This document shows positions 1 through 64,000 of a DNA stretch of 64,000 nucleotides, in pieces. A program made the translations under genes and the position numbers. The DNA comes from a virus, in IMG/VR virus record IMGVR_UViG_3300020578_000064, positions 1 to 64,000 of that record. One strand, 5' to 3'. Position 1 is the stretch's first letter. The number at the start of each line of letters is the position of its first letter. The notes beneath the pieces were generated by a model. It had not been told where the DNA came from and ran no database searches. It saw nothing but the letters and a program-made list of their open reading frames with translations.

Positions 1-800
1 TGGCACTGCGCGCGCCAATCAAGTCCGGGGCGAGCGTGGCGACCGTCAGGCGCAACGTCGTCAGGGCGCTATTCAAGTTCCCGTGCCGCAACCTGCTGAA
101 GATCAGCGAGCACGGGATCGGCTGGGAGGCCGACTCCAACCTCGGCGCGTACGCCGACGGCGCCCCGTACTCCAGGCGCGACAGGCCGGCCAACCCGCGC
201 ACGGCCGGCGTGGACGACTTCGTCATGGCCTACGGCCTGAAGGAGGCGATCCAGATTACCAACATCGACGACGCCGACGCGACGCAGCCCAACGAGGTGC
301 GGCTGATGATGGCGATCCAGGACGCGAACGCGCTGATCGACTCCTACATCAACCAGTCCACCAAGGCCGGCAAGCTCCTCGTGAGCTCCAACCGCCGCCG
401 GACCTCGCTGATCATCGCCAGGTACTACCTCGACACGGTCCGCCGCCGCGAGGACGTCCTCAAGGACTACGAGCGCTGCATCAAGGAGCTCGAGGCCGCC
501 ACGACCTACAACATGGCCGTGCGCCCGGACTCCGAGATGGCGATCAACTCGCTGGCCGGCCTGCTCCGGTCCTGGCGCGTGCCGCAGTACTACAACGGCG
601 TCAGCGGCAAGGGCCTCAGCGGCTGGTGGACCGACTCCGCCGGGGATCTCACGAGGGACTGGCGCTACAACCGGATCAACGCCGAGGTCAACAACAACGA
701 CCAGAACTGGCGCGCCTCGTCCACCAACGAGGGCCGCACGCCTCAGCAGCCCGCGGACGACGCGGCGACGATCGTGTCCGGCAACTCCCAGACCTCCTGA
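1..800 (+). CDS. Head-tail connector-like protein, gp36/DUF1320 type (5' end outside window)
   Basis: The frame is open to the left edge, so the N-terminus may be missing; a GTG at 36 is the first start inside the window and would give 254 residues. From about residue 62 the protein matches the look of the Mu gp36 / DUF1320 family: a YGLKEAIQIT start, then N-x-DD-A, then a helical stretch with AIQDANALIDSYI and a later LIIARYYLDTVRRRE helix. That family sits at the head-tail junction in phages, next to the capsid gene. The basic first 60 residues and the Asn/Trp-rich last 80 residues are extra to the family. The gene lies 6 bases before a fibre-like gene. The function is inferred from pattern only. 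Confidence 0.55.
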   Translation, partial: ALRAPIKSGASVATVRRNVVRALFKFPCRNLLKISEHGIGWEADSNLGAYADGAPYSRRDRPANPRTAGVDDFVMAYGLKEAIQITNIDDADATQPNEVRLMMAIQDANALIDSYINQSTKAGKLLVSSNRRRTSLIIARYYLDTVRRREDVLKDYERCIKELEAATTYNMAVRPDSEMAINSLAGLLRSWRVPQYYNGVSGKGLSGWWTDSAGDLTRDWRYNRINAEVNNNDQNWRASSTNEGRTPQQPADDAATIVSGNSQTS

Positions 801-806
801 CGCAAG

Positions 807-1223
807 ATGGCACTCAACTTCCCGTCCAGCCCCACCAACGGCCAGATCTACACTGTCGGCGACCAGTCGTGGCGGTGGGACTCGTCGATCACCAGCTGGA
901 TAGCGATCTCCGCGGCCGACGCCGTCGGACCCGTCTACATCGGCTCCCTGCCGCCGACAGCCCCCACCGAGGGGGCCCTGTGGTGGAACTCGAACCTCGG
1001 CCAGCTGTTCATCCGCTACGTGGACGCCGACGGCGCCCAGTGGGTCAGCGCGACCGTGGCACCGCCCGTGGCCAACCTGGACTCCGACGCCGTCGTCGAC
1101 GCGCTGGTGAGCGAGCTCACGCAGTACTCCGACCAGGCCGCGGCGCTCGCGGGCGGCGTGCCGATGGGCGGTCTATACAGGGTCGCCGGCAGCGGCGTGG
1201 CCTGCATCCGAGCAGTGGTGTGA
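807..1223 (+). CDS. Small virion surface/fibre-like protein
   Basis: This 138-residue protein begins MALNFPSSPTNGQIYTVGDQ followed by SWRWDSSITSW, the usual opening of short fibre or adhesin proteins in cyanophages, where Gly/Asn/Trp-rich beta structure describes a label-like repeat. A second unit has PPTAPTEGALWWNSNLGQLF, which resembles the GDMW or GEMW-LD module of the larger fibre genes downstream. No catalytic motif is visible. It is the first of seven consecutive fibre-like genes and is probably co-transcribed with them. The assignment as a virion structural protein is inference from composition and context. Confidence 0.6.
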   Translation: MALNFPSSPTNGQIYTVGDQSWRWDSSITSWIAISAADAVGPVYIGSLPPTAPTEGALWWNSNLGQLFIRYVDADGAQWVSATVAPPVANLDSDAVVDALVSELTQYSDQAAALAGGVPMGGLYRVAGSGVACIRAVV

Positions 1224-1236
1224 CGGGAGGCCGGCG

Positions 1237-1911
1237 ATGACCCTCGCGACGATCCAGAACCTACGAACGTTCAACGCGGGAGAGCACCCGACCGACCTAG
1301 AGCCGGGGCAGATCGCCTTCAACCTCTCGCAGGGCAATTTCGACCTGGCGAACAACAACGCCAACATCTACATGTACGTCGGCAACCAGTCCGACCTTCG
1401 CCTGGACGAGGGTGGGGCCGTACTGGTCGAGGGCGGCACCCCGGGCAAGGGGTGGGTCCGCTACGGGCTCCGCAGCGTGCGAGTCGACGGCGACACCATG
1501 TCGGGCAACCTGAATATGGTGGGCGCTAGCGTAAATATAAGTAGATCCGCGACCGACTACGCAGAGCTCATCGTGCCCAAGGTCGTCGACTCCCCCGCGA
1601 GCGGGAGCGCGGCCGGGTCGGTGCGTTGGAACCCGACTGCCGCCAAGCTGCAGGCCTGGGACGGCACGAAGTGGGACAACACCTCGAGGGTGTTCGTCGG
1701 TGACACGGCTCCGGCCAATCCCTCCAACGGGGACATGTGGCTGACGGTGAACCCGGTGCCCAACTTCTACATCTACGTCGTGCCGCCCAGCGGGCCGGCG
1801 TCATGGGTCTCCGCCACTAGCGGCGGCGGCGTCACGGCGCTCCAGCCGGGGAACGGCGTGACCGCGAACGCCTCCAACGAGATTGACATCATCGACCAAG
1901 GACCCTTCTAA
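1237..1911 (+). CDS. Fibre-like virion structural protein with Mtd-N-like start
   Basis: This 224-residue protein opens with LRTFNAGEHPTDLEPGQIAF, a variant of the fibre N-terminal module whose GE/GQ-A-N core recurs in several later genes and resembles the N-terminal domain of the phage major tropism determinant. The middle has SVRWNPTAAKLQAWDGTKW and the end has NPSNGDMWLTV, both short modules seen in cyanophage fibre proteins. There is no enzymatic motif. It probably forms or attaches to a fibre. It sits 13 bases after the preceding gene and 6 before the next, inside one transcription unit. Confidence 0.6.
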   Translation: MTLATIQNLRTFNAGEHPTDLEPGQIAFNLSQGNFDLANNNANIYMYVGNQSDLRLDEGGAVLVEGGTPGKGWVRYGLRSVRVDGDTMSGNLNMVGASVNISRSATDYAELIVPKVVDSPASGSAAGSVRWNPTAAKLQAWDGTKWDNTSRVFVGDTAPANPSNGDMWLTVNPVPNFYIYVVPPSGPASWVSATSGGGVTALQPGNGVTANASNEIDIIDQGPF

Positions 1912-1917
1912 CAAGCC

Positions 1918-3999
1918 ATGGCAGTCAAGATTCAACACCTTCGCTCGGACGTAGCGAGCAAGAGGCCAACGGCCGCCGGCTTGCTGGCGGGCGAGGTCGC
2001 ACTCAACATCGACAGCGGGACCCCCGGGGCCTTCTTCAAGGACGAGAGCAACAACATCATTAAACTCGGCCCGACCGAGGTGGGCAGCTCGGCGCCGAAC
2101 GCCACGCCCGCGTCGGGCGGCTCGGCCGGCAACACGACCGGCGAGTTCTGGTACGACACCGCCAACACAGGCGGCAACAGCCAGGCCGCGCTGAAGATCT
2201 ACAATGGCACCGCCTTCGCGTACGTCGGCAAGGTGACGATCGGCAGCACGAGCGTCGAGCTCGGCGCCGCGGCCACCACGACCATCAGCGGCCTGAACAC
2301 GCTGACCTCTGCGAGCCTCAACGCGACGTCCGACATCGACCTGGAGAACCAGGCGGACCTGCGCTTCTTCGAGGCCACCGCCAACGGCTCGAACTACGTC
2401 GGGTTCCAGGCCCCCGCGAGCATCGCCGGCGACGTCCTCTGGACCCTCCCGGCCGCGGACGGCTCCGCCGACCAGGTCCTGTCGACCAACGGCGCCGGCG
2501 TCCTGAGTTGGCAGGAGGCCCGCACCAACGACATCAGCCAGGGCAACAGCTCGGTGACGGTCACCGACACCGGCGCCAACGGCAACATCGCGTTCGTGAC
2601 CGAGGGCACGACCGCCTGGAACATCAACAGCAGCGGGCACCTGGTCCCCGGCTCTGACTCCACGTTCAACATCGGGGCCAGCGGCACCGAGGTCGCCAAC
2701 GCATACATCGACAACGTCTACCTGACGAGCCTCACGGCCTCGGGCACCCTGACGCTGAACGGCGACGTCGACCTGGGTAATGCGACCTCAGACACCGTGA
2801 CCTTCACGGGCCGGGTCGACTCGGCGATCAATCCATCGTCCGATAATGCTCAAACGCTCGGCACCGCGGCCCTGCGCTGGAGCGAAGTCCGCGCCGTTAC
2901 TCTCTACGGAACCGTCAACGAGGTCACCGTCGTCAAGTCGATCACCGGCGACACGGGCACCGCGACGCCGACGTCCCAGACCTTCCAGATCTCCGGCGGC
3001 ACCGGCCTGACGTCAACGGCCGGCAGCACGACCGTCACGATCAACCTGGACAACACCGCCGTCACCCCGGCGGCCTACGGCTCGGCCTCGTCCGTCGCGA
3101 CCTTCACGGTCGACGCCCAGGGCAGGCTGACCGCCGCGGCCAACGCGACGATCGACATCCTGCACACGCAGGTCTCCGACTTCGACGCCGGCGTCCAGAC
3201 GAACCGCCTCGACCAGATGGCGGCCCCGACCGCATCGGTCTCGCTGAACAGCCAGAAGATCACCAACCTGGCCGACCCGGCGTCCGCGCAGGACGCCGCG
3301 ACGAAGAACTACGTCGACCAGGTCGCCCAGGGTCTCGACGTCAAGGCCTCGGTCCGCGCGGCCACCACGGCCAACATCACGCTGAGCGGCACCCAGACGG
3401 TCGACGGCGTGGCCCTCTCCGTCGACGACCGCGTGCTGGTGAAGAACCAGAGCACGCAGTCCGGGAACGGCATCTACCTCGTGAAGGCCGGCGCGTGGGC
3501 GCGCTCCAGCGACGCCGACACGTGGGACGAGCTCGTCTCCGCGTTCGTGTTCGTCGAGAGCGGCTCGTCCAACGCCGACAACGGCTACGTCTGCACGGTC
3601 GACCCGGGCGGCACGCTGGGCACGACGGCCGTGACCTGGGACCAGTTCTCCGGCGCGGGCCAGATCACCGCGGGCAACGGCCTGTCGAAGACCGGCAACA
3701 CGCTCGACGTCAACGTCGACAGCGTCACGCTGGACATCGTCTCCGACAACCTCCAGATCAAGTCGACCTATGTCGGCCAGAGCAGCATCACGACTCTCGG
3801 CACGATCACGACCGGCACCTGGAACGGCACGATCGTCGGGACGACCTACGGCGGAACCGGAGCGAACGGCTCCAGCGTCGCGGCCTCCCGCGCTCTGATG
3901 GCTCCCAACGGCTCGTCCGGCGCGGTGACCTACCGCGAGATCCTCACCAGCGACATCGCCCCGGTCACGGGAGGCAGCTTCGACGCCGGGACGTACTGA
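1918..3999 (+). CDS. Large modular tail fibre protein
   Basis: This 693-residue protein starts with the fibre N-terminal module (IQHLRSDVASKRPTAAGLL, then GEVALN, FFKD, KLGPTEVG, APN). At about residues 145-200 it carries the DLRFFEATANGSNYVGFQAP / LWTLPAADG module that recurs in at least six genes of the window. Later parts hold pyocin-type repeats (MAAPTASVSLNSQKITNLAD, DAATKNYVD) typical of phage fibre shafts, followed by Thr/Gly-rich beta repeats such as ITTLGTITTGTWNGT. It is likely a receptor-facing fibre. A terminator hairpin follows within 60 bases, so transcription of the first fibre group may end here. Confidence 0.75.
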   Translation: MAVKIQHLRSDVASKRPTAAGLLAGEVALNIDSGTPGAFFKDESNNIIKLGPTEVGSSAPNATPASGGSAGNTTGEFWYDTANTGGNSQAALKIYNGTAFAYVGKVTIGSTSVELGAAATTTISGLNTLTSASLNATSDIDLENQADLRFFEATANGSNYVGFQAPASIAGDVLWTLPAADGSADQVLSTNGAGVLSWQEARTNDISQGNSSVTVTDTGANGNIAFVTEGTTAWNINSSGHLVPGSDSTFNIGASGTEVANAYIDNVYLTSLTASGTLTLNGDVDLGNATSDTVTFTGRVDSAINPSSDNAQTLGTAALRWSEVRAVTLYGTVNEVTVVKSITGDTGTATPTSQTFQISGGTGLTSTAGSTTVTINLDNTAVTPAAYGSASSVATFTVDAQGRLTAAANATIDILHTQVSDFDAGVQTNRLDQMAAPTASVSLNSQKITNLADPASAQDAATKNYVDQVAQGLDVKASVRAATTANITLSGTQTVDGVALSVDDRVLVKNQSTQSGNGIYLVKAGAWARSSDADTWDELVSAFVFVESGSSNADNGYVCTVDPGGTLGTTAVTWDQFSGAGQITAGNGLSKTGNTLDVNVDSVTLDIVSDNLQIKSTYVGQSSITTLGTITTGTWNGTIVGTTYGGTGANGSSVAASRALMAPNGSSGAVTYREILTSDIAPVTGGSFDAGTY

Positions 4000-4021
4000 C
4001 GGGCCGGAGCACTTACAATCT

Positions 4022-4058
4022 GGGTAAGTCACGGGGGAGCTAAATAGCTCCCTCTTTT
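4022..4058 (+). terminator. Rho-independent terminator, preceded by a GGGTAAG box
   Basis: A 7-bp stem GGGAGCT / AGCTCCC (4035-4041 and 4046-4052) with an AAAT loop is followed by TCTTTTCG. The octamer GGGTAAGT (4022-4029), which recurs in many other gaps, lies just upstream. The hairpin apex also spells CTAAATA, similar to late-promoter cores of T4-like cyanophages; that similarity may be chance. Confidence 0.7.
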
Positions 4059-4083
4059 CGTAAGCCCCTACATAGGGCCAAGC

Positions 4084-5160
4084 ATGGCAGTAAACTTCCT
4101 GCTGAAGAGGTCGTCGGTGGCGAACAAGCGCCCGACGGCAGCCCAGCTAGACATAGGCGAGCTCTCGCTGAACTACGACCAGGGTACTCCGGGTCTCTTC
4201 TTCGAGGACGACGCCGGCAACGTGCGCAAGATCGGGCCCACCGAGGTGGGCGGCACGGCGCCGAACGTCTCCCCGGCCGGGCAGTCCGGCAATAGTATTG
4301 GTGAAATGTGGCTCGACAACTCGGGCACGCATCTGCTAAAAATCTGGGACGGGTCAGCCTGGTACGTGGCGGGAGCCACAACGATCGGTTCCACCGCGAT
4401 CAGCCTCGGCTCCTCGTCGACGACGCTCACCGGCCTGACGTCGGTCACGTCGACGAACTACACGGTCTCGACCGCGATCGACCTGTCGAACCAGGCTGAT
4501 CTGCGATTTTACGAGGCGACGGCGAACGGGGCCAACTACGTCGGATTCCAGGCCCCAGCCTCGATCGGCTCCGACGTCCTGTGGACGCTCCCGGCCACGG
4601 ACGGGACATCCGGCCAAGTCTTAAAGACCGATGGCTCCGGGGCCCTGGGCTGGGTGAGTCCGGGTGCCGCCTCAGCTGGTGGCTCGAACACACAGGTTCA
4701 GTACAACAGCAGCGGGACCCTGGCCGGCTCGGCCAACTTCACCTTCGACGGGTCCAACGTCCAGATCGGCTCCCAGGGGGATCTGAGGCTAGCTGATTCG
4801 GACTCATCCCACTACGTGGCTCTGCAAGCGCCGGCTACCGTCACTTCCAGTATCACATTCACGCTGCCGGGGACTGACGGGACAAACGGGCAGGCCCTCA
4901 TCACCAACGGCAGCGGCGTACTAAGCTTCACAGACGTCAGCAGCGATGTAGCGTATAGCAAGAAGGTCATCACCGCCTCGACGACTCTGTTCAGCGGGTA
5001 CTACGCGGTCAGCTTCTATGAGGTAGACATAGACGCGGGGGTAATCGTTACGATCCCCGTTGATACAACCTGGACGGTCGACAACTTGGCTGACACAGGC
5101 GGCGGCGGCGGTGGAACCAGCACCGCTCTCACGGTCCAAGCATGGCTCGGAAGCCTCTAA
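4084..5160 (+). CDS. Modular tail fibre protein
   Basis: This 358-residue paralogue of the preceding large fibre protein has the same N-terminal module (FLLKRSSVANKRPTAAQL, GELSLN, GLFFED, KIGPTEVG, APN), then GEMWLD, and two copies of the ANYVGFQAP / LWTLPATDG-type module (about residues 140-195 and 240-285). The last 75 residues, ending in a GGGGGG stretch and TVQAWLGSL, are unlike the other fibres and may be the distal tip. Base composition falls noticeably over 4.8-5.1 kb, which fits recent exchange of the tip. It is probably expressed from a start downstream of the terminator at 4035. Confidence 0.7.
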   Translation: MAVNFLLKRSSVANKRPTAAQLDIGELSLNYDQGTPGLFFEDDAGNVRKIGPTEVGGTAPNVSPAGQSGNSIGEMWLDNSGTHLLKIWDGSAWYVAGATTIGSTAISLGSSSTTLTGLTSVTSTNYTVSTAIDLSNQADLRFYEATANGANYVGFQAPASIGSDVLWTLPATDGTSGQVLKTDGSGALGWVSPGAASAGGSNTQVQYNSSGTLAGSANFTFDGSNVQIGSQGDLRLADSDSSHYVALQAPATVTSSITFTLPGTDGTNGQALITNGSGVLSFTDVSSDVAYSKKVITASTTLFSGYYAVSFYEVDIDAGVIVTIPVDTTWTVDNLADTGGGGGGTSTALTVQAWLGSL

Positions 5161-5172
5161 CCCTCTAAGAAC

Positions 5173-5424
5173 ATGGCATACGGAACACTCCGCGCGGACA
5201 CCATCGAGAGCACCGCCGGCCTTACGCTCACTCAGAGCGGCACAGGTAAAACCATAACACTCGCGGGTAACTTCACGACGTCCGGCGCCTACGCGTGCAC
5301 CCTCACGCTGACCGCCGCGACTAACGTGACCCTCCCGACAAGCGGCACCCTGGCCACTACAGCCCAGGTCTCCAGCACGGCCAAGGCCACCGCGATCGGC
5401 CTCGACTTCATCTTCGGATTCTGA
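5173..5424 (+). CDS. Short fibre-tip-like protein
   Basis: This 83-residue protein has a Thr/Gly-rich body (TLTQSGTGKTITLAGNFTTSG, TNVTLPTSGTL) and a hydrophobic C-terminus STAKATAIGLDFIFGF. The same ending, in the form TTGKSIAMTLIFAI, closes the small protein at 30472-30801, so the two are related. The TLPTSGTL element also occurs in the 6067-7788 fibre. It is probably a trimeric fibre piece or tip subunit. No motif indicates an enzyme. Confidence 0.55.
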   Translation: MAYGTLRADTIESTAGLTLTQSGTGKTITLAGNFTTSGAYACTLTLTAATNVTLPTSGTLATTAQVSSTAKATAIGLDFIFGF

Positions 5425-5428
5425 CGCG

Positions 5429-6067
5429 ATGCCCACACAGGTACAGTTCAGGCGCGGCACCACCTCCGAGAACCTCGCCTTCGCGGGTGCTCCGGGGGAG
5501 GTCACCGTCGACACCACCCTCAACACGATCAGGGTGCACAACGGCGCGACGGCCGGGGGCTTCGAGCTGGCCTCTTGCGTGGCCACGCAGACCCTGTCCA
5601 ACAAGGTGCTGCAGAGCCCGCTGATGTACACCCCGTCCGTCACCGGTGACGGGATGAACTTCCAGGGCTCGACCAGCGGAGTCATGCGCCTCAAGGCCCA
5701 GGCCGTGACGAGCACCGCGGTGACGCTCCTGCCCGCTGACGGCGGCACGCTGCTGTCGACCGGATCGGTCGGGCTCGTGACGAGCTCGATGATCCAGGAC
5801 CAGACGATCGTCAACGATGACATCAGCCTGACCGCCGCCATCGCCTCGTCGAAGATCAACTTCAACAGCGACGTCCTGCCAGCGACCGACAACGCGTTCA
5901 ACCTGGGCTCGCCGGCGAAGAGGTTCGCCAACGTCTACACGGGCGACCTCCACCTCCGGAACGAGCGCGGCGACTGGACGATCGTGGAGGAGGAGAGCGC
6001 GCTCACGATCCGCAACAACAAGACCGGCAAGCGCTACGAATTCATGCTCAAGGAGATCGAGGACTGA
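5429..6067 (+). CDS. Fibre protein with shared GDLHL C-terminal module
   Basis: This 212-residue protein begins MPTQVQFRRGTTSENLAFAG followed by GEVTVDTTLNTIRVHNG, a fibre N-terminal domain of the tropism-determinant type. Its last 60 residues (FNLGSPAKRFANVYTGDLHL, then RGDWTIVEEE, then RNNKTGK) are a module shared with three other genes: 6067-7788, 28401-30077 and 30077-30472. The module probably folds as a cap or attachment domain. Stop and start overlap with the next gene, so the two are likely co-translated. Confidence 0.7.
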   Translation: MPTQVQFRRGTTSENLAFAGAPGEVTVDTTLNTIRVHNGATAGGFELASCVATQTLSNKVLQSPLMYTPSVTGDGMNFQGSTSGVMRLKAQAVTSTAVTLLPADGGTLLSTGSVGLVTSSMIQDQTIVNDDISLTAAIASSKINFNSDVLPATDNAFNLGSPAKRFANVYTGDLHLRNERGDWTIVEEESALTIRNNKTGKRYEFMLKEIED

Positions 6068-7788
6068 TGGCGAACCGATTCCCCCTCACGCTGGACCCCC
6101 AGGCCCAGCAGATCCGTGAGATCTCGGTCGGAGACAGCCTCGACCTGACCGGCAACACCCTGTCGTCCGACCTGATCCCGCTCGCCGGCAACACCTACAG
6201 CCTCGGCGGCCTCGGGTTCCAGTGGCTGGACATGCACGCCCAGAACATCTACGGGATGCTCCAGACCGGCTCCCAGCCCGTCATCTTCGAGGTCGGCACG
6301 ATCAGCGCTGGCCAGTGGCAGGGCAGCGTCGTCGACACGCAGTACGGCGGGACCGGCGGGGCGATCGTGCCGGCGGCCGGCGGAGTCGTGTACTCGACCG
6401 CGTCGCAGCTGAGCGTGGCGCCGGCCGGCGCGGGCGGGCAGGTCCTGCGGTCCAACGGCATCTCCGCTCCTTCCTGGACTAGCTCGCTAAACCTAACCGA
6501 CCTGACGATCTCGTCCTCGCTCGACATGCTCGACCGGCAGTCGATCAGGTTCTACGAGGGCGGCGGCGGCCCGAACTACGTCGCGCTCCGCGCGCCGCTG
6601 ACGCTCGCCGGCGACTACACGCTCAACCTCCCCGCCTCTGACGGCACCTCGGGGCAGGTGCTGGTGACCGATGGCTCCGGCAATCTCGGGTGGGCGGGCA
6701 ATGCCGGCTCCTTCATTGCGGAGGGCGATTCTGAGGTGCGGGTCTCGGACCCGTCCTCGGCTCCGAGCGGGATGATCAGTTTTAAGACCGACGGGGTCAC
6801 GCGCTGGGAGTTCATAACCTCGGGGGACCTGATCCCGTCGACCGCTAGCGTCTACGACATAGGGCAGCCCGCCCAAAGGGTGTCCAACGTGTACGCCGAC
6901 AGCTTTATCGGCACCCTGCTGACGGCCTCGCAGACCAATATCACGACCCTCGGCACGATCACCGGGGGCACCTGGCAAGCAGGCATCATCGACCCGCTGT
7001 ATGGCGGGACCGGGGTAGCTAACCCCTCGGGACGGACGATCACCCTCGGCGGCTCGATCGTCACCTCCAGCGCTTTCCAGACCTCCGGGAACTTCGGGAT
7101 CACCCTGACGGCGACCGGCGCGACTAACGTCACGCTCCCCACGAGCGGCACGCTCGTGTCCTCGTCGGTGACCTCGCTGACGAGCCTCCAGACCGTGGGC
7201 ACGCTACTCTCCCTCACGGTCAGCGGCAGCGCGAACTTCCAGGCTGATACGACGATCGGCTCATCACCGGCGAACACCCTGACGCTGAACTCGAGGGTTG
7301 GCACGGACATCGTACCCAGCGCGGACAACACCAAGGATCTAGGTGCGGCTGGCTACCGCTTCGCCGAGGTCTACGGGGCGCTCGCCTACATCAACGAGGT
7401 GCGTCTGCCCGACCAGGGCGTCGTGAAATTCTACGAGGACGACACGCAGGGCTCCGACTACGTTGGCTTCCAGGCCGGCTCCAACCTGACGAGCACCGTC
7501 GTCTGGACCCTCCCCAACGGCGATGGCAACGCCGGCACGGTGCTCAAGACCGACGGGGTTGGCGTCCTCACGTTCTCCAACTCCACCCGCGATTGGCTGC
7601 CCGAGGCCGACAACACGTACAACCTGGGCAGCGCCACCAACCGCTGGGCCAACGTGTACACCGGCGACCTCCACCTCAAGAACGACAGGGGCGACTGGAC
7701 CCTGATCGAGGAGGAGGACGCCCTGACGATCAGGAACAATAAGACCGGCAAGGTGTTCAACATCATGATGACCCCGAGGGAGGCCTGA
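6067..7788 (+). CDS. Large tail fibre protein with GDLHL C-terminal module
   Basis: This 573-residue protein has a shaft of repeated beta modules: GNTYSLGGLGFQWLDMHAQN, two copies of the RFYE/NYVALRAP and YVGFQAGSNL-type module (about residues 160-210 and 455-505), TQYGGTG / LYGGTG units, and the TLPTSGTL element. It ends with NVYTGDLHLKNDRGDWTLIE and RNNKTGK, the cap module shared with three other genes. It overlaps its neighbours by one base on both sides. It is very likely a virion fibre; whether it is central or side fibre cannot be told. Confidence 0.72.
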   Translation: MANRFPLTLDPQAQQIREISVGDSLDLTGNTLSSDLIPLAGNTYSLGGLGFQWLDMHAQNIYGMLQTGSQPVIFEVGTISAGQWQGSVVDTQYGGTGGAIVPAAGGVVYSTASQLSVAPAGAGGQVLRSNGISAPSWTSSLNLTDLTISSSLDMLDRQSIRFYEGGGGPNYVALRAPLTLAGDYTLNLPASDGTSGQVLVTDGSGNLGWAGNAGSFIAEGDSEVRVSDPSSAPSGMISFKTDGVTRWEFITSGDLIPSTASVYDIGQPAQRVSNVYADSFIGTLLTASQTNITTLGTITGGTWQAGIIDPLYGGTGVANPSGRTITLGGSIVTSSAFQTSGNFGITLTATGATNVTLPTSGTLVSSSVTSLTSLQTVGTLLSLTVSGSANFQADTTIGSSPANTLTLNSRVGTDIVPSADNTKDLGAAGYRFAEVYGALAYINEVRLPDQGVVKFYEDDTQGSDYVGFQAGSNLTSTVVWTLPNGDGNAGTVLKTDGVGVLTFSNSTRDWLPEADNTYNLGSATNRWANVYTGDLHLKNDRGDWTLIEEEDALTIRNNKTGKVFNIMMTPREA

Positions 7789-8969
7789 TGCTACTCGACT
7801 CCATCACGCGGATCGAGCAGTTCATGACGAACGCGCTCCTGTCCTCGCCGCTCGTGCCGCTTGGGGTCAACGTCGTCCGCCTGGCCGACGTCTCTGACGA
7901 GGAGGGCATCCTCCAGATGGTCAACTCGATGGTCGTGCGCTACACGGACTCGAGCGTGAACGTCGTGAGCAGGGCGCCGCTGGCGATGGAACGCAGCCTG
8001 AACTTCGAGATCAATATCGCCTGCCAGAGCTACCTGAGCAACTCGGGGCACGACTTCGCCGTGCAGCTGCTGGCGGCGGCGCACGAGACGCTGATCAACC
8101 AGGTCCCGTGTGCGACCGGCCTCGAGGTGCTCGAGCCGTTCGTGATGACGAGCGAGCAGTTCACCGGCCTCACCGACTCGACGCACTACACCTACACGCA
8201 GCGCTGGACGCTGACGATCCAGGACTACTACCGCGGCATCGCCCTCGACCCGTGCGTCGCGAAGGGCAACTGCAGTAAGCTATTCCCGGCGAACCTGACC
8301 CAGCGGCTGCTCCCGGGGGAATTCCTGGCCGACGGGCGCATCACGGCGCCGGTGCTTCCGCCGCCGAACGAGTCGATCAGCTACGACAAGGACTACGCCG
8401 GCGTCGAGCTCAACGAGTCCGGCGACCTCGTCTACAAGTGGGACCCGGAGAAGGTGTTCATGACGGCGGGCGAGGTCGCCAACTGCGAGATCGTCTACAC
8501 CGGCACCACCGACGAGTCCGGCCAGTTCTACATCTTCAACCTCAGGTGCGGCGGGGAGTTCGTGCGGTTCTTCTTCGGCGCGGACACGGGCAAGCGAATC
8601 ATGCAGCTCCCCGGCACGCTGTACAGGTCGCCGAACCAGCGGGTCTCGCTCGAGCGCGTGTCGGAGCCGGGGGAGGGCATCGTCCCGATCAAGCAGATGC
8701 CGCGGAACGGCTACGGCTATGTAGTGGCGACCAAGACCTACATCTACAAGGACCCGACAGATACCGACGCCATCGCGATCCTCGTCGCGAACGGCGACCT
8801 GTTCCCCACCGAGGAGGGCACCGTACTCAGCACGGGCTCCGCATCGTATTATCGCATCGGTGGCACACCGATCGGGCAAGCGTGGATCGACGTCAGGGAC
8901 TTCAGGTTGCTCAACCCGCGCGAGTACCTGCCGCAGATCGACCGGGACGGCCCGGAGATCTCCGAGTAG
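7788..8969 (+). CDS. Putative tail-completion protein (gp37/DUF1834-like) with C-terminal extension
   Basis: This is a 393-residue protein. The first 150 residues (LDSITRIEQFMTNAL, then ERSLNFEINIACQS, QLLAAAHETLIN, then TLTIQDYYRGIAL) have the layout of Mu gp37-type tail terminators, which follow gp36-like proteins in Mu-like and many cyanophage genomes. The remaining 240 residues, which include a Cys-containing GNCSKLFP segment and YIFNLRCGGEFVRFFFG, are not recognised. Its place after fibre genes rather than directly after the gp36-like gene is unusual. The function is inferred. Confidence 0.4.
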   Translation: MLLDSITRIEQFMTNALLSSPLVPLGVNVVRLADVSDEEGILQMVNSMVVRYTDSSVNVVSRAPLAMERSLNFEINIACQSYLSNSGHDFAVQLLAAAHETLINQVPCATGLEVLEPFVMTSEQFTGLTDSTHYTYTQRWTLTIQDYYRGIALDPCVAKGNCSKLFPANLTQRLLPGEFLADGRITAPVLPPPNESISYDKDYAGVELNESGDLVYKWDPEKVFMTAGEVANCEIVYTGTTDESGQFYIFNLRCGGEFVRFFFGADTGKRIMQLPGTLYRSPNQRVSLERVSEPGEGIVPIKQMPRNGYGYVVATKTYIYKDPTDTDAIAILVANGDLFPTEEGTVLSTGSASYYRIGGTPIGQAWIDVRDFRLLNPREYLPQIDRDGPEISE

Positions 8970-8983
8970 GGTAAGAGCCGTCG

Positions 8984-9199
8984 ATGAGGACTGTTGCGCT
9001 AGTGGATCTGTCAGATCTCAGCAGCGAGGTGGACCCCAGGCGCTACAGGCGCATGCGGCGGACGCACATCAACATGCTGGCGTCGGAGGTCCCCGAGTCG
9101 TTCCTCCTCCGCTTCGAGAGCGAGGAGACGGCGCTCGAGGAGCTGCTCGACGCCATCTACGGTACAATGGAGGCCGAGGACGATGAACAACGGGCGTGA
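8984..9199 (+). CDS. Small hypothetical protein upstream of terminase
   Basis: This 71-residue acidic protein (LVDLSDLSSEVDPRRYRRMR, then a Glu-rich C-terminus) has no recognised family. It follows a GGGTAAGA box (8969-8976) by a few bases and overlaps the next gene by 17 bases. The position before the terminase genes suggests a packaging or virion accessory role, but nothing in the sequence proves it. Confidence 0.55.
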   Translation: MRTVALVDLSDLSSEVDPRRYRRMRRTHINMLASEVPESFLLRFESEETALEELLDAIYGTMEAEDDEQRA

Positions 9200-9368
9200 C
9201 ATCCTCTGGAAGGAGTACTACGCCGCGGTGAAGGCCGGCAACGCCGACCGGGCCGCGCTGATCCTCAGGAAACTACACTCCGGCCCGACCCAGTCCCACG
9301 GGTCGGCGTACTCGCCCAACGGGGCGGTCCAGCCGGGCGGATGCAAACGATGCAGGAGGTCGATGTGA
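9183..9368 (+). CDS. Small protein with C-terminal CxxC
   Basis: This 61-residue protein has a helical start (ILWKEYYAAVKAGNADRAAL) and a C-terminal CKRCRRSM, possibly half of a zinc site. The start resembles the small proteins at 16763 and 20658 in having a run of about 20 residues built around Y-x-A-x-x-AG-x-x-x-x-A. It overlaps both neighbours, which supports translation. The function is unknown. Confidence 0.5.
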   Translation: MNNGRDILWKEYYAAVKAGNADRAALILRKLHSGPTQSHGSAYSPNGAVQPGGCKRCRRSM

Positions 9369-9661
9369 CAGAGGGACGCAACGAGCGGATCGTCGAGCAG
9401 AAGAGCAAGCTCGCGGAAAAAGTCCTCAAGGTGGCCGAGCAGGCACTCGGGGACATCGAGGCCACGATGGGCGAGGCGCCCATCCGCGACCTGATCAGCA
9501 TCTTCAACAGCTCGATCAAGGTCCACCGCGACCTGATGAGCGACATCGTCGCCATCCAGGAGATCGAGACCAAGGCCGAGAAGGAGCTGGCGAAGGACCG
9601 GGAGTACACCTCCAAGGTCGACGACCTGCTCAAGAAGCTGGGCCAGGGCAAGCAGGAATGA
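9365..9661 (+). CDS. Candidate small terminase-like / helical protein
   Basis: The start is placed at GTG 9365 because a perfect AGGAGG (9354-9359) lies five bases upstream and GTGA overlaps the preceding stop; an in-frame ATG at 9341 lies upstream of that site and lacks one. The 98-residue product is almost all charged helix (KLAEKVLKVAEQALGDIEAT, then KAEKELAKDREYTSKVDDLLKKL). It overlaps the large terminase start as ATGA. Small terminases are short, helical and directly upstream of the large subunit, so that role is plausible, but no DNA-binding motif is obvious. Confidence 0.45.
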   Translation: MTEGRNERIVEQKSKLAEKVLKVAEQALGDIEATMGEAPIRDLISIFNSSIKVHRDLMSDIVAIQEIETKAEKELAKDREYTSKVDDLLKKLGQGKQE

Positions 9662-11343
9662 GGCCCATCATCACCCACGCGTCGCAGCTGGAGGAGCACT
9701 CGAGCTGGCGCGTGTACAAGCGCGGCCTGCGCGAGCTCGAGCTCATGGAGGCGCCTAAGAGCGTGCTGCAGGAGTTCAGGTTCCGCGCGGCGCGCTCTTG
9801 CTTTCTGGCGTTCGCCGACATCATGCTCGACGGCAAGCTCCAGGTCGCCGACTTCCACGAGATCATCGGGTCGGCGTTCGAGGACGTGGCCCAGCTCAGG
9901 TACCAGAGGCTGATCGTCAGCTGCGCGCCGCGATCCGGCAAGTCGATGCTCGCGCAGCTGTTCGTCGCGTGGCTCCTCGGCCACGACGAGCAGACGCAGC
10001 ACATCATCGCGTCGTACGGCCAGCAGCTGTCGAACAAGTTCAACCGCGGGATCAACGGCTATCTGCGGCACAAGAACTTCGTCAGGATCTTCCCGGAGTG
10101 GTCCGGCTTCCACGCGGACTCGAAGTACGACATGAAGGGCGGCGGGTACATCCTCGCGACGTCCGTCGGCGGGGTGCTGACCGGCTTCACCGCCGGCACG
10201 CCGCACGAGGACAGCCCGGGCGTCGGCGCGATGGTGATCGACGACCCGCTGAAGGGATCGGACTCCCGCGCCGCGTTCGAGGAGCTCGAGGACTGGTGGG
10301 GCGAGCAGGCCTCCACCCGGCGCACCAACCGCTGGGCCCAGCTGATCATCGGCACCCGGTTCGGCGAGAAGGACCTCCACGGCATCCTGATGGACGGCGA
10401 CGGCCTGTGGGACCCGGAGGACAACCCGCGCGGGTGGCGGTGGGTGAACATCGAGGCCCTCTGCGAGAACGAGGCCACGGACCTCCTCGGCAGGCGCAAC
10501 GGCGAGTCGCACTGGCCCGGCAACGGGACGTTCACGGTCGACATGCTCCTCTCGCAGAAGAGGATCATGGGCTCCGACAAGTTCTCGGCGCTCTACCAGG
10601 GCAGGCCCGCGGCGCAGGAGGGCTCGATCGTCAAGGCGGGTTGGATCAGCGTGAGGGCGCCCGGGGACTGCCCGGAGTTCGACGTCACCTACCTGTCGCT
10701 CGACACGGCGTTCTCCGAGAAGCAGAGCGCGGACGAGAGCGTGATCGCCGTGATGGGCTACTCGCGGGCCGACAAGGACAGCATCTACGTGCGCGAGATC
10801 ATCAGCGGGCGGTGGGGCTTCCCTGACCTGCTGGCGATGCTCGAGCAGACCAGGAAGTACTACGGCGCGAGATTCCTCACGATCGAGCAGGCGGCCAGCG
10901 GCCAGTCGCTGATCCAGATGCTCGAGAGGGAGAGCAAGATCCACATCCACGGCTTCAAGCCGCTCAGGTCCAAGACGATACGCCTCCAGACCGTGTCGCC
11001 CCTGTGGGAGGCCGGCAGGGTGCACCTCGTCGAGGGCGCGTGGACGCAGGACTTCATCAAGGAGCTCACGGCCTTCCCGTTCGTGCCGCACGACGACCGG
11101 ACCGACGCGGTCGTCTGGGGGCTCACGTACTACATGTTCCACCTCGACGGCGGCACCTCTGGCGACACGCTCCAGGCGATCGTCGGGGCGAGGGGCAAGT
11201 CGGCGGGCAGGGGGCACGTGACGCGGGACTTCTCCGAGCTGAAGGGCGGCAAGCGCGAGCTGCTGTCGTACGGCGAGAGGTCGCTGTACTTCGGGAAGGG
11301 CGGCAAGCGCGGCGGGCTTACGTTCGACACCGGCATGGACTAG
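9658..11343 (+). CDS. terL: Terminase large subunit
   Basis: This 561-residue packaging motor has an ATPase domain with Walker A APRSGKS (about residues 90-96), then SYGQQLSNKFNR, and Walker B MVIDDP with Asp195-Asp196. The C-terminal nuclease domain starts near residue 343 with YLSLDTAFSEK (Asp349 a likely metal ligand) and continues through a second acidic region FVPHDDRTDAVVWGL. It cuts concatemeric DNA and drives it into the prohead at the portal. The order small protein, TerL, PhoH is compact, with ATGA overlap upstream. The last 70 residues are basic and Gly-rich, beyond the usual nuclease end. Confidence 0.93.
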   Translation: MRPIITHASQLEEHSSWRVYKRGLRELELMEAPKSVLQEFRFRAARSCFLAFADIMLDGKLQVADFHEIIGSAFEDVAQLRYQRLIVSCAPRSGKSMLAQLFVAWLLGHDEQTQHIIASYGQQLSNKFNRGINGYLRHKNFVRIFPEWSGFHADSKYDMKGGGYILATSVGGVLTGFTAGTPHEDSPGVGAMVIDDPLKGSDSRAAFEELEDWWGEQASTRRTNRWAQLIIGTRFGEKDLHGILMDGDGLWDPEDNPRGWRWVNIEALCENEATDLLGRRNGESHWPGNGTFTVDMLLSQKRIMGSDKFSALYQGRPAAQEGSIVKAGWISVRAPGDCPEFDVTYLSLDTAFSEKQSADESVIAVMGYSRADKDSIYVREIISGRWGFPDLLAMLEQTRKYYGARFLTIEQAASGQSLIQMLERESKIHIHGFKPLRSKTIRLQTVSPLWEAGRVHLVEGAWTQDFIKELTAFPFVPHDDRTDAVVWGLTYYMFHLDGGTSGDTLQAIVGARGKSAGRGHVTRDFSELKGGKRELLSYGERSLYFGKGGKRGGLTFDTGMD

Positions 11344-11348
11344 CCGCC

Positions 11349-11356
11349 GGGTAAGA
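11349..11356 (+). promoter_or_regulatory. GGGTAAGA box, candidate promoter element
   Basis: GGGTAAGA lies 28 bases before the first possible start of the phoH-like gene. The same box recurs at similar distances upstream of several other genes (see findings). The -10-like reading is inference. Confidence 0.35.
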
Positions 11357-11384
11357 CCGCCGCTGGACTCCGAACAGGGGAGCC

Positions 11385-12185
11385 ATGTATGGCACAGACC
11401 AAGGGGGTGATCCGCATGATCGCCTAGAGTTCGTCCTAGTCGAATCTCGAACCTTTGTCGCGAACAACCTAATGCCAACCGCAAGAGAGAAACGCAAAGT
11501 ACGGCGCCAGATGGAAGACGTCGTCCACCGCGAGCGCGGTATGGACCTCACCCCCTTCAGGGCTATGACCTGGAGGCAGGACGAGTTCTGGAACACGATG
11601 GGCAAGAACGCCGTCACGCTGGCCCACGGCCACGCCGGCACCGGGAAGACCCTCCTGGCCCTGTGGAAAGGAATGACGCTCGTCCAGCAGGGGGAGGTGG
11701 AGAGAGTGGTCTACATCCGGAGCGATGTGGGCGTGGAATTCCAACGTGGCCGGGGCGCGCTGCCCGGCGACTTCAACGAGAAGGTGAGGCCGCTGCTCGG
11801 CCCGGTGCTCGACAACCTGCCCGTCATGATGCGCAACCAGGGCGCCGCGGACTACGTGATCTCGAAGGGGATCATCGAGCCCGTGCTGCTCGAGGACGTC
11901 CGCGGGAGGTCCTTCAACGACTGCTTCATCGTGGTCGACGAGGCGCAGAACATGCTCCCGTCCCACGTCAAGACGTGCCTGACCCGGCTGGGGCAGGAGT
12001 CGCGGATGGCGATCGTTGGGGACACCAAGCAGTCCGACCTGGAGGTGTTCCGCCGGGACAACGGGCTGCTCGACGCCGTGTACCGCCTCAGGGACATGCG
12101 CGACGTTGGCATCGTCCAGTTCGAGAAGGAGGACATAGTGAGAAACTCGGTGATCGCGCACATCCTCGACAGATACGATGACTAG
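11385..12185 (+). CDS. phoH: PhoH-like ATPase
   Basis: The P-loop ATPase core is clear: Walker A GHAGTGKT (about residues 82-89), RSDVGVEFQRGRGALPGDF, Walker B FIVVDEAQN (Asp185-Glu186) and sensor MAIVGDTKQSDL. PhoH proteins are common in cyanophages; the biochemical role is unsettled, with RNA-related ATPase activity suspected. The start at 11385 has GGGGAG only two bases away. An in-frame ATG at 11472, giving MPTAREKRKVRRQ, looks more like a natural N-terminus and would make about 237 residues. A 12-codon frame (11389-11427) overlaps the long leader and has better ribosome-site spacing. The gene overlaps the first kinase-like gene. Confidence 0.88.
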   Translation: MYGTDQGGDPHDRLEFVLVESRTFVANNLMPTAREKRKVRRQMEDVVHRERGMDLTPFRAMTWRQDEFWNTMGKNAVTLAHGHAGTGKTLLALWKGMTLVQQGEVERVVYIRSDVGVEFQRGRGALPGDFNEKVRPLLGPVLDNLPVMMRNQGAADYVISKGIIEPVLLEDVRGRSFNDCFIVVDEAQNMLPSHVKTCLTRLGQESRMAIVGDTKQSDLEVFRRDNGLLDAVYRLRDMRDVGIVQFEKEDIVRNSVIAHILDRYDD

Positions 12186-12951
12186 GGCCGACAGGTACAC
12201 AACCGCGTTCGGCGACGGGTCCCGGGAGGTTCTCGGGGCCCTTTTCGACTTCGCCGCGTGCGAGAGGGCCGACGGGTCCCGCTACGGGATCGCCGACGGC
12301 AGGCAGTGCAGGAAGGGCCGCGAGGTCGACATCGAGGGGGCCGAGTGGGAGTACCTCACGAAGGGTAACTACGGGGCCGTCGAGATCGACCGCAAGCAGG
12401 GGCTGATCCGCAAGACCAACGTGCCCGGCCGCAGCTTCGGCGAGCACGAGGCCGAGCTGCAGAAGATCATGGGCGACGCGGGCCACAGCCCCAAGCTCCA
12501 CAGGGCCTCCGACAGCGAGATCGTCATGGACCTGGCGCCCGGGCGGACGATCTGGAAGGACTACAGGCCGTCCGAGGGCGAGAAGGGCGTGAGGTTCAAC
12601 GAGGCGCAGGCCACGGCGGCGGCGAAGGCCGTGCTGTTCCTGCACCGCAAGGGCTTCTACCACGGCGACATGCACAGCCTGCAGTGGATGGTCGACGGCG
12701 ACAGGCCGATGCTGATCGACTTCGGGCTGAGCGGCCGGACGTCCGGCGACCCGAGGAGGGCGCTGCAGGACTGGACCAAGGGCGCGCAATTCATGAACCT
12801 GGACGCCGTCGGCGGCGAGGGCGGCAGGCGCGTCCGGGACTACGTCGAGCGGTACGGGGAGGCCGGGGCGTCGAAGCCGGCGAAGGACCGGCAGGCCAAG
12901 CAGGAGCAGGTCGCCAGGGAGTACCTGGACTGGGTCGGCTCGCTCGGGTAA
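12178..12951 (+). CDS. Tagged protein-kinase-like protein 1
   Basis: This is a 257-residue protein. Residues 24-47 are the two-cysteine module (DFAACERADGSRYG, then RQCRKG). Residues 58-200 have a protein-kinase-like layout: glycine loop TKGNYGAV (61-68), Lys79 in LIRKT, EHEAEL for the helix-C Glu, catalytic-loop HGDMHSLQ (162-169) and metal-binding DFG (181-183). The Asn that normally follows the catalytic Asp by five positions is Gln169, so activity may be altered. The fold resembles RIO/small-molecule-kinase-type catalytic cores. It is the first gene of the tagged cassette and overlaps phoH. The target is unknown; a role as a host-takeover effector is inference. Confidence 0.75.
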   Translation: MTRADRYTTAFGDGSREVLGALFDFAACERADGSRYGIADGRQCRKGREVDIEGAEWEYLTKGNYGAVEIDRKQGLIRKTNVPGRSFGEHEAELQKIMGDAGHSPKLHRASDSEIVMDLAPGRTIWKDYRPSEGEKGVRFNEAQATAAAKAVLFLHRKGFYHGDMHSLQWMVDGDRPMLIDFGLSGRTSGDPRRALQDWTKGAQFMNLDAVGGEGGRRVRDYVERYGEAGASKPAKDRQAKQEQVAREYLDWVGSLG

Positions 12952-12994
12952 ACCCTACGAGGCGGGCTCCCGTCCCGCGTTAAAGCAGACGACC

Positions 12995-14263
12995 ATGAGA
13001 AAGGATCGCTTCACCGACGAGGCGCTGCGCAACGCGCGGGCGCTCGCCGAATTAAAGATGCAGGACTCGGAGCAGTTCTCCGAGGCTTACGACTTCGCCC
13101 GCTGCCAGCGCCCGGACGGCAGCTTCTACGGCACCAGCGGCCAGTGCCGCAAGGGCACCGAGGCCGGCGCGGCGCCCCCGCGCGAGGGCACCGGCGCGCG
13201 CGGTGGTCGGGTCGCAGCCGAGAAGGCCAAGGCCGAGGGCAAGAAGGGTGTGGAGATCCGCAAGGCGCGGCGTGAGGGCACCAAGGCCGCGGTAGAGGCT
13301 GCCCGCGCGGCGGGAGGCGCCAAGACGTCGGCCAAGAATGCTCGCGCGCGCATGCTCAAGGACGAGCTGAGCAAGATCAGGGACAGACTCAAGGGCAAGT
13401 CCCCCGAGGAGATCAACAGGGCCATCGCCGAGGCATCCAAGCGCGCGAGCGCGCGCGCCGCGGCCGGAGAGGGCAAAGCTGCCAAGAAGGCCCCAGTCAG
13501 GGTGGGCAAGACCGGCGAGCGCGCCGAAAATGTGAGATCCAGGGCCCAGGAGGCCTACAATAAGGCGCGCGCGATCGGCAAGAGGGAGGCCGAGGCCGTC
13601 GCCAGGCTGAGGAAGGACCCGCAGAACAAGGACCTCCTCCGCCAGGTGCAGATGCTCCGTACCGAGCGGGCGAACGAGGACGCCAGGTACAACAGCCTCA
13701 CCAAGAAGGCCAAGAAGCTCGAGAGGGAGCAAGGCAAGGCCCCGATCATCAAGGAACGCGCCGAGCGGACCGAGACGGCGAAGATGGGCCGCACGGCGAG
13801 CCAGCTGACGCCGAAGGAGCAGGCCGCCCGGGCCGAGCGCCAGAAGGCGAACGAGGCCAACCGCCAGGCCCAGGCGGGCGCGGCCGGTGCGGCGAGACGG
13901 GCGGGCTCTGACGCTAAGCGCGAGGAGCGCCGCCAGCGCGACAACGAGCTCCGCGGGATGATCCGCGACAAGATGGCCGACCAGAGGGGCCGCAAGGGCG
14001 AGCTCGACAGGCTCGAGCGGGCGTACAAGGACCAGGCCAGGAAGGTCAAGGCCGAGCCCACCAAGGAGGGCAAGGCCCGCCTTAAGGAGGTCGCGCGCCA
14101 GCTCCGCGAGCGGGAGCGCTTCTTCAATCGCGGCGAGCGCGAGCTCGAGAAGATGGGCCGCGAGCGCATGCGCATCGCCCAGCAGAACGAGCGCGAGCGC
14201 ATGACCCCTGCCCAGCGCGCCGAGGCGGCACGCGTCCGCAAGATCATCAAGGAGCGCGGCTGA
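12995..14263 (+). CDS. Tagged, very basic coiled-coil protein
   Basis: This is a 422-residue protein. The two-cysteine module is at about residues 33-54 (YDFARCQRPDGSFYGTSGQC, then RKG). The rest is Ala/Lys/Arg/Glu-rich helix, including KAKAEGKKGVEIRKARREG and KKAKKLEREQGK, with long predicted coiled coil and a strong positive charge that could bind nucleic acid. No enzyme motif is visible. Its composition would suit an internal virion protein packed with DNA, but that is inference. It starts 43 bases after kinase-like gene 1, the largest gap in this part of the cassette, and 1 base before the next tagged gene. Confidence 0.7.
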   Translation: MRKDRFTDEALRNARALAELKMQDSEQFSEAYDFARCQRPDGSFYGTSGQCRKGTEAGAAPPREGTGARGGRVAAEKAKAEGKKGVEIRKARREGTKAAVEAARAAGGAKTSAKNARARMLKDELSKIRDRLKGKSPEEINRAIAEASKRASARAAAGEGKAAKKAPVRVGKTGERAENVRSRAQEAYNKARAIGKREAEAVARLRKDPQNKDLLRQVQMLRTERANEDARYNSLTKKAKKLEREQGKAPIIKERAERTETAKMGRTASQLTPKEQAARAERQKANEANRQAQAGAAGAARRAGSDAKREERRQRDNELRGMIRDKMADQRGRKGELDRLERAYKDQARKVKAEPTKEGKARLKEVARQLRERERFFNRGERELEKMGRERMRIAQQNERERMTPAQRAEAARVRKIIKERG

Positions 14264-14264
14264 C

Positions 14265-15137
14265 ATGGCGCGAGTCCACGACAGCATCTTCGACAACTTC
14301 AGCGAGGAGGCGCTCGAGGCGCTGGACTTCGCCCGCTGCCAGCGGGCCGACGGCTCGTTCTACGGGACGTCGGGCCAGTGCCGCAAGGGCAAGGAGGCGG
14401 GCGACAAGCCGGCCGAGCAGACGAGGGCCAAGGCGACGAAGTCCGGCGGAGTGAGCAACGAGCAGGCGATGAAGCTCCGCGCCTCCCTCACCAAGCAGAT
14501 CGGCGACGCCGCGAAGTCGGGCGATCTGGGCAAGACCAACAACCTGATGCAAGCCCTCGCGGCCGTCGAAGGCCAGCTCAAGGCCAGGGGCGTCAATCTT
14601 TCCGGCGGCGGGGCAATGGCCGACGCCAAGGCCGACCGGATGTCCGTGCTCAAAGAGCGAATCGCCGCCGCCAAGGCGTCCGGCGACAAGAAGAAGCTGA
14701 AAGATCTACGGAACGAACTCCAGGGCCTGCAACGCAACGCGAAGGTCGAGGCCGAAGCCCGGCGCACCGGCCGGACGTTCGACGACGTGGCCCGCGAGCG
14801 AGCCGCCAGGGCGGACGCCAAGATCAAGGCACGCATCGCGGCCAGGTATCCCCGGATGTTCGCAAACAAGCCAGGGGCGGCCAAGGGCGGCGCAATGGCC
14901 GACGCCAAGGCCGGCGAGCGCGAGGTCGCCCGCGGCGAGAAGTTCATCGGCCGCGCCCGCGCCGCGATGAAGAGGCTCTCCAACGAGCGCAACGTCGCCC
15001 AGATGCGCCTGCAGATCGGCCGCGTGAACCAGATCGACGAGGCCATGAAGCGCCTCAGGAAGAAGGCCGAGCAGGTCGGCGGGCGGCTCGACGAGCTGAC
15101 CGGCACCAAGGGCCAGGGCAAGTACTACGTGAGCTGA
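14265..15137 (+). CDS. Tagged helical protein with internal repeats
   Basis: This is a 290-residue protein. The two-cysteine module is at about residues 21-42 (DFARCQRADGSFYGTSGQCR, KG). The body is basic helix with three related segments of about 30 residues (LTKQIGDAAKSGDLGK, LKERIAAAKASGDKKKLKDL, LQIGRVNQIDEAMKRLRKKA). The phrase GAMADAKA occurs twice and is encoded by an exact 22-base repeat, so the gene grew by internal duplication. There is no recognised domain. It overlaps the next gene by one base. Internal virion or DNA-binding function is possible but not shown. Confidence 0.7.
   Translation: MARVHDSIFDNFSEEALEALDFARCQRADGSFYGTSGQCRKGKEAGDKPAEQTRAKATKSGGVSNEQAMKLRASLTKQIGDAAKSGDLGKTNNLMQALAAVEGQLKARGVNLSGGGAMADAKADRMSVLKERIAAAKASGDKKKLKDLRNELQGLQRNAKVEAEARRTGRTFDDVARERAARADAKIKARIAARYPRMFANKPGAAKGGAMADAKAGEREVARGEKFIGRARAAMKRLSNERNVAQMRLQIGRVNQIDEAMKRLRKKAEQVGGRLDELTGTKGQGKYYVS
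14613..14913 (+). repeat. 22-base exact direct repeat inside a tagged gene
   Basis: The same 22 bases, beginning GCAATGGCCGACGCC, occur at 14613-14634 and 14892-14913 in the same reading frame. Each contains an ATG, so both could be relics of former start codons or sites of slipped recombination. Confidence 0.85.
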
Positions 15138-15556
15138 TGAACAACTTCGGACGCATCAACCCAGAGGCCCTCGAGTGGGCCGAGAACCCGGAGTGGGCCG
15201 AGAAGTACGGGGACATCGACTTCCGCCCGCCCCAGTCCGTCGCGGACGCGGCGGCCCGCGGGCTCGAGCTGCGCAAGAAGACCGGCCGCGGCGGCTTCAG
15301 CACGAAGCAGGCGGCCGAGGAGGGCGTCGGCTCCGGCGTCCAGCGCGCCGCGTCGCTGAAGAACCGCCAGAGCCTGTCCCCCGCTACGATAGGGCGCATG
15401 GTGAGCTTTTTCGCCCGCCACTCCGCGTACAAGAAGAACCACACGATGAGCCCCCCGTCCAACAGCCTCATCTCCTGGCTGCTCTGGGGCGGCGACCCGG
15501 GCAGGGCCTGGGCCGAGAAGGTCAAGGCGCAGATGGACCGTGCGGATGAAAAATGA
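15137..15556 (+). CDS. Phage protein with ARH-x-AWLLWGGD domain
   Basis: This 139-residue protein starts at the ATG that overlaps the preceding stop. It carries a domain often fused to phage head proteins: GLELRKKTGRGG, then SLKNRQSLSPATIGRMVSFF, ARH, and SWLLWGGDPGRAWAEKV at the C-terminus. The molecular role of this domain is not known to me. Here it stands alone and lacks the two-cysteine module of its neighbours. It overlaps kinase-like gene 2 by four bases (ATGA), so the two are probably translated together. Confidence 0.7.
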   Translation: MNNFGRINPEALEWAENPEWAEKYGDIDFRPPQSVADAAARGLELRKKTGRGGFSTKQAAEEGVGSGVQRAASLKNRQSLSPATIGRMVSFFARHSAYKKNHTMSPPSNSLISWLLWGGDPGRAWAEKVKAQMDRADEK

Positions 15557-16761
15557 AGCGCACCCACCTAATCTTTTCGGAGGACGCCCTCGCGGTGCTC
15601 GACTTCGCGCGGTGCCAGCGTGCGGACGGCTCGTACTACGGGACCGGCGGCCAGTGCAGGAAGGGTAAGGAGGTCGGCCCGCGCGAGATGAAGATCCTCA
15701 GGGACGCCGCCGCCAAGGGCAACAAGAAGGCCCAGATAGCTCTCGAGGTGGTCGAGGGGCGGAAGAGCAAGGAGGACGCCATCAAGGAGCTCCGGGCCAT
15801 CAACGCCAAGCCGGCCGCGGCGCCAGCCGCCCCCAAGGAGGAGGCGCCCAAGAAGGAGGAGCCGGCGAAGCCCGCCAAGATCGAACTGTCCATGGACGGC
15901 CTCAAGGGCGCGCCGGACGGCTCGGAGGTACAGGTCGGCGACGATACCTACGTCAAGAAGGACGGGAAATACTTCTGGAAGAAGGCCGACGGGACGCTCG
16001 GCGGCCTCGACTACAGCCCCAAGGAGATCTACGAGGAGGCGGCCCTGAAGGGCGTGGCCGTCAAGCCGGGAGGGGGCGACCCTAGGTCGCTGGCCGGCCG
16101 GTACGAGAGCGCCAAGACCCTGGGCGAGGGCGGCTTCGCGCAGGTCCGCCGCACGGAGGACGGCACCGTCATCAAGAAGGGCGAGCTCGGGCCCGAGGAG
16201 GTCGCGGCCCAGAAGAAGCTCGAGGGCGTGGACGGCGTCCCCAAGATCAAGGGCAACGAGGGCAACCTCATCGAGATGGAACTCGCCAGGGGCAGGGCGA
16301 TCATGGATACCGACCTGCTGTATGACGGCCCGAGCAAGGCGTCAGCCAAGGCGGCGGACGAGCTGGTCCGGCTGAACCGCGACATGCACAAGCGCGGCGT
16401 GAGCCACGGCGACCAGCACGACGGCAACTTCTTCTACGACAGCGCGACGGGCAAGGGCGGCCTGATCGACTTCGGTATGGCCAAGACGTCGCCGGTGTCG
16501 GCGCTGCAGGAGGGCCTCACCCTCGGCTCGAGCGGGGACTTCAAGAGCGGCAGCATGCTGTCGGACCTGGCCGGCCCGAGGTCCGGCAGCGGGCCCAGGT
16601 CCAACGCCGGCCCGATGCTCGCCAGGTTCGAGCAGAATCAGGAGGCCGTCGCCAAGCAGATGAAGGCCGACGGCTTCGACCCGGCCCAGCCGCTCGACCG
16701 CCAGGGCATCTCGCGCTCGCAGGCCGAAAAGTACATCGACAGCCTCTACGAGGGAGTGTGA
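15553..16761 (+). CDS. Tagged protein-kinase-like protein 2
   Basis: This is a 402-residue protein. The two-cysteine module is at residues 17-38 (DFARCQRADGSYYG, GGQCRKG). A Pro/Lys/Glu linker (85-110) and a small domain with DTYVKKDGKYFWKKADG follow. The C-terminal kinase-like domain has all key residues: GEGGFAQV (191-198), Lys208 in VIKKG, Glu in the EEVAAQ helix, HGDQHDGN (285-292, Asp287 and Asn292) and DFG (306-308). It should therefore be able to transfer phosphate, though the substrate is unknown. A 50-residue partner gene follows after one base. Known families nearest in pattern are RIO/ABC1-type and bacterial small kinases. Confidence 0.8.
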   Translation: MKRTHLIFSEDALAVLDFARCQRADGSYYGTGGQCRKGKEVGPREMKILRDAAAKGNKKAQIALEVVEGRKSKEDAIKELRAINAKPAAAPAAPKEEAPKKEEPAKPAKIELSMDGLKGAPDGSEVQVGDDTYVKKDGKYFWKKADGTLGGLDYSPKEIYEEAALKGVAVKPGGGDPRSLAGRYESAKTLGEGGFAQVRRTEDGTVIKKGELGPEEVAAQKKLEGVDGVPKIKGNEGNLIEMELARGRAIMDTDLLYDGPSKASAKAADELVRLNRDMHKRGVSHGDQHDGNFFYDSATGKGGLIDFGMAKTSPVSALQEGLTLGSSGDFKSGSMLSDLAGPRSGSGPRSNAGPMLARFEQNQEAVAKQMKADGFDPAQPLDRQGISRSQAEKYIDSLYEGV

Positions 16762-16762
16762 C

Positions 16763-16915
16763 ATGAGCAACTACGTCAAGGTGATGGAGCAGTACAAGAT
16801 CGCTCGCCGCGCCGGGCGCGACGACGACGCCAGGGCGCTGCTCGAGAAGGCCCGCAAGATGGTAAAAGCAAAGAAAGTGTCCGAAGACGAGATGATCGCG
16901 GGGGCCTACATCTGA
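16763..16915 (+). CDS. 50-residue partner of kinase-like gene 2
   Basis: The product is 50 residues, starting MSNYVKVMEQYKIARRAGRD and ending KKVSEDEMIAGAYI. It is a clear paralogue of the protein at 20658-20813: both have YV-x-x-M, a charged A/L helix, then K-VS-[ED]-[DE]-E and end A-AY-[IL]. Both follow directly after a tagged kinase-like gene, and here the stop overlaps the next start (TGATG). The size, linkage and duplication suggest a partner or inhibitor of the kinase-like proteins. That is inference. Confidence 0.7.
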   Translation: MSNYVKVMEQYKIARRAGRDDDARALLEKARKMVKAKKVSEDEMIAGAYI

Positions 16916-18255
16916 TGGCGCGCCTGAAGCAGCACGGCGGCTGGAACCCGAGCCTCGAGACGAGAGCCAGGGGGGTACTCGCGCTCCGCTACTCCGAGCC
17001 GGCCGGCTCGCTCGAGTTCGCCAAGGCCGGGACAGGTATCCCGTGCGGCGAGAGCTTCATCTCGTCCGCTAAGGAGTGCAGGCTCGATGCCGGCGAGCGC
17101 AAGAGGCTGATCGACAGCCTCGGCGCCTCCGGCGAGACCAGGAAGAAGCTCGAGGAGCTCGACGACAAGCAGCTCAGCCGCGTGGCCGAGGGCGTCAAGA
17201 AGAAGCTCAGCGTCGAGCAGGCCGTGAGGGCATCCAACACCGTCGACACGCTATCCGCGACGGTCTCGGGCGGCAGGCAGGCCGCCGGCGTGACCCTGCA
17301 GGACCCGGGCGAGGCCGCGAAGTACGTCAAGTTCTACGAGAGCGGCGGCGACCGGACCTACAGGCCGCCCCACGACACCTCTGAGGCCGAGGTCAATTTT
17401 GTCATCGACAGGATGAAGGCCGAGAAGACCTGGGGCAAGGTGAGCGGCAAGCTCGACGGCAAGGGGACCCCCGAGGCCGGCATGCGCGCCGAGGCGTGGG
17501 GCGACCAGCCCAAGGACGCCCGCGCCAAGGCCGTCCTCAAGTCTCTCATGGACAACGACTTCAAGGACGTCAACGGCAAGTTCCTGCCCTGGAGCACAGG
17601 CATGCAGCTCGACCACAGGCTGGCGGGCTCGATGGGCGGCAAGGACTCGCCCAACAACTGGATCTGGGTGAGCACCGCCACGAACCAGACGAAGGGTAAC
17701 ATCGAGGCCGGCGTCCGCGCCAAGGGCCTCACGGGTAAGGCGGCGGAGGACTACCTCAACACGCAGCTGCTCAAGAAGCTCAGGGAGAACGCCGCGATGT
17801 CAGCGGACGAGGTGGCCAGGGTCAAGGGCGCCGGCAGCGCGGCGGCGGCCGAAAAGGCCCAGCGCCGCCAGGCGCTCAAGGAGAACATGCCGCTGATGAC
17901 GCAGAAGCAGATCGGCGACATGCTGGCCACGGCGAAGATGGGCGAGATCAAGGACATGCTGCAGGCGTCGGTCCAGGGCAGCGCCGGGGCCGCGTGGGTC
18001 AAGAAGGGCGGGTCGAGGGGCCAGACGGCGTACCCGACCGTGGGCGAGGGCAGGGCGCTCGTCCGCATGCGCTGGGGCTTCAAGCTCGAGGAGTCCGACC
18101 TCAAGAGCATCGGCCAGGCGATCGCGAGCTCCAAGAACGACTCGCGCCCGCGGTCGGAGATCCTGAAGGACGTGGAGGCCCGCTTCGGCCCCACCAGCGG
18201 CCTGACGGCCGCGGAGCGGGTGGCGATCCTGAACGCGGCCGGAGGGGAGGGCTGA
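16915..18255 (+). CDS. Tagged HNH-like nuclease candidate
   Basis: This is a 446-residue protein. The N-terminal QHGGWNPSLE segment is shared with the 18257 gene. The two-cysteine module is a variant, GTGIPCGESFISSAKECR (Cys44, Cys55), a CG-x-SFI-x-C form. Residues 228-262 read GMQLDHRLAGSMGGKDSPNN followed by WIWVSTATNQTKGN, which fits the His-Me-finger/HNH pattern (DH, then NN, then N-x-x-KGN). The flanks are helical. It is a nuclease candidate that could attack host DNA or process phage DNA. It sits between a kinase partner gene and kinase-like gene 3, one base from the latter. Confidence 0.65.
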   Translation: MARLKQHGGWNPSLETRARGVLALRYSEPAGSLEFAKAGTGIPCGESFISSAKECRLDAGERKRLIDSLGASGETRKKLEELDDKQLSRVAEGVKKKLSVEQAVRASNTVDTLSATVSGGRQAAGVTLQDPGEAAKYVKFYESGGDRTYRPPHDTSEAEVNFVIDRMKAEKTWGKVSGKLDGKGTPEAGMRAEAWGDQPKDARAKAVLKSLMDNDFKDVNGKFLPWSTGMQLDHRLAGSMGGKDSPNNWIWVSTATNQTKGNIEAGVRAKGLTGKAAEDYLNTQLLKKLRENAAMSADEVARVKGAGSAAAAEKAQRRQALKENMPLMTQKQIGDMLATAKMGEIKDMLQASVQGSAGAAWVKKGGSRGQTAYPTVGEGRALVRMRWGFKLEESDLKSIGQAIASSKNDSRPRSEILKDVEARFGPTSGLTAAERVAILNAAGGEG

Positions 18256-18256
18256 C

Positions 18257-20617
18257 ATGGACAAGCTAACGCAGCACGGCGGCTTCGACCCGTCGCTCGA
18301 GAGCGAGGTGCGCGACGCGCTGCTCGCCGAGTTCACGGAGGGCGGCGGCGCCGGGGACTTCGACTTCGCGCAGGTCTGCCAGCGGCCCGACGGCAGCGTC
18401 TACGGGACGCAGGGCCAGTGCCGCAAGGGCACGCCCATCTCCTACCGCCCGGGCGACCGCCAGGGCGACGTGTACAACAAGGGCCGCGCGGCCGGCATGA
18501 GGGTCGAGTCGATCCTCGACGAGAACAAACGCCTCCGCGAGGAGAAGGGTCTCAAGATGGTCAAGGGCCCAGAGGCTGTACAGTCGCTGGTCCGCAGGCT
18601 GAACGAGCGGATGGGCGTGACGCAGAGGCCCGCCGACGTCAAGGGCGTGAAGACCCCGGAGCAGGCGGCAAAGGCCATCAAGGGCGCCGAGCCCAAGAAG
18701 GAGAAGCTCACCGGCGTCGTCAACGAGAAGTTCCTCAACGTTCGCAACGCGCGCGAACTCCAGAAGATCCTCGACGAGCGGCAGCTCAACGCGGGCCAGA
18801 GGAAGAAGATCGAGGAGGCCCTGGCCGCGAGGGCCAGCGAGGTCGGGCGCGTCCGCGGCATGGGCAACGAAACGCTGGACCGCCGCGTCCGCGGGCTCGA
18901 GCAGGAGCGCTACCTGGCCGGGCCGTATTATGATGTTGTTCGCAAAGTGCTGGAGCGCGCCAAACTCGGCCGCGACCCGGACCAGATCAAGCGGGCCCAG
19001 GAGGCCTTCGATAGGGTACGGGCCGAGGACATGTCCCGCTTCAGGAAGGATCGCGAGGCCAGGGGCGAGCAGATGGCGCGCCGCAAGGGTGAGGCAGCCG
19101 CGCCGGTCAAGGAGACCAAGAAGCCCGCGAAGGCGGCCCAGGAAAAGCCCTCGATGCAGGTCAACAAGCGGTTCCTGAAGAAGGAGACCACGCAGAAGCT
19201 GCAGGAGTACCTGGACAACCGCAAGCTCTACGCCTACCAGCGGAAGGCCATCGAGGCCGAGCTGAAACGGCGCGAGCAGGGCGGCAGGGGCGCCGAGCCC
19301 AAACCGGCCGCGAAGCCGCGCGACGCGCAGGCGCGCAAGGCGGCCATCGAGGATGTCAACAGGCAGATTGAGGCAATCAGACGCAGGCGCAACGAGCCGG
19401 CGTACCAGAAGCCGGACCAGAAGGCGTTCCTCGACAGCCTCGAGAAGGGCCTGATCCGCAAGCGCATGGACATCGAGGCCGGCGTCGCGCCAGTCAAGGC
19501 GGGGGCGAAGGACGCCAGCACCGCCGTCCTGATGAAGCGCGCGGCGCAGCCGGGGTCGGCTGGCAGGGAGGCCCGGCGCGAGCTTGGTCAGAAGCTACGG
19601 GAGAAGAATGCAAAGCTCGCCGCCCAGCCCGAGATAGCCTCGGCCAAGCCAAAGCAAATCAACCAGAAGTTCCTCGCTCAGCCGACCGACAAGCTGCAGG
19701 CGGTGCTCCGCCGCGGGGACCTCGGCGCGGCCCAGCGCCGGAAGATCGAGGAGGAGCTCGGCGGCCGCGGGGTGACACCCGCCGGCCCCGTGAAGGTCAC
19801 TGCTGGTATGACGACCGCCACAGCCGTGAAGGCCGGCTGGAAGCTCGACCGGGCGGTAAAAGACTACGATCCGATCGCTACCTACGGCCAGACCAACAAT
19901 CGGCTGCTGGCCAAAGGAGCGTTCGGCGCTGCCTACCGCACCGACGGCCCGCCGCCCGGCGTCATCAAGCAGGGCAAGATCGGAGAGCACGAGGCCGAGG
20001 TGTGGCAGAAGCTCCAGAGCACCGGCCGCGTCCCCGAGTTCCACGGGGCAGTCGTCAGTCCGAACATGCGCGTTGTCGGCGCCGGCTATGGCGGCCACGT
20101 GAAGGAGGGCCAGGGCTACCTCGGCATCGGCGAGGCCAAGGGCGTCCCGGTCGGCCAGTACAACCCCCGCTCGGCCGCCGAGAAGAACAAGGTCCTCGAG
20201 GAGTACATCCGGACCCGCCGCGACATCCACCTGGCCGGCGTCGCCCACAACGACATGCACGGCAACAACGTCTTCTACGACAAGGCGACCGGCCGCATGC
20301 AGGCGATCGACTTCGGCCTGGCGCAGCCCAGCTACAAGGCCGCCCTCATGGAGGCCTTCGGCACGAACCAGGGCGACTGGCAGTCCGAGCGGTTCATCGG
20401 CCGCTACAAGGCGAGCGGCGGCGAGGCCCCGGCCTACTACCGCTTCCGCCGCAACCAGGAGAGGGTCAACCGCGCGCTCGAGGAGCTCGACATCGACACC
20501 AACCGCATGCGCGGCATGGGCATCCGGAACAAGCCGGAGCACATCGACCGGGTCCTCGACGGCATGTCGGAGACGGCCGCCAAAGCGTACGTCGAGATGC
20601 TGTACGACGGCGTCTAG
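18257..20617 (+). CDS. Tagged protein-kinase-like protein 3 with triplicated linker repeat
   Basis: This is a 786-residue protein. It has QHGGFDPSLE, the two-cysteine module (Cys41 and Cys55 in VCQRPDGSVYGTQGQCRKG), then three copies of a roughly 37-residue helical repeat at about 155-192, 302-339 and 468-504 (N-x-[KR]-FL, LQ, L, QR-[KR]-x-IE-x-L). The kinase-like domain at about 545-740 has AKGAFGAAY, Lys571 in VIKQG, GEHEAEV, HNDMHGNN (664-671, Asp666, Asn670 or Asn671) and DFG (685-687), so it looks intact. A 51-residue partner gene follows. It is probably the largest effector of the cassette; the target is unknown. Confidence 0.8.
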   Translation: MDKLTQHGGFDPSLESEVRDALLAEFTEGGGAGDFDFAQVCQRPDGSVYGTQGQCRKGTPISYRPGDRQGDVYNKGRAAGMRVESILDENKRLREEKGLKMVKGPEAVQSLVRRLNERMGVTQRPADVKGVKTPEQAAKAIKGAEPKKEKLTGVVNEKFLNVRNARELQKILDERQLNAGQRKKIEEALAARASEVGRVRGMGNETLDRRVRGLEQERYLAGPYYDVVRKVLERAKLGRDPDQIKRAQEAFDRVRAEDMSRFRKDREARGEQMARRKGEAAAPVKETKKPAKAAQEKPSMQVNKRFLKKETTQKLQEYLDNRKLYAYQRKAIEAELKRREQGGRGAEPKPAAKPRDAQARKAAIEDVNRQIEAIRRRRNEPAYQKPDQKAFLDSLEKGLIRKRMDIEAGVAPVKAGAKDASTAVLMKRAAQPGSAGREARRELGQKLREKNAKLAAQPEIASAKPKQINQKFLAQPTDKLQAVLRRGDLGAAQRRKIEEELGGRGVTPAGPVKVTAGMTTATAVKAGWKLDRAVKDYDPIATYGQTNNRLLAKGAFGAAYRTDGPPPGVIKQGKIGEHEAEVWQKLQSTGRVPEFHGAVVSPNMRVVGAGYGGHVKEGQGYLGIGEAKGVPVGQYNPRSAAEKNKVLEEYIRTRRDIHLAGVAHNDMHGNNVFYDKATGRMQAIDFGLAQPSYKAALMEAFGTNQGDWQSERFIGRYKASGGEAPAYYRFRRNQERVNRALEELDIDTNRMRGMGIRNKPEHIDRVLDGMSETAAKAYVEMLYDGV

Positions 20618-20657
20618 CCCGCATAATACCACGAAGAGCACCGACACCACACACACC

Positions 20658-20813
20658 ATGGCCAGCAAGTACGTGGAGCTGATGACCAAGCGCAAGGCCG
20701 CCCTGTTCAAGGGCGACGAGGCGGAGGCCGAGCGGCTCCTCACACTAGCCGAGCAGCTCGCAGAGCGCGGCAAGGTATCCGACGACGAATTTTTGGCGGC
20801 AGCCTACCTATGA
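20658..20813 (+). CDS. 51-residue partner of kinase-like gene 3
   Basis: The product is 51 residues, starting MASKYVELMTKRKAALFKGD and ending GKVSDDEFLAAAYL. It is a paralogue of the 16763-16915 protein and sits in the same place after a kinase-like gene. The gap of 40 bases before it has a GCATAATACC sequence, resembling a -10 box, so it may be transcribed separately. It overlaps the next gene as ATGA. Confidence 0.7.
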   Translation: MASKYVELMTKRKAALFKGDEAEAERLLTLAEQLAERGKVSDDEFLAAAYL

Positions 20814-21433
20814 CAGACAGAGCACCAGAGCAGCGCGTCGTCGACTACCTGGAGTCGAACGGCTATAGGCCGGACGCGATCATCCGCTACCTCGAGGCGA
20901 TGGTCGAGAAGGAGTGGGCGCAGAGCGACTTCGCCGAGTGCGGGCCCGGGGAGAAGATGACCTTCGGCGTCTGCCGCAAGATCGGGGAGGCCCCGGCCGC
21001 GCAGCCCGCCCAGCAGGGCGCGGCGCCGTCGCAGCCCCAGGCGCAGCAGCCCGGGCAGCCGGCGGCCGCAGGCCAGCAGCCGAAGCCGAAGGAGCAGCCC
21101 AAGTCCCCCATGGAGGAGAAGCTCGAGAAGGCTGCCAAGTCGCAGGGCTCCGACCCGACCAACAACAAGAAGGTCGTGATCGACGGTAAGGCATACGGCT
21201 GGGCGATCCAGGGTGGCAAGCCGATCATGGTCGAGTGGGGCTCCGTGGCCGGCGAGAAGAAGGTAGGGCCTAAGCCCGCGAAGCCAAAACGCCAGGGGCG
21301 CGGCGGCGGGTCCCGCGCCGGCGGCGGCGGCAACGCCAGCCGGATCGAGGGCCTGGAGAGGGCGCTCGAGGGCCAGGTCAACGAGGCCGGGCGCCAGGCT
21401 ATCATGGACCAGATCAAGGAGCTGGGCGGGTAA
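20810..21433 (+). CDS. Tagged protein with divergent two-cysteine module and Pro/Gln linker
   Basis: This is a 207-residue protein. The N-terminal 38 residues look like a helical domain, then SDFAECGPGEKMTFGVCRK (Cys44, Cys55) is a degenerate form of the cassette module. An Ala/Pro/Gln-rich linker (60-95) is followed by a short domain NKKVVIDGKAYGWAIQGGKP, which could be a small beta fold, a Gly/Arg-rich segment and a helical end. It is the last tagged gene; its stop lies in a GGGTAAGA box. The function is unknown. Confidence 0.65.
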   Translation: MTDRAPEQRVVDYLESNGYRPDAIIRYLEAMVEKEWAQSDFAECGPGEKMTFGVCRKIGEAPAAQPAQQGAAPSQPQAQQPGQPAAAGQQPKPKEQPKSPMEEKLEKAAKSQGSDPTNNKKVVIDGKAYGWAIQGGKPIMVEWGSVAGEKKVGPKPAKPKRQGRGGGSRAGGGGNASRIEGLERALEGQVNEAGRQAIMDQIKELGG

Positions 21434-21434
21434 G
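21427..21434 (+). promoter_or_regulatory. GGGTAAGA box upstream of hyperacidic gene
   Basis: The box contains the TAA stop of the upstream gene and lies 29 bases before the next start, a spacing close to that at 11349. It may separate the tagged cassette from the following transcript. Confidence 0.35.
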
Positions 21435-21463
21435 ACACGTGGGTACCAACCCACGGAAACAAC

Positions 21464-22240
21464 ATGTCCGGATTCGGAAGCTTCTCCCAGGAGGCCTACG
21501 AGCAGCTCCAGCAGGCCTACGCCGCCCAGCTGCAGAAGGCCGAGGAGACGGAGGAGCAGGGCGTCAAGGTCGGCTCCGACACGCTCGGCGTCGAGACCGC
21601 ACCGGTGCGGTCCGCGTGGCTCGACAAGACCGGCCTCTGGCAGTACCCCGACGGGCGCGGCGAGAGGCAGGACGTCGAGCAGAAGCAGCAGGACCTGCTG
21701 GCCGCGCTCCGCGACAGCGAGGGCAACCTCCCGGCCGACGACGACGAACTCGAGCTGTCGGACATGTCCGACGAGGAGCTCGACGCCATGATCGACGAGG
21801 TGCTCGCCGAGATCGACGGCGAGGGGGAAGCCGACCCCGGCGATGACGGGGACGACGACGCCGACCCGGAGTTTGACGCGCTGGTCCAGCGGATGCTCGA
21901 GGGCATCGACGAGGACACGACCGACGAGGAGATCGACGCGATGCTCGACGAGCTGCTCGGCCCCGCGGACGACGAGGAAGAAGAGGACGAAAGCGAGGAA
22001 CCCGATGGCGACGGCGAGCCGGAGCCCGAGCCCGACGCCGACGACATCGCGGCCAGGATCGCCGAGCTCAAGGCCGAGCTGGCGGCGCTGACCGAAGACG
22101 GCGAGGAAGAGGAGGAGGAGGAGGAGGAGGACGAGGACTACGCGCCCGAGGAAACCCAGGGCGAAGAGGAGGAAACCGAGCCCGACGTAACCGAAGACGA
22201 AACCGAGGAGGAGGACCCCTCTGATGATGAACCTAACTGA
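21464..22240 (+). CDS. Hyperacidic protein
   Basis: In this 258-residue protein the last 180 residues are dominated by Asp and Glu, with helical pieces such as MSDEELDAMIDEVLAEIDGE and DEEIDAMLDELLG repeated, and a poly-Glu run near residue 220. The first 90 residues are less biased (SQEAYEQLQQAYAAQL). Extreme acidity suggests a DNA mimic, a chaperone for the basic neighbours, or a scaffold; none can be chosen from sequence. It overlaps the next gene by 17 bases. Confidence 0.6.
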   Translation: MSGFGSFSQEAYEQLQQAYAAQLQKAEETEEQGVKVGSDTLGVETAPVRSAWLDKTGLWQYPDGRGERQDVEQKQQDLLAALRDSEGNLPADDDELELSDMSDEELDAMIDEVLAEIDGEGEADPGDDGDDDADPEFDALVQRMLEGIDEDTTDEEIDAMLDELLGPADDEEEEDESEEPDGDGEPEPEPDADDIAARIAELKAELAALTEDGEEEEEEEEEDEDYAPEETQGEEEETEPDVTEDETEEEDPSDDEPN

Positions 22241-22712
22241 CACGCTGGTGGGGCAGGTGATCCCCGTCGGCGACCTGCTCAAGAAGAACAAGGAGCGCCG
22301 CGAGAGGGTCGAGGCCCTCATCCCCAAGGACCGCGACAACTACGTCGTCGGCGACGACGTGATGCGCGAGATCATGGGCCGCAAGCGCGCCCGGATGGAG
22401 CAGTCCCGCCAGAACCGGGTCAACTACCAGGAGGAGGCCTACGGTGTCAACCACCGCGAGTGGTCCGGCGACATGCGCAAGGCCCTCCAGGACGGCAAGA
22501 TGAAGGGCGGTTTCGCCGGCCCGGACATGTCGTTCCCGATCGCGTCGCCCGGCGACGTGTCGGCGGCCTGGTCCTCCGTGGGCCGCGCCAAGGACCCGGA
22601 CGCGGTGATGCGCGCAATCATCCGCATTGCGAAGGAGCACGGCTGGGAGCAGGGCCTCCCGAAGACCGTGCGCGACCGTATGAGGGCCGGGAAGTCCGGC
22701 CTCCCAGAGTAA
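22224..22712 (+). CDS. DUF6582-like phage protein
   Basis: In this 162-residue protein the C-terminal half (DMSFPIASPGDVSAAWSSVG, then IIRIAKEHGWEQGLP) resembles a domain often placed at the end of phage head or protease proteins (DUF6582-like; I recognise the pattern, not a known activity). The N-terminal half is basic and helical. Two ATG codons at 22224 and 22227 can serve as start. It follows the hyperacidic gene with overlap and ends 16 bases before the next gene, which has an AGGAGGG ribosome site. Confidence 0.55.
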   Translation: MMNLTDTLVGQVIPVGDLLKKNKERRERVEALIPKDRDNYVVGDDVMREIMGRKRARMEQSRQNRVNYQEEAYGVNHREWSGDMRKALQDGKMKGGFAGPDMSFPIASPGDVSAAWSSVGRAKDPDAVMRAIIRIAKEHGWEQGLPKTVRDRMRAGKSGLPE

Positions 22713-22728
22713 CACGCAGGAGGGCGCC

Positions 22729-23193
22729 ATGCCTACTTTCCTAGAACCCCTCTACCCCGCCCTCGCGGGCATCATCATCGGCGTCGCCACCATGGGCGCC
22801 AGGAAGGTGCTCGAGAAGGTCAACGCGCGCAAGTACGCGCCCCTGCTGGCCAAGGTCTACGACGTCGTCGACCCGCTGCTGGACAAGTACTACACAGGCT
22901 GGAGCGGCAGCACGATCGACACCGTGCTCGAGCTGGCCTTCTACTCCGTCGGCGACGGCGAGCTGACCAGGGAGGAGGCCCAGCGGGCCGTCCAACTGGC
23001 GAAGGAGCGGTTCCTGCCGGACGTCGCCAAGGCCAAGCAGCTCGACCCGTCGACCCCCGAGGGCCGCAAGTCCCTGGAGATCGCCGAGATGGTGCTGAAA
23101 ATGGAGGAGGGCGTCGACAAGGACAAGCTCGTCGACCTGGCGAAGGCGTCCGTCCCACTCGGGCCCGCCGAGCGGCTGCTCGGGCTGTTCTGA
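22729..23193 (+). CDS. Small protein with N-terminal membrane segment
   Basis: This 154-residue protein has a hydrophobic N-terminus (YPALAGIIIGVATMGARKVL) that can span a membrane once, followed by a soluble helical region ending in PLGPAERLLGLF. An AGGAGGG lies seven bases before the ATG. Together with the next gene, which also starts with a membrane segment, this could be a lysis pair, but no lysin is visible nearby. The function is not assigned. Confidence 0.55.
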   Translation: MPTFLEPLYPALAGIIIGVATMGARKVLEKVNARKYAPLLAKVYDVVDPLLDKYYTGWSGSTIDTVLELAFYSVGDGELTREEAQRAVQLAKERFLPDVAKAKQLDPSTPEGRKSLEIAEMVLKMEEGVDKDKLVDLAKASVPLGPAERLLGLF

Positions 23194-23217
23194 CGCGAGG
23201 CGGAGCCGGACAGCCCC

Positions 23218-23532
23218 ATGATCGAGATGATCAGCGGAATCGTTATCCCAGTCGTCATCTCCATCTTCGGAGCTGCCGGCTGGGCCGCCGACCGCAACGG
23301 AAAACACATCGACCGGCGATTCTCCGAGATCGTCGAGCTCGTGGCCAGGAACGAGGGCCACATTGAAAAAATCGAGAGGGAGCTCCGCGACCTCGAGATC
23401 AACCTGCCGCAGAAGTTCGTCATGCGCGAGGAGTTCGTCCACCGCATGAGCGACGGCGCGAAGAAGATGGACTACCTTGTCGAGCAGGTCGACGCCATCA
23501 AGAACATGCTGATGTTCGGGAGGGAGAAGTGA
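23218..23532 (+). CDS. Small membrane-anchored coiled-coil protein
   Basis: This 104-residue protein starts MIEMISGIVIPVVISIFGAA, one transmembrane segment, followed by charged coiled coil (HIEKIERELRDLEINLPQKF, then KKMDYLVEQVDAIKNML). This layout is common for phage spanin-like or holin-accessory proteins, but no lipobox is present. GTGA overlaps the next start. Confidence 0.55.
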   Translation: MIEMISGIVIPVVISIFGAAGWAADRNGKHIDRRFSEIVELVARNEGHIEKIERELRDLEINLPQKFVMREEFVHRMSDGAKKMDYLVEQVDAIKNMLMFGREK

Positions 23533-23696
23533 CGCGCGACATCTGCGCCCGGAGCAAGTCCTCCGGGAAGACGTGGGAGCAGCGCCGCAACTCCCTCAGG
23601 AGGAACCTGAACGCCCAGGGCTTCGCGCCCGACGCCGTCGAGAAGGTGCTCGCGATGCTCTTCTCGGCATGCACCAAGAAAATGCCCGAGGCCTGA
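23529..23696 (+). CDS. Short basic protein, 55 residues
   Basis: The GTG start overlaps the upstream stop as GTGA. The product (starting MTRDICARSKSSGKTWEQRR, ending CTKKMPEA) has two Cys far apart and a helical middle (PDAVEKVLAMLFSA). It ends 3 bases before the next ATG. The family is unknown; the tight packing supports translation. Confidence 0.55.
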   Translation: MTRDICARSKSSGKTWEQRRNSLRRNLNAQGFAPDAVEKVLAMLFSACTKKMPEA

Positions 23697-23699
23697 CCA

Positions 23700-24248
23700 A
23701 TGCCAGTTAAGAAAGGAAAAGGCTGCGTAGCCGACGTGATGCGCGAGTGGAAGGCGGGGACGCTGCACTCGGGCGAGAAGGGAAAGGTCGTCAAGGACCA
23801 GAAGCAAGCGGTCGCCATCGCCCTGTCGATGTGCGGCGCCAGCAAGCAGCAGGCCAAGTCGTACGAGGAGTACGCGCTAGGCCTCGTCACCGAGATGAAG
23901 GACTCCTACGCCGAGAGGGGCTGCAAGCGCCAGGCGATGGCGATCGGGTACCCGACGCCCACGTTCTCGGAGGAGGACACGCGCATGGCCTTCGCCCAGC
24001 TGCGCAAGCTGCAGGCGGACACCTCGCACCTCATCATGATGATGGAGTCCGAGATGATGGCCGGGCGCATGCCGGAGATCGAGGCGTGGATGGAGGCCAA
24101 GATCACCCTGGCCGCCGACTACATGTCCGCCGTGCACGACTACGCGATGTACGGCCCGGGTCTGGAGGTCGAGGAGGAGGACGAAGAGGAGGAGCCGGAG
24201 GGCTACTCCGCGTTCAACAGGTTCGGGTACGCCGAGGGAAAGGGCTGA
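23700..24248 (+). CDS. DUF6496-like phage protein (0-frame product)
   Basis: This is a 182-residue protein. The N-terminus is a clear DUF6496-type segment (KKGKGCVADVMREWKAGTLH, SGEKGKVV, QAVAIALSMCG), a short basic module often found in phage structural proteins. The middle is helical (FAQLRKLQADTSHLIMMMES) and the C-terminus is acidic. The frame ends at a stop directly after GGGAAAG, a known -1 slippery heptamer, and the -1 frame continues as a DUF5824-like domain without its own ATG. A longer 334-residue fusion is therefore possible. Confidence 0.7.
   Translation: MPVKKGKGCVADVMREWKAGTLHSGEKGKVVKDQKQAVAIALSMCGASKQQAKSYEEYALGLVTEMKDSYAERGCKRQAMAIGYPTPTFSEEDTRMAFAQLRKLQADTSHLIMMMESEMMAGRMPEIEAWMEAKITLAADYMSAVHDYAMYGPGLEVEEEDEEEEPEGYSAFNRFGYAEGKG
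24236..24242 (+). promoter_or_regulatory. Candidate -1 ribosomal frameshift site G GGA AAG
   Basis: The heptamer is in the X-XXY-YYZ register of the upstream frame and the 0-frame stop TGA follows at 24246-24248. It is the same heptamer used in the lambda G/GT tail-chaperone frameshift. The new frame (next codon at 24242) stays open to 24703. Purine-rich GAGGAGGAG at 24186-24194 upstream is rather far for a stimulating ribosome site. Confidence 0.55.
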
Positions 24249-24703
24249 AGCCGGACTACGCCAAGGGTCTCACGAAGAGTGAGCAGGCCGTCGCGAAGCG
24301 CGAGGCCGAGGAGACCCAGGAGAAGGCGCGGTCCGGCGAGAAGGCTGGCAAGGTGTACGAGGACTGGAAGTCCGACAAGGCGTACCGCAAGCGCAAGGGC
24401 GGCGAGATGCCCAAGTCGAAGGCCACCGAGGCCTACGAGCGCATGTACGGCAAGAAGGACTCCGAGGACATGGGCGAGGACGGCACGTCCGCGTCCCTGA
24501 AGGAGAAGGCCGAGAAGTCCGGCATCCCGCTCGGCGTGCTCAGGCGCGTGTACGAGCGCGGTATGGCGGCGTGGCGGTCCGGGCACAGGCCCGGCGTGGC
24601 GCCGCAGCAGTGGGCCATGGGCCGCGTGAACTCGTTCATCACGGGCTCCGGCGGCGCGAGGAAGGCGGACGCCGACCTCTGGAAGCGCGCGAAGAAGAAG
24701 TAG
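24242..24703 (+). CDS. DUF5824-like domain, probably made by frameshift from the upstream gene
   Basis: The 153-residue frame holds YAKGLTKSEQAVAKREAEET, DWKSDKAYRKRKGGEMPKSK and a C-terminal SGIPLGVLRRVYERGMAAWR, SGHRPGVAPQQWAMGRVNSF, a DUF5824-type phage module of unknown activity. The first ATG is at about 24408, well inside the conserved region, so translation must begin otherwise: by -1 frameshift at GGGAAAG or from the CTG at 24245, which overlaps the stop as CTGA and has GAGGGAAAGG upstream. Frameshift gives a DUF6496-DUF5824 fusion. Confidence 0.6.
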   Translation, partial: GLKPDYAKGLTKSEQAVAKREAEETQEKARSGEKAGKVYEDWKSDKAYRKRKGGEMPKSKATEAYERMYGKKDSEDMGEDGTSASLKEKAEKSGIPLGVLRRVYERGMAAWRSGHRPGVAPQQWAMGRVNSFITGSGGARKADADLWKRAKKK

Positions 24704-24721
24704 ACGCACCGGGCGGCAGCC

Positions 24722-24757
24722 GGGTAAAAGATAGAGCAACCACGCGCCGGCGGTTGC
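24722..24757 (+). promoter_or_regulatory. GGGTAAAA box and hairpin before a small gene
   Basis: GGGTAAAA (24722-24729) is followed by an inverted repeat GCAACC / GGTTGC (24736-24741 and 24752-24757, 10-base loop) that ends one base before the ATG at 24759. There is no T-run, so it looks more like a control of translation than a terminator. Confidence 0.35.
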
Positions 24758-24758
24758 C

Positions 24759-24923
24759 ATGCCAAAGTCGTTCCAGGACGCCTTCGATGAGTGGAAGGCG
24801 GACAAGCGGTACCAGATCGGGGACGACATAGGCTGGGAGTTCGCCGACGACAAGGAGGCCGGCCCTACGCCGGCCGCTCGTTCTTCAACGCCCGACGCAG
24901 ATGGCCCAACGCATACAGCATAA
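24759..24923 (+). CDS. Small hypothetical protein overlapping the large fibre gene start
   Basis: This 54-residue frame starts MPKSFQDAFDEWKADKRYQI; the DEWKADKRY stretch resembles DWKSDKAYRK in the preceding DUF5824-like protein, which hints at common origin. Its end overlaps the 24901 gene by 23 bases in another frame. No function can be given; it could be a leader for the fibre gene. Confidence 0.4.
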   Translation: MPKSFQDAFDEWKADKRYQIGDDIGWEFADDKEAGPTPAARSSTPDADGPTHTA

Positions 24924-27900
24924 GCGCTCCTCGATCCTGGGGAAGCGCCCGGCCGAGCAGTATTTGGAACCCGGGGAGCTGGCGCTCAACACCAACGCCA
25001 GCGACCCGGGCCTCTTCTTTGAGACCAACAACGGCGAGATCGCCAAAGCGGGCCCGACGTCGATCGGCCCGCAGCCGCCGGCCAGCGAGGTGGGCTACGG
25101 CTCTGGTGAGTCGTGGTACGACACCGGCAACGGCACGTTCAACCTGTGGGTGCCCGCCATGAACAGGTGGATGCCCGTGTCGTCCCCGATGTTCGGGGGC
25201 GCCGTGACTGCCATCTTTGTCGGCTCCGAGTTCCCCCAGGCCACTGACGACCTGTCGAACGACGGCTACGCTCGCCCGTTCGTTACCCTCAACCGGGCCA
25301 TGATCGAGGTCGCCCGCAGGTCGATCCTGCGGGGGCGCCCCGACGACGCCTTCAACGCCCGCTTCTCCGTCTTCCTACTGCCGGGCAGGAACGTCGTCTA
25401 CAATGAGCCCGGTCTGACCTTCTCCGAGTTCGAGGCGCAGACGGACGTCTTCGTCGAGGACCAGGCGGTGACGCAGAGGCACCTGTCATACTTCAACCCG
25501 CCAGAGGGCGGGCTGGTCGTCCCCCGCGGCACGACTATCTTCGGCCTCGACCTCCGCAAGACCCTGATCACGCCGACGTACTACCCGGCCTGGTCCAGGG
25601 CGGCCTTCGAGAACGAGCCCGAGACCATCGCGGCCAGGTCCGCCATCCTCAAGTGGACGGGCAACTCGTACCTCACCTCGTTCACCTTCCGCGACAAGAT
25701 CGCCGACTGCTCGGTGACCGAGATCCTTGGCCAGAGCTTCGAGGTGGCCGTGCTCATGTCGCTGCGCCCGCACGGCTACCGCACGCTGGTGACCGCGCTC
25801 GAGGACGAGGACGAGATCCTGGACGGCGACCGCGTCACGCTCACGTACCCCGATGGCGTCAGCCGCTCCTACGCGGGCGTCCCGACGCTCCCCCAGGGCG
25901 AGTACTACGCCGACCCGATCGACGCCTACAAGTTCCGCCTGCGCAAGGTGCAGACGGGCCTCGCCGTGATTCGCAGCGAGCTGCCCGAGACACCGGTGCC
26001 CGGCGCGACGCCTGGGCTGTTCCTCAATCTCAGGATGACGCTGGGGACGGCCCACCGCCTGACCGCCATCCAGTTCGCCACGGACCTCGAGCTCGACGGG
26101 CTGTATGACAAGGTGCAGAGGGCCTTCTCGACGCTCAGCTTCTCGGGCACGGCATCGAACGCCGAGATCGCGCCCGGGGAGACGATCATCACGGCGAGCA
26201 CTCCCGAGGTGCCCAACGTCGAGACCAACTCGGTCGAGAATTCCTCCCCATACGCGTTCAACGTGTCGCTGCGCTCGCAGTGGGGCATCAGCGGCATGCG
26301 CGTCAACGGCGAGGCGGTCAGGGGCTTCAAGTCCGCCCTGAGCTGCAACTTCACGGTCGTCTCGGTCAACAACGATCCCGACGTGTACGAGGTGTACGAC
26401 GACGAGGAGTGGTCGTCTTTGCGCGACGCGTACGCCGAGTCGATAGGCTTCCCGGTCTCCGAGACGACCAGGGAGCAGGCGATGAACTACCTCATCACCG
26501 CGGTCAAGACGGACGACATCCGGTTCTTCTACCGCTTGGCGCTGGACATCCCCGGCCAGGACGGCAAGTCGTCCGGCCTGCCGTCCGACGTCTCGGACAC
26601 CAGGCACTTCGCCACGAAGGCCACGAGCAACGGCTTCGTGCAGATCGTGTCCTCCTTCGCCATCGGCCTGGCGATGAACTATTGGGCGCGCAGCGGCGGC
26701 GAGATCGCTGTGACGAACGCCAACTCCAACTTCGGCGGGGTCGCCCTGCGCGCGGAGGGCTTTGCGGGCATCGGCACCACCGGCGGGGCCCTCGAGCCCG
26801 ACCGCGGGTTCACGGTGCAGGGCGTCAGGCGGCCGGCGATCGTGACGCAGGAGATGGTCGAGAACAGTACCATCAAGCGCTTCATCAACACCAGGATCTC
26901 GAGCACGACCACCACCTCGATCGTCTTCCAGGAGCCCTTCTACGCCCCGACGATCGCGCCGTATACGCTCCGGGACCAGACGTACGTCTACGTCCAGGAC
27001 ACCCGCAACGGCACGGAGTACAAGGCCAGGATCGACGGCGACAACGGCACGTCCAACCCGGTCACGCCGGACGGGCACATGCTCCACGTCGACGCAGGCA
27101 CCAACGAGATCCACTCCGCCATCCAGGCCGGGCTCAGCCCGGACTTCCTCTCGGTCCCGTACGTCAAGCGCTTCGAGGACCCCAGGCCCGCCATCGACCG
27201 CCAGTACAGCCTCTGGGTGCAGAACACCTCGCAGTTCCACCGCCCGCCGCAGGCCCAGTTCATCCTGCGCTTTGCCGAGAAGCCTCAGACCGGCGTGGCC
27301 AACCTCGTCCGCCCGAACACCCAGCTCGACCCCGGGCAGAAGGGCGGCTGGGCGCACGTGTTCCAGGTGGCCGACGCCAGGACCAAGCGCGAGGGCGACA
27401 ATCCCAACGGCGTCGAGCCGCTGATCACGCCGGTCGTCGGCACCGAGAGCTACTACGTGACCATCTCGCTGGTCGACGGGTTCCGGCCGTGGGTGTCGAC
27501 GTCCGACAACGGGTACGCTGACGGCGTCAACATCCCCTACGCGAACGGCCAGTACTCCACGTACAACAGCCGCCTGTTCTACCCGCAGACGAACGATCTG
27601 GCGGCTGGCATGTTCAAGCGGGCGCCGATCAACGACCTGTCGGTGTGGGCCAGGTCGAAGAACTTCGAGTACTGCTCGCCGATCGACGAGGCCTGGATCA
27701 GCGCGGAGTCCCTCAGCGAGATGGCGTCCGACCCCTACACGTCGGCCTACCCCCAGAACGCCACCTACCCGCGCGGGCTGCAGTACGAGCTCCCCGACAT
27801 GGTGGTCAACTACGTCATCGACGAGGACGACAGCACCGCGACGCTCGGCATCGTCACCAACGGCGTGGTAGACCCGTCGAAGTACGACCCGTGGTGGTCG

Positions 27901-28359
27901 CCGTCGAAGCTCTCGATGGCCCGCCTCCTGAGGCTCATCGGGTACGAGTACTCGGAGATCGACACCATGCTGCGCCCGCAGCTGTGGTCCAACCGCAACA
28001 TGCCCACGTCGGCGATGCCCGCCGTGACCGGCTCGGGCTACGCGCTGTCCACCGGGACGTGGCCGGTCGAGTTCAACCGTCCGTCCGTGATCCGCTGCGG
28101 CAACCACACGTGGGAGTGGTGCGGCTACATCAACTACACCAAGGGCCTGCCGCAGTACCAGACCACCCAGCTGTCGCTGCGCGAGCGCTTCGACTTCATG
28201 CAGACCGCCCTGTGGGGCGGCCAGGTCTACTCGACCGGCACGAACGAGAAGGGCGAGTACGTCTTCTCGGGTAAGACAGTGGCTGCCGGGACCGGCGACA
28301 TCCTGCTGAACACGAACATCCCGCTCGTGCCAGTTGCGCCACCGGCCCCGTACGGATAA
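24901..28359 (+). CDS. Giant fibre / virion structural protein (1152 residues)
   Basis: The N-terminal fibre module (IQHKRSSILGKRPAEQYLEP, GELALN, GLFFE, KAGPTSIG) is followed by GESWYDTGNGTFNLWVP. About residues 100-250 (GYARPFVTLNRAMIEVARRS, VFLLPGRNVVYNEPG, GLVVPRGTTIFGLDLRKT) look like the start of a right-handed beta-helix as in pectate-lyase-type fibres. The rest is a long beta-rich body with no clear catalytic motif. Similar very large proteins occur next to fibres in T4-like cyanophages. It is probably a receptor-contacting or baseplate-attached fibre and opens the second fibre cluster. Confidence 0.72.
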   Translation: MAQRIQHKRSSILGKRPAEQYLEPGELALNTNASDPGLFFETNNGEIAKAGPTSIGPQPPASEVGYGSGESWYDTGNGTFNLWVPAMNRWMPVSSPMFGGAVTAIFVGSEFPQATDDLSNDGYARPFVTLNRAMIEVARRSILRGRPDDAFNARFSVFLLPGRNVVYNEPGLTFSEFEAQTDVFVEDQAVTQRHLSYFNPPEGGLVVPRGTTIFGLDLRKTLITPTYYPAWSRAAFENEPETIAARSAILKWTGNSYLTSFTFRDKIADCSVTEILGQSFEVAVLMSLRPHGYRTLVTALEDEDEILDGDRVTLTYPDGVSRSYAGVPTLPQGEYYADPIDAYKFRLRKVQTGLAVIRSELPETPVPGATPGLFLNLRMTLGTAHRLTAIQFATDLELDGLYDKVQRAFSTLSFSGTASNAEIAPGETIITASTPEVPNVETNSVENSSPYAFNVSLRSQWGISGMRVNGEAVRGFKSALSCNFTVVSVNNDPDVYEVYDDEEWSSLRDAYAESIGFPVSETTREQAMNYLITAVKTDDIRFFYRLALDIPGQDGKSSGLPSDVSDTRHFATKATSNGFVQIVSSFAIGLAMNYWARSGGEIAVTNANSNFGGVALRAEGFAGIGTTGGALEPDRGFTVQGVRRPAIVTQEMVENSTIKRFINTRISSTTTTSIVFQEPFYAPTIAPYTLRDQTYVYVQDTRNGTEYKARIDGDNGTSNPVTPDGHMLHVDAGTNEIHSAIQAGLSPDFLSVPYVKRFEDPRPAIDRQYSLWVQNTSQFHRPPQAQFILRFAEKPQTGVANLVRPNTQLDPGQKGGWAHVFQVADARTKREGDNPNGVEPLITPVVGTESYYVTISLVDGFRPWVSTSDNGYADGVNIPYANGQYSTYNSRLFYPQTNDLAAGMFKRAPINDLSVWARSKNFEYCSPIDEAWISAESLSEMASDPYTSAYPQNATYPRGLQYELPDMVVNYVIDEDDSTATLGIVTNGVVDPSKYDPWWSPSKLSMARLLRLIGYEYSEIDTMLRPQLWSNRNMPTSAMPAVTGSGYALSTGTWPVEFNRPSVIRCGNHTWEWCGYINYTKGLPQYQTTQLSLRERFDFMQTALWGGQVYSTGTNEKGEYVFSGKTVAAGTGDILLNTNIPLVPVAPPAPYG

Positions 28360-28400
28360 GATATTTCTAACTTCACCTTGGCCTTCGCAGGCGTCATGCA

Positions 28401-30077
28401 GTGACCACTAACATCCAGCTTCTGCGGTCTTCGGTCGCCCAGAAAAGACCGAACCCCGCCTCGCTGCTTGATGGTCAGCCCGCAGTCAACATCAACGTTG
28501 ACGAGCCCGGACTGTTCTTCAAAGCGACGGACGGCACACTCTTCAAGGTAGGCCCCGCGGCGATCACGTCGAGCGGGTCCCCACCGAACGCCTCCGCTGT
28601 CGGCCCCGTCGGCAACGTGAAGGGCGAGCTCTGGCTCGACGGCCGCGCGGCGTACTCGAACGCCGTGATGAAGATCTACAACGGCACCCAGTGGGTCCCG
28701 GCGAGCGGCTTCCAGGTCAACGACACGACCGGCAACTTCACACTGTCGAAGGCCCTGACCGTCTCGACGCTGATCGCGAACGGCTCCGGCGCCAACAGCT
28801 ACGTCCGCGTGCCCCAGGGCCCGAACACCGACGAGTCGCTGATCCCGGCCGTCGCGGGCATGATCCGCTTCGACACGACCCTCGACGTCTTCCGCGGCTA
28901 CGACGGCACGAGCTGGTCCGACCTCGGCACCGGCAACATTGCGGGCAACCTGACGGTCGGCGGCAACGGCACGATCGCCGGCAACCTGACGGTCGACGGC
29001 AGCACGACGCTCGGCAACGACTGCACGAGCGACATCATCACCGTCAACGGCACGGCGAACTTCAACTGCAACGTGACGGTCGGCAACGCCTCGACCGACA
29101 CGCTGACTGTCGCCTCGATCACGGACTTCCAGAACGCCGTCCGCCTGTCCAACCAGAACGACCTCCGCTTCCACAGCGGCTCGGTCGGCGCGTCCAACTA
29201 CGTGGGCTTCCAGGCGCCCGGCGCCATCTCCAGCAACGTGCTGTGGACTCTGCCCGCCACCGACGGCACCCTCGGCCAGGCCCTCGTCACCAACGGCTCC
29301 GGCGTCCTCAGCTGGGGAGCCTCCGGCGGCGGTGGCGCGCAGGTCTCGGTCAGCGACACCGCCCCGACCTCGCCGGCGCCCCAGGAGGGGGACCTCTGGT
29401 TCAACTCCTCCTCCGGCCGCCTGTACGTCTTCTACGAGGACGGCACCAGCGACCAGTGGATCGACGCGGCGCCCAACAGCTCCGGCGTGGCGGCCGTGCG
29501 CGTCATCGACGACATCTCCAGCTCGTTCGACGGCGTCACGACGACGTTCAACCTGGCGATTGGCAGCTTCGCGTTCACGCCTGTGAACCCGCAGCAGCTC
29601 ATCGTCCACAAGGCGGGCGTCTACCAGAACCCCTCGACGGCTTACACCGTGGTCGGCTCGACCATCGTGTTCGCGGCCGGCAACATCCCCACCTTCGGCC
29701 AGAGCTTCTCGGCCGTGGTACTCGGGGCTGCGATCACGCAGAACACGGTGGCCGACCTCTCGATCAACACCCTGAAGCTGGCCAACCTGGCCGTGACCGA
29801 TGCCAAGATCGCCAACAACGCGATCACGGGCGCCAAGATCGCGGTCGGCGCCATCCAGACGTCGAAGATCAACATCGACGGCAACCTGCTCCCGAACACC
29901 GACAACGCGTTCAACCTGGGCTCGCCGTCGTTCCGTTTCGCGAACATCTACACGGGTGACCTTCACCTGCAGAACGATCGCGGCTCGTGGACGGTGATCG
30001 AGGAGGAGGAGTTCCTGACCCTCAGGAACAACAAATCGGGTAAAACCTTCAAAATCGTTATGGAGGCCATTGACTGA
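28401..30077 (+). CDS. Modular tail fibre protein with GDLHL module
   Basis: This 558-residue protein starts at GTG 28401. It has the N-terminal fibre module (IQLLRSSVAQKRPNPASLLD, then LFFKATDGTLFKVGP), GELWLD, repeated TVGGNGTIAGNLTVDG-type shaft units, the RFHSG / NYVGFQAP / LWTLPATDG module, a tail-accessory unit (DISSSFDGVTTTFNLAIGSF, then NPQQLIVHKAGVYQNP), and the GDLHL cap (NIYTGDLHLQNDRGSWTVIE, RNNKSGKTF) shared with three genes. It overlaps the next gene by one base. It is very probably a virion fibre. Confidence 0.75.
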   Translation: MTTNIQLLRSSVAQKRPNPASLLDGQPAVNINVDEPGLFFKATDGTLFKVGPAAITSSGSPPNASAVGPVGNVKGELWLDGRAAYSNAVMKIYNGTQWVPASGFQVNDTTGNFTLSKALTVSTLIANGSGANSYVRVPQGPNTDESLIPAVAGMIRFDTTLDVFRGYDGTSWSDLGTGNIAGNLTVGGNGTIAGNLTVDGSTTLGNDCTSDIITVNGTANFNCNVTVGNASTDTLTVASITDFQNAVRLSNQNDLRFHSGSVGASNYVGFQAPGAISSNVLWTLPATDGTLGQALVTNGSGVLSWGASGGGGAQVSVSDTAPTSPAPQEGDLWFNSSSGRLYVFYEDGTSDQWIDAAPNSSGVAAVRVIDDISSSFDGVTTTFNLAIGSFAFTPVNPQQLIVHKAGVYQNPSTAYTVVGSTIVFAAGNIPTFGQSFSAVVLGAAITQNTVADLSINTLKLANLAVTDAKIANNAITGAKIAVGAIQTSKINIDGNLLPNTDNAFNLGSPSFRFANIYTGDLHLQNDRGSWTVIEEEEFLTLRNNKSGKTFKIVMEAID

Positions 30078-30472
30078 TGGCTATCAACTTCCCCGCAGCT
30101 ACAGTGGTGGGGCAGACGTACACTGACCCGGCCTCGGGCAATACGTACGTGGCAGTCGCAGTTGGCCCCCCGGCCCAGTGGGTCGGCTCCGGTAGCACCA
30201 ATAACCTGGACGGAACCTACTTCCGCGTCGACGCAACCAACGGCCCCCTGGGCAGCACGGTCACAGTGGATGGCAACATTCTGCCGAACACAGACAACGT
30301 CCGCAACCTCGGATCCACCTCACAGCGCTTCGCGAACATCTTCACGGGTGACCTTCACCTCAAGAATGACCGCGGCGACTGGACGATGATCGAGGAGGAT
30401 CAATTCCTCACCCTGCGGAGCAACAAGACCGGCAAAGTGTTCAAGCTCCTCATGGAAGAGGTCCAAGACTAA
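30077..30472 (+). CDS. Short fibre with GDLHL cap module
   Basis: The protein is 131 residues: an N-terminal MAINFPAATVVGQTYTDPAS GNTY unit resembling the 807-1223 protein, and the GDLHL module (NIFTGDLHLKNDRGDWTMIE, RSNKTGKVF). It shows that the cap module can stand almost alone. One-base overlaps join it to both neighbours. Confidence 0.65.
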   Translation: MAINFPAATVVGQTYTDPASGNTYVAVAVGPPAQWVGSGSTNNLDGTYFRVDATNGPLGSTVTVDGNILPNTDNVRNLGSTSQRFANIFTGDLHLKNDRGDWTMIEEDQFLTLRSNKTGKVFKLLMEEVQD

Positions 30473-30801
30473 TGGCGATCATCAGCACCACATCCCTCAT
30501 CTCGTCCGTCAACGGTCAGAACCGTCTGGTGGTCGACAACGCCGGCAACGTCGAGATCCTTGGCAACAGCTCCCAGGCCGGCACCCTCAAGATCTTTGAG
30601 GACAGCGACAACGGCACGAACTACGTCGCCCTGCAGGCACCCGCGTCCATCGCTTCGAACGTGACGTTCAAGCTCCCCAACGCGGACGGCTCGGCCGGCC
30701 AGGCGATCATCACTGACGGCGCCGGCAACCTGAGCTTCTCGAGCAGCCCCATCTCGACGACAGGCAAGTCGATCGCGATGACCCTGATCTTCGCCATCTG
30801 A
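30472..30801 (+). CDS. Short fibre-tip-like protein
   Basis: The protein is 109 residues: one copy of the KIFEDSDNGTNYVALQAPAS / FKLPNADGS module and the C-terminus STTGKSIAMTLIFAI. The same type of ending closes the 5173-5424 protein, so each fibre cluster has one such gene. No enzyme motif. Confidence 0.6.
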   Translation: MAIISTTSLISSVNGQNRLVVDNAGNVEILGNSSQAGTLKIFEDSDNGTNYVALQAPASIASNVTFKLPNADGSAGQAIITDGAGNLSFSSSPISTTGKSIAMTLIFAI

Positions 30802-30841
30802 TCAACCCCTTCCCCCACTAGATTTCACAGAGGACCAGAAA

Positions 30842-31234
30842 GTGGCCATCAACATCGTTAACGTCACCAACATCAACGGGAAGACGCTCGGCGCCGCGCT
30901 GACCGCCGCCGCACCCTCCCCCGCCCAGTCCGTCCTGACCAACCCGGCCGCGCCCGCCGCCGAGAAGCTGCTGAAGGTCAACTCCGTGTACGTCGCGAAC
31001 GTGGACGGCACGTCTGCCGTCGACGTGACCTGCTTCTTCTTCGACGCGAGCGCCACCCCGGCCGCCTCCAGCTACAAGGTCGCGAACACGATCTCCGTGC
31101 CCGCCGACTCCACCCTGGTGCTGGTAGACAAGACCGCCCCCCTCTACCTGGAGCAGGGCGACAAGCTGGACTTCATCACCTCCGACGCGACAAACGGCCT
31201 GGAAGTGGTGATCAGCTACGAAGAGATCAGCTGA
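30842..31234 (+). CDS. Small beta-sandwich virion protein
   Basis: The start is GTG at 30842 (AGGACCAGAAA upstream). The 130-residue protein (VNVTNINGKTLGAAL, then LLKVNSVYVANVDGTSAVDV, then LYLEQGDKLDF and VVISYEEIS) matches a protein type common in T4-like cyanophages near fibre genes, probably a decoration or fibre-associated beta-sandwich. The 40-base gap before it contains no clear terminator. Confidence 0.6.
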   Translation: MAINIVNVTNINGKTLGAALTAAAPSPAQSVLTNPAAPAAEKLLKVNSVYVANVDGTSAVDVTCFFFDASATPAASSYKVANTISVPADSTLVLVDKTAPLYLEQGDKLDFITSDATNGLEVVISYEEIS

Positions 31235-31268
31235 GATAGCTGACCGCACGAAACCCCGAGTCTAAACA

Positions 31269-31784
31269 ATGGCAGACCTGTACTCGCTACAGGGCCAGGA
31301 GCCGGAGCCGCTGCCCGAGAAGGTGCGGCTCCCCGACTCTGGCCTGACGCGCACGACCAAAGACATCACGCCCGAGCTGCTGGCATTCGCCGGCTGGTCG
31401 GGGCCCTACGAGCGTCCGACGGACTTCGACGAGCGCACCCACAGGTGCGTGTGGTCGCCGGACGACATGGCGTACACAGTCGTCGAGAGGAGCTCGATCG
31501 ACCTGCGGAACGCCAGGAATAGCGCTATTGCCCAGATGCGCCTCGAGCGCGATGATCTGCTGAATCTCAGCGATAGGCGCATCATGCCGTGGCTCGAGAA
31601 AAGCCTGCCCGCGCCCGAGGCGTGGCAGCGCTACCGCCAAGCCCTGAGGGACCTCCCACAGAGTACCGAAGACCCTTTCCAGATCCTCTGGCCGCGCGAG
31701 CCGATGCCGCACGAGATAGAGGAGGCCGCGCCGGCGCCAGAGGCGCCCAAGCCGCGCGCGCCGCGCCGCCGTAAGACCACCTGA
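31269..31784 (+). CDS. Tail fibre assembly chaperone-like protein
   Basis: In this 171-residue protein, the C-terminal half has the pattern of phage tail-fibre assembly/chaperone families: DLRNARNSAIAQMRLERDDL, LSDRRIMPWLEKS, then WQRYRQALRDLPQSTEDP and ILWPREP. A Pro/Ala/Arg tail follows. Such proteins help fibres trimerise and are coded next to them, as here between fibre genes. The N-terminal 80 residues are not recognised. Confidence 0.65.
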   Translation: MADLYSLQGQEPEPLPEKVRLPDSGLTRTTKDITPELLAFAGWSGPYERPTDFDERTHRCVWSPDDMAYTVVERSSIDLRNARNSAIAQMRLERDDLLNLSDRRIMPWLEKSLPAPEAWQRYRQALRDLPQSTEDPFQILWPREPMPHEIEEAAPAPEAPKPRAPRRRKTT

Positions 31785-31801
31785 CCCGAGCAGAAGCCCC
31801 C

Positions 31802-32197
31802 ATGGCGTTCACGGTACAGCACATCCGCTCCGGCGACTACGGGAGGCGCCCGACGCCGGACACGCTCGCCACGGGCCAGCTGGCTGTCAACTATAACACG
31901 CAGTCCACGGGCCTGTTCTTCAAGACGGACACGGGCGCCCTCGTGAAGGTGGGCCCGACGTTCGTCGGCAACGACCCGCCGCCGCAGACCAACTACCTGG
32001 AGAGGTCCGTCGGCGAGATGTGGCTCGACACGAGCACGAACCCGACGCCGCTGCTGAAGGTCTGGCTCGCGACGGGCTGGGCGACCGTGAGCTCGCAGGT
32101 GACCCAGACGAGCGTCTTCATCCCGCCCACGACAACCACCGGGCTGCCTTCAGGTGCCGTTTGGAACAACAACGGGATCCTGACGATCGTTCCCTGA
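31802..32197 (+). CDS. Minimal fibre N-terminal-module protein
   Basis: This 131-residue protein is almost only the fibre N-terminal module (VQHIRSGDYGRRPTPDTLAT, GQLAVN, GLFFKTDTGALVKVGP, then GEMWLD) plus a short C-terminal AVWNNNGILTIVP. It could be an adaptor that joins fibres to the baseplate, or a truncated fibre gene. A GAGGAGG ribosome site for the next gene lies right after its stop. Confidence 0.6.
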   Translation: MAFTVQHIRSGDYGRRPTPDTLATGQLAVNYNTQSTGLFFKTDTGALVKVGPTFVGNDPPPQTNYLERSVGEMWLDTSTNPTPLLKVWLATGWATVSSQVTQTSVFIPPTTTTGLPSGAVWNNNGILTIVP

Positions 32198-32206
32198 GGA
32201 GGATAG

Positions 32207-33916
32207 ATGTCAACCCAGATCCAGTTCCTCAGGACTGACCAGGTGCAGCTCAGGCCGGATCCCAACGTCCTGGCCAACGGCATGCCCCTGCTCAACTTCA
32301 ACGAGCAGGAGCCAGGCCTATTCTTCAAAGCTCGCGACGGCTCGCTGTTCAAGGTCGGGCCGACGGCCGTGGGCCAGCTCGCCCCCAACTCCGGCGCGAA
32401 CGGCTACCCCGGCAACACCGTCGGCGAGATGTGGCTCGACACGGCCGGCCAGTCGCCGATGCTGAAGGTGTTCGACGGCAACGCGTGGCTCCCCAGCTCG
32501 GACCCCGGCGGCGTGTCCAGCGTCGGTCTGTCGATGCCGACGGCCGTGTTCGAGGTCGAGAACGGCCCGATCACGACGGCCGGGACCCTCGAGGTCAACC
32601 TGATCCCGCAGGTCCGCAACCGCTTCCTGGGCGGCCCGGTCGAGGGCGCCGCCGCGGTGCCCACGTTCCGCGGTCTAGCCAACGAGGACATCCCGCCGCT
32701 CGACGGCAGCAAGATAGCCTCGGGCTTCGTCAACCAGGCTCGGATTCCGTCGCTCGACGCGACCAAGATCACGTCAGGCGTGTTCAACTCGGCCCGCATC
32801 CCAGGCATCGACGCGACCAAGATCATCACCGGCGTCCTCCCGTACGCGCACGGCGGCACGGGCGTCAGCGGCACGCCCATGGGCGGCGAACTGCTCATCG
32901 GCGGCGTCTCGACCGGCTGGAACAAGGCCACGCTGACGCCCGGGAACGGCATCGCGATCCAGAACGGCGCGGGCAGCATCATGATCCGCGCCAACCCCGC
33001 CGGCGCCACCGGCGCGGTGCAATTCAACAACGGCGGCCTGGTCGGCGGGTCGAACACCTTCACATTCGACGGCGCCGCAAACATCCTCGACCTGACGGGC
33101 ACCCTGAACGTCGAGGGCTCGGTGCTGCTGGAGTACGGGGCGTCCGCGTCCCCGGTTGAGTTCAAGTCGTCGACCGGCCTCGGCGTAGCCCTGAGGTCCC
33201 CGGCCGTGGTCCCCACGGCGTACGCCCTGACGCTGCCAGCCTCCATCCCGTCATCGTCCACGGACCTCCTGCTGAAGTCCGACGGGTCCGGCAATCTCTC
33301 CCTCTCGGACGCCATCAGGGTGGACACCTTGCGCGTCCGCGAGCTACTCGAGGTCGAGAACCCGTTCACGGGCTTCGGTACGACCATCCGCGCGGCCACC
33401 GGCCTGGCGGCCGACTACGACCTAACCCTGCCCGGCTCCCTGGGTTCAGGCGGCTTCGTCAAGACGACGGGCTCGGGCGAGCTCTCGGTCGACCCGGACG
33501 TCACCTGCTCCACGGTGACCGCCCCGGTCCTCGTGCAGTCGACTAACAGCCCCGGCCGGGACTTCGTCACCGGGGTTGCATCCCTGAGCGTGTCCTCGAA
33601 CGGCACCTACACGCTCCTGGACATCCCGGCGAGCGGCAGCGCGGCGAGCGTCAGCTTCACCGTGTTCGTCCACGACGAGACCGCGGCGGTCGGCACCGGC
33701 ACCCTGACCGTGTCCTACAACGCGCACTACAACGGCTCGGCCGCCGCCATCAGCGCGGCGGGGAACAAGGTTGACAGCTGGTCGGGCACGGAGCCCACCT
33801 TCGCCGTGGACTACAGCGGCACGAACTTCAGGATCCGCACGACCACGGCCAGCGGCAGTAACGAGTTGCGCTTCATGGTCAACTACAATTACGTGATCAA
33901 CGTCGCCCCGGTCTAA
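32207..33916 (+). CDS. Modular tail fibre protein
   Basis: This 569-residue protein has the N-terminal fibre module (IQFLRTDQVQLRPDPNVLAN, GLFFKARDGSLFKVGP, GEMWLD), a shaft with repeated SKIASG / TKITSGVFNSARIPGIDAT units, a YAHGGTG element, then a C-terminal beta domain (FVHDETAAVGTGTLTVSYNA, then NELRFMVNYNYVINVAPV). It ends the second fibre cluster. Its 3' end overlaps by 4 bases the 3' end of the only leftward gene. Confidence 0.72.
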   Translation: MSTQIQFLRTDQVQLRPDPNVLANGMPLLNFNEQEPGLFFKARDGSLFKVGPTAVGQLAPNSGANGYPGNTVGEMWLDTAGQSPMLKVFDGNAWLPSSDPGGVSSVGLSMPTAVFEVENGPITTAGTLEVNLIPQVRNRFLGGPVEGAAAVPTFRGLANEDIPPLDGSKIASGFVNQARIPSLDATKITSGVFNSARIPGIDATKIITGVLPYAHGGTGVSGTPMGGELLIGGVSTGWNKATLTPGNGIAIQNGAGSIMIRANPAGATGAVQFNNGGLVGGSNTFTFDGAANILDLTGTLNVEGSVLLEYGASASPVEFKSSTGLGVALRSPAVVPTAYALTLPASIPSSSTDLLLKSDGSGNLSLSDAIRVDTLRVRELLEVENPFTGFGTTIRAATGLAADYDLTLPGSLGSGGFVKTTGSGELSVDPDVTCSTVTAPVLVQSTNSPGRDFVTGVASLSVSSNGTYTLLDIPASGSAASVSFTVFVHDETAAVGTGTLTVSYNAHYNGSAAAISAAGNKVDSWSGTEPTFAVDYSGTNFRIRTTTASGSNELRFMVNYNYVINVAPV

Positions 33917-34662
33917 AAGTCGAGGTCTACCTCCTCGTCGCTCGTCTTCGCGAACGACCCGATCCTCCCGCTGGGCGTCTCGTATCCCGAGGCGCCCTTC
34001 GACCTATTGGCCGCCGCGCAGACGGCTATCAGCCTGGCGTTGTCCCCGTGGTACAGCGGCCAGGCGTCGTTGTACTTTGCCTCCTTGAAACGCTTAAGGT
34101 TCGGCGGGCCGACGAGGGCCATGTCGCAGTAGGTGAGGCCGAGCAGCTCGAGCCACTCGTCCGCGATCTGCACGAACGGCTTGCCGAGGTGGTCGATGTC
34201 GACGCGCATCCCCGGCCTCAGCTGCCGCCCCGTCACGTAGCACTCGATCGGGTACTGGAGCGTCTTGCGGTACGCCCTGAGCTGGCAGTCCACGAGCTGG
34301 CGCATGGCCGACCGGACGGCGGTCACGTGCTTCCGCTCGAGGTTCGGGGCCCGCTTGGTCACCCTCGGCGGGTACAGCTGGTCCACGAGCTGGTTCTTCG
34401 GGACGGGCTGCTTGAACCCGTCCTGCCTGCGCAGCACCACCATCCGCACCTTCCTGGGCCCGCACGGGAAGTTCTCGACGACGACCTCGGTGCCTTCCTC
34501 GTTCGCCACCTTCGAGAACCGGTCGGCGAGGCGGCACGCCGTGATGATGAAGTCCCGCGGCTTCCCTATGATCTTGGAGCCCGCTCGGTACTGGTTGACG
34601 ATGCGGGACAGCTTGTCCGAGAACTCGCCCTTGTTGAGGCCGAAGGTCTCCTTTCCGATCAT
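33913..34662 (-). CDS. HNH/DUF3223-like protein, only leftward gene
   Basis: This is a 249-residue protein. The N-terminal helix region is followed by VRMVVLRRQDGFKQPVPKNQ and then MRVDIDHLGKPFVQIADEWL with a later YHGDNARLIAVCAAANRSKG. The DIDH / YH / N-RSKG series fits cyanophage DUF3223-type or HNH-like proteins, suggesting a nuclease fold. The C-terminus SDEEVDLDF matches the acidic D-x-DF ends of the exonuclease at 35146 and the SSB-like protein at 46391. It is convergent with the fibre gene and divergent from 34728, with a promoter region between. Confidence 0.5.
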   Translation of the reverse strand: MIGKETFGLNKGEFSDKLSRIVNQYRAGSKIIGKPRDFIITACRLADRFSKVANEEGTEVVVENFPCGPRKVRMVVLRRQDGFKQPVPKNQLVDQLYPPRVTKRAPNLERKHVTAVRSAMRQLVDCQLRAYRKTLQYPIECYVTGRQLRPGMRVDIDHLGKPFVQIADEWLELLGLTYCDMALVGPPNLKRFKEAKYNDAWPLYHGDNARLIAVCAAANRSKGASGYETPSGRIGSFAKTSDEEVDLDF

Positions 34663-34727
34663 GGCGTCTCTACCGGCCCTGCCGGCGGCGTATAATGGTC
34701 GCGTATAAAGCGAGGAACGATGGACCC
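34663..34727. promoter_or_regulatory. Divergent promoter region
   Basis: Between the leftward gene and the rightward replication block, CGTATAATGG (TATAAT at 34691-34696) is a strong -10 match on the plus strand, and GTATAA at 34703-34708 gives TTATAC on the minus strand. No TTGACA-like -35 is seen at the usual distance. Both directions could fire from here. Confidence 0.5.
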
Positions 34728-35216
34728 GTGAGCCACTTCTCCCCCGTACCGCCGGGGAGCAGGAAGTACGCTCCGAACTACAGGCAGGAGCTCGAGCACC
34801 TGGAGGCGCAACTCGTGAGGGTCAGCGGCCGGGTCAAAGAGTTCCGTGACCACGCCGAGCGCGCGGACCTCCGCTCGCTCCTGCTGGTGAACCTGATCAT
34901 AACCCCTGTCCCGAGGGGCAGATCGATCAAGCTGTCCCACCTCTGGGTGCTCGAGAAGCACATCAGACGCACCGGGATAGAGCCGAAGCAGGGCCGGCGG
35001 ATCACCTTCGTCGGCTCGGTGTACGCGTACTTCAGACTCGGCGGCAAGTCCAAGCAGCGAGGGCTGCTCGGGTCGCACGACTTCTCGATCCTCCCCATGC
35101 ACAGGGAGCAGATCGAGGCATTCAAACCAGGCATCAAACAACGCTATGAAATTGAAGACGAGGCCGACGGAGGAAGACCTCCTGGAGGTCAAGAGGCAGC
35201 AAGCCTCCTGGGCTAA
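34728..35216 (+). CDS. Hypothetical basic protein upstream of exonuclease
   Basis: The GTG at 34728 is chosen because the TATAAT box would start RNA after the ATG at 34695; with that ATG the product is 173 residues, otherwise 162. The protein has a coiled-coil N-terminal part (NYRQELEHLEAQLVRVSGRV) and a basic C-terminal part (VYAYFRLGGKSKQRGLL). The family is not recognised. Its 3' end overlaps the exonuclease start by 71 bases, unusually long here, so either the exonuclease starts later or the tail of this gene is expendable. Confidence 0.5.
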   Translation: MSHFSPVPPGSRKYAPNYRQELEHLEAQLVRVSGRVKEFRDHAERADLRSLLLVNLIITPVPRGRSIKLSHLWVLEKHIRRTGIEPKQGRRITFVGSVYAYFRLGGKSKQRGLLGSHDFSILPMHREQIEAFKPGIKQRYEIEDEADGGRPPGGQEAASLLG

Positions 35217-35772
35217 GGAGAGGCTGGCCGACCCGCGGACGCTGATCGTCGACGTCGAGACGACCGGCATCCTGTCGAAGGACCCCGAGACCGAGATCTG
35301 CCAGCTCTCGATGATCAACACGGAGGGCCGCCCGGTCCTCTCGATGCTGATCCAGCCAAACCGGCCCATCCCGCTGGAGGTGACGAAGATCCACGGCATC
35401 GACCAGCGGATGGTGGCGCACTGCCCGCCGTTCCAGGTCGTCGCCGACCTCGTCGCGGGGCTGATCCAGGGGCGCCACGTCGTCGCCTACAACGCCGCGT
35501 TCGACGTGCACCTGCTCACGCACATGCTGACCAAGTACGGCTTCGAGGTCCCCGACTTCGAGACGTCCTGCGCGATGGAGGCCTACTCCGCGTGGTGCGG
35601 CGAGTGGATGAGCAGCAAGAAGGACTGGAAGTGGCAGCGGCTCCCGAAACTCGCCTACGGCAGCGCGCACGACTCCCTCGTGGACTGCGCGTCGACGCTG
35701 CTGCTGCTCAAGAAGATGGCCGGCGACTTCAGCGACGAGCCGGCGCCCGAGGAACTCGACCTGGACTTCTGA
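35146..35772 (+). CDS. DnaQ-like DEDDh 3'-5' exonuclease
   Basis: This 208-residue protein has the DEDDh motifs in order: LIVDVETTG (Asp36, Glu38), HGIDQRM, AYNAAFDVHLL (Asp) and AHDSLVDCAST (His and Asp about residues 176-181). It should remove nucleotides from 3' ends, as proofreading or recombination nuclease. The C-terminus EELDLDF is an SSB-tail-like acidic end shared with two other proteins of the window. The first 30 residues overlap the upstream gene. Confidence 0.85.
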   Translation: MKLKTRPTEEDLLEVKRQQASWAKERLADPRTLIVDVETTGILSKDPETEICQLSMINTEGRPVLSMLIQPNRPIPLEVTKIHGIDQRMVAHCPPFQVVADLVAGLIQGRHVVAYNAAFDVHLLTHMLTKYGFEVPDFETSCAMEAYSAWCGEWMSSKKDWKWQRLPKLAYGSAHDSLVDCASTLLLLKKMAGDFSDEPAPEELDLDF

Positions 35773-35776
35773 CGCC

Positions 35777-35876
35777 ATGATGAGACTCCTAGAGTGGCTG
35801 CTCCGCGGCCACGTGCACTCGGTTCTACCTCCGGTGCAAGAAGTGCGGCTGGGTCCGCAAAATTGACTGCAAATGA
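35777..35876 (+). pseudogene. Small zinc-ribbon gene with apparent 1-base frameshift
   Basis: From ATG 35777 the frame reads MMRLLEWLLRGHVHS and then stops at 35866. One base over, the sequence reads RFYLRCKKCGWVRKIDCK and its stop overlaps the halogenase ATG as ATGA, the normal junction in this genome. Joined, the two halves would make a protein of about 30 residues with a C-x-x-C-G knuckle. Either a one-base change broke it or the frame is rescued by recoding. Confidence 0.4.
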
Positions 35877-37426
35877 CGACAGAACTCAAGAGGATAGTCA
35901 TCGTCGGCGGCGGGTCCGCAGGTTGGATGACCGCGGCAACGCTGCTGCGTTCGTGCCCAACGGTAGAGATTACGGTCGTTGAGAGCCCCGACGTGCCTGT
36001 GATCGGCGTCGGCGAGAGCACGCTGGGGCAGTTCAAGCTCTGGGCGCGGTACGTCGGCATCGAAGAGCGCGAATTCGTCCCGGCAACGGACGCGTCGTTC
36101 AAGCTCAGCATCAGGTTCACGGACTTCAACGGGGTCGGGACCGGCTCCTTCCACTACCCGTTCGGGACGCCAGCGATCGAGCGCGGCACCTACGAGCCCA
36201 ACGACTGGTTCGTGGCCGACGCTCTCGGCGCTGGTGGCAACCCGTCCTACGCCAGGGCGATGTTCCCGGCCACGGCCCTCGCCGAGCGCAACCGGATCAG
36301 CGGCGGGAGCGGCGGCGACCTCGCGCCGTACGACTACAATCTGGACGCAGCTTACCACTTCGACGCCGTGCGATTCGGCGCGTGGCTCGGGCAGAAGCAC
36401 TGCGTCCCCGAGGGTGTAAGGCGCATCGAGGGCACTGTAAAAGGTCACAGGCTCGGCGGGAACGGCATCGATGCGCTGATCATGGACGACGGCTCGGAGA
36501 TCGCCGCAGACCTATATGTTGATTGCACCGGCTGGCGCAGCCTTCTGATCGGTGGGGCGATGTCCGAGCCCTTTAAGTCCTACCGGGGCATCCTCCCTAA
36601 CAACAAGGCGTGGGCCGCGAGACTACCGTACACCGACAAGGCCGCGCAATTGGAGCCATTCACGGACTGCACCGCGCTCGGCAACGGCTGGGTGTGGAAC
36701 ACGCCACTGTGGTCCCGGATCGGGTCGGGTTATGTGTACAGCGACGGGTACGTCTCTGATGACCAGGCCCTCACCGAGTTCATAGATCATCTGCGCGCAA
36801 AAGGCATCGAGCGGCCTGAGGACCTCAGCTTCCGCAAGCTCGGCATGAGGATCGGCATCCACGAGCGAACGTGGGTCAAGAATGTGGTCGCCATAGGGCT
36901 ATCGGCTGGGTTCATCGAGCCCCTGGAGAGCAACGGGCTGCTGACGATCCACGAGTTCGCGCTGCTGCTCGGCGAGACGCTCGCGCGCAGATCGTTCAAC
37001 CAGTGGGACCGCGACGCGTACAACCAGAGAGTCTCGCAGCTGTTCGACGAGTTCGCGGCCTTCGTCTCCTTCCACTACGCGCTCAGCTCCAGGGACGACA
37101 CGGAGTACTGGCGCGACGCGACCGAGCGCACGAGGCTCTCGGCCGGGCTCGATCTGGGCCGCGCCTCGTTCTCGAGCTACGCGGACTCGAGGCTGTTCTC
37201 GCGACGCTGGAACGAGTCGGCCGGCGGGATCTGCGTCTTCGCAGGCATGGGGCACAACCACCTACCGCGGCCGTTCCTCGAGCTAGAGGGCACGCGGACC
37301 GGCCTGGACTTCGAGAGCCTGGCCCGCAGGAGCTCGGCCTTCGCGTCCGATCGCTATAATCGCTGGGCGCGGGCCGCCGAGCGGTCGCCGCGCCTGATCG
37401 ACTTCCTGAGAACCTACCACGAGTAA
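35873..37426 (+). CDS. Flavin-dependent tryptophan-halogenase-family protein 1
   Basis: This 517-residue enzyme has the FAD-binding GGGSAGW (12-18), GVGEST, and a Lys77 in SFKLSIRF at the place of the catalytic lysine of PrnA-type halogenases. The W-x-W-x-x-P signature is WVWNTP (273-278), and GFIEPLES (347-353) supplies the conserved glutamates. These enzymes use FADH2, O2 and halide to make hypohalous acid. A cyanophage member (VirX1 of Syn10) is a characterised iodinase, so a cyanophage role is known but the natural substrate is not. Codon use is more mixed than in neighbours, consistent with recent acquisition. Confidence 0.88.
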   Translation: MTTELKRIVIVGGGSAGWMTAATLLRSCPTVEITVVESPDVPVIGVGESTLGQFKLWARYVGIEEREFVPATDASFKLSIRFTDFNGVGTGSFHYPFGTPAIERGTYEPNDWFVADALGAGGNPSYARAMFPATALAERNRISGGSGGDLAPYDYNLDAAYHFDAVRFGAWLGQKHCVPEGVRRIEGTVKGHRLGGNGIDALIMDDGSEIAADLYVDCTGWRSLLIGGAMSEPFKSYRGILPNNKAWAARLPYTDKAAQLEPFTDCTALGNGWVWNTPLWSRIGSGYVYSDGYVSDDQALTEFIDHLRAKGIERPEDLSFRKLGMRIGIHERTWVKNVVAIGLSAGFIEPLESNGLLTIHEFALLLGETLARRSFNQWDRDAYNQRVSQLFDEFAAFVSFHYALSSRDDTEYWRDATERTRLSAGLDLGRASFSSYADSRLFSRRWNESAGGICVFAGMGHNHLPRPFLELEGTRTGLDFESLARRSSAFASDRYNRWARAAERSPRLIDFLRTYHE

Positions 37427-37429
37427 AGC

Positions 37430-37630
37430 ATGTCATACGCAGACAGGCGCGACCGCGCCATCGGGATCCTGATGGAGGAGATCCGGAAGGTCCCCGGCCA
37501 GGTCGAGGCCATCATCTGGGGCTGCGGCTCCGAACTCCACGAGATCTCCGAGGAGACCTATGAGTGGCTCGCCACGCTCAGACGCTTCCCTGTTCAACCG
37601 AGGCGGGAGGGCGGCGATGGGGATGTTTGA
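37430..37630 (+). CDS. Small hypothetical protein
   Basis: This 66-residue protein (RRDRAIGILMEEIRKVPGQV, then EISEETYEWLATLRRFP) is helical with no recognised family. It begins 3 bases after halogenase 1 and overlaps the next gene by 14 bases. Confidence 0.55.
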   Translation: MSYADRRDRAIGILMEEIRKVPGQVEAIIWGCGSELHEISEETYEWLATLRRFPVQPRREGGDGDV

Positions 37631-38021
37631 CTGGGTCAGGTGCGCCGCGCCGCTCGACGACCGCGTCGGGCCGGCCGACGTTTTCCAGTGCAAGGACCTC
37701 GACTGCTGCATGGACACGTACTGGGTGGACCCGGCGGGGCGGCTTTGGCGCCTCGACGAGTCCGGCACGTACGACATCGTGGAGGAGAGCGAGGAGGACA
37801 TCCGACGCGCGAGGGAGAACCGGGAGTGGCTCCCGCCGTTCCGCCCGGTCCCCAACGGCAACCACGGTCGCGTCCTGCCGCACAGGCTGACCCGCACGAT
37901 CTGCATCTACCCGTCGGACTGGCGGTCGAAGTGCAGGGACAGGCTACACCACTCGGACTGGCCCGAGTACGAACTGACATTCAGAGACGGAGAGCTCATC
38001 CTCACGCAATGCTTAAAGTAA
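37617..38021 (+). CDS. MFDWVRC-type phage protein
   Basis: The start at 37617 is chosen for the GGGAGG at 37604-37609. The 134-residue protein begins MGMFDWVRCAAPL, then ADVFQCKDLDCCMDTYWVDP and DWPEYELTFRDG. This pattern belongs to a widespread family found in phages and prophages, of unknown role. It has five Cys. It overlaps the thyX start by 13 bases. Confidence 0.65.
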   Translation: MGMFDWVRCAAPLDDRVGPADVFQCKDLDCCMDTYWVDPAGRLWRLDESGTYDIVEESEEDIRRARENREWLPPFRPVPNGNHGRVLPHRLTRTICIYPSDWRSKCRDRLHHSDWPEYELTFRDGELILTQCLK

Positions 38022-38746
38022 CCGACGAAGCTATCACGAATGACTCCGAGTGGATCGTCCGCGGATCGACAAAGGTGCGGCTTGTCAACGCGACTCCAAA
38101 CCTTGATGAGACTGTGGCTTACGTGGCACGTGTATCAAGCAAGGCTCAGGAGAATCCATCCGTCGCCGGACTCCTCCGGTACTGCGCCAGGCACGGGCAC
38201 TGGAGCGTCTTCGAGCAGGGGGCGGTGACCGTCGAGGTCGTCACCCCGCTAGCCATCTCCGTCCAGGCCCTGCGCCACCGGAGCTTCTGCTTCCAGCAGT
38301 TCAGCGGCCGGTACCAGGACCACACCGCCATGGCCGAGGTGACTGAGGGGCTCGAGTGCACGATGCTCAACATGTTCTACATGCCGCAGGCCGCGCGCCT
38401 TCAGGACGAGAGGAACAGGCAAAATAGCATCCACTCCGACGACGAGGCGCTCACCGAGTCCATGCGCGACGACTTCCGCATGGCGTACGAGACGGCCGTC
38501 GCCTGCTACACGTCGCTGATCGACAAGGGGATCGCTAAGGAGCTGGCCAGGTTCGTGCTGCCGCAGGGGGTGTACACCCGCCTCTACGTCACCGGCAACC
38601 CGCGCTCTTTCATCCACTACTGCAACGTCCGCGGCGAGGAGGGCGTCGTGCAGTGGGAGCACATCGAGATGGCCGACGCCATCAGGGCGGCGTTCGCGCA
38701 GGCTTGCCCGACGATCGCCGGATCTATCTGGGGCGCCGACGCGTAA
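38009..38746 (+). CDS. thyX: Flavin-dependent thymidylate synthase ThyX
   Basis: This 245-residue enzyme has the signature RHR-x7-S (RHRSFCFQQFS, residues 89-99) followed by GRY, and EQGAVTVEVVTPLAI upstream. It methylates dUMP to dTMP using methylenetetrahydrofolate, NADPH and FAD, supplying thymidine for phage DNA. The ATG at 38009 is inside the 3' end of the preceding gene. Length fits the family (about 220-250). Confidence 0.93.
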   Translation: MLKVTDEAITNDSEWIVRGSTKVRLVNATPNLDETVAYVARVSSKAQENPSVAGLLRYCARHGHWSVFEQGAVTVEVVTPLAISVQALRHRSFCFQQFSGRYQDHTAMAEVTEGLECTMLNMFYMPQAARLQDERNRQNSIHSDDEALTESMRDDFRMAYETAVACYTSLIDKGIAKELARFVLPQGVYTRLYVTGNPRSFIHYCNVRGEEGVVQWEHIEMADAIRAAFAQACPTIAGSIWGADA

Positions 38747-38770
38747 GATAGGCGGGTATAGAGAGATACA

Positions 38771-39727
38771 ATGGCGCTGCGAGAGGAGTCCTTCAAGCTG
38801 GACTCCGATCCGGCGCCCCTCGTCGTCTTCGACTTCATGGTCGCGGCCTGGGGCGTGTTCGGCTACCTGCAATCCATCGAGCACCTCTACACCGAGGAGA
38901 TGCTCCAGAAGATCACCAAGGCGCTGTGGGCGATCAAGGTGAACCGCGGCCCGGACATGCTCCCGCGCCACGGCTACAACGTCGTTGTCGTGTCCGACAA
39001 GCGGTATGAGGCCCACGGGACGTACTGGCGCGGCGTCGAGATCAACAAGGACGAGCGCATGGAGATCGTCTGGGAGGAGTACTGCGAGGGCAAGGGCACC
39101 GACGTGTCCACCGTGGCGACGGGCTACAAGGGCAACCGCCGCGAGAAGGACGACAACTTCTACCAGGTCGTGGAGACCGGCTGGGAGTACTGCCAGCGGT
39201 ACTTCCCGTGCTTCAAGGAGGAGGGGCTCGAGGCCGACGACTGGGCGGGCGCGATCTTCCGCATCTCGCGCGACACCCGCGGCGTGTGCCACGACCGGCA
39301 GGTCCTCCTGAGCACGATCGACCGCGACTGGTCGATGCTCGTCGACGAGTCGCACCGGGTCTACTGGGCCAACACGCGCATCCCGGGGCCGAAGGAGCGG
39401 ATCCAGGAGCGGCTGGCCGGCGAGGACCAGGTGCTGCTCCACACCGAGATGAAGTTAGGAGTAAAAATAAAGCACCCGCGCTTCCTGGCGCACGCCAAGC
39501 AGGAGCAGGGCGACCTCGGCGACAACCTGCCGCCGGGCTCCCCGCTCGAGTACTTCGACCTCTGCGAGCCCCACCCCAAGTACCGGGTGGAGGCGCTGGA
39601 GGACTACCCCAAGCTCGTGGAGGCCGTGAACGACCCGGCCCCGAACGTGATGCACGAGCACATGGACAAGGCGCTGGCGGCCTTCAGGAAGATCGGGCTG
39701 GAACCGCCCCCGTACTCCTTCTGCTAG
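38771..39727 (+). CDS. FEN/5'-3' exonuclease-like protein
   Basis: This 318-residue protein has the order of motifs of phage RNase H / FEN nucleases: VVFDFMVAAWG (metal Asp near the N-terminus), YKGNRREKDD (arch region), EEGLEADDWAG (two acidic ligands), LLSTIDRDWSMLVD, and GDLGDNLPPGSP (the GD-x-x-DN-x-P loop). Such enzymes remove RNA primers or flaps during lagging-strand replication. Two -10-like boxes (38741-38748 and 38754-38761) precede it. Confidence 0.78.
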   Translation: MALREESFKLDSDPAPLVVFDFMVAAWGVFGYLQSIEHLYTEEMLQKITKALWAIKVNRGPDMLPRHGYNVVVVSDKRYEAHGTYWRGVEINKDERMEIVWEEYCEGKGTDVSTVATGYKGNRREKDDNFYQVVETGWEYCQRYFPCFKEEGLEADDWAGAIFRISRDTRGVCHDRQVLLSTIDRDWSMLVDESHRVYWANTRIPGPKERIQERLAGEDQVLLHTEMKLGVKIKHPRFLAHAKQEQGDLGDNLPPGSPLEYFDLCEPHPKYRVEALEDYPKLVEAVNDPAPNVMHEHMDKALAAFRKIGLEPPPYSFC

Positions 39728-39728
39728 A

Positions 39729-41069
39729 ATGCCGAACTTCCTGGCAGGCCTATCGAGTTCGACCTCGCAGAGCGCGCTGAACGCCGCTGGGTCCGCATTC
39801 GGCGTGGGTAACGTCGGGAGCATCGCGGGCGCCGGCGCCGGCGCGGTGACCGCCCTGAGCAACTCGAGCTCGCAGTCGCTGACCAACGCGGGCTTCAACG
39901 CCGCGATCGCGCTGACCAGCGGCTCGTCCCTCGGGACAGTGGCCTCCGGAGCACTCACGAGCCTCACCGGCGTCAGCTTCGGCCCGCTCGGCGGGATCGT
40001 CGACGGCCTGCTCGGCGGCGGGTCGACCGGCACTAAGCCGATCGCCCTCCACACGGAGTTCGCGGCCGGCCCGGCCGAGATGGGCAGGGCGTACGGCGAG
40101 CAGGACCTGGTCTTCTACCTGCTGAGAGCCGACCAGGGCGCGGCGTCCGCCGAGACGAAGATCGAGGACAAGCAGGCCGCCGCCGGCGGCGGGCAGCTCG
40201 GGACCCTCGGGACGCTGGCGTCGGTCGCCACCGCGGCCGGGGCGATCACCGGCAACGCGATCGTCCAGAACGTCGCGACCGGCCTCGCGTTCGCCAAGGC
40301 GGCGACCGGGCTGTTCGGCGGCGGCGCCGGGGGAGCCGCGGCCGCGCTGGCGGGCGGCGGCGGCGGCGGGCCGGGCAACATCGCCGCGAAGGACATCCAG
40401 AACTCTGACCTCTCGTCGGTCATCCCGACGGAGTGGTACTTCATCACGCCGCCGCAGGACGTGAGCTGGTCCAAGGACTCGAAGAACGGGCTCGTGGAGA
40501 CCTACGGCACCAACGCGCCGTACGTCACCTACGGGTCGACCGGCCTACGAAAGCTCTCCCTCGGCAACGCGATGATCGAGGGCTTCTCCAACGGCAAGAT
40601 GGTCGAGGGCAACGTGACCGCGCTCGAGGTGGCCATGAACATGGTCCTGCAGAACGGCTACACCGCGCCGTACTGCTGGAAGCTGTACTGCGGCCCGACG
40701 AAGGAGTACGGGACGTTCATCATCTCCTCCGTGAAGGTGAAGGAGGCGATGAGGGACATGGCCGGCTACGCCACGAGGGCGTTCGTCGACGTGGACCTGA
40801 TCGAGGTCCCGTCGTACCAGGTGGCCGGCGGGATCGACCTGGCCAGCGGCAGCACGCTCGGGGCCGGCCTGTCGTCCGCGGCGAAGGCCGCGTCGGCGAA
40901 CAGCGCGTCGTCGCAGAACGCGGCGGCGGCCGGCGCGGCGGCGCCAAATCCCGCTAGCTCCAGCACGGCGGCCACGGCCGCGGCGGCGAACAAGCCGGCG
41001 GCGGCGGCCCCGAGGCCATCGGCGCTGCCGGGGCAGGGGGGCGTCCCCAACATCGCGACAGGACAGTAG
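39729..41069 (+). CDS. Contractile-tail tube/baseplate-like protein (CIS-tube type)
   Basis: This is a 446-residue protein. The N-terminal 220 residues are Ala/Gly/Ser-rich and low-complexity. Residues about 235-375 (IPTEWYFITPPQDVSWSKDS, NAPYVTYGSTGLRKLSLGNA, ALEVAMNMVLQNG, then YGTFIISSVKVKEAMRDMAG and AFVDVDLIEVP) resemble the LysM-associated tube-initiator proteins of contractile injection systems. The C-terminal 75 residues are Ala/Ser/Pro. It lies directly before the tape measure, which fits. It suggests, but does not prove, a contractile tail. Confidence 0.55.
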   Translation: MPNFLAGLSSSTSQSALNAAGSAFGVGNVGSIAGAGAGAVTALSNSSSQSLTNAGFNAAIALTSGSSLGTVASGALTSLTGVSFGPLGGIVDGLLGGGSTGTKPIALHTEFAAGPAEMGRAYGEQDLVFYLLRADQGAASAETKIEDKQAAAGGGQLGTLGTLASVATAAGAITGNAIVQNVATGLAFAKAATGLFGGGAGGAAAALAGGGGGGPGNIAAKDIQNSDLSSVIPTEWYFITPPQDVSWSKDSKNGLVETYGTNAPYVTYGSTGLRKLSLGNAMIEGFSNGKMVEGNVTALEVAMNMVLQNGYTAPYCWKLYCGPTKEYGTFIISSVKVKEAMRDMAGYATRAFVDVDLIEVPSYQVAGGIDLASGSTLGAGLSSAAKAASANSASSQNAAAAGAAAPNPASSSTAATAAAANKPAAAAPRPSALPGQGGVPNIATGQ

Positions 41070-41081
41070 GGGCGCTGAGCA

Positions 41082-44000
41082 ATGGCTGACAAGGAGATCA
41101 GATTAGTTGGGTCGTTTAAGGACGACATCACGCCGAAGCTGGCCAGGCTGTCGAGGGAGATCGACGCGCTGACGAAGAGCTTCACGAAGATGCAGGGCAA
41201 GCTGCGCCCGATCGCCCGCGACCTCGGCGTCATGGCGATGGCCTCCCAGCGCCTCGGCGACGGGCTCAAGTCGCAGCGCACCGGGTTTGAGACCAACATC
41301 CGGGCGATGCAGCAGTACCGCTCCGAGATGGGCAAGGTCTCACGCGCGCAGCGAGCCATCAAGCCGACGGCGCTGCCAGCGCCGAGGATGCCCCGCGGCG
41401 GCGGTGGCGGTGGCGCGGCCCCCAGGGTCAGAGGCGGCGGCGGGGGCGGAGCCGGCATCGGCGAGATCGCGATCGGCAGCGCCATCGGCGGCGTGATGAC
41501 GAGCGCCATCGTCGCCGGCTTCCAGACCGGCGTGCAGCTGATGTCGAAGCCGTTCGAGATGTTCGGGCGGGCGTTCGCCGAGCGCGTCGGCGACGAGATG
41601 GAGGACATCAAGTCCGCCGGCGGCATGTTCGCGCTCGACAAGAAGTCGAAGACGCCGCTGTTCTCGTCCTTCGAGGACGCGATGACGATGCAGGAGGGCT
41701 TGAACAGGTCCCTCGCGAAGTCCGCCGCGGCGCTGCCAGGCGCGACGAACGACTATGTGCGGGCGGCCAGGGGCCTGACCGACACGGTGATGGGCGCGTT
41801 CGGCAAGAACGAGGAGGCCTTCAAGAAGTTCGCGACCGAGCTCGGGGCCAAGGAGGGCGCGACGTCCGAGGAGGCGATCACGAAGGTCCTCCAGCGCTTC
41901 ACCGAGCAGACGGTGCTGCTGGGCCAGGGCCAGACGGGCGGCATGCCGCTGACGATGCTCATGGAGCAGCTCGTCACGCGCGAGTCCGTCAGCATCTCGG
42001 CGATGCAGGCCCGCTACGCGCAGCTCAGGAGCAACCCGCTCCTGGCCAACATGCTGCAGGACGCGGAGAAGGAGATCAACGCGAGCGCCGCCGGCACCGC
42101 CGAGCGCTTCAAGGCGGTGATGAAGGCGCTGGACAACGCGCTGCCGCAGGAGGTCGTTAACAAGATGCGCCGGTCGGTCAGCGGACTGATCGAGGCGACC
42201 CGCTCCGCGTTTCTCGACCCAGACACCGGCCTGTTCGGCCTGTCTCGCGAGCTCGACGTGACGGTGCCGAAGGTCGACCAGTTCGGCCGGTACCTGAACG
42301 CACAGGGCAAGGTAGTCCCGCTGGTCAGCCAGGCCGTGCAGGAGAACACGTCCCTCTTCAAGATCATGAAGGAGACGCTGGCGAACTTCGCCGTGCCGAT
42401 CCTCGAGCTGCTCGGGGTGCTGCCCCAGATCTTCGACCCGTTCAGGCAGATAGCCGAGCAGTTCCGCGAGCTGAGGGAGGTCTCCAACCGCTTCTACCTG
42501 GCCTTCAACACGTACACCAACGGCTTCGAGGATCAGGCGAATAGCTTCTTCGACGCGGCGGCCAAGACCACCGACCCGCAGATCAAGACCAAGCTCGAGA
42601 GGCAGGCCAACCTGCTGAAGGAGCAGGCCAGCGGCCGGGGCGCGCTCGGCGCCCTCAACAAGGCGATGCTCGACTTCGGCGAGATCAGCCAGAAGGAGTA
42701 CGCAAAGAACGTCAAGGAGCTCACCGACTTTGACCCGAAGGCGATCGAGAAGTTCGGCGAAAAGGGCATGGCCGAGATGGCCAAGCGCCTGCTGACCTCG
42801 CTCGTCAACTCCGACATGGTGGCCGCGATCGTCGAGACCATCGGTGCAGCGCTCGGCGCGGCCGTCGACACGCTCTTCACGGCGATCGACAACATGCTCG
42901 GTGGCATCGAGAGCAAGACGGGCAGCAAGCTGATCGACGCCTTCGGCCGCGGCTTCAGCAAGATCATCACGCCCGAGCGGGCCGCCCAGATCGGCCAGAT
43001 CATCGAGCGGCTGATGCAGAAGCTGTTCAACATGGCGGGCGACGTCCTCATCAACAAGGTCATCCCGGCCATCGGCAGGGGCATCCTGATGGGCATCCAG
43101 GCAGCGTGGAACGCCGGCCCGCTCGGCAAGTTCCTCGTGGTCGTGGGTGTCCTCGGCACGTTCCAGAAGGCCGTGCTCGCGGCCCAGGCCGCCCTGCAGA
43201 CGATGGCGGCCGTGAGGGCGATGCCGGGCGGGGCAGCCGCGTCGCTCACCGGGGGCATGATGGGGCCCGGGCGCATGAAGGGACGCCCGCAGGTCCTCGC
43301 CCGCCGAGGGATGGAGAAGGGGCGCAACCTGCTCGCAGCCGCCACGAAGGCACCCGCCGGCTCGGTGGCCGGCCTAGCGCAGGCGGGCGGGGCGACCGGC
43401 AAGGCGATAAACCTGTTCGGCGGCGCGGCGGCCAAGAACTTCATGGCCGGGCTCAAGGCGGTCGGGCCGAAGCTGCTCGCCTTCGGCGGCGTCCTGGCCG
43501 GCATCATCGCGCTATTCGAGGGCAAGGGCATCGCGGGCGCGCTGGCCGCGGGCCTCGGGGCCGCCGGCGGCTCCGCGATCGGCGCCGCCATCGGCACCGT
43601 CATCTTCCCCGGTATCGGCACCGCGCTCGGAGCGGCCATCGGGGGCTGGGTCGGCACGATGGAGGTGTTCACGCGGCCGCTGACCGACGTGTTCTCCGCG
43701 ATCGGCGACACGCTAGGCCCGACGCTGCAGGGCCTCGGCGATACCTTGGGGTCGATCCTCAGCTCGCTCTGGCAGGCTTTCAGCGCGTTCTTCCCGTCTA
43801 TCGGCGGCGCGACCAACGCCATGGACGGCGTTACGGCGACCATCATCGCGATCAAGATCGTCCTCACGCCGATCGTCGCGGCCTTCCAGCTACTCGAGCA
43901 GGTCGTCAACGTCCTCCTCGTCGCCTTCCGCGGGCTGGAGACCGGCATCATCGGTTTGAGGCTGTTGCTGGCCAAGGCGAACCCGTTCGGCGATAAGCAG

Positions 44001-44990
44001 GCGCAGGCCCAGCTCGAGAAGGAGTACCAGGCGTCGCTGAAGCGGACGAACGAGGCGGTCAGCAGGTTCGGCAAGGCGTTCGAGCGCCACAAGAAGTACT
44101 ACGAGACCAAGCCCGCCGGCGCACCCACTACCACCAAGCCCGCCGGCACGCCCACTACCGCCAAGCCCGCCGCAGCCGCCCCCAGGATGGCGGACATCCG
44201 CGGGAGCGCGACGCCAGGCAGCGCCACGCCCGCCGGCGCGCAGACGTCCCTGCCCCAGCAGATCCAGCAGACCCTGACCAACCTCGACGTGGCGATGCTG
44301 CCCGTCCAGAAGTGGTTCCAGAACCTGCCGTACAACCTGGGCATGGCGATCGGCTCGTCGATCGCTTCGATGCAGGTCGCGATTGCGAATTTGAAGAACT
44401 GGTTTTTCTCGCTGGGGCCACAGATAGGGCAGGGAACAAACAAGGCGATGGCATCGATCAGGGCGTCGATAGCGAGCTTCTCGGCCTGGCTCGGGAACCC
44501 CGCGTCCTGGGCAACACTGTGGACCAACATAAAGGCGGGCTTCACGAACGGCCTGAGCCAGATCGCCAGCTTCCTGCGGGGCTTTATCAGTAATTTCATG
44601 TCCGGCCTCCGCGCCGGTCAGGCGACCGGGGCGAAGCCGCCTGCCGCCAAGCCTAAGTATGATGGGAAGGGCCGCTCCATGCCGCTCTACCAGGCCATCG
44701 CCACAGAGATGAAGCACAAGCCTCCCGGCTCTTCGCTCGTCATCGCCAACTCCTCCGAGAGGGTCATCCCGGCGTACAGCGGCTACGGCTACCGCGAGAT
44801 GGACATGTCGACACTCAGGGCCGCGTCCGCCGCAGGCGGGTACGGCGGCTCGAGCTTCGACGTGAGCAGGGTCGAGGTCACAGTCGTGGACAACACGGGC
44901 AATATAGCCTCGGTGGCCGACCAGGTCGCCGAGGTGTTCCTCACCCAGATGTACAAGGCGTCGCTCTCCGTCGACGGCCGCGCAGGATAA
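41082..44990 (+). CDS. Tail tape measure protein
   Basis: This 1302-residue protein is the longest in the window. It starts with a helical coiled-coil part, then Gly-rich blocks (near residue 105-130), long helices, a hydrophobic Gly/Ala section at about 700-880 with several membrane-like segments (FGGVLAGIIALFEGKGIAGA, AIGTVIFPGIGTALGAAIGG) and a Thr/Pro/Lys repeat linker (TKPAGAPTTTKPAGTPTTAK). ERVIPAY near the C-terminus is typical of phage tape measures. It sets tail length and may help DNA cross the host membrane. It precedes the baseplate hub gene by 3 bases. Confidence 0.88.
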   Translation: MADKEIRLVGSFKDDITPKLARLSREIDALTKSFTKMQGKLRPIARDLGVMAMASQRLGDGLKSQRTGFETNIRAMQQYRSEMGKVSRAQRAIKPTALPAPRMPRGGGGGGAAPRVRGGGGGGAGIGEIAIGSAIGGVMTSAIVAGFQTGVQLMSKPFEMFGRAFAERVGDEMEDIKSAGGMFALDKKSKTPLFSSFEDAMTMQEGLNRSLAKSAAALPGATNDYVRAARGLTDTVMGAFGKNEEAFKKFATELGAKEGATSEEAITKVLQRFTEQTVLLGQGQTGGMPLTMLMEQLVTRESVSISAMQARYAQLRSNPLLANMLQDAEKEINASAAGTAERFKAVMKALDNALPQEVVNKMRRSVSGLIEATRSAFLDPDTGLFGLSRELDVTVPKVDQFGRYLNAQGKVVPLVSQAVQENTSLFKIMKETLANFAVPILELLGVLPQIFDPFRQIAEQFRELREVSNRFYLAFNTYTNGFEDQANSFFDAAAKTTDPQIKTKLERQANLLKEQASGRGALGALNKAMLDFGEISQKEYAKNVKELTDFDPKAIEKFGEKGMAEMAKRLLTSLVNSDMVAAIVETIGAALGAAVDTLFTAIDNMLGGIESKTGSKLIDAFGRGFSKIITPERAAQIGQIIERLMQKLFNMAGDVLINKVIPAIGRGILMGIQAAWNAGPLGKFLVVVGVLGTFQKAVLAAQAALQTMAAVRAMPGGAAASLTGGMMGPGRMKGRPQVLARRGMEKGRNLLAAATKAPAGSVAGLAQAGGATGKAINLFGGAAAKNFMAGLKAVGPKLLAFGGVLAGIIALFEGKGIAGALAAGLGAAGGSAIGAAIGTVIFPGIGTALGAAIGGWVGTMEVFTRPLTDVFSAIGDTLGPTLQGLGDTLGSILSSLWQAFSAFFPSIGGATNAMDGVTATIIAIKIVLTPIVAAFQLLEQVVNVLLVAFRGLETGIIGLRLLLAKANPFGDKQAQAQLEKEYQASLKRTNEAVSRFGKAFERHKKYYETKPAGAPTTTKPAGTPTTAKPAAAAPRMADIRGSATPGSATPAGAQTSLPQQIQQTLTNLDVAMLPVQKWFQNLPYNLGMAIGSSIASMQVAIANLKNWFFSLGPQIGQGTNKAMASIRASIASFSAWLGNPASWATLWTNIKAGFTNGLSQIASFLRGFISNFMSGLRAGQATGAKPPAAKPKYDGKGRSMPLYQAIATEMKHKPPGSSLVIANSSERVIPAYSGYGYREMDMSTLRAASAAGGYGGSSFDVSRVEVTVVDNTGNIASVADQVAEVFLTQMYKASLSVDGRAG

Positions 44991-44993
44991 GAC

Positions 44994-46298
44994 ATGTCGA
45001 TCACGCCAGGCCTCCTGATCCAGCCGTTCGTCTGGGTCAAGTGGGGCGACACGGACCTCACGCAGTACCCCGTCGGCAGCGGCCTCGAGCCCGTCGTCCA
45101 CAACGTCTCCATCTCCATCCCGGAGAAGGAGAGCGTCCCCACGTGCGAGTTCTCCTTCTCGCCCAACCCGCCGGGCTTCGCCGCGTTCCAGAAGTGCGTG
45201 ACGGCCGACAAGGACAAGCCGATCACGGTCACCATCGGGTACCAGGGCGGCGAGGAGTTCAAGATGAAGTTCTTCTTCACCGGCCTGACCTTCTCCACCG
45301 GCATCGACACGTCGGCGAGGGTGTTCCTCACGGTCGCCACCAAGGGCGCGTGGACCGACAACCGCATCTCCTTCACGATGACCGAGAAGGAGAAGACCAC
45401 GCTGACCGCCTTCCCGGACTTCCTCAAGAAGAAGATCGGCGACGCGGGCAAGGACATCAAGATCGAGTTCGCCGGCCAGCTGAAGGACGACGCGGGCAAG
45501 ATCGAGGTGCAGCTCAACGTCATCCAGCAGACCCCGATGCAGATCATCGAGGGGCTGGCGAGGGCGATGGGCTTCGTGATCTCGAACGGCGACGCGGTCA
45601 TGGAGGGCGGCCCGATCGTCCTGAGCTACTCGCCGAACTACGACCCGGACAAGAAGAAGGACGCGCCGATCGTGCTCGGGAAGGCCGGGGCGCCCAAGCC
45701 GGCCGAGCGCAAGTGCTACATCCTCGGGCCGAACCTCGTCGAGACGTTCGCCCGCGAGATGAAGTTCACGACGAGCATCTCGGGCTTCGACATCGGCAAG
45801 TCGTTCAAGGAGCCGACGTCGTTCGACTCCGACAGCAAGGACATCCTCGACACCAAGACCGAGGCGGCGAAGAAGAAGACCGAGGGCACCAACAAGCAGG
45901 GCACCACGGGCAACGCCACCGGCAAGACGCCGGCGCAGAAGGGCACGAAGAAGACGGCCGGGGTCGAGAAGGAGGCGCGCTCGAAGAAGGACCAGATCGG
46001 CAACATCAAGGCGAGCGCCGACTTCTTCATGGTCCCGTACGTCGTCGGCATCAAGCCGAGGGACTTCATCGCCGTGCCGTCGCTCACCTTCCCGTGCCTC
46101 TACGTCGAGGACTGGGTGGTCGAGCAGGTGACCTACACCCAGGGCGACGACGGCCAGGTCCGCGTGAGCGTCGAGTGCACGCGCGAGTTCATCGGCACCG
46201 AGAACATGATGGACAAGAAGGCGGTCGACGAGGTCAAGAAGATCGCCGACTCCCTCCAGGCCACGTCCGCGTGGCAGTCGATGTACTGGGCCGCCTGA
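44994..46298 (+). CDS. Baseplate hub / late-control-D-like protein
   Basis: This 434-residue protein has the beta-rich start of gpD-like hub proteins (TPGLLIQPFVWVKWGDTDLT, then SISIPEKESVPTCEFSFSP) and the middle domain AMGFVISNGDAVMEGGPIVL with a Lys-rich insert (about residues 280-325). It probably forms the central hub under the tail tube. It follows the tape measure directly, as expected. Confidence 0.65.
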   Translation: MSITPGLLIQPFVWVKWGDTDLTQYPVGSGLEPVVHNVSISIPEKESVPTCEFSFSPNPPGFAAFQKCVTADKDKPITVTIGYQGGEEFKMKFFFTGLTFSTGIDTSARVFLTVATKGAWTDNRISFTMTEKEKTTLTAFPDFLKKKIGDAGKDIKIEFAGQLKDDAGKIEVQLNVIQQTPMQIIEGLARAMGFVISNGDAVMEGGPIVLSYSPNYDPDKKKDAPIVLGKAGAPKPAERKCYILGPNLVETFAREMKFTTSISGFDIGKSFKEPTSFDSDSKDILDTKTEAAKKKTEGTNKQGTTGNATGKTPAQKGTKKTAGVEKEARSKKDQIGNIKASADFFMVPYVVGIKPRDFIAVPSLTFPCLYVEDWVVEQVTYTQGDDGQVRVSVECTREFIGTENMMDKKAVDEVKKIADSLQATSAWQSMYWAA

Positions 46299-46323
46299 CC
46301 GGGCTCACCGTGGGGGTCCGCCG

Positions 46324-46376
46324 CTATGATGGTCTCGAGCGCCACCGGCAACAGGGCCGGAAGTAGAGCGCTCTAC
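46324..46376 (+). promoter_or_regulatory. TATGAT box and 14-base palindrome before the SSB-like gene
   Basis: TATGAT (46324-46329) can serve as a -10. A perfect palindrome GTAGAGCGCTCTAC lies at 46363-46376, 14 bases before the GTG start of the SSB-like gene. It may bind a repressor or the protein itself, or fold in RNA. Confidence 0.4.
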
Positions 46377-46390
46377 ACGAGAGACCAAAC

Positions 46391-47356
46391 GTGAAGAACG
46401 TCAAGATCAATGTAGCGCTGGACGAGCGCAACCGCGCGCGCCTCGAGACCAAGTCGTACGACCGGGCCTACGTGGACGTGCCGAACCGCGCGCTGCCCGC
46501 GGCCCTCAAAGAGGAGCTGGAAGTCATCCACGAGGCACTGACCGGCAACGAGCTCCCCGAGGAGGGCAGCACGTTCACCGTCCGCGCGGACGCCGCCGGC
46601 ACCTTCAAGCGGCTCTACAGCCCGACCGTCTTCTCCACCGAGGAGAAGGGGCTGATCATCCGCTGGGGCACCGACGACATCCCCCTGGCCGTGACCAACG
46701 GCAAGATCGGCGCGCCGACCGCCGACAAGAAGGCGAAGTTCGCCTTCAAGGAGGAGCAGATCGGCAAGTACGGCGAGACCGTGCTCTCCGTGAGCATCGC
46801 CAAGGACGGCACCCTCTACACGATGCCCTTCCCCGTGAAGGCGGCCGACTGGGAGGCGGGCGTCAGCCCTGACGTGCTCGACGTCCTGCTGGACGAGAAC
46901 CCCGACGCCATCGCCGAGCAGATCGCGGTGGCCGGCGACCCGACCAAGCGCGGCGAGGGCAGCGGCCCGCGCCTGCAGGGGCACATCATCAAGGTCAGCG
47001 AGCTGCCCATCGGCAGCTACACCGTGACCGGCTACAAGTCCCGCGAGACCTCCTACGGCATCGACTACATGATCCAGGCCATGGTCGAGGAGCCATTCGT
47101 GGCCACGACCCGCGTCAAGGACGAGGCGACCGAGGAGTGGGGCGACGCCGAGGTCGAGGTGAGCGGCTTCGCCATCGTGAAGCCCAACACCCAGCTCAAG
47201 AAGCTGCTGGCCGCAGAGCCGATCATCGACGAGACCAACCCCGCGACCCTGGCCGTGCTCGACCACGGCGAGTGGAACGGCTACAAGACCGCGAAGGTGA
47301 GCCTCAAGTGCACCGCCTTCAAGCAAGACGACGGCTCGTTCGACATCGACTTCTGA
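46391..47356 (+). CDS. Putative single-stranded DNA-binding protein
   Basis: The start is GTG 46391. The 321-residue protein is beta-rich and has no recognised enzyme motif. The C-terminus QDDGSFDIDF is acidic and ends in Phe, as in bacterial and phage SSB tails that recruit replication partners. The leader palindrome and the terminator right after fit an abundant, separately expressed protein. It lies in the replication block before the helicase. The assignment is inferred from the tail, the place and the size. Confidence 0.45.
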   Translation: MKNVKINVALDERNRARLETKSYDRAYVDVPNRALPAALKEELEVIHEALTGNELPEEGSTFTVRADAAGTFKRLYSPTVFSTEEKGLIIRWGTDDIPLAVTNGKIGAPTADKKAKFAFKEEQIGKYGETVLSVSIAKDGTLYTMPFPVKAADWEAGVSPDVLDVLLDENPDAIAEQIAVAGDPTKRGEGSGPRLQGHIIKVSELPIGSYTVTGYKSRETSYGIDYMIQAMVEEPFVATTRVKDEATEEWGDAEVEVSGFAIVKPNTQLKKLLAAEPIIDETNPATLAVLDHGEWNGYKTAKVSLKCTAFKQDDGSFDIDF

Positions 47357-47375
47357 TCCCGGACAGTCTGACACC

Positions 47376-47405
47376 GAGGGGCCGCGCGCCCCTCTTTTCT
47401 TTTTC
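47376..47405 (+). terminator. Strong Rho-independent terminator
   Basis: A 7-bp stem GAGGGGC / GCCCCTC (47376-47382 and 47388-47394) with a CGCGC loop is followed by TTTTCTTTTTCC. It closes the SSB-like transcript; halogenase 2 starts only 7 bases later, so it must have read-through or its own promoter inside the SSB-like gene. Confidence 0.85.
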
Positions 47406-47411
47406 CAAGCA

Positions 47412-48875
47412 ATGCCGCACAGGATAGTCATACTCGGGTCGGGGACAGCCGGCGCCGTAGCGGCCTCGTACATCAAGTCGTACTGGGGTGACGCGGTCGA
47501 GGTCACGCAGATCTACGATCACAACAGGCCGTGCATCGGCGTGGGCGAGAGCACCACGCCCCACATCTTCCATTTCCTCCAGCGCGTCGGGCTGACGTTC
47601 GAGGACCTGGTGAAGGGCACCAGCTCCACGGTGAAGCTCGGGATCAGATTCAAGGACTGGCTCGGGGACGGCGCCTCCTACTATCACAACTTCCTGCAGG
47701 GCGAGGGGCGTTACGACGACATGTCGTCGGAGTTCGCGTCCGAGGTCGCCGCCGGGTCAGACGAGGGCCTGACATTTCAGGACTGGCGGGTGGCCGAGGA
47801 GAACATGGTGCCGCACTCCTGCTACAAGGACGCCAACTTCGCCGCGCACCTTGACTCCCAGGAGTTCAGCCGCTTCGTCGAGCGGTGGATGGGGGACTCG
47901 ATCCGGGTGATCGACGGGGTCGTCGAGCACGTCTCAGTCGAGGGAGGGGAGATCAAGAGCCTGCGCCTGGCGGACGGGTCGATCGTGACCGCCGACTTCT
48001 TCCTGGACGCGTCCGGCCTGGCGAGGACCCTGATCGGCCGGCTGGACGGCGGGTGGGCCGACAGATCGGACTACCTGCCCGTCGACCGGGCGATCCCGAA
48101 CCCGGTGCCGCACTCCAAGAGCACGTACGAGCCGTACACGCTGGCCGAGGCGACCAGGCACGGGTGGATCTGGCAGGTCCCGCTGCAGCACAGGTACGGC
48201 ACGGGTTACGTGTACTCCTCCAAGTTCACGAGCGACGACGAGGCCAGGGCCGACTTCTCCGGCTGGCTAGAGCGCAACCACGGCGTCGGCCTGACCTCGG
48301 ACAGGCTGATCGAGTTCGGCTGCGGATACTACGAGCGCCCATGGTCCGGCAACTGCCTGGCCGTGGGGCTCGCCGCGGGATTCGTCGAGCCGCTGGAGTC
48401 GACGAGCATCCACATCACCACGATGCAGCTCGACCACTTCTGCGCCAGGTACACGCTGCGCAACCTCAAGTACGACCGCGACAACTATAACAGGCACTTC
48501 GCGGCGGTCTGGGCGGACACGTGCGACTTCATCAGGTTCCACTACCACACGCGCCGCCGCGACTCGCCGTTCTGGCGGCACATAGCCGACACGACGCCCG
48601 AGTGGCTGTCCGACATGGCCGAGAAGCTCTCGTCGGACGTCGTCAACAAGTACCACTTCAGGGCCAACCTGATGGTCTTCTCCGAGATCAACTGGTGCCC
48701 GGTGGCGCTTGGGCTCGGCCTATGCGACCGGGGCGCCGCGCGGCGGTACCTGGATCTGCGGGGGATAGCGGCCCACGCCGAGCGCGAGCGCTCGAGAAAG
48801 AGCGTCGTGAGAGAGCTCGACAGGGCCGTAGCGCGCGATCACGGCGAGTTCATCTCGTTCCTCAGGGGGCGCTAG
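47412..48875 (+). CDS. Flavin-dependent tryptophan-halogenase-family protein 2
   Basis: This 487-residue enzyme has GSGTAG (9-14) for FAD, GVGEST, Lys75 in STVKLGIRF at the catalytic-lysine place, WIWQVP (252-257) as the W-x-W-x-x-P motif and GFVEPLES. It is only distantly similar to halogenase 1 (the second ends LRGR and is 30 residues shorter), so they are not recent duplicates. The substrate is not predictable. It follows a strong terminator and precedes a small membrane-like protein by 2 bases. Confidence 0.88.
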   Translation: MPHRIVILGSGTAGAVAASYIKSYWGDAVEVTQIYDHNRPCIGVGESTTPHIFHFLQRVGLTFEDLVKGTSSTVKLGIRFKDWLGDGASYYHNFLQGEGRYDDMSSEFASEVAAGSDEGLTFQDWRVAEENMVPHSCYKDANFAAHLDSQEFSRFVERWMGDSIRVIDGVVEHVSVEGGEIKSLRLADGSIVTADFFLDASGLARTLIGRLDGGWADRSDYLPVDRAIPNPVPHSKSTYEPYTLAEATRHGWIWQVPLQHRYGTGYVYSSKFTSDDEARADFSGWLERNHGVGLTSDRLIEFGCGYYERPWSGNCLAVGLAAGFVEPLESTSIHITTMQLDHFCARYTLRNLKYDRDNYNRHFAAVWADTCDFIRFHYHTRRRDSPFWRHIADTTPEWLSDMAEKLSSDVVNKYHFRANLMVFSEINWCPVALGLGLCDRGAARRYLDLRGIAAHAERERSRKSVVRELDRAVARDHGEFISFLRGR

Positions 48876-48877
48876 CC

Positions 48878-49129
48878 GTGTTCAACGCGTGGTACGTGGC
48901 GGCGCTCATCATCGCCTCGTTTGCCGTCCTCTACCCGGAGGACGCCGCCAACCTGCTCCAGCTGGTGGCCCTGGCGCCGAGGCTGCTCAAACTGTGGCTC
49001 TCCCAGAGGCTGATGATGGCCAGGCTCTGGCCGAGGCTGGCGCTGGACGGCTTCCTCATGAGGCGGAGGATGTCGCGGCTCAACCGGCGCCATAATAACA
49101 ACGAAACAACCAACACGAAGGACAACTGA
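48878..49129 (+). CDS. Small membrane protein
   Basis: The GTG at 48878 has CAGGGGG upstream. The 83-residue protein starts MFNAWYVAALIIASFAVLYP, a likely transmembrane segment, followed by an amphipathic Arg-rich helix and an Asn/Thr tail. It overlaps the helicase start by one base. It could anchor a complex in the membrane or act in lysis; no evidence decides. Confidence 0.5.
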   Translation: MFNAWYVAALIIASFAVLYPEDAANLLQLVALAPRLLKLWLSQRLMMARLWPRLALDGFLMRRRMSRLNRRHNNNETTNTKDN

Positions 49130-51069
49130 TGACGGACAGGTTCAGCGGGAAGTCGTTCACCGACCCGCAGAGCGACAACATCCGGAAGACGGCCAAGGCG
49201 CGCAAGTTCTCGACCAAGAAGGACGAGGCCGGCGACGAGAAGAAGGCCCCGGCCAACCTATCCGAGCTCTACAACAAGGGCGTCGAGCACCTGCGCACGT
49301 TCAACTTCCACATCGAGCTGTGCGAGACGGGCGACCACATCAAGCACCGGATCCTGCGGCCCGCGGCGCCGACGCAGATCGCCGGCGTCAACTACCCGGC
49401 CAGCTTCCAGCCGCTGCAGGACATCTCGACGCTCGAGGACTTCCAGCGGATCGAGCGCGCGTTCGAGTCGGCCGAGACCGAGGTCCGCGACTTCTGGACG
49501 CCGATGTTCCGCCCCAAGGGCGGCGAGACCGACCTCGGCAACTTCGCCGACAGGCTGCTGGCGATGAAGCGCATCCAGCAGAACATCAACATCCACGAGA
49601 CGCTGGACTACGGCCACACGTTCGACCCGGACGGCAGCCTCTGCGGCTTCGGCTTCGTGCGCAACCCCCGCGTGTGGGTTCCCGCGAGGGAGTGGTTCGA
49701 CGAGCGGCTCCGCGCGGTGACGCTGCGGGACGTCTTCACCATCTTCCCCGAGGCGGAGGTCGAGATGCTGAAGATGATCCTCGGGCGCGTGGGCGTCGGC
49801 CGGGCCAACCACCTGCCGCCGAACTTTCCCAAGCCGATCGACCACACCGCCCGGATGGCGGCGGTCATCGTCGGCAAGGACGCCGGCCTCGGCAAGTCGA
49901 CGATCTTCAACGGGCTCACCGCGGCCCTGTCCAAGTGCGGCTTCAGCACCCACACGTTCAAGTCCACCGAGGACCGGTTCGGCCTGAAGGCCGCGGCGCT
50001 GGCCAACGTCGCCTACAAGGACGACACGGCCATGAAGTCGCTCAAGCAGTTCCTGGCCGCCGAGGAGACGAAGATCCTCATCACCAACGGCCTGTTCCAG
50101 ACCGAGGAGAAGTTCCAGAACGCCGAGCAGATCTGGCCGCAGTGCGTGCTGATCGTCAACTCGAACGACTGGGACGCGCACTTCGCGTACGACCTAGACC
50201 CCGGCATCATCGACCGCATCAAGATCCTCTCAACGTACCGCGAGTATGAGGTGCTCAAGAATCGCAAATTTCTGGCGGGCACTGCTTCTGACGGCACTCC
50301 TGACCTGCGCCCTCGTGCTCACATCCCCTTCCTGGCTGACAAGCTCGGCGTCTCTGCTGACGCTCTGTATCTTTGGTGCCTTCGCCTTGCGACTGATCGC
50401 TTCTGGGAGATCATAAACGACACCGAGGACCCGACGGTCAACCGGCTGCAGGTCGAGGTGCGCTACTGGACGACCCGCCAGCGCATCCGCTTCAAGGCCG
50501 ACACCTCGCAGGCGCTCGTCAACGCGATGGCGATCTGCGCGGCCATCCGCACCGGCGACGGCTCCTACACGATGCCCGAGCTCACGCCGGACGTGCTCTC
50601 GAGGCACCTCGCGGACTTCCTGTTCATCGGCATCGACAAGAGCGGCAAGAAGCTCATGAGCGCCATGAAGGCGAAGTGGGAGGAGGCCGGGCGGCCGTCG
50701 ACCCACTACTACCAGGGCCTCCGCGAGATCCGGTGGGAGTCGGTGCAGCTCGCGATCGACACCTACACCAACTCGCAGCACTACGGCGGAAAGACGCCGG
50801 CGGAGATGGTCAAGGAGGTCATGGGCAAGCTGGTCATGCGCGACGGCTTCAAGATCTCGACCGGCATCAGCTACGTGATCGAGGACTGGAACACCTGCCG
50901 CTACGCCCTCGGCGAGATCACGGAGGAGGCCCGCGCCCTGCGCGACGCCCTCTCGGAGGCCCAGCGCGAGCGCCTCTGCGACCGCAGCATCGCCCCGACC
51001 CGCGACTGGCTGTCGAACCCCAACTACTCGCCCGACCGGGCCGAGGAACTGCGCCCGGACATGGACTGA
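49129..51069 (+). CDS. SF3-like replicative helicase / primase-helicase
   Basis: This 646-residue protein has a P-loop VGKDAGLGKST (249-258), Walker-B-like NVAYKDDTA, and VLIVNSNDWDAHFA as sensor, in the order of virus superfamily-3 helicases (P4/D5 type). The N-terminal 230 residues may include a primase-like part, but no clear metal triad is seen. The last 100 residues are helical. It is the main replication motor visible in the window. A patch at 50.24-50.42 kb has markedly T-ending codons (Ala GCT, Ser TCT) unlike the flanks. Confidence 0.75.
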   Translation: MTDRFSGKSFTDPQSDNIRKTAKARKFSTKKDEAGDEKKAPANLSELYNKGVEHLRTFNFHIELCETGDHIKHRILRPAAPTQIAGVNYPASFQPLQDISTLEDFQRIERAFESAETEVRDFWTPMFRPKGGETDLGNFADRLLAMKRIQQNINIHETLDYGHTFDPDGSLCGFGFVRNPRVWVPAREWFDERLRAVTLRDVFTIFPEAEVEMLKMILGRVGVGRANHLPPNFPKPIDHTARMAAVIVGKDAGLGKSTIFNGLTAALSKCGFSTHTFKSTEDRFGLKAAALANVAYKDDTAMKSLKQFLAAEETKILITNGLFQTEEKFQNAEQIWPQCVLIVNSNDWDAHFAYDLDPGIIDRIKILSTYREYEVLKNRKFLAGTASDGTPDLRPRAHIPFLADKLGVSADALYLWCLRLATDRFWEIINDTEDPTVNRLQVEVRYWTTRQRIRFKADTSQALVNAMAICAAIRTGDGSYTMPELTPDVLSRHLADFLFIGIDKSGKKLMSAMKAKWEEAGRPSTHYYQGLREIRWESVQLAIDTYTNSQHYGGKTPAEMVKEVMGKLVMRDGFKISTGISYVIEDWNTCRYALGEITEEARALRDALSEAQRERLCDRSIAPTRDWLSNPNYSPDRAEELRPDMD

Positions 51070-51101
51070 AGAAATGACAGCATCGACACCGACTGGGCCG
51101 C

Positions 51102-51140
51102 GGGTAAGCTCAACGGAATCCCCCTCGCGGGGGACCGTTG
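51102..51140 (+). promoter_or_regulatory. GGGTAAGC box plus strong hairpin
   Basis: GGGTAAGC (51102-51109) directly precedes an inverted repeat: CAACGG (51111-51116) pairs with CCGTTG (51135-51140) and CCCCC (51120-51124) with GGGGG (51129-51133), loop TCGC. No T-run follows. It resembles a box-plus-hairpin like the one at 4022-4052. It lies between the helicase and the next gene. Confidence 0.4.
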
Positions 51141-51154
51141 AAGACCGCGAAACA

Positions 51155-51505
51155 ATGGACGCATACGCCTACGAGCAGGACAAACAGGCCCGACTGCTCG
51201 CCGAGCTCGAGGCCGAGGGCTACACGCTGGCCGACGACCCGGCCGGCCTCTACGGCCTGATCGGCACCAGCGCGGACGTCACGGCCTGGTGCGAGATGTG
51301 GACCCCGAGGCTGCTCTGCAAGCTGTTCGTCGAGGGCACGCAGGAGCAGGAGCACTCGTTCCACCTCGTCCCGCTGCACCAGATCGTCAAGTGGCTGTAC
51401 CAGGTGCCGCAGCCGGGCGAGACCTTCGCGGGCCGCTTCGTCATCGGCGTGCGGCGAGTCAGCGACAACCAGTACGTGCCGGCGCTCCGGCTCCCGCTGA
51501 AGTAG
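51155..51505 (+). CDS. Hypothetical protein
   Basis: The ATG at 51155 is preferred to the one at 51074 because the box and hairpin lie between them. The product is 116 residues (starting MDAYAYEQDKQARLLAELEA, with WCEMWTPRLLCKLFVEG and HLVPLHQIVKWLYQVPQPG). It is acidic at the N-terminus. The family is not recognised. Confidence 0.55.
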   Translation: MDAYAYEQDKQARLLAELEAEGYTLADDPAGLYGLIGTSADVTAWCEMWTPRLLCKLFVEGTQEQEHSFHLVPLHQIVKWLYQVPQPGETFAGRFVIGVRRVSDNQYVPALRLPLK

Positions 51506-51540
51506 GCGGGGTAAGTCACACCGCGAACCAACGAGGCAAC

Positions 51541-52041
51541 ATGCAGGACGCAACCGCGATCATCGACGGCATCAAGGGCTCGGTGGAGGCGGTGGGCCGC
51601 TCCGACCGCGACGGCATCTCACTCGACAACGTGTCGTTCAGGGTGGACGCCCGCGAGCTCGACGTGCCGCACGATTCGGAGCTCGGGACCGCCGGCGAGG
51701 TGGCCGACCTCCTCTACCAGACGTGGACCGAGGAGCCCAGCTACGACGTGTTCCTCGTGCACTACGAGCCGGCCTTCCCGAACTGCGTGGCCCTGCAGAC
51801 GCTCAGAATGGAGCACAGGGCCGGCGGGACCGAACTCGACCTCGTCGTCACTCTCTCGCGCTCCGACGTTGTGAGGGAGCTCCCGCACGACGTGCTCGTG
51901 TGCGAGCTCTTCCTCCACGCCGTCGCGGCCGCGACCTGCGCTAGGCCCGGCCTCGTCACGTTCAACGTGGCCCGCGCCGTGGTAGGATGGGACGACGCGG
52001 CGCTAGCCGAGGAGCCGTACGAGATCGAGATCCCGATGTGA
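51541..52041 (+). CDS. Thymidylate-synthase-fold C-terminal-domain-like protein
   Basis: In this 166-residue protein residues about 75-150 (PAFPNCVALQTLRMEHRAGG, then LSRSDVVRELPHDVLVCELF, LHAVAAATCARPG) follow the ThyA / dCMP-hydroxymethylase order: a PC, then a beta strand, RS-x-DV-x-x-x-LP, then the L-A-x-x-x-PG helix. It is far shorter than ThyA (about 260) and lacks the N-terminal phosphate-binding half. It could be a decayed enzyme, a modifying enzyme partner, or a regulatory subunit. ThyX at 38 kb makes classical dTMP synthesis by it unnecessary. The family call is moderate. Confidence 0.45.
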   Translation: MQDATAIIDGIKGSVEAVGRSDRDGISLDNVSFRVDARELDVPHDSELGTAGEVADLLYQTWTEEPSYDVFLVHYEPAFPNCVALQTLRMEHRAGGTELDLVVTLSRSDVVRELPHDVLVCELFLHAVAAATCARPGLVTFNVARAVVGWDDAALAEEPYEIEIPM

Positions 52042-52061
52042 GCTCACCGGCGCCGCGCCCC

Positions 52062-52067
52062 GGTACA
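52062..52067 (+). promoter_or_regulatory. TACAAT -10-like box
   Basis: CCCGGTACAATCAACC gives a TACAAT hexamer about 25 bases before the MazG/dUTPase-like gene, with no clear -35. A GCTCACCG octamer upstream (52042) also occurs before the SSB-like gene (46303). Confidence 0.4.
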
Positions 52068-52092
52068 ATCAACCAGTAGAGACAAAACCACG

Positions 52093-52605
52093 ATGCCATT
52101 CGACTACGTGGAGTTCGTCAACGACGGATTCTCCGCCCAGCAGAAGTACGCCGAGCGGATCGGCGAGATGGGCCCCAAGGACTTCGCCATGGTCGACATG
52201 GTGAACCAGTTCGGCGGCGACGCCGCGGACATGAACGAGGTCCGGTACCGCAAGGTCATCGAGCACTTCGGCCACCTGATCGAGGAGGCCATCGAGGCCC
52301 GCGTGTACGTGCCGCGCCGCAGCTGGAAGAACGGCGAGCGCAGCTACCTCGACGGCCCCGAGCTGCGGAGGGAGTTCGTGGCCGAGATGTACGACATCCT
52401 GCTGTTCCACCGCGCCATCCTGGCCTACGCCGGCGTAACCGGCGAGGAGTTCGCCGAGGTCGCCGCGGAGAAGCAGGCCTACAACCAGACCCGCAAGGAC
52501 CACAACGTCAACGGCGACGAGCCCGTCAGCGCCAGCCCGAGCGAGGAGCTCGCCGGCGCCTGCGCGTCGGCCGGCTTCGCCAATAACAATTACGACCGCG
52601 ACTGA
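52093..52605 (+). CDS. All-alpha NTP pyrophosphatase (MazG / dimeric dUTPase-like)
   Basis: In this 170-residue protein HLIEEAIEARVYVPRRSWKN followed by REFVAEMYDILLFHRAILAY has the E-E-x-x-E and E-x-x-D metal pairs of the MazG/dUTPase-2 superfamily. Such enzymes hydrolyse dUTP or other NTPs, keeping uracil out of DNA or feeding dUMP to ThyX. The C-terminal 50 residues are not conserved. One-base overlap joins it to the next small gene. Confidence 0.65.
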   Translation: MPFDYVEFVNDGFSAQQKYAERIGEMGPKDFAMVDMVNQFGGDAADMNEVRYRKVIEHFGHLIEEAIEARVYVPRRSWKNGERSYLDGPELRREFVAEMYDILLFHRAILAYAGVTGEEFAEVAAEKQAYNQTRKDHNVNGDEPVSASPSEELAGACASAGFANNNYDRD

Positions 52606-52748
52606 TGCAGGACACTTTCATCGTCAAGCTGATCAACCAGGGGCGGACCATCAGCGTGGCCGTCCAGGCCACCTCCCAGCAGGAGGCCAAGCGCGTCGCC
52701 GAGGGCATGTACTCCGGCTACCGCGCGATGACCGCGCAGCGGGGCTGA
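52605..52748 (+). CDS. Small protein, 47 residues
   Basis: The frame MQDTFIVKLINQGRTISVAV to RAMTAQRG overlaps the upstream stop as TGATG. A strand-strand-helix pattern (TSQQEAKRVAEGMYSGY) is visible. No family is recognised; similar tiny proteins occur in many phage nucleotide-metabolism clusters. Confidence 0.55.
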   Translation: MQDTFIVKLINQGRTISVAVQATSQQEAKRVAEGMYSGYRAMTAQRG

Positions 52749-52750
52749 CC

Positions 52751-52954
52751 ATGGCCATCTCACAGCCCGTGCTCGAGCCCCTGCGTGAGGCCGAGAAGCA
52801 ACTGCGCGAGGCGCTGGCAGCGTCGGCCCGCGTCGAGAAGGCGCACGTCCCGGCCGTCATCTCCGAGCTCATCGTAAAGATCAACACCCTGATCGACATG
52901 ACCGAGTTCCTGGAGGACATCTCCGAGAGCGCCAAACTACCCAAGCGCTACTGA
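52751..52954 (+). CDS. Small helical protein
   Basis: This 67-residue, mostly helical protein (LREAEKQLREALAASARVEK, then ISELIVKINTLIDMTEF) has no recognised family. It overlaps the acetyltransferase start by one base. Confidence 0.55.
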   Translation: MAISQPVLEPLREAEKQLREALAASARVEKAHVPAVISELIVKINTLIDMTEFLEDISESAKLPKRY

Positions 52955-53361
52955 TGAAGATCTATCGGAAGACCCCGGGCATAACCGTGCAGCTCCGGCG
53001 CGCCACCGACGAGGACCTCCTCGAGATGGAGATCAAGTACCCGGAGGACCGCCTGCTGCCCACGATGTCCGCGATGGAGAGCTACGTGCTCATCGTCGGG
53101 GAGGACAGGTACAGGCGGCCCGTCGGCTTCGTCGAGTACTACTCGCGCGACGGCGAGCTGGTCGTGACCGGCCTCTGGGTCGCCCCCGACCACAGGGGCA
53201 ACGGCTACGGGACGATGATGCTCGAGCTGGCCGAGGCCACCGAGCGCCCGGACATGATCCGGGTGATCGTCACCCCGCAGTCCGAGAGCTTTTACGTCCA
53301 GCGCGGCTTCGCGCCGGACAACGGGATGCACGTGATGACCAAGGTGTGCGGCTATGACTAA
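52954..53361 (+). CDS. GNAT-family acetyltransferase
   Basis: This 135-residue protein has the GNAT core: VQLRRATDEDLLEMEIKYPE, then the acetyl-CoA-binding motif LWVAPDHRGNGYGTMML (RGNGYG), and the final FYVQRGFAP strand. It should transfer an acetyl group from acetyl-CoA to an unknown amine, possibly a host protein or a small molecule. It is part of a tightly packed operon. Confidence 0.82.
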   Translation: MKIYRKTPGITVQLRRATDEDLLEMEIKYPEDRLLPTMSAMESYVLIVGEDRYRRPVGFVEYYSRDGELVVTGLWVAPDHRGNGYGTMMLELAEATERPDMIRVIVTPQSESFYVQRGFAPDNGMHVMTKVCGYD

Positions 53362-53611
53362 GACCTGCGACTACGGGTTCGAGGCGATGACCGGCCTGCT
53401 GCGCGGCAGCGGCGAGGGCTGCCTCATCGAGAGCTTCGTCCGCGTCGAGTACGGTGAGGCGTTTCTGCTCTCCGCGTGGGACGCCTTCCGCGATCTCGGC
53501 GAGTACTTCGATGAGGTGTACGAGTCCGAGCGCGCTATGCTCAACCAGTTCGTCCTCATGCTCGAGGACGAAGTCGGGCTCAAGGACATGGGACTTCCGG
53601 TATGTCTCTGA
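53354..53611 (+). CDS. Hypothetical protein
   Basis: This 85-residue acidic protein (FRDLGEYFDEVYESERAMLN) has no recognised family. It overlaps the acetyltransferase by 8 bases and dCMP deaminase by 10 bases. Confidence 0.5.
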   Translation: MTKTCDYGFEAMTGLLRGSGEGCLIESFVRVEYGEAFLLSAWDAFRDLGEYFDEVYESERAMLNQFVLMLEDEVGLKDMGLPVCL

Positions 53612-54060
53612 CCCAGTGGGACCTGCGGTTTTTCGACGTGGCGGTGCTCGTCTCGTCCTGGAGCAAGGATCCGGGGACGACAGTCGGGGCGGTGTTAGTT
53701 AATGATAGGAAAATCCTCGCTACCGGCTATAATGGGTTTCCGTCGGGGATTGACGACAATCCGGAACGCTATGCGGATCGGGAGGTAAAACTCGCCTACA
53801 CCGTCCACGCGGAGGTGAACGCGCTGCTTAACGCGGCTAAAAACGGAGCTAAGACGGAGGGATCCACCCTGTACGCCACATTCCACCCGTGCGTCAACTG
53901 CGCGGCGGCGATCATACAGGGCGGGATCAGGAGGATTGTGTGTCCGTCGGTAGAATCGGCTCCCAAGAGATGGCACGATAGCTTCTACAGGGCCAGGGAC
54001 CTCATGCTGGAGGCCGGTATCGAGATCATCCATCACGAGGAGACCGACGATGAGCGATGA
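53602..54060 (+). CDS. Deoxycytidylate deaminase
   Basis: This 152-residue enzyme has the zinc motifs HAEVNALLNA (His69, Glu71) and PCVNCAAAI (Cys97, Cys100), and YNGFPSGIDD upstream, all typical of dCMP deaminase. It makes dUMP from dCMP, the substrate for ThyX. Base composition in the middle of the gene is lower in GC than around it, which may mark horizontal exchange. An internal TATAAT (53729-53734) is present by chance or as a promoter for the next genes. Confidence 0.9.
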   Translation: MSLTQWDLRFFDVAVLVSSWSKDPGTTVGAVLVNDRKILATGYNGFPSGIDDNPERYADREVKLAYTVHAEVNALLNAAKNGAKTEGSTLYATFHPCVNCAAAIIQGGIRRIVCPSVESAPKRWHDSFYRARDLMLEAGIEIIHHEETDDER

Positions 54061-54298
54061 GGAGGGCCTCAGCCGCATCTGCCCCAAGTGCGGGGCTAAA
54101 TTCCTGGGCGGCAGGCTGTACTGGGCCACCGGCAAACCGGGCGACCCGAAAGACCTGGCCGGCCTGGTCTGCCAGAACTGGGGCGACGCGACCTGCATCA
54201 ACCACGCCCGGCACGAGGCCGGCGGCGACACGTGGCAGAAGCGGTTCGAGTTCATGAACCTCATGACGTCCGAGCTGGACCTGCAGCCGATCGACTGA
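54050..54298 (+). CDS. Zinc-ribbon protein
   Basis: This 82-residue protein has ICPKCGAKFLGGRLYW and later GLVCQNWGDATC, a four-Cys zinc ribbon. It overlaps the dCMP deaminase end by 11 bases. Such proteins often bind nucleic acid or other proteins; no role is visible. Confidence 0.6.
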   Translation: MSDEEGLSRICPKCGAKFLGGRLYWATGKPGDPKDLAGLVCQNWGDATCINHARHEAGGDTWQKRFEFMNLMTSELDLQPID

Positions 54299-54349
54299 GC
54301 CGGAAGGCGAACCGTCACGCGGCCCGCCACGGACCAGCTCCGGGCGGGT

Positions 54350-54355
54350 TATGAT
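54350..54355 (+). promoter_or_regulatory. TATGAT -10 box before sigma-like gene
   Basis: GGGTTATGATGTCTG places a TATGAT 7 bases before ATG 54362. A transcript would begin at or close to that ATG, giving either a leaderless message or use of the second ATG at 54377. Confidence 0.45.
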
Positions 54356-54361
54356 GTCTGT

Positions 54362-54976
54362 ATGACGAAACAAACCATGCCCGACAAGCCCGAGAACGAG
54401 ATCATCGCCGACGCCCAGGCCGGGGACCGCCGGGCCGAGCGCCAGATCCTCAAGAAGTACGAGCGCCTCGTGCACAAGCTCGCGTGGAAGTACGCCTTCA
54501 CCGCGACCTCCCACACGCACGACGACCTCACGCAGGAGGGCTACATCGGGCTGATCAGCGCGATCAAGTCCTACGACCCGACCCGCGGCGCGAAGTTCAT
54601 GACGTGGGCCTACTACCACGTCCGCGGCGCGATCACGTCCTGCGGCCGCTCTGACCGCCACCAGCCGAAGTACCCCTACTCCCTCGAGGACTGCCCCCGC
54701 GCCTACAACGTGGAGGACCCCACGCAGGAGATCGAGGTGAAGATGGACATGCCGACCGAGTTCGTCCGCGTCGTCGTCGCCGAGTGCTGCGGCGGCCTGC
54801 ACACCAAGCGCGCGAAGGTCGTCGCCGACCGCTTCGGCCTGTTCGGCAACGCCGAGCTGCGCAACTGCGAGGCGGCGCAGAAGTACGGCATGACCAAGTA
54901 CGCCGTCAACGCGCACGTTTACGCCTTCAAGAAGAAGGCCGCCGAGCGCTTCCCCGAGCTGGAGATGTACGTATGA
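54362..54976 (+). CDS. Sigma-70-family factor 1
   Basis: This 204-residue protein has a region-2 core: LVHKLAWKYAF, DDLTQEGYIGLISAIKSYDP and AKFMTWAYYHVRGAITS (core binding and -10 recognition). The C-terminal part (RNCEAAQKYGMTKYAVNAHV, YAFKKKAAERF) looks like a helix-turn-helix of region 4. It may direct RNA polymerase to late phage promoters, like T4 gp55. A -10-like box lies immediately upstream; ATG 54377 is an alternative start. Confidence 0.8.
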   Translation: MTKQTMPDKPENEIIADAQAGDRRAERQILKKYERLVHKLAWKYAFTATSHTHDDLTQEGYIGLISAIKSYDPTRGAKFMTWAYYHVRGAITSCGRSDRHQPKYPYSLEDCPRAYNVEDPTQEIEVKMDMPTEFVRVVVAECCGGLHTKRAKVVADRFGLFGNAELRNCEAAQKYGMTKYAVNAHVYAFKKKAAERFPELEMYV

Positions 54977-55266
54977 GGGTCTGGAAGATCTCCGACCACG
55001 ACTGCCCCATCTGCGCGCAGATGGCCACGTTCGACGCGGCGCTCGCAGCCGAGTTCGAGTGGGGCTTCGGCGTGATCAACTACGACTTCCTGTCCGAGTA
55101 CTCCGACATCCGCGACTACATCCGCGCGACCCTCGTCGCGCCGGACGGCACCGTCGACATCCCGATCTACGTGATCGAGGGTGAGGACGGGCGCATCGTC
55201 GGGGCTGTGCAGGGCCAGAACACGAAGGGCGAACTGCGCCGCAAGCTGATGGAGGCCGCGGGCTGA
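54973..55266 (+). CDS. Thioredoxin/glutaredoxin-like protein
   Basis: The ATG overlaps the sigma-gene stop as ATGA. This 97-residue protein has SDHDCPICAQMATFDAALAA (CPIC at residues 11-14) and a following beta-strand pattern with DIPIYVIEGEDGRIVGAVQG, as in phage thioredoxin-like proteins. It could serve redox regeneration of ribonucleotide reductase, although NrdA here has its own glutaredoxin domain. Confidence 0.65.
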   Translation: MRVWKISDHDCPICAQMATFDAALAAEFEWGFGVINYDFLSEYSDIRDYIRATLVAPDGTVDIPIYVIEGEDGRIVGAVQGQNTKGELRRKLMEAAG

Positions 55267-55457
55267 TGTCGTCGATCGTGCAGGTGATCCTCACGCGCCT
55301 CTCCGACGGCGCCGAGTTCGAGGGCATGGCGTGGTGCGACGGCGGCCGGTACGAGGCCATCTGGAACGAGAGCGGGCTCAGGCACGTCTTCCACTTCCGC
55401 GAGGACGGAAGGCAGATCGGCCAGAACAGGTACACGATGCGCCGCGCCGACACGTGA
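55266..55457 (+). CDS. Small hypothetical protein
   Basis: This 63-residue, beta-rich protein (QVILTRLSDGAEFEGMAWCD, then HVFHFREDGRQIGQNRYTM) has no recognised family. It overlaps the preceding stop. About 90 bases separate it from the porin, with no terminator seen. Confidence 0.55.
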   Translation: MSSIVQVILTRLSDGAEFEGMAWCDGGRYEAIWNESGLRHVFHFREDGRQIGQNRYTMRRADT

Positions 55458-55546
55458 ACCGGCACGCCGACGAGTCTACGCGGCCAGAATCGCTACAGAA
55501 TAGTGAAGATCCAAGCGGATCTCGACCAGTCAAAACACAGAACTTC

Positions 55547-56401
55547 ATGAAAGCAATCGCAACCGCCGCCCTGGCCGCCGCGACCCTGACCGCGCCCGCG
55601 ATGGCCCAGGTGACCAGCGTCGGCCAGCTGAGCGACGTCCAGCCCACCGAGTGGTCCTACCAGGCCGTGAGCAACCTGGTGAGCCGCTACGGCTGCGTCG
55701 CCGGCTTCCCCAACGGCACCTTCCAACCCGGCCAGCCCGCGACCCGCGCGCAGCTCGCCGCCCTGGTGAACGCCTGCGTCGACCGCATCTCCGAGTTCCA
55801 GGACGCCAAGGACGCCCAGCTCGCCGCGGCCCTGAAGGCACAGGCCGCCAAGTGGGACGGCACCGCGGCTAAGGTGAACGCCATCCAGGCCGGCATCGAC
55901 GCCAAGAACAACGGCGTGGGCAACTACCTCGGCCTCGGCGTCGCCCTGAACAAGCAGGGCGTGGACGGCGGCGGCTACGGCGCCGGCCGCACCATCTCCG
56001 GCGGCACCCTGCAGGCCCGCTACAAGGTGGCCAGCAAGCTCGGCGGCGACGTCTCGATCCGCCCCTACCTGAACGCCGCGGCCGGCCCCAACGGCAACAT
56101 CGGCACCGCCGGCGGCGCGCTCGTCTCCTACGACCGCAGCATCGCCAAGAAGGGCGGCGTGAGCTCCGCCAACATCTACGGCGGCGTCGGCTACCAGGTG
56201 CCCTTCGTGAACGGCTCGCAGGCCAACGAGCAATCGGCCATCGGCGACCGCGGCCAGGCGGTGTTCGTCCTCGGCGCCGAGGGCCGCATCACCAACTCCC
56301 TCGTGGGTTTCGCGGACCTGAAGTTCCCCACCACCAACGCGGGCGTCCAGGGCACCGCCTACAGCCCAGTATTCACCACCGGCCTCGGCTTCAAGTTCTG
56401 A
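55547..56401 (+). CDS. SLH-domain porin-like outer-membrane protein
   Basis: The start is ATG 55547, which gives a signal peptide MKAIATAALAAATLTAPAMA with cleavage after AMA. Residues 24-80 are an S-layer homology domain of the cyanobacterial porin type (LSDVQPTEWSYQAVSNLVSR, YGCVAGFPNGTFQPG, TRAQLAALVNACVDR). A short coiled coil follows and then about 160 residues of alternating beta strands ending in GLGFKF, a terminal Phe as in outer-membrane barrels. It is about half the length of host SomA/OprB porins. It may change permeability or mask receptors in the infected cell. Confidence 0.8.
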   Translation: MKAIATAALAAATLTAPAMAQVTSVGQLSDVQPTEWSYQAVSNLVSRYGCVAGFPNGTFQPGQPATRAQLAALVNACVDRISEFQDAKDAQLAAALKAQAAKWDGTAAKVNAIQAGIDAKNNGVGNYLGLGVALNKQGVDGGGYGAGRTISGGTLQARYKVASKLGGDVSIRPYLNAAAGPNGNIGTAGGALVSYDRSIAKKGGVSSANIYGGVGYQVPFVNGSQANEQSAIGDRGQAVFVLGAEGRITNSLVGFADLKFPTTNAGVQGTAYSPVFTTGLGFKF

Positions 56402-56577
56402 TGACCACCACCGAGCAGATCGTCGAGGCTTTCGAGCAGTGGCGGGCGGAGGACGGGAAGTTCACCGACAAGGGTAACAAGGCGGCCGGCACCAGGGCCC
56501 GCAAGGCTCTCCTGGAGCTCGGCAAGCTGGCCAAGGCCCGCAGGGCCGAGATCAGCGAGTCCAAGGCGGAAGCCTGA
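56401..56577 (+). CDS. Histone-H1-like small basic protein
   Basis: This 58-residue protein (starting MTTTEQIVEAFEQWRAEDGK, then KGNKAAGTRARKALLELGKL and RRAEISESK) matches small proteins annotated as histone H1-like in cyanophages; it is basic and probably binds DNA. The stop-start overlap with the porin links the two. A terminator follows. Confidence 0.65.
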   Translation: MTTTEQIVEAFEQWRAEDGKFTDKGNKAAGTRARKALLELGKLAKARRAEISESKAEA

Positions 56578-56594
56578 GGCCTAGCGCCGCGATT

Positions 56595-56618
56595 AGGGAG
56601 CCTCCGGGCTCCCTTTGA
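56595..56618 (+). terminator. Rho-independent terminator
   Basis: An 8-bp stem AGGGAGCC / GGCTCCCT (56595-56602 and 56607-56614) with TCCG loop is followed by TTGAATT. It separates the porin/H1 transcript from the hli genes. Confidence 0.75.
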
Positions 56619-56670
56619 ATTCGCGTTAAGTTTTGTAACGCACAATCGAAGTACCCACGTCTCACACCAG
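56619..56670 (+). promoter_or_regulatory. hli promoter region with inverted repeat
   Basis: An AT-richer stretch contains GCGTTA-N7-TAACGC (56623-56628 and 56636-56641) and CACAATCG (56641-56648), a plausible -10, ahead of the hli gene. The inverted repeat could be an operator or a small RNA structure. Confidence 0.4.
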
Positions 56671-56865
56671 ATGACAGTAACGACCAACGACCGCGGGCAG
56701 CAGAACATGTGGGCGAAGGAGCCCACGATGTACTACGAGAACTACGGCATGCTGACCCCCAACGAGGTCAAGGAGCGCACCAACGGGCGCTGGGCCATGA
56801 TGGGCATCGTCGCCGGGGCGATCTCCTACGCGATCACCGGCAAACTCTTCTTCGGTATCTACTGA
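56671..56865 (+). CDS. hli: High-light-inducible protein 1
   Basis: This 64-residue protein is a single-helix chlorophyll-binding Hli: TPNEVKERTNGRWAMMGIVA, then GAISYAITGKLFFG. The E-x-x-NGR-x-AM-x-G motif binds chlorophyll and folds as a thylakoid-membrane helix that protects photosystems during infection. The N-terminal 30 residues carry an unusual MWAKEPTMYYENYG. Its own promoter region lies upstream after a terminator. Confidence 0.93.
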   Translation: MTVTTNDRGQQNMWAKEPTMYYENYGMLTPNEVKERTNGRWAMMGIVAGAISYAITGKLFFGIY

Positions 56866-56978
56866 TGGGCTTCAACGAGAACAGCGAGAAACTCAACGGC
56901 CGCCTGGCCATGATCAGCATCGTGGCCGCGATGGGCGCCTACCTGCTGACAGGCCAGATCATCCCCGGCGTGTGGTGA
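56865..56978 (+). CDS. hli: High-light-inducible protein 2 (short)
   Basis: This 37-residue protein is a minimal Hli: NENSEKLNGRLAMISIVAAM, then GAYLLTGQIIPGVW. The E-K-x-NGR-x-AM core is kept and the second Gly is replaced (AMIS). It overlaps Hli 1 by one base, so the two are made together and could form a dimer that binds pigment. Confidence 0.9.
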   Translation: MGFNENSEKLNGRLAMISIVAAMGAYLLTGQIIPGVW

Positions 56979-57298
56979 CCGGCGTGGACGAGCTCTACGG
57001 CATCTGGTGGCCCCCGGCCGACGCGATGGGCGACCTCGCGGTCGACACCGACTCGCCGGACGGCGAGTGGACGCTCTCCGCGCCCGACGGCACCGAGTGC
57101 GCCGCGTGGCTCGCCCACTACAATTCCACCGACGAACTCAGGGCGCGCTTCAACGAGGCGTTCGTCGCGCTCCTGACAGACCACTTGAACACACTGGAGA
57201 AGCATGGCGGTAAAGTCGAAGTCCCCGACGGGGGCGAGGCTGATCGAGAGCAAACCCAAGAAAACCTGCCTGGGCAGCTCGCACAACACCAAGCTTAG
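56975..57298 (+). CDS. Hypothetical protein
   Basis: The GTG overlapping the Hli 2 stop (GTGA) is used; a further GTG three bases upstream is in frame. This 107-residue acidic protein (GVDELYGIWWPPADAMGDLA, then DELRARFNEAFVALLTDHLN) has no recognised family. Its end overlaps the next small gene by about 95 bases in another frame, a long overlap for this genome. Confidence 0.5.
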   Translation: MTGVDELYGIWWPPADAMGDLAVDTDSPDGEWTLSAPDGTECAAWLAHYNSTDELRARFNEAFVALLTDHLNTLEKHGGKVEVPDGGEADREQTQENLPGQLAQHQA

Positions 57299-57350
57299 CG
57301 CGACGTCCCGCAACGGGAGGAAGAAGCGCTACCGCGGCCAAGGCCGATGA
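57204..57350 (+). CDS. Small very basic phage protein
   Basis: This 48-residue protein (KKTCLGSSHNTKLSATSRNG, then KKRYRGQGR) belongs to a tiny Lys/Arg-rich family found in many T4-like and cyanophage genomes, role unknown, probably nucleic-acid or ribosome binding. It is hidden in another frame of the gene before it and overlaps the next gene as ATGA. Confidence 0.7.
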   Translation: MAVKSKSPTGARLIESKPKKTCLGSSHNTKLSATSRNGRKKRYRGQGR

Positions 57351-57538
57351 ACTACGAGTGCCTGCGGGACGTGGGCGGCTCGGAGGAGTGGGTGTCGTGC
57401 ACGGTCGTCGACTCGTACACCTCGCCCACGCACTGGTTCGTCAGATGCGAGCTCGGGCCCGACAGCGACCACGTCTGGCTGCCCACCGACAAGATCCGGC
57501 GGATCAACCTCGGAAACACCAACGAACCGTCGTACTAG
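57347..57538 (+). CDS. Small hypothetical protein
   Basis: This 63-residue, beta-rich protein (EWVSCTVVDSYTSPTHWFVR, then HVWLPTDKIRRINLG) resembles small phage proteins that repeat such strands. No function. A gap of 54 bases follows. Confidence 0.55.
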   Translation: MNYECLRDVGGSEEWVSCTVVDSYTSPTHWFVRCELGPDSDHVWLPTDKIRRINLGNTNEPSY

Positions 57539-57592
57539 ACTCGCCGGCCGGCCGCTGGCGCAACATACCAAAGACTCGCAAAACAACAAGCG

Positions 57593-58165
57593 ATGAACCT
57601 CTTCGTAGTCGATCGCGACCCGGTCAGGGCGGCAGAGTGCCTGCCCTCCAAGCTTGTGGTCAAGATGCCCCTGGAGACGTGCCAGATGCTGGCCGTCAAC
57701 ATGGGGCCTCTCTATCTCGACTGGGGGCAGCTCCGCCGGAAGGACGGCCTGCCGTACGGCCACAAGGGCTTCCGCAACCACCCGAGCACGGTGTGGGGGC
57801 GCGAGCGGCCCGAGAACGCGGCGTGGATGATAACTCACGGCCTCGCCCTCTGCGGCGAGTACCTCCGACGCTACGGGAAGCTCCACGCGTGCTTCGTCGG
57901 CCTGACCGACGCGAGGCGACTATTCGAGACGAACACGGGCCTCGCCCTCTCGGCGTGGCGCGAGGTGCAGACCTTCGCGCGGGCGATGCCGGAGGAGTTA
58001 AAGTTCGACCGCGCCATCGACGACGTGACTGCGTACCGTCGTTACGTAAATGGGCACAAGCACTACGCAGAGTGGAAACGCCGCCCGGAGGCCAAGCCCT
58101 CCTGGTGGGATGAAGAACTATTCTCCCGATGTCTATCACGGACCACCGCGACCCGTACAAGTTGA
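57593..58165 (+). CDS. Pyrimidine-dimer glycosylase-like protein (Pyr_excise family)
   Basis: In this 190-residue protein NLFVVDRDPVRAAECLPSKL, VVKMPLETCQML and then GFRNHPSTVWGRERPENAAW, CGEYLRRYGKLHACF follow the pattern of the T4 endonuclease V-type Pyr_excise family as it appears in cyanophages. It would remove UV-induced dimers, useful for a phage of sunlit water. The key residues of catalysis are not clearly placed, so activity is uncertain. It overlaps nrdB by 37 bases. Confidence 0.6.
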   Translation: MNLFVVDRDPVRAAECLPSKLVVKMPLETCQMLAVNMGPLYLDWGQLRRKDGLPYGHKGFRNHPSTVWGRERPENAAWMITHGLALCGEYLRRYGKLHACFVGLTDARRLFETNTGLALSAWREVQTFARAMPEELKFDRAIDDVTAYRRYVNGHKHYAEWKRRPEAKPSWWDEELFSRCLSRTTATRTS

Positions 58166-59106
58166 ACGGCTCGTTCGAGTACCCCGAGTACTACGAGCGC
58201 TTCCAGAAGGCCATAGCGTCCGTGTGGAGGCCCGAGGAGGTCTCCATGGCGCACGACGTCTACGACTGGCAGGAGGCCACGCCCGAGGAGAAGGCCGTCA
58301 TCGGCGGCATCCTCCGCGGCTTCACGCAGCTCGAGCTGCACGTCGCCTGCTACTGGGGCGACGTCATCACGAGGCTGTTCCCGAAGCACGAGGTCCACGC
58401 GATGGCGCGGGCCTTCAGCTCTAGCGAGGCCGTCCACGCCGCCGCCTACTCGCACCTGTCCGACACCCTCGGGCTCGACGAGTTCGAGGCCTTCCTCGGC
58501 GACCCCGCCGCGAGGGCGAAGATCGACTACTTCGTCAACCAGGCCGACCCCATCGTCTCGCTGGGCGTGTTCAGCGGCGCCGGCGAGGGCGTCAGCCTGT
58601 TCTCGTCGTTCGCGGCGCTTCTATCGTTCAATCTCGACGGGAGGTTCAAGGGTGTCGCGCAGATCATCTCGTGGTCGGCCCTCGACGAGCAGCAGCACTC
58701 CGACGGCGGGTGCTCCCTCTTCCGCGAGCTCGACCGCGAGGGCCGGGTCACCGCGGAGCAGAAGGCCGCCGTCGTGGCAGGATTTGAGGCGGTCCTCGCT
58801 AACGAGGACGCCTTCCTCAAGAAGATCTTCAACGGGTACCAGCTCAAATGTATCCATCGGGAAGACCTTTGGCATTATCTTCGCCACAGGGCTAATGACC
58901 GCCTTCGCCTGCTGGGCGTTGACCACTCCTTCGAATACGACCGAGCTAAGGCGGACAGCATCCGCCGCTGGTTCGAGCCGGTTCTGAAGGGGCAGGTGTC
59001 CAACGATTTCTTCGCCCTCCAGAAGGAGGGCAGCATGTACGTAGCAAAACCATCACAAGCGTTCGAGCGAGTCAATTGGAAGACACTGGATCTGGAGCTG
59101 GCGTGA
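58129..59106 (+). CDS. nrdB: Ribonucleotide reductase class I, beta subunit
   Basis: This 325-residue R2 protein has ligand motifs TQLELHVACYWG (first acidic ligand Glu), SSSEAVHAAAYSH (Glu, His and a Tyr four residues after His as the radical site), GAGEGVSLF (Glu) and LDEQQHSDGG (Glu, His). It makes the tyrosyl radical that NrdA uses. The C-terminus is WKTLDLELA, where the R2 tail docks to R1. A patch near 58.84-58.96 kb uses T/A-ending codons unlike its flanks. GTGA overlap with nrdA. Confidence 0.9.
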   Translation: MSITDHRDPYKLNGSFEYPEYYERFQKAIASVWRPEEVSMAHDVYDWQEATPEEKAVIGGILRGFTQLELHVACYWGDVITRLFPKHEVHAMARAFSSSEAVHAAAYSHLSDTLGLDEFEAFLGDPAARAKIDYFVNQADPIVSLGVFSGAGEGVSLFSSFAALLSFNLDGRFKGVAQIISWSALDEQQHSDGGCSLFRELDREGRVTAEQKAAVVAGFEAVLANEDAFLKKIFNGYQLKCIHREDLWHYLRHRANDRLRLLGVDHSFEYDRAKADSIRRWFEPVLKGQVSNDFFALQKEGSMYVAKPSQAFERVNWKTLDLELA

Positions 59107-61004
59107 TCGAGGCGCAGGTTCCCGAATGGCTGAACGAGGAGGGCCTCGAGACCCTCTCGCGAGGCTACCTCTACCAGGGCGAAACGCCGCGCGGCATGCA
59201 CCGCAGGCTCGCGTCCTACGCCGCCAAGATCCTCGACCGCCCCGACCTTGAGGCCGACTTCTTCGAGATCTTCTGGCGAGGCTGGCTCGGCCCCGCGACG
59301 CCTGTGGCGTCGAACTTCGGCACGAACCGCGGCCTGCCCATTTCCTGCTATTCGGTCCACCTCGGGGATAGTGTCAACTCCATCTACTCGCACCTCAAGG
59401 AGGTGGCCCAGCTCTCGAAGAATGGGGGCGGTGTGGGCGTCTATCTTGGCGACGTTCGCCCTAGTGGCAGCCCCATCAGCTCCGGAGGGAAGTCGACGGG
59501 CGTTGTCCCCTGGGCACAGCAGTACGATCTTGCGTCGCGTGTTGTCTCTCAGGGTGGCGTTCGGCGTGGCTCATTCGCGATCTACCTCCCGATAGACCAC
59601 CCCGACGTCCCCGAGCTGTTGCAGGCCAAGGACCACTCGAAGGGCGACCCGCGGCGCTTCATCGACTCGAACATCGGCCTGACGGTCACCGACGAGTGGA
59701 TCGAGTCCATGCTCGCCGGCGACGAGGGGAAGCAGGAGCTCTTCAGCGAGGTCCTGAAGACCCGCCTGATCAGCGGTTCGCCGTACATCGTCTACATCGA
59801 CAACGTCAACCGGCAGAACCCCGACTGCTACAAGCAGCGGGGGCTCGAGGTTTCGACGTCCAACCTCTGCAGCGAGATCACGCTGCACACCGACGACGAC
59901 CACACCTTCGTGTGCGTCCTGTCCTCACTCAACCTGGCGAAGTACGACGAATGGCGGGAATGGCGTGGTACGTCCTCTCTCAGCGTGCCGCAACTTTCGA
60001 TCTACTTCCTCGACGCGGTCGTCGGGGACTTCATCCACAAGGCGGGCCGCATCAGGAGCATGGGCCGGTCCGTCCGGTTCGCCAAGAAGTCCAGGGCACT
60101 TGGCCTGGGCACGATGGGCTTGCACTTGCTCTACCAGCGGCGTGGTCTGCCCTTCGCCTCCGACGGCGCCCGTGAGCTCAACGTCGAGGTCCACCGCTTC
60201 ATCAAGGAGGAGGCGGTCAAAGCCAGCCAGCAGCTGGCCAGGGACTTCGGCGAGCCCGAGTGGTGCGCCGGGTCCGGCATGCGCCACACCCACCTGCTCG
60301 CGGTGGCCCCGACGCGCACGAACTCCGTGATCAGCGGCGCGTTTTCACAGGGCATCGAGCCGATCGACGCGAACTACTTCGTGGCCAAGCAGGCCAAGGG
60401 CACGTTCGTCCGCAAGAACCCGATGCTCGAGGAGATCTTCTGCAGGAAGGGCATCAAGGAGACCGTCTGGGATCACATCCTCGAGGAGAAGGGCTCCGTC
60501 CAGAAGCTCGACTGCCTGACCGCCGAGGAGAAGGAGGTGTTCCGCACCGCCCGCGAGATCGACCAGTTCGAGATCGTGAAGCAGGCCGCGGACCGGACGC
60601 CGTACGTGTGCCAGGCCCAGTCGCTCAACCTGTTCGTCGACCCGGAGATCCCGGCCGAGGAGCTGGTCAGGCTGCACCTGGCCGCGTGGAAGAACGGTGT
60701 CAAGTCGCTGTACTACCTCCGGAGCACGTCGCTCGTGGCCAAGAAAGATTCGTCCGCGCCCCGGGCGAAGATAATCACCCGTGACGACTGTCCCTACTGC
60801 AAGAAGCTCAAGGCGCAACTCAAGAGAGACGGCGTCACCTACCACGAGATCGACAGGTCCGTGGTCGAGGAGTTCCCTTACAAGACCGTCCCCCAGGTGT
60901 GGGTCGACGGCGAGCACGTGGGCGGCTACACCGACTACATGCAGAGATTTCATGCTGACAACGGCTCCGGCGGCGAGAATGAGTGCAAAGCCTGTGAGGG
61001 GTAG
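59103..61004 (+). CDS. nrdA: Ribonucleotide reductase class I, alpha subunit fused to glutaredoxin
   Basis: The GTG at 59103 overlaps the nrdB stop. This 633-residue protein has active-site motifs PISCYSVHLGD, SNLCSEI, FVCVLSSLNLAKY and the YYLRS radical-transfer pair, so it reduces NDPs to dNDPs. From about residue 555 it carries a glutaredoxin fold: IITRDDCPYCKKLKAQLKRD (CPYC at 563-566), KTVPQVWVDGEHVGGYTDYM. The usual mobile redox tail ECKACEG (Cys628, Cys631) is kept after this domain, so the glutaredoxin sits between core and tail and could recharge it in cis. Confidence 0.9.
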   Translation: MIEAQVPEWLNEEGLETLSRGYLYQGETPRGMHRRLASYAAKILDRPDLEADFFEIFWRGWLGPATPVASNFGTNRGLPISCYSVHLGDSVNSIYSHLKEVAQLSKNGGGVGVYLGDVRPSGSPISSGGKSTGVVPWAQQYDLASRVVSQGGVRRGSFAIYLPIDHPDVPELLQAKDHSKGDPRRFIDSNIGLTVTDEWIESMLAGDEGKQELFSEVLKTRLISGSPYIVYIDNVNRQNPDCYKQRGLEVSTSNLCSEITLHTDDDHTFVCVLSSLNLAKYDEWREWRGTSSLSVPQLSIYFLDAVVGDFIHKAGRIRSMGRSVRFAKKSRALGLGTMGLHLLYQRRGLPFASDGARELNVEVHRFIKEEAVKASQQLARDFGEPEWCAGSGMRHTHLLAVAPTRTNSVISGAFSQGIEPIDANYFVAKQAKGTFVRKNPMLEEIFCRKGIKETVWDHILEEKGSVQKLDCLTAEEKEVFRTAREIDQFEIVKQAADRTPYVCQAQSLNLFVDPEIPAEELVRLHLAAWKNGVKSLYYLRSTSLVAKKDSSAPRAKIITRDDCPYCKKLKAQLKRDGVTYHEIDRSVVEEFPYKTVPQVWVDGEHVGGYTDYMQRFHADNGSGGENECKACEG

Positions 61005-61728
61005 GGGCTGGAAGCCGCTGAACAGGCGCATGGGCCTGCAGCCTGGCGACTCCCTGCCAGACCGTCGGAAGGACCGGCGCAAGAAGTACCCGCCGCTGAC
61101 CGCCGAGCAGCAGAGGCTGGTCGAGGAGCACCGCTGGATCGCGGGCCGCCTGGCCCACAGCGCGAAGGCGATGACCGGCGGCTACACCGGCTGCTTCTCG
61201 CGGCAGGATCTCGAGTCCGTGGCCTACTTCGCCCTGTGCGTGGCCGCGACCCGGTTCGACCCGTCGCTGGGCTGGAAGTTCAGCACGTTCGCGTGGAACA
61301 CCGCGCGCGGCTACATCCAGCACGCGCTCCGCGACCACAGCCGCATGGTCCGCGTCCCGCGCTGGATCATGCCGATCCGGGCGGAGGTGCGGCAGATGCT
61401 CGTCGACGGCTCGACCTACGACGAGATCGGCGAGGAGCTCGGCCTGACGCACCAGCAGGTGCTCATGTGCGAGGAGTCTTGGCAGGAGATCCACTCCTCC
61501 TACGACCACACACCCGACGAGTGGCGCCCGAAGGAGTTCATCTACGAGATCGACGAGGCCCGCGCCATGATCGGCGAGGAGGTGCTCCAGGCGCTAGGGA
61601 ACCTGCCCGACCAGGACCTCGAGCTGCTGCTCGCGCACGTCGAGGGCCTGCTCGAGGACGAGCGGGAGATCGCCAGGGCCGACGAGCTGCTCAAGTACCT
61701 GCGGGCGATCGTCGCCGAGCACGGGTAA
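60979..61728 (+). CDS. Sigma-70-family factor 2
   Basis: The ATG at 60979 lies 26 bases inside the nrdA end. This 249-residue protein has region-2 features SRQDLESVAYFALCVAATRF, DPSLGWKFSTFAWNTARGYI, QHALRDHSRMVRVPRWI and a helix-turn-helix TYDEIGEELGLTHQQVLMCE. It is a second sigma-like protein, distinct from that at 54362. The C-terminal 80 residues are acidic helix. It may act in a different stage of infection. Confidence 0.75.
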   Translation: MSAKPVRGRGWKPLNRRMGLQPGDSLPDRRKDRRKKYPPLTAEQQRLVEEHRWIAGRLAHSAKAMTGGYTGCFSRQDLESVAYFALCVAATRFDPSLGWKFSTFAWNTARGYIQHALRDHSRMVRVPRWIMPIRAEVRQMLVDGSTYDEIGEELGLTHQQVLMCEESWQEIHSSYDHTPDEWRPKEFIYEIDEARAMIGEEVLQALGNLPDQDLELLLAHVEGLLEDEREIARADELLKYLRAIVAEHG

Positions 61729-61827
61729 GAACTCGCGTCGCCGGGCCCGCCCCGTCGGCGCTAAAGCATTGGAAACAGGGCCCGCCCGCCGGGTAAAACC
61801 CCCACAAATAGAGGCATCCGCACGCTG
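61723..61827 (+). promoter_or_regulatory. Gap with two GGGTAA boxes and a repeat
   Basis: GGGTAAGA (61723-61730) includes the stop of sigma 2 and GGGTAAAA (61791-61798) lies 29 bases before the fibre ATG. GGGCCCGCC occurs at 61743 and again at 61779. No clear terminator with T-run is present. Nothing else is seen in the gap. Confidence 0.4.
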
Positions 61828-64000
61828 ATGGCGACTGTACGCATCTCTCAATTAACCGCAATCACGGCGCCCACGGATGATGACGTACTCATCATCAACG
61901 ACGCCGACACGAACACGCGAAAGATCACGTTCGCGAACCTGACCCAGAACCTGGTCAACACCACCGCCGCGACCCAGACCAAGTCCGGCGCGTTCACGGT
62001 CAACGGGACGCTGACCGCGGGCGGCAACTTCGTCGTAGACACCAATACCTTCTTCGTCGACGCCACCTCGAACCGCGTCGGCGTGCGGACGATCTCGCCG
62101 AACACCGAGCTCGACATCGACGGCACGGTCCACATCCGCAACAGCAACACGCTGCAGTTCGGCGACGCCAACGACTCCAACTACGTGAGCCTGGGCGCCC
62201 CCAGCGTGATCGCCGCCAACTTTGCGCTTACCCTCCCGGCCGCGCTGCCCTCGGCGAACAACCTCGTCTGGTCCAGCAACTCCGGTCAGCTCGGCTACAC
62301 CGCCGGCATCGCCTACGACAGCGGCACCCAGGCGATGAGCCTCGGCCAGGCTTACTTCACCAACCAGGGCTCGGTCCGCTTCTACGAGCAGAGCGTCAAC
62401 GGCTCCGATTACGTGGGCTTCACCGCCCCGGCCAACCTCTCCTCGACCACGGGCTACACGCTCCCCTCGACGTACCCCGCCGCCAGCGGCCACGTTCTCG
62501 CCTCCACGACCGGCGGCGTCCTCTCCTGGGTCAGCAACGGTGCCGGCGCGGCCGGCAACGCCGGCGACGTGCAGTTCAGCGACGGCGCCACGCTGACCGC
62601 CAACAGCAACTTCAACTTCAACAACGGCAGCCAGACCCTCAGCGTGCCGAACGTGAGCGTCGGCGCCCTGCTCGAGGCCAACGGCAACGTCTACCTCGGC
62701 AACAGCTCCGGCGACGACATCCAGGTCAACGGCTCGATCGCGACCGACGTGCTGCCCAAGACCACGGGCACCCTGGACCTCGGCTCCAACCTGCTCCACT
62801 ACGCGCAGGCCCACGTCGACGACCTCTACGTCTACGGCAGCGTCGAGCTCGGCAACGCGCTGAGCGACACCGTCGGGATCAACGGCGTGGTCGACTCCAA
62901 CATCGTCCCCGACGCCTCGCTCTCGCGCAACCTGGGCTCGCTGACGAACTACTGGAACACGCTGTACCTCCAGACGCTCGAGCTCGCCGGCAACGCGACC
63001 CTCGGCAATAACGCGGGCGACCTGATCACCTTCAACGGCGAGATCACCGGCAACCTGATCCCGAACACGACGAACACGATAAGCCTGGGCAGCGCGACGC
63101 GCATCCTGGCGAACGTCCACACGAACCAGCTGAGCACCTACGGCACCACAACCCTCGGCGATACGAACGCCGACTCCGTCGTGATCAACGGTGTGCTCCA
63201 GAGCAACCTGGTTCCCTCCGGCTCGTTCACCCTCGGCACCACGGGCAGCCGCTGGTCACAGGTGAACGCCGCCTCCGGCGACTTCTCCGGCACCGTGGCG
63301 GCCAACGCCATCAACGTCACATCCCAGATCGACCTCGGCACGTCGCTGATCAGGCCGGTCGCCCCGAGCAGCCACGGCCCCGGGCCCCTCACCAACGAGG
63401 TGGTGTTCGAGTTCAACGCCGCCACCGGCCAGGGCGCCATCGTCGAGTGCCTGCTGGTGGACTCGGCCAACAACGACGTCTACATGGCGACGTTCACGAT
63501 CCTGCACGACGGCGCGTCGGCCTACATCTCCAGCGGCTCCGGCGTCATCGCCGACGGCTGGGGCGGCACAAACCCGACCTTCAACGCCAACTACAGCGCG
63601 GGCACGGGCCCCGGCGGCGCCGACATGCTGCAGCTGCGCTGCTCCACGGCGGATGCCATCAGCTACAGCTTCGCCGGAAGCGTGCGCATCTTCGACGGCC
63701 TCGTCGGCCCCGCGATCACGATCGTGACGCAGCCTGTGAACGTGTCGATCGTCGAGGGCGACGTCCCGGCCGTGTTCAACACGACCGCCATCACCAACGA
63801 CAGCGGCACGATCAGCTACCAATGGCAGGTTGACGACGGCGTCAACCCGATCACCAACCTGACGAACGTCGCGCCGTACTCCAACGTCACCACCTCCGTG
63901 CTGACCGTGACGACTACGAGCACCGCGGAGAACGGCTACCAGTACCGCTGCCGCGTGTCGAGCAGTGGCACCGCGTCGCCCGCGTTCACGAACCTCGTGA
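61828..64000 (+). CDS. Large fibre protein with Ig-like domain (runs off window)
   Basis: The frame from ATG 61828 is open to the last base, at least 724 residues. It starts MATVRISQLTAITAPTDDDV, then a signature DADTNTRKITFANLTQN, several shaft units (GNLIPNTTNTISLGS, GVVDSNIVPDASLSRNLGS), the RFYEQ / YVGFTAP module of the other fibres, and GDVQFSDGATLTANSNF. The C-terminal part from about residue 630 (ITIVTQPVNVSIVEGD, ISYQWQVDDG, ENGYQYRCRVSSSG) is an Ig-like fold, common in phage surface proteins that bind cell glycans. It begins a third fibre group. The end is outside the window. Confidence 0.75.
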   Translation, partial: MATVRISQLTAITAPTDDDVLIINDADTNTRKITFANLTQNLVNTTAATQTKSGAFTVNGTLTAGGNFVVDTNTFFVDATSNRVGVRTISPNTELDIDGTVHIRNSNTLQFGDANDSNYVSLGAPSVIAANFALTLPAALPSANNLVWSSNSGQLGYTAGIAYDSGTQAMSLGQAYFTNQGSVRFYEQSVNGSDYVGFTAPANLSSTTGYTLPSTYPAASGHVLASTTGGVLSWVSNGAGAAGNAGDVQFSDGATLTANSNFNFNNGSQTLSVPNVSVGALLEANGNVYLGNSSGDDIQVNGSIATDVLPKTTGTLDLGSNLLHYAQAHVDDLYVYGSVELGNALSDTVGINGVVDSNIVPDASLSRNLGSLTNYWNTLYLQTLELAGNATLGNNAGDLITFNGEITGNLIPNTTNTISLGSATRILANVHTNQLSTYGTTTLGDTNADSVVINGVLQSNLVPSGSFTLGTTGSRWSQVNAASGDFSGTVAANAINVTSQIDLGTSLIRPVAPSSHGPGPLTNEVVFEFNAATGQGAIVECLLVDSANNDVYMATFTILHDGASAYISSGSGVIADGWGGTNPTFNANYSAGTGPGGADMLQLRCSTADAISYSFAGSVRIFDGLVGPAITIVTQPVNVSIVEGDVPAVFNTTAITNDSGTISYQWQVDDGVNPITNLTNVAPYSNVTTSVLTVTTTSTAENGYQYRCRVSSSGTASPAFTNLV

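What the first reader, a model, noticed from the sequence alone, without database searches (positions are those of the whole stretch)
55547..56401. Phage-encoded SLH porin-like outer-membrane protein
Seen: signal peptide, cyanobacterial-type SLH domain and a short beta barrel ending in Phe. Codon use is strongly biased as in highly expressed host genes. Known: host SomA-type porins are candidate phage receptors and nutrient channels. Inference: it may replace or block host porin to exclude other phages, or raise uptake of nutrients during infection.
Basis: partly seen in the sequence, partly recalled or inferred. Interest (0 to 1): 0.7.

Follow-up and report, generated by a model that had tools for sequence, protein, structure and literature searches.

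The report
Phage-made outer-membrane tether, not a porin
Viruses of the cyanobacterium Synechococcus carry a gene that joins the cell-wall-gripping arm of the host's pore proteins to a small, virus-only barrel too narrow to be an ordinary pore, and codon use suggests that it is made in very large amounts to alter the surface of the infected cell.

Summary
In detail: window 55547-56401 (+) encodes 284 aa with a signal peptide, one SLH domain, a coiled-coil stalk and a C-terminal barrel ending in Phe. Its codon bias is the strongest in the window, and in 30 of 33 relatives' loci it is the most biased gene. The label "SomA-type porin" does not hold. AlphaFold2 gives 8 strands (OmpA/OmpW fold, Z about 15), not the 16 or more of a porin, with invariant charged residues predicted to face the lumen. 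Only the SLH-stalk (residues 21-115) matches host SomB porins, at about 50-55% identity. The barrel was found in none of about 300 cyanobacterial genomes, but in at least 140 viral loci and in isolates S-PM2 and S-CREM1. The phage stalks form one clade, well separated from the hosts', so this is an old phage family, not a recent capture. It usually lies upstream of hli genes, away from structural genes. Best reading: an OmpA-like outer-membrane to cell-wall tether, made abundantly, that remodels the infected cell's envelope. The benefit (excluding rival phages, envelope integrity, other) is open. Clokie et al. (2010) already proposed protection for the S-PM2 homologue. New here: chimeric architecture, phage-only barrel, breadth, conserved context.

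The parts
55547..56401 (+). Whole gene: phage SLH-stalk plus 8-stranded barrel protein, 284 aa
55547..55606 (+). Signal peptide, residues 1-20, AMA^Q cleavage site
   Evidence: read from sequence; aligned in 37 homologues
55631..55759 (+). SLH domain, residues 29-71; Cys50 and (just beyond) Cys77 are shared with all 77 host stalks compared
55805..55912 (+). Helical coiled-coil stalk, residues 87-122 (homologous to host SomB porin stalk up to about residue 115)
55925..56398 (+). 8-stranded OmpA/OmpW-like beta barrel, residues 127-284, phage-specific at sequence level, C-terminal Phe
56401..56577 (+). 58-aa histone H1-like (Hc1) protein; start codon overlaps the SLH gene's stop (TGATG), same arrangement in related phage L017
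56595..56616 (+). 8-bp stem, 4-base loop then TTT: weak terminator-like hairpin after the two-gene unit
   Evidence: read from sequence; not called by the scanner, weak
56671..56865 (+). High-light-inducible protein (hli), 64 aa
56864..56977 (+). Second short hli-like ORF, 37 aa (EKLNGRLAMIS motif)
   Evidence: no family match by itself

Best explanation
The gene encodes a secreted outer-membrane protein built from two modules: an N-terminal arm (SLH domain plus coiled coil) taken long ago from a cyanobacterial SomB-type porin, and a C-terminal 8-stranded OmpA-like barrel found only in phages. Proposed working: Sec export; barrel insertion by the host BAM machinery (C-terminal beta-signal GLGFKF); the stalk, possibly as a trimer, crosses the periplasm and its SLH domain grips the pyruvylated cell-wall polymer that host SLH porins use. 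It is thus an OmpA-like outer-membrane to cell-wall tether, not a pore, made in large amounts, that remodels the envelope of the infected cell. Shown by computation: domain make-up, predicted barrel size, host origin of the stalk only, phage restriction, extreme codon bias, placement next to hli genes and outside the structural region. Inferred: outer-membrane location, SLH binding, abundance and early timing. Least certain is the benefit: I favour surface remodelling that crowds out or displaces host SLH porins and keeps the outer membrane attached through a long infection, over nutrient uptake.
For: SLH plus signal peptide. AlphaFold2: 8 strands, barrel pLDDT mostly 75-94; best solved matches OmpW and OmpA, Z about 15, also NspA, OmpX, Ail. 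Dyad repeat in all strands, with R158, R172, D196, E245, R247, D257 and K259 invariant and assigned to the lumen. NF033921 SomB profile matches residues 22-92 only; host ORFs are nearly all 500-900 aa and most align only up to about residue 115, best ones at 48-55% identity. Barrel profile: none of about 300 genomes, 8 of 9 phage control records; none of the host porin ORFs. Phage stalks one clade, SH-aLRT 100. Codon bias top. Near-consensus sigma70 promoters (10+ of 12) upstream in 25 of 60 relatives vs 4 in shuffles, T4-type late boxes in 20 of 60 vs 1.4. [quoted passage not shown] CsaB, maker of the SLH ligand, in 36 of 61 host-order genomes. Pyruvylation loss detaches the outer membrane in Synechocystis (PMC9163127). 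Single-SLH stalked proteins tether outer membrane to wall in Veillonella (PMC10628300).
Against: No experiment. The SLH-stalk part of the model is poor (pLDDT about 30-59), so trimerisation is argued only from homology to OmpM. The window gene itself has no sigma70-like promoter, so timing is taken from relatives. The 2006 transcription paper cited by the review could not be read. 8-stranded barrels such as OmpW can pass small hydrophobic molecules, so a narrow transport role is not excluded. A phage about to lyse its host needs no new envelope tether unless it helps during infection.
Confidence: 0.6

Rival explanations
1. Superinfection exclusion: the protein is made to hide or displace the host porin or other receptor so that other phages cannot adsorb (first reader; close to Clokie et al. 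2010).
For: Surface-exposed class of protein, reported early and abundant for S-PM2 (PMC2984593), extreme codon bias; shares its stalk with host SomB porins.
Against: Predicted outer loops are short and not strongly variable (entropy 0.73-1.21 against 0.17-0.75 in strands); no receptor known; no exclusion data found.
Confidence: 0.3
2. Nutrient or iron channel: it raises uptake through the outer membrane during infection (annotated 'iron uptake porin' in S-CREM1).
For: Stalk homology to NF033921 'iron uptake porin'; some relatives have a Dps-like and a ferredoxin-like gene nearby (14 and 13 of 62; Dps also near the S-SRM01 porin).
Against: The porin barrel is missing: 8 strands, charged lumen; S-SRM01 shows what a phage-borne real SLH-OprB porin looks like, 478 aa and full NF033921/OprB match.
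Confidence: 0.1
3. Envelope reinforcement only: it replaces host tethers that are no longer made, so the outer membrane stays attached until programmed lysis.
For: Tether architecture; loss of SLH attachment strips the outer membrane in Synechocystis (PMC9163127); an RlpA-like cell-wall protein is encoded upstream in 12 of 62 relatives.
Against: No evidence that host tethers run short during infection.
Confidence: 0.3
4. Virion component (fibre or host-recognition protein).
For: Weak PHROG tail-fibre match (E=0.049).
Against: Signal peptide and barrel; located among sigma factor, hli and ribonucleotide reductase genes, not the structural block; S-CREM1 virion proteomics lists 14 proteins (4 structural, 9 of unknown function, 1 without database match), which leaves no evident room for one named porin (PMC9964418; supplementary table not readable here).
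Confidence: 0.03

Closest known systems
Synechococcus phage S-PM2 p168 'putative S-layer protein' and S-CREM1 gp199 'iron uptake porin'
   Same: Same family end to end, 59-71% identity, same size and barrel; S-PM2 also has hli genes just downstream
   Different: Filed under names that describe only the SLH arm; T4-like backbones, whereas the window phage belongs near S-CBWM1
Cyanobacterial SomA/SomB SLH porins (NF033921; SLH plus OprB)
   Same: Signal peptide, SLH, coiled-coil stalk, two conserved Cys; about 50-55% identity over residues 21-115
   Different: Host barrel is porin-size and unrelated in sequence; phage barrel 8-stranded
OmpM of Veillonella (8bym, 8bys, 8bz2)
   Same: Single SLH plus coiled-coil stalk plus outer-membrane barrel, proven tether (PMC10628300)
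   Different: OmpM is a porin-size trimer that also takes up nutrients; its SLH ligand is polyaminated peptidoglycan
OmpA / OmpW / OmpX / Ail 8-stranded barrels
   Same: Predicted fold, Z about 11-15; OmpA (general knowledge) also links the outer membrane to the wall
   Different: OmpA grips the wall with a C-terminal domain, here an N-terminal SLH arm; sequence identity under 20%
S-CBWM1 gp38 (156 aa outer-membrane barrel)
   Same: Similar barrel model (rmsd 2.3 over 162 columns, 23% identity); nearest isolated relative of the window phage
   Different: No SLH stalk; sequence link weak (identity of gp38 with the database entry inferred from length)
Phage S-SRM01 gp283 porin
   Same: Phage-borne SLH outer-membrane protein, stalk 48% identical
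   Different: Full host-type SLH-OprB porin, groups with Synechococcus stalks: a separate, more recent acquisition

Membership tests
SomA/SomB SLH porin (NF033921, 'iron uptake porin') | N-terminal SLH and stalk | tested here: met
   NF033921 positions 1-71 align to residues 22-92, E=5.1e-22
SomA/SomB SLH porin (NF033921, 'iron uptake porin') | Score above the family's curated cut-off over the full length | tested here: not met
   78.2 bits against 100; match stops at profile position 71 of 485
SomA/SomB SLH porin (NF033921, 'iron uptake porin') | Porin-size (16-18 strand, OprB-type) barrel | tested here: not met
   8 predicted strands; no OprB match for the window protein
SomA/SomB SLH porin (NF033921, 'iron uptake porin') | Solute conductance | not testable with these tools
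   needs bilayer or liposome assay
SLH domain proteins (PF00395) | SLH match above gathering score | tested here: met
   41.4 bits against 20.8
SLH domain proteins (PF00395) | Binding to pyruvylated cell-wall polymer | not testable with these tools
   CsaB in 36 of 61 host-order genomes is indirect support
OmpA-like 8-stranded outer-membrane barrels | 8-stranded beta barrel fold | tested here: met
   AlphaFold2 barrel pLDDT mostly 75-94; Z 15 to OmpW and OmpA; predicted, not solved
OmpA-like 8-stranded outer-membrane barrels | Sequence match to an OmpA/OmpW/OMP_b-brl family | tested here: inconclusive
   no such Pfam match in 24 members at E<=10; it looks like one, membership unproven
S-PM2 p168 family (phage SLH-barrel proteins) | End-to-end homology including the barrel | tested here: met
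   59-71% identity over 90-93% of the query

The most novel reading that the evidence does not exclude
The phage protein is a dominant-negative partner of the host's major porins: because its stalk is homologous to theirs, it enters stalk trimers with SomB-type porins or outcompetes them for wall sites, putting closed 8-stranded barrels in place of open pores and so shutting the infected cell's outer membrane to other phages and solutes.
Probability: 0.12. Interest if true: 0.78.

Novelty: new variant of a known kind. Interest (0 to 1): 0.52.

Why it matters
If right, a widespread group of Synechococcus phages carries what may be one of its most strongly translated genes not for replication or photosynthesis but for rebuilding the host's outer membrane, by welding the host's wall-gripping arm to a phage-only closed barrel. 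It corrects the current labels ('S-layer protein', 'iron uptake porin', 'porin'), gives a concrete target for testing whether cyanophages exclude rivals or armour the infected cell, and predicts dependence on host CsaB, which most small (Prochlorococcus-size) genomes sampled lack.

Tried and rejected
Porin or channel reading: rejected on strand count, charged lumen and lack of OprB match. Recent host capture: rejected by the tree and by the barrel's absence from about 300 genomes. First genome-contig scan with the single protein found no relative; the alignment scan found stalk-level relatives only. Two host hits that run on into the barrel region (L106, L157, 32% identity) are 559-588 aa ORFs and the barrel profile does not match them. 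Codon reading of the upstream tRNA-Gly(UCC): the gene uses GGT/GGC, hardly GGA, so the tRNA is not there to translate it. Sigma70 promoter at the window gene: none. Exact 2006 S-PM2 transcription data: paper not held; no p168 data in the text of the 2024 S-PM2 transcriptome paper. No isolate with close DNA similarity to window 40000-64000.

Full report
WHAT IS THERE. Window 55547-56401 (+) is an intact 284-aa gene in a 65.7-kb viral record. The nearest isolate is Synechococcus phage S-CBWM1 (terminase 55%, primase 54% identity). A 150-kb relative, L017, shares the terminase at 92% and the downstream Hc1 gene at 95%, so the record is probably a fragment. The protein has a signal peptide, one SLH domain (Pfam, residues 29-71, E=1.4e-10), a helical stalk (87-122) and a barrel (127-284).

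THE BARREL IS NOT A PORIN. An AlphaFold2 model from 37 aligned viral homologues gives eight strands, with barrel pLDDT mostly 75-94; the SLH and stalk are poorly modelled. The closest solved structures are OmpW and OmpA (Z about 15), then PagL, NspA, OprF, Ail and OmpX. All eight strands show alternation of hydrophobic and polar residues, and every invariant charged residue in them except the C-terminal Lys283 (R158, R172, D196, E245, R247, D257, K259) was tested and is assigned to the lumen side. From general knowledge, this resembles the salt-bridged interior of OmpA rather than the hydrophobic one of OmpW; that comparison was not tested. The lumen assignment comes from strand parity, not from coordinates.

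WHERE THE PARTS COME FROM. The NCBIfam SomB porin model matches only residues 22-92 and stays under its cut-off. An alignment-based scan of about 85,000 bacterial and archaeal genomes, which used one pattern from the SLH region and one from the barrel, returned cyanobacterial SLH porins whose best matches cover the stalk only, at about 50-55% identity. The barrel-only profile finds nothing in about 300 genomes of picocyanobacteria and relatives (5 at E<=1, 299 at E<=0.1, at least one shared), nothing in the host porin ORFs, but 8 of 9 phage control records. The one control missed, S-SRM01, really carries a full SLH-OprB porin. In a stalk tree all 61 short-barrel phage proteins form one side of a branch (SH-aLRT 100) separated from hosts by about 1.5 changes per column, while S-SRM01 groups with Synechococcus. 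The tree rests on 110 columns and the host sample was drawn by a motif search, so the exact donor is not resolved.

DISTRIBUTION. At least 140 IMG/VR loci and isolates S-PM2 (59%) and S-CREM1 (71%) encode it. It occurs on at least two unrelated backbones: T4-like (Kyanoviridae) and the S-CBWM1-like lineage of the window. S-CBWM1 has a stalk-less 156-aa barrel, gp38, two genes from an RlpA-like gene; its identity with the structure-database entry is inferred from length, and its sequence link to this barrel is weak.

EXPRESSION. Effective number of codons is 24.2 against 34 expected from GC3, below every other ORF call of 100 aa or more in the window. Across 33 relatives' loci, with GC3 from 0.23 to 0.94, the gene is the most biased in 30 (about 4 expected). 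Upstream of relatives, sigma70-like promoters scoring 10 or more of 12 occur in 25 of 60 (4 in shuffles), and T4-type late boxes in 20 of 60 (1.4 in shuffles). The window gene lacks a sigma70-like promoter. [quoted passage not shown]

CONTEXT. In the window the order is sigma factor, two small genes, SLH-barrel, Hc1 (start overlapping the stop), hli, short hli-like ORF, three small ORFs, then ribonucleotide reductase genes. Tail, tape-measure and terminase genes lie between 0 and 47 kb. hli genes lie within 4 kb downstream in 37 of 62 distinct relatives and never upstream. With a strict motif, 27 of 54 have one within 1.2 kb downstream, 0 of 55 upstream, and 5 of 258 background blocks. Many of these loci are related phages, so counts overstate independence, but S-PM2 and the window phage, on different backbones, share the order. 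This is a host-takeover neighbourhood, not a virion one. S-CREM1 virion proteomics (PMC9964418) describes 14 detected proteins without mention of the porin; the table itself was not readable.

MECHANISM. Shown: modules, predicted fold, phage restriction, codon bias, context. Inferred from established work: in cyanobacteria SLH domains of outer-membrane proteins hold pyruvylated wall polysaccharide, and loss of pyruvylation detaches the outer membrane (PMC9163127). A single SLH plus coiled coil plus barrel is a proven tether in Veillonella OmpM (PMC10628300). CsaB, the pyruvylating enzyme, is over its cut-off in 36 of 61 genomes of the host order and is missing or sub-threshold in those of 1.9 Mb or less, so the protein should matter in Synechococcus-type hosts; the isolates that carry it infect Synechococcus. 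I therefore read it as an abundant OmpA-like tether that remodels the infected cell's outer membrane. Whether the gain is exclusion of rivals, envelope integrity, or both cannot be decided from sequence.

VERDICT. Observation confirmed; porin interpretation replaced; exclusion idea possible but prior-published and untested. The family is a new variant of a known kind (SLH outer-membrane tethers).

Noticed in passing
upstream of the SLH-barrel gene in L002, L005, L006, L083 (S-PM2) and 27 other loci: A tRNA-Gly(UCC) gene lies 45-86 bp upstream in 31 of 60 distinct loci (31 of the 33 nearest tRNAs), against 12 of 371 tRNAs elsewhere in the same loci; the gene hardly uses GGA codons. Possible mRNA 5'-end processing role or just old synteny.
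   Followed up: partly
window 56401-56577: 58-aa histone H1-like Hc1 protein translationally coupled (TGATG) to the SLH gene; 95% identical copy in the same place in L017, other copies 1-4 kb upstream of the SLH gene in five loci and in S-SRM01.
   Followed up: partly
order of G002, 61 genomes: CsaB (SLH-ligand pyruvylase) is absent or sub-threshold in the genomes of 1.9 Mb or less although these still have SomB-like porins with weaker matches: streamlined Prochlorococcus may have lost this kind of outer-membrane tether.
   Followed up: partly
window 35873-37426 and 47412-48875: Two ORFs that look like flavin-dependent tryptophan halogenases (read by eye, not searched), a gene type known from cyanomyoviruses.
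   Followed up: no
L163 25022-26266 (S-CBWM1 gp36-gp38): RlpA-like cell-wall protein near a stalk-less outer-membrane barrel; RlpA-like genes also lie upstream of the SLH-barrel gene in 12 of 62 loci.
   Followed up: partly
L007, L049 downstream flanks: Ferredoxin-like (13 of 62) and Dps-like (14 of 62) genes cluster downstream of the SLH-barrel gene (assigned by eye).
   Followed up: partly
L104: A contig labelled Bifidobacterium breve MAG carries a Synechococcus SLH porin whose stalk is identical to that of L109: probably a mislabelled or contaminated record.
   Followed up: no

What the first reader, a model, noticed from the sequence alone, without database searches (positions are those of the whole stretch)
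59103..61004. NrdA with a glutaredoxin domain placed between catalytic core and redox tail
Seen: CPYC-type glutaredoxin sequence with VPQVWV and GGYTD follows the YYLRS core of NrdA, and the standard C-terminal ECKACEG comes after it. Known: NrdA tails are normally reduced by separate glutaredoxin or thioredoxin; a fused glutaredoxin has been described for the other subunit in a bacterial class I enzyme. Inference: a self-reducing enzyme that does not depend on host redox proteins.
Basis: partly seen in the sequence, partly recalled or inferred. Interest (0 to 1): 0.65.

Follow-up and report, generated by a model that had tools for sequence, protein, structure and literature searches.

The report
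Phage NrdA with built-in glutaredoxin
A cyanophage-like virus carries a ribonucleotide reductase (the enzyme that makes DNA building blocks) whose large subunit has a small reducing domain, a glutaredoxin, built in just ahead of the tail it would reduce; it is real, but the same fusion occurs in phage S-TIM5 and in more than a hundred other phage sequences, and a 2018 paper already mentioned such fusions in two viruses.

Summary
Confirmed. One intact frame (59103-61004, +; GTG start overlapping the nrdB stop as GTGA) encodes a class Id-like NrdA core (1-545), a complete minimal glutaredoxin (about 552-617; CPYC 563-566, TVPQ, GGYTD), a flexible linker and the tail ECKACEG. It is no frameshift or assembly error: the same architecture is in cyanophage S-TIM5 (67% identity, annotated only as NrdA), S-CBWM1, Kyanoviridae phage C48C1, Delftia phage PhiW-14, two Acinetobacter phages and more than a hundred distinct fetched sequences. 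All 116 distinct C-termini keep both the CPxC and the C-terminal CxxC. In all five complete fused genomes searched, the fused copy is the only glutaredoxin. Trees of the NrdA core separate two fused clades with different insertion points, so insertion probably happened at least twice; other phages keep grx as the next gene or fuse it to NrdB. Most likely the domain passes electrons from glutathione to the redox tail, replacing the host glutaredoxin/thioredoxin step but still needing host glutathione and NADPH. No activity was tested. Rozman Grinberg et al. [quoted passage not shown] New member of a known kind.

The parts
58129..59106 (+). nrdB, class I radical subunit (325 aa); its stop TGA overlaps the nrdA start (GTGA)
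   Evidence: PF00268 E=1.3e-46; nearest solved relatives include 9dws and F. johnsoniae-type NrdB 6cwo; six ligand positions E69, E100, H103, E153, E187, H190 and Y107 read off that alignment
59103..61004 (+). nrdA-grx fusion gene, 633 aa, GTG start
   Evidence: open frame; Pfam/NCBIfam
59103..60737 (+). NrdA catalytic core (residues 1-545), catalytic cysteines C82, C256, C271 and Y537/Y538; no ATP-cone
   Evidence: PF00317 + PF02867; 6dqw class Id alpha, 41% identity, TM 0.96 by target; residues invariant in 40 sequences; numbering
60729..60755 (+). flexible linker 1 (residues 543-551)
   Evidence: pLDDT <50 in the model
60756..60953 (+). glutaredoxin domain (residues 552-617), CPYC 563-566, TVPQ, GGYTD
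   Evidence: PF00462; isolated model pLDDT 94, top PDB matches glutaredoxins
60954..60983 (+). flexible linker 2 (about residues 618-627), variable in length and sequence
   Evidence: pLDDT <50 from residue 619; alignments
60984..61001 (+). C-terminal redox tail CKACEG, C628/C631
   Evidence: CxxC kept in 116 of 116 distinct fused C-termini

Best explanation
A phage class Id-like NrdA in which a GSH-type dithiol glutaredoxin has been inserted into the flexible linker between the catalytic barrel and the C-terminal CxxC tail. After each turnover the tail (C628/C631) reduces the active-site disulfide (C82-C271), probably in the partner subunit of the dimer; the oxidised tail is then reduced by the tethered Grx (C563/C566) of the same or the neighbouring chain, and the Grx is recharged by host glutathione. 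Shown here: gene, domains, conserved cysteines, predicted folds, distribution, purifying selection, absence of another Grx in complete fused genomes. Inferred: electron route, cis versus trans, GSH as donor.
For: Domain hits and models. CP[WFYSH]C, [TS]VPQ and tail CxxC kept in 116/116 distinct fused C-termini while the linkers vary. Grx dN/dS 0.29 against 0.14 for the core, window against L002. The only PF00462 match in S-TIM5, S-CBWM1, C48C1, PhiW-14 and nACB2 is the fused one. Relatives without the fusion often carry grx as the next gene, so the two functions are linked. A Grx fused to NrdB of Facklamia ignava is an efficient RNR reductant with GSH (PMC6187632).
Against: No activity data. 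S-TIM5 also carries a thioredoxin-like gene, so another reductant may act there. The Grx diverges faster than the core and lacks most of helix 2, so weak or altered activity is possible. The window's record is a 65.7 kb fragment, so absence of another redoxin in this phage is not shown.
Confidence: 0.8

Rival explanations
1. The Grx domain is retained mainly for a structural or other redox role (deglutathionylation, oligomer control, NrdB binding) and the tail is reduced by host or phage thioredoxin.
For: S-TIM5 has a Trx-like gene; some unfused relatives (Mx1, immuto, phi14:2) have no PF00462 match at all, so a phage Grx is not obligatory.
Against: Invariant CPxC together with an invariant tail; S-CBWM1, C48C1 and PhiW-14 have no Pfam thioredoxin hit (nACB2 not tested).
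Confidence: 0.12
2. The domain has lost activity and is a fusion relic.
For: It evolves about twice as fast as the core and its second helix is shortened.
Against: dN/dS 0.29; active-site, cis-Pro and GG motifs kept across 116 distinct sequences.
Confidence: 0.04
3. Frameshift, chimera or assembly artefact joining nrdA and a neighbouring grx.
For: In several phages grx is the gene directly after nrdA.
Against: Same architecture in isolates and more than a hundred independent contigs, with the redox tail after the Grx.
Confidence: 0.005

Closest known systems
Cyanophage S-TIM5 NrdA (AEZ65724; JQ245707/NC_019516)
   Same: Same order barrel-Grx-CxxC tail, 67% identity over 99% of length; nrdB upstream
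   Different: The record says only 'NrdA'; an HNH endonuclease gene and small genes lie between nrdB and nrdA
Synechococcus phage S-CBWM1 NrdA (ATW62835)
   Same: Same fusion; nrdB and nrdA overlap by four bases; cyanophage
   Different: Carries an intein in NrdA; about 58% identity
C48C1 / Delftia PhiW-14 / Acinetobacter nACB2 NrdA-Grx group
   Same: Grx inserted before the CxxC tail
   Different: About 36% identity for the C48C1-like members; Grx about 10 residues further from the barrel, in a different linker; nrdA precedes nrdB; separate place in the tree
Grx-NrdB fusions (Facklamia ignava, Francisella, Vibrio phages)
   Same: Grx covalently part of the class I RNR holoenzyme; shown to reduce RNR in F. 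ignava (PMC6187632)
   Different: Grx sits on the radical subunit (N-terminal, or C-terminal in Vibrio phage helene), not inside the catalytic subunit
Class Id NrdA of Flavobacterium johnsoniae (6dqw)
   Same: Minimal NrdA without ATP-cone, 41% identity
   Different: No Grx domain

Membership tests
Class I RNR catalytic subunit (NrdA), class Id-like | Barrel fold with C225/C439/C462 equivalents and YY pair | tested here: met
   C82, C256, C271, Y537, Y538 invariant in 40 sequences; fold match 6dqw
Class I RNR catalytic subunit (NrdA), class Id-like | C-terminal CxxC tail | tested here: met
   C628/C631
Class I RNR catalytic subunit (NrdA), class Id-like | Partner NrdB with dimetal ligand set and Mn cofactor | tested here: inconclusive
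   Ligand positions present by alignment with 6cwo; metal not testable. S-TIM5 is placed in subclass Id by PMC6370689
Dithiol glutaredoxin (GSH type) | CPxC, TVP cis-Pro, GG motif and thioredoxin fold | tested here: met
Dithiol glutaredoxin (GSH type) | GSH-dependent reductase activity | not testable with these tools
   needs biochemistry
grx::nrdA fusions (Rozman Grinberg 2018) | Grx and NrdA in one polypeptide in a virus | tested here: met
   their Table S1, which names the two viruses, could not be read

The most novel reading that the evidence does not exclude
Aquatic and other phages repeatedly and independently built the RNR reductant into the holoenzyme, inserting Grx into the NrdA tail linker at least twice and in one lineage having it on NrdB instead, giving an RNR that reduces itself using glutathione alone.
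Probability: 0.5. Interest if true: 0.55.

Novelty: new member of a known kind. Interest (0 to 1): 0.38.

Why it matters
It shows a common phage solution to supplying electrons for DNA precursor synthesis with fewer host proteins, and offers a single-chain system in which the two late disulfide exchanges of RNR can be studied with fixed stoichiometry. The records label these genes only 'NrdA', so the feature is easily missed.

Tried and rejected
Assembly or frameshift artefact: rejected (many independent copies). A single origin of all fusions: holding fused NrdA cores as one clade is rejected (AU p about 1e-55), though the tree has long branches, and one gain with several losses is not excluded by counting alone. 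Bacterial chromosomal copies: the single genome-contig scan gave only two MAG contigs with the same 73% match, probably phage DNA binned by mistake; that scan used narrow patterns and does not exclude others. Literature: no paper found in the library describing this NrdA insertion beyond one phrase in PMC6187632; supplements and the S-TIM5 paper were not readable.

Full report
Observation. The frame 59103-61004 (+) is open and encodes 633 aa. It begins with a GTG that overlaps the nrdB stop as GTGA, with GGAG just upstream, which suggests translational coupling. Pfam finds the NrdA all-alpha domain and barrel and, at 557-606, a glutaredoxin domain well over its cut-off. The tail ECKACEG follows after a short linker.

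Structure. An AlphaFold2 model of the whole chain from 40 sequences has mean pLDDT 88.5; the barrel and the Grx are confident, and residues 543-551 and 619-633 are of very low confidence, as flexible segments usually are. The core matches class Id NrdA of Flavobacterium johnsoniae (6dqw, 41% identity). The Grx alone folds at pLDDT 94 and its best matches in the PDB are glutaredoxins (Francisella Grx1, cGrx2, Synechocystis GrxA, E. coli Grx3). It is a minimal Grx in which the second helix is very short. The position between two flexible linkers would let the tail visit both the Grx active site and the NrdA active site; this is inference, and no distances were measured.

Distribution. The closest named relative is cyanophage S-TIM5 (67% identity over 99%). 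The fusion is also in S-CBWM1, C48C1, PhiW-14 and Acinetobacter phages nACB2 and SH-Ab 15599. Scans of IMG/VR brought in more; one search counted 153 fused and 23 unfused NrdA with complete C-termini, a sample biased by searching with fused queries. After removing duplicates, 116 distinct fused C-termini all keep CPxC, [TS]VPQ and the tail CxxC. Two MAG contigs carry it too, probably misbinned phage.

Redoxin context. In five complete fused genomes (S-TIM5, S-CBWM1, C48C1, PhiW-14, nACB2) the fused domain is the only PF00462 match. S-TIM5 has one thioredoxin-like hit; S-CBWM1, C48C1 and PhiW-14 have none. Unfused relatives show the alternatives: no Grx at all (Mx1, immuto, phi14:2), grx as the next gene (Phosso, SCTP-2, Atu_ph07, Atu_ph04, Vibrio 1.193.O, the L090 group), or Grx fused to NrdB (L103; Vibrio phage helene).

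Evolution. Trees of the NrdA core (Grx excluded) put the window with S-TIM5 and S-CBWM1, and C48C1, PhiW-14 and the Acinetobacter phages in another group, with unfused lineages between; one fused clade is rejected. The distance from the YY pair to CPxC is 20-30 residues in a first set of proteins, to which the window and S-TIM5 belong, and 33-35 in the rest, C48C1-like, and the second group's linker is shared with unfused relatives. At least two insertions is the simplest reading. Within the second group L103/L113 lack the NrdA insertion; L103 has Grx on NrdB, which looks like a move or a replacement. Root and long branches leave the exact history open.

Selection. Against L002 the Grx has dN/dS 0.29 and the core 0.14; other pairs are saturated at synonymous sites.

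Literature. Rozman Grinberg et al. [quoted passage not shown] ignava drives RNR with GSH. PMC6370689 places the S-TIM5 RNR in subclass Id. A 2022 survey of RNR insertions and extensions (PMC9669993) does not contain the word glutaredoxin in its main text.

Mechanism. From established knowledge of class I RNR, the C-terminal cysteine pair re-reduces the active-site pair after each turnover and is itself reduced by Grx or Trx. Here the Grx is tethered next to that pair at a 1:1 ratio. The likely gain is that reduction no longer depends on the concentration of host Grx/Trx, which matters when a phage pushes dNTP synthesis in a cell whose own RNR (class II in marine Synechococcus and Prochlorococcus hosts, PMC6370689) is a different kind. 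Host glutathione and glutathione reductase would still be needed. All of this is inference from sequence.

Verdict. Real, functional-looking and widespread in phages; already known in kind.

Noticed in passing
56671-56865 (+): High-light-inducible protein gene (PHROG 178, E=1e-27), a cyanophage marker; window GC is about 66%, high for a cyanophage, suggesting a high-GC Synechococcus/Cyanobium-like host.
   Followed up: partly
61029-61728 (+): ORF after nrdA reads like a sigma-70-type factor by eye but has no Pfam or PHROG hit; S-CBWM1 has a sigma factor gene with Pfam support at the same place.
   Followed up: partly
57593-58165 (+): Pyrimidine dimer DNA glycosylase-like gene (PF03013) just upstream of nrdB.
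   Followed up: no
55331-56401 (+): S-layer homology domain protein, resembling cyanobacterial porins by eye; unusual cargo for a phage.
   Followed up: no
L103 3001-4290: Grx fused to the N-terminus of NrdB in a lineage nested among NrdA-Grx fusions: the Grx appears to have changed subunit.
   Followed up: partly
L027, L205, L206: Inteins inside the fused NrdA of S-CBWM1 and of Acinetobacter phages nACB2 and SH-Ab 15599 (the SH-Ab 15599 hit is below the Pfam cut-off).
   Followed up: no
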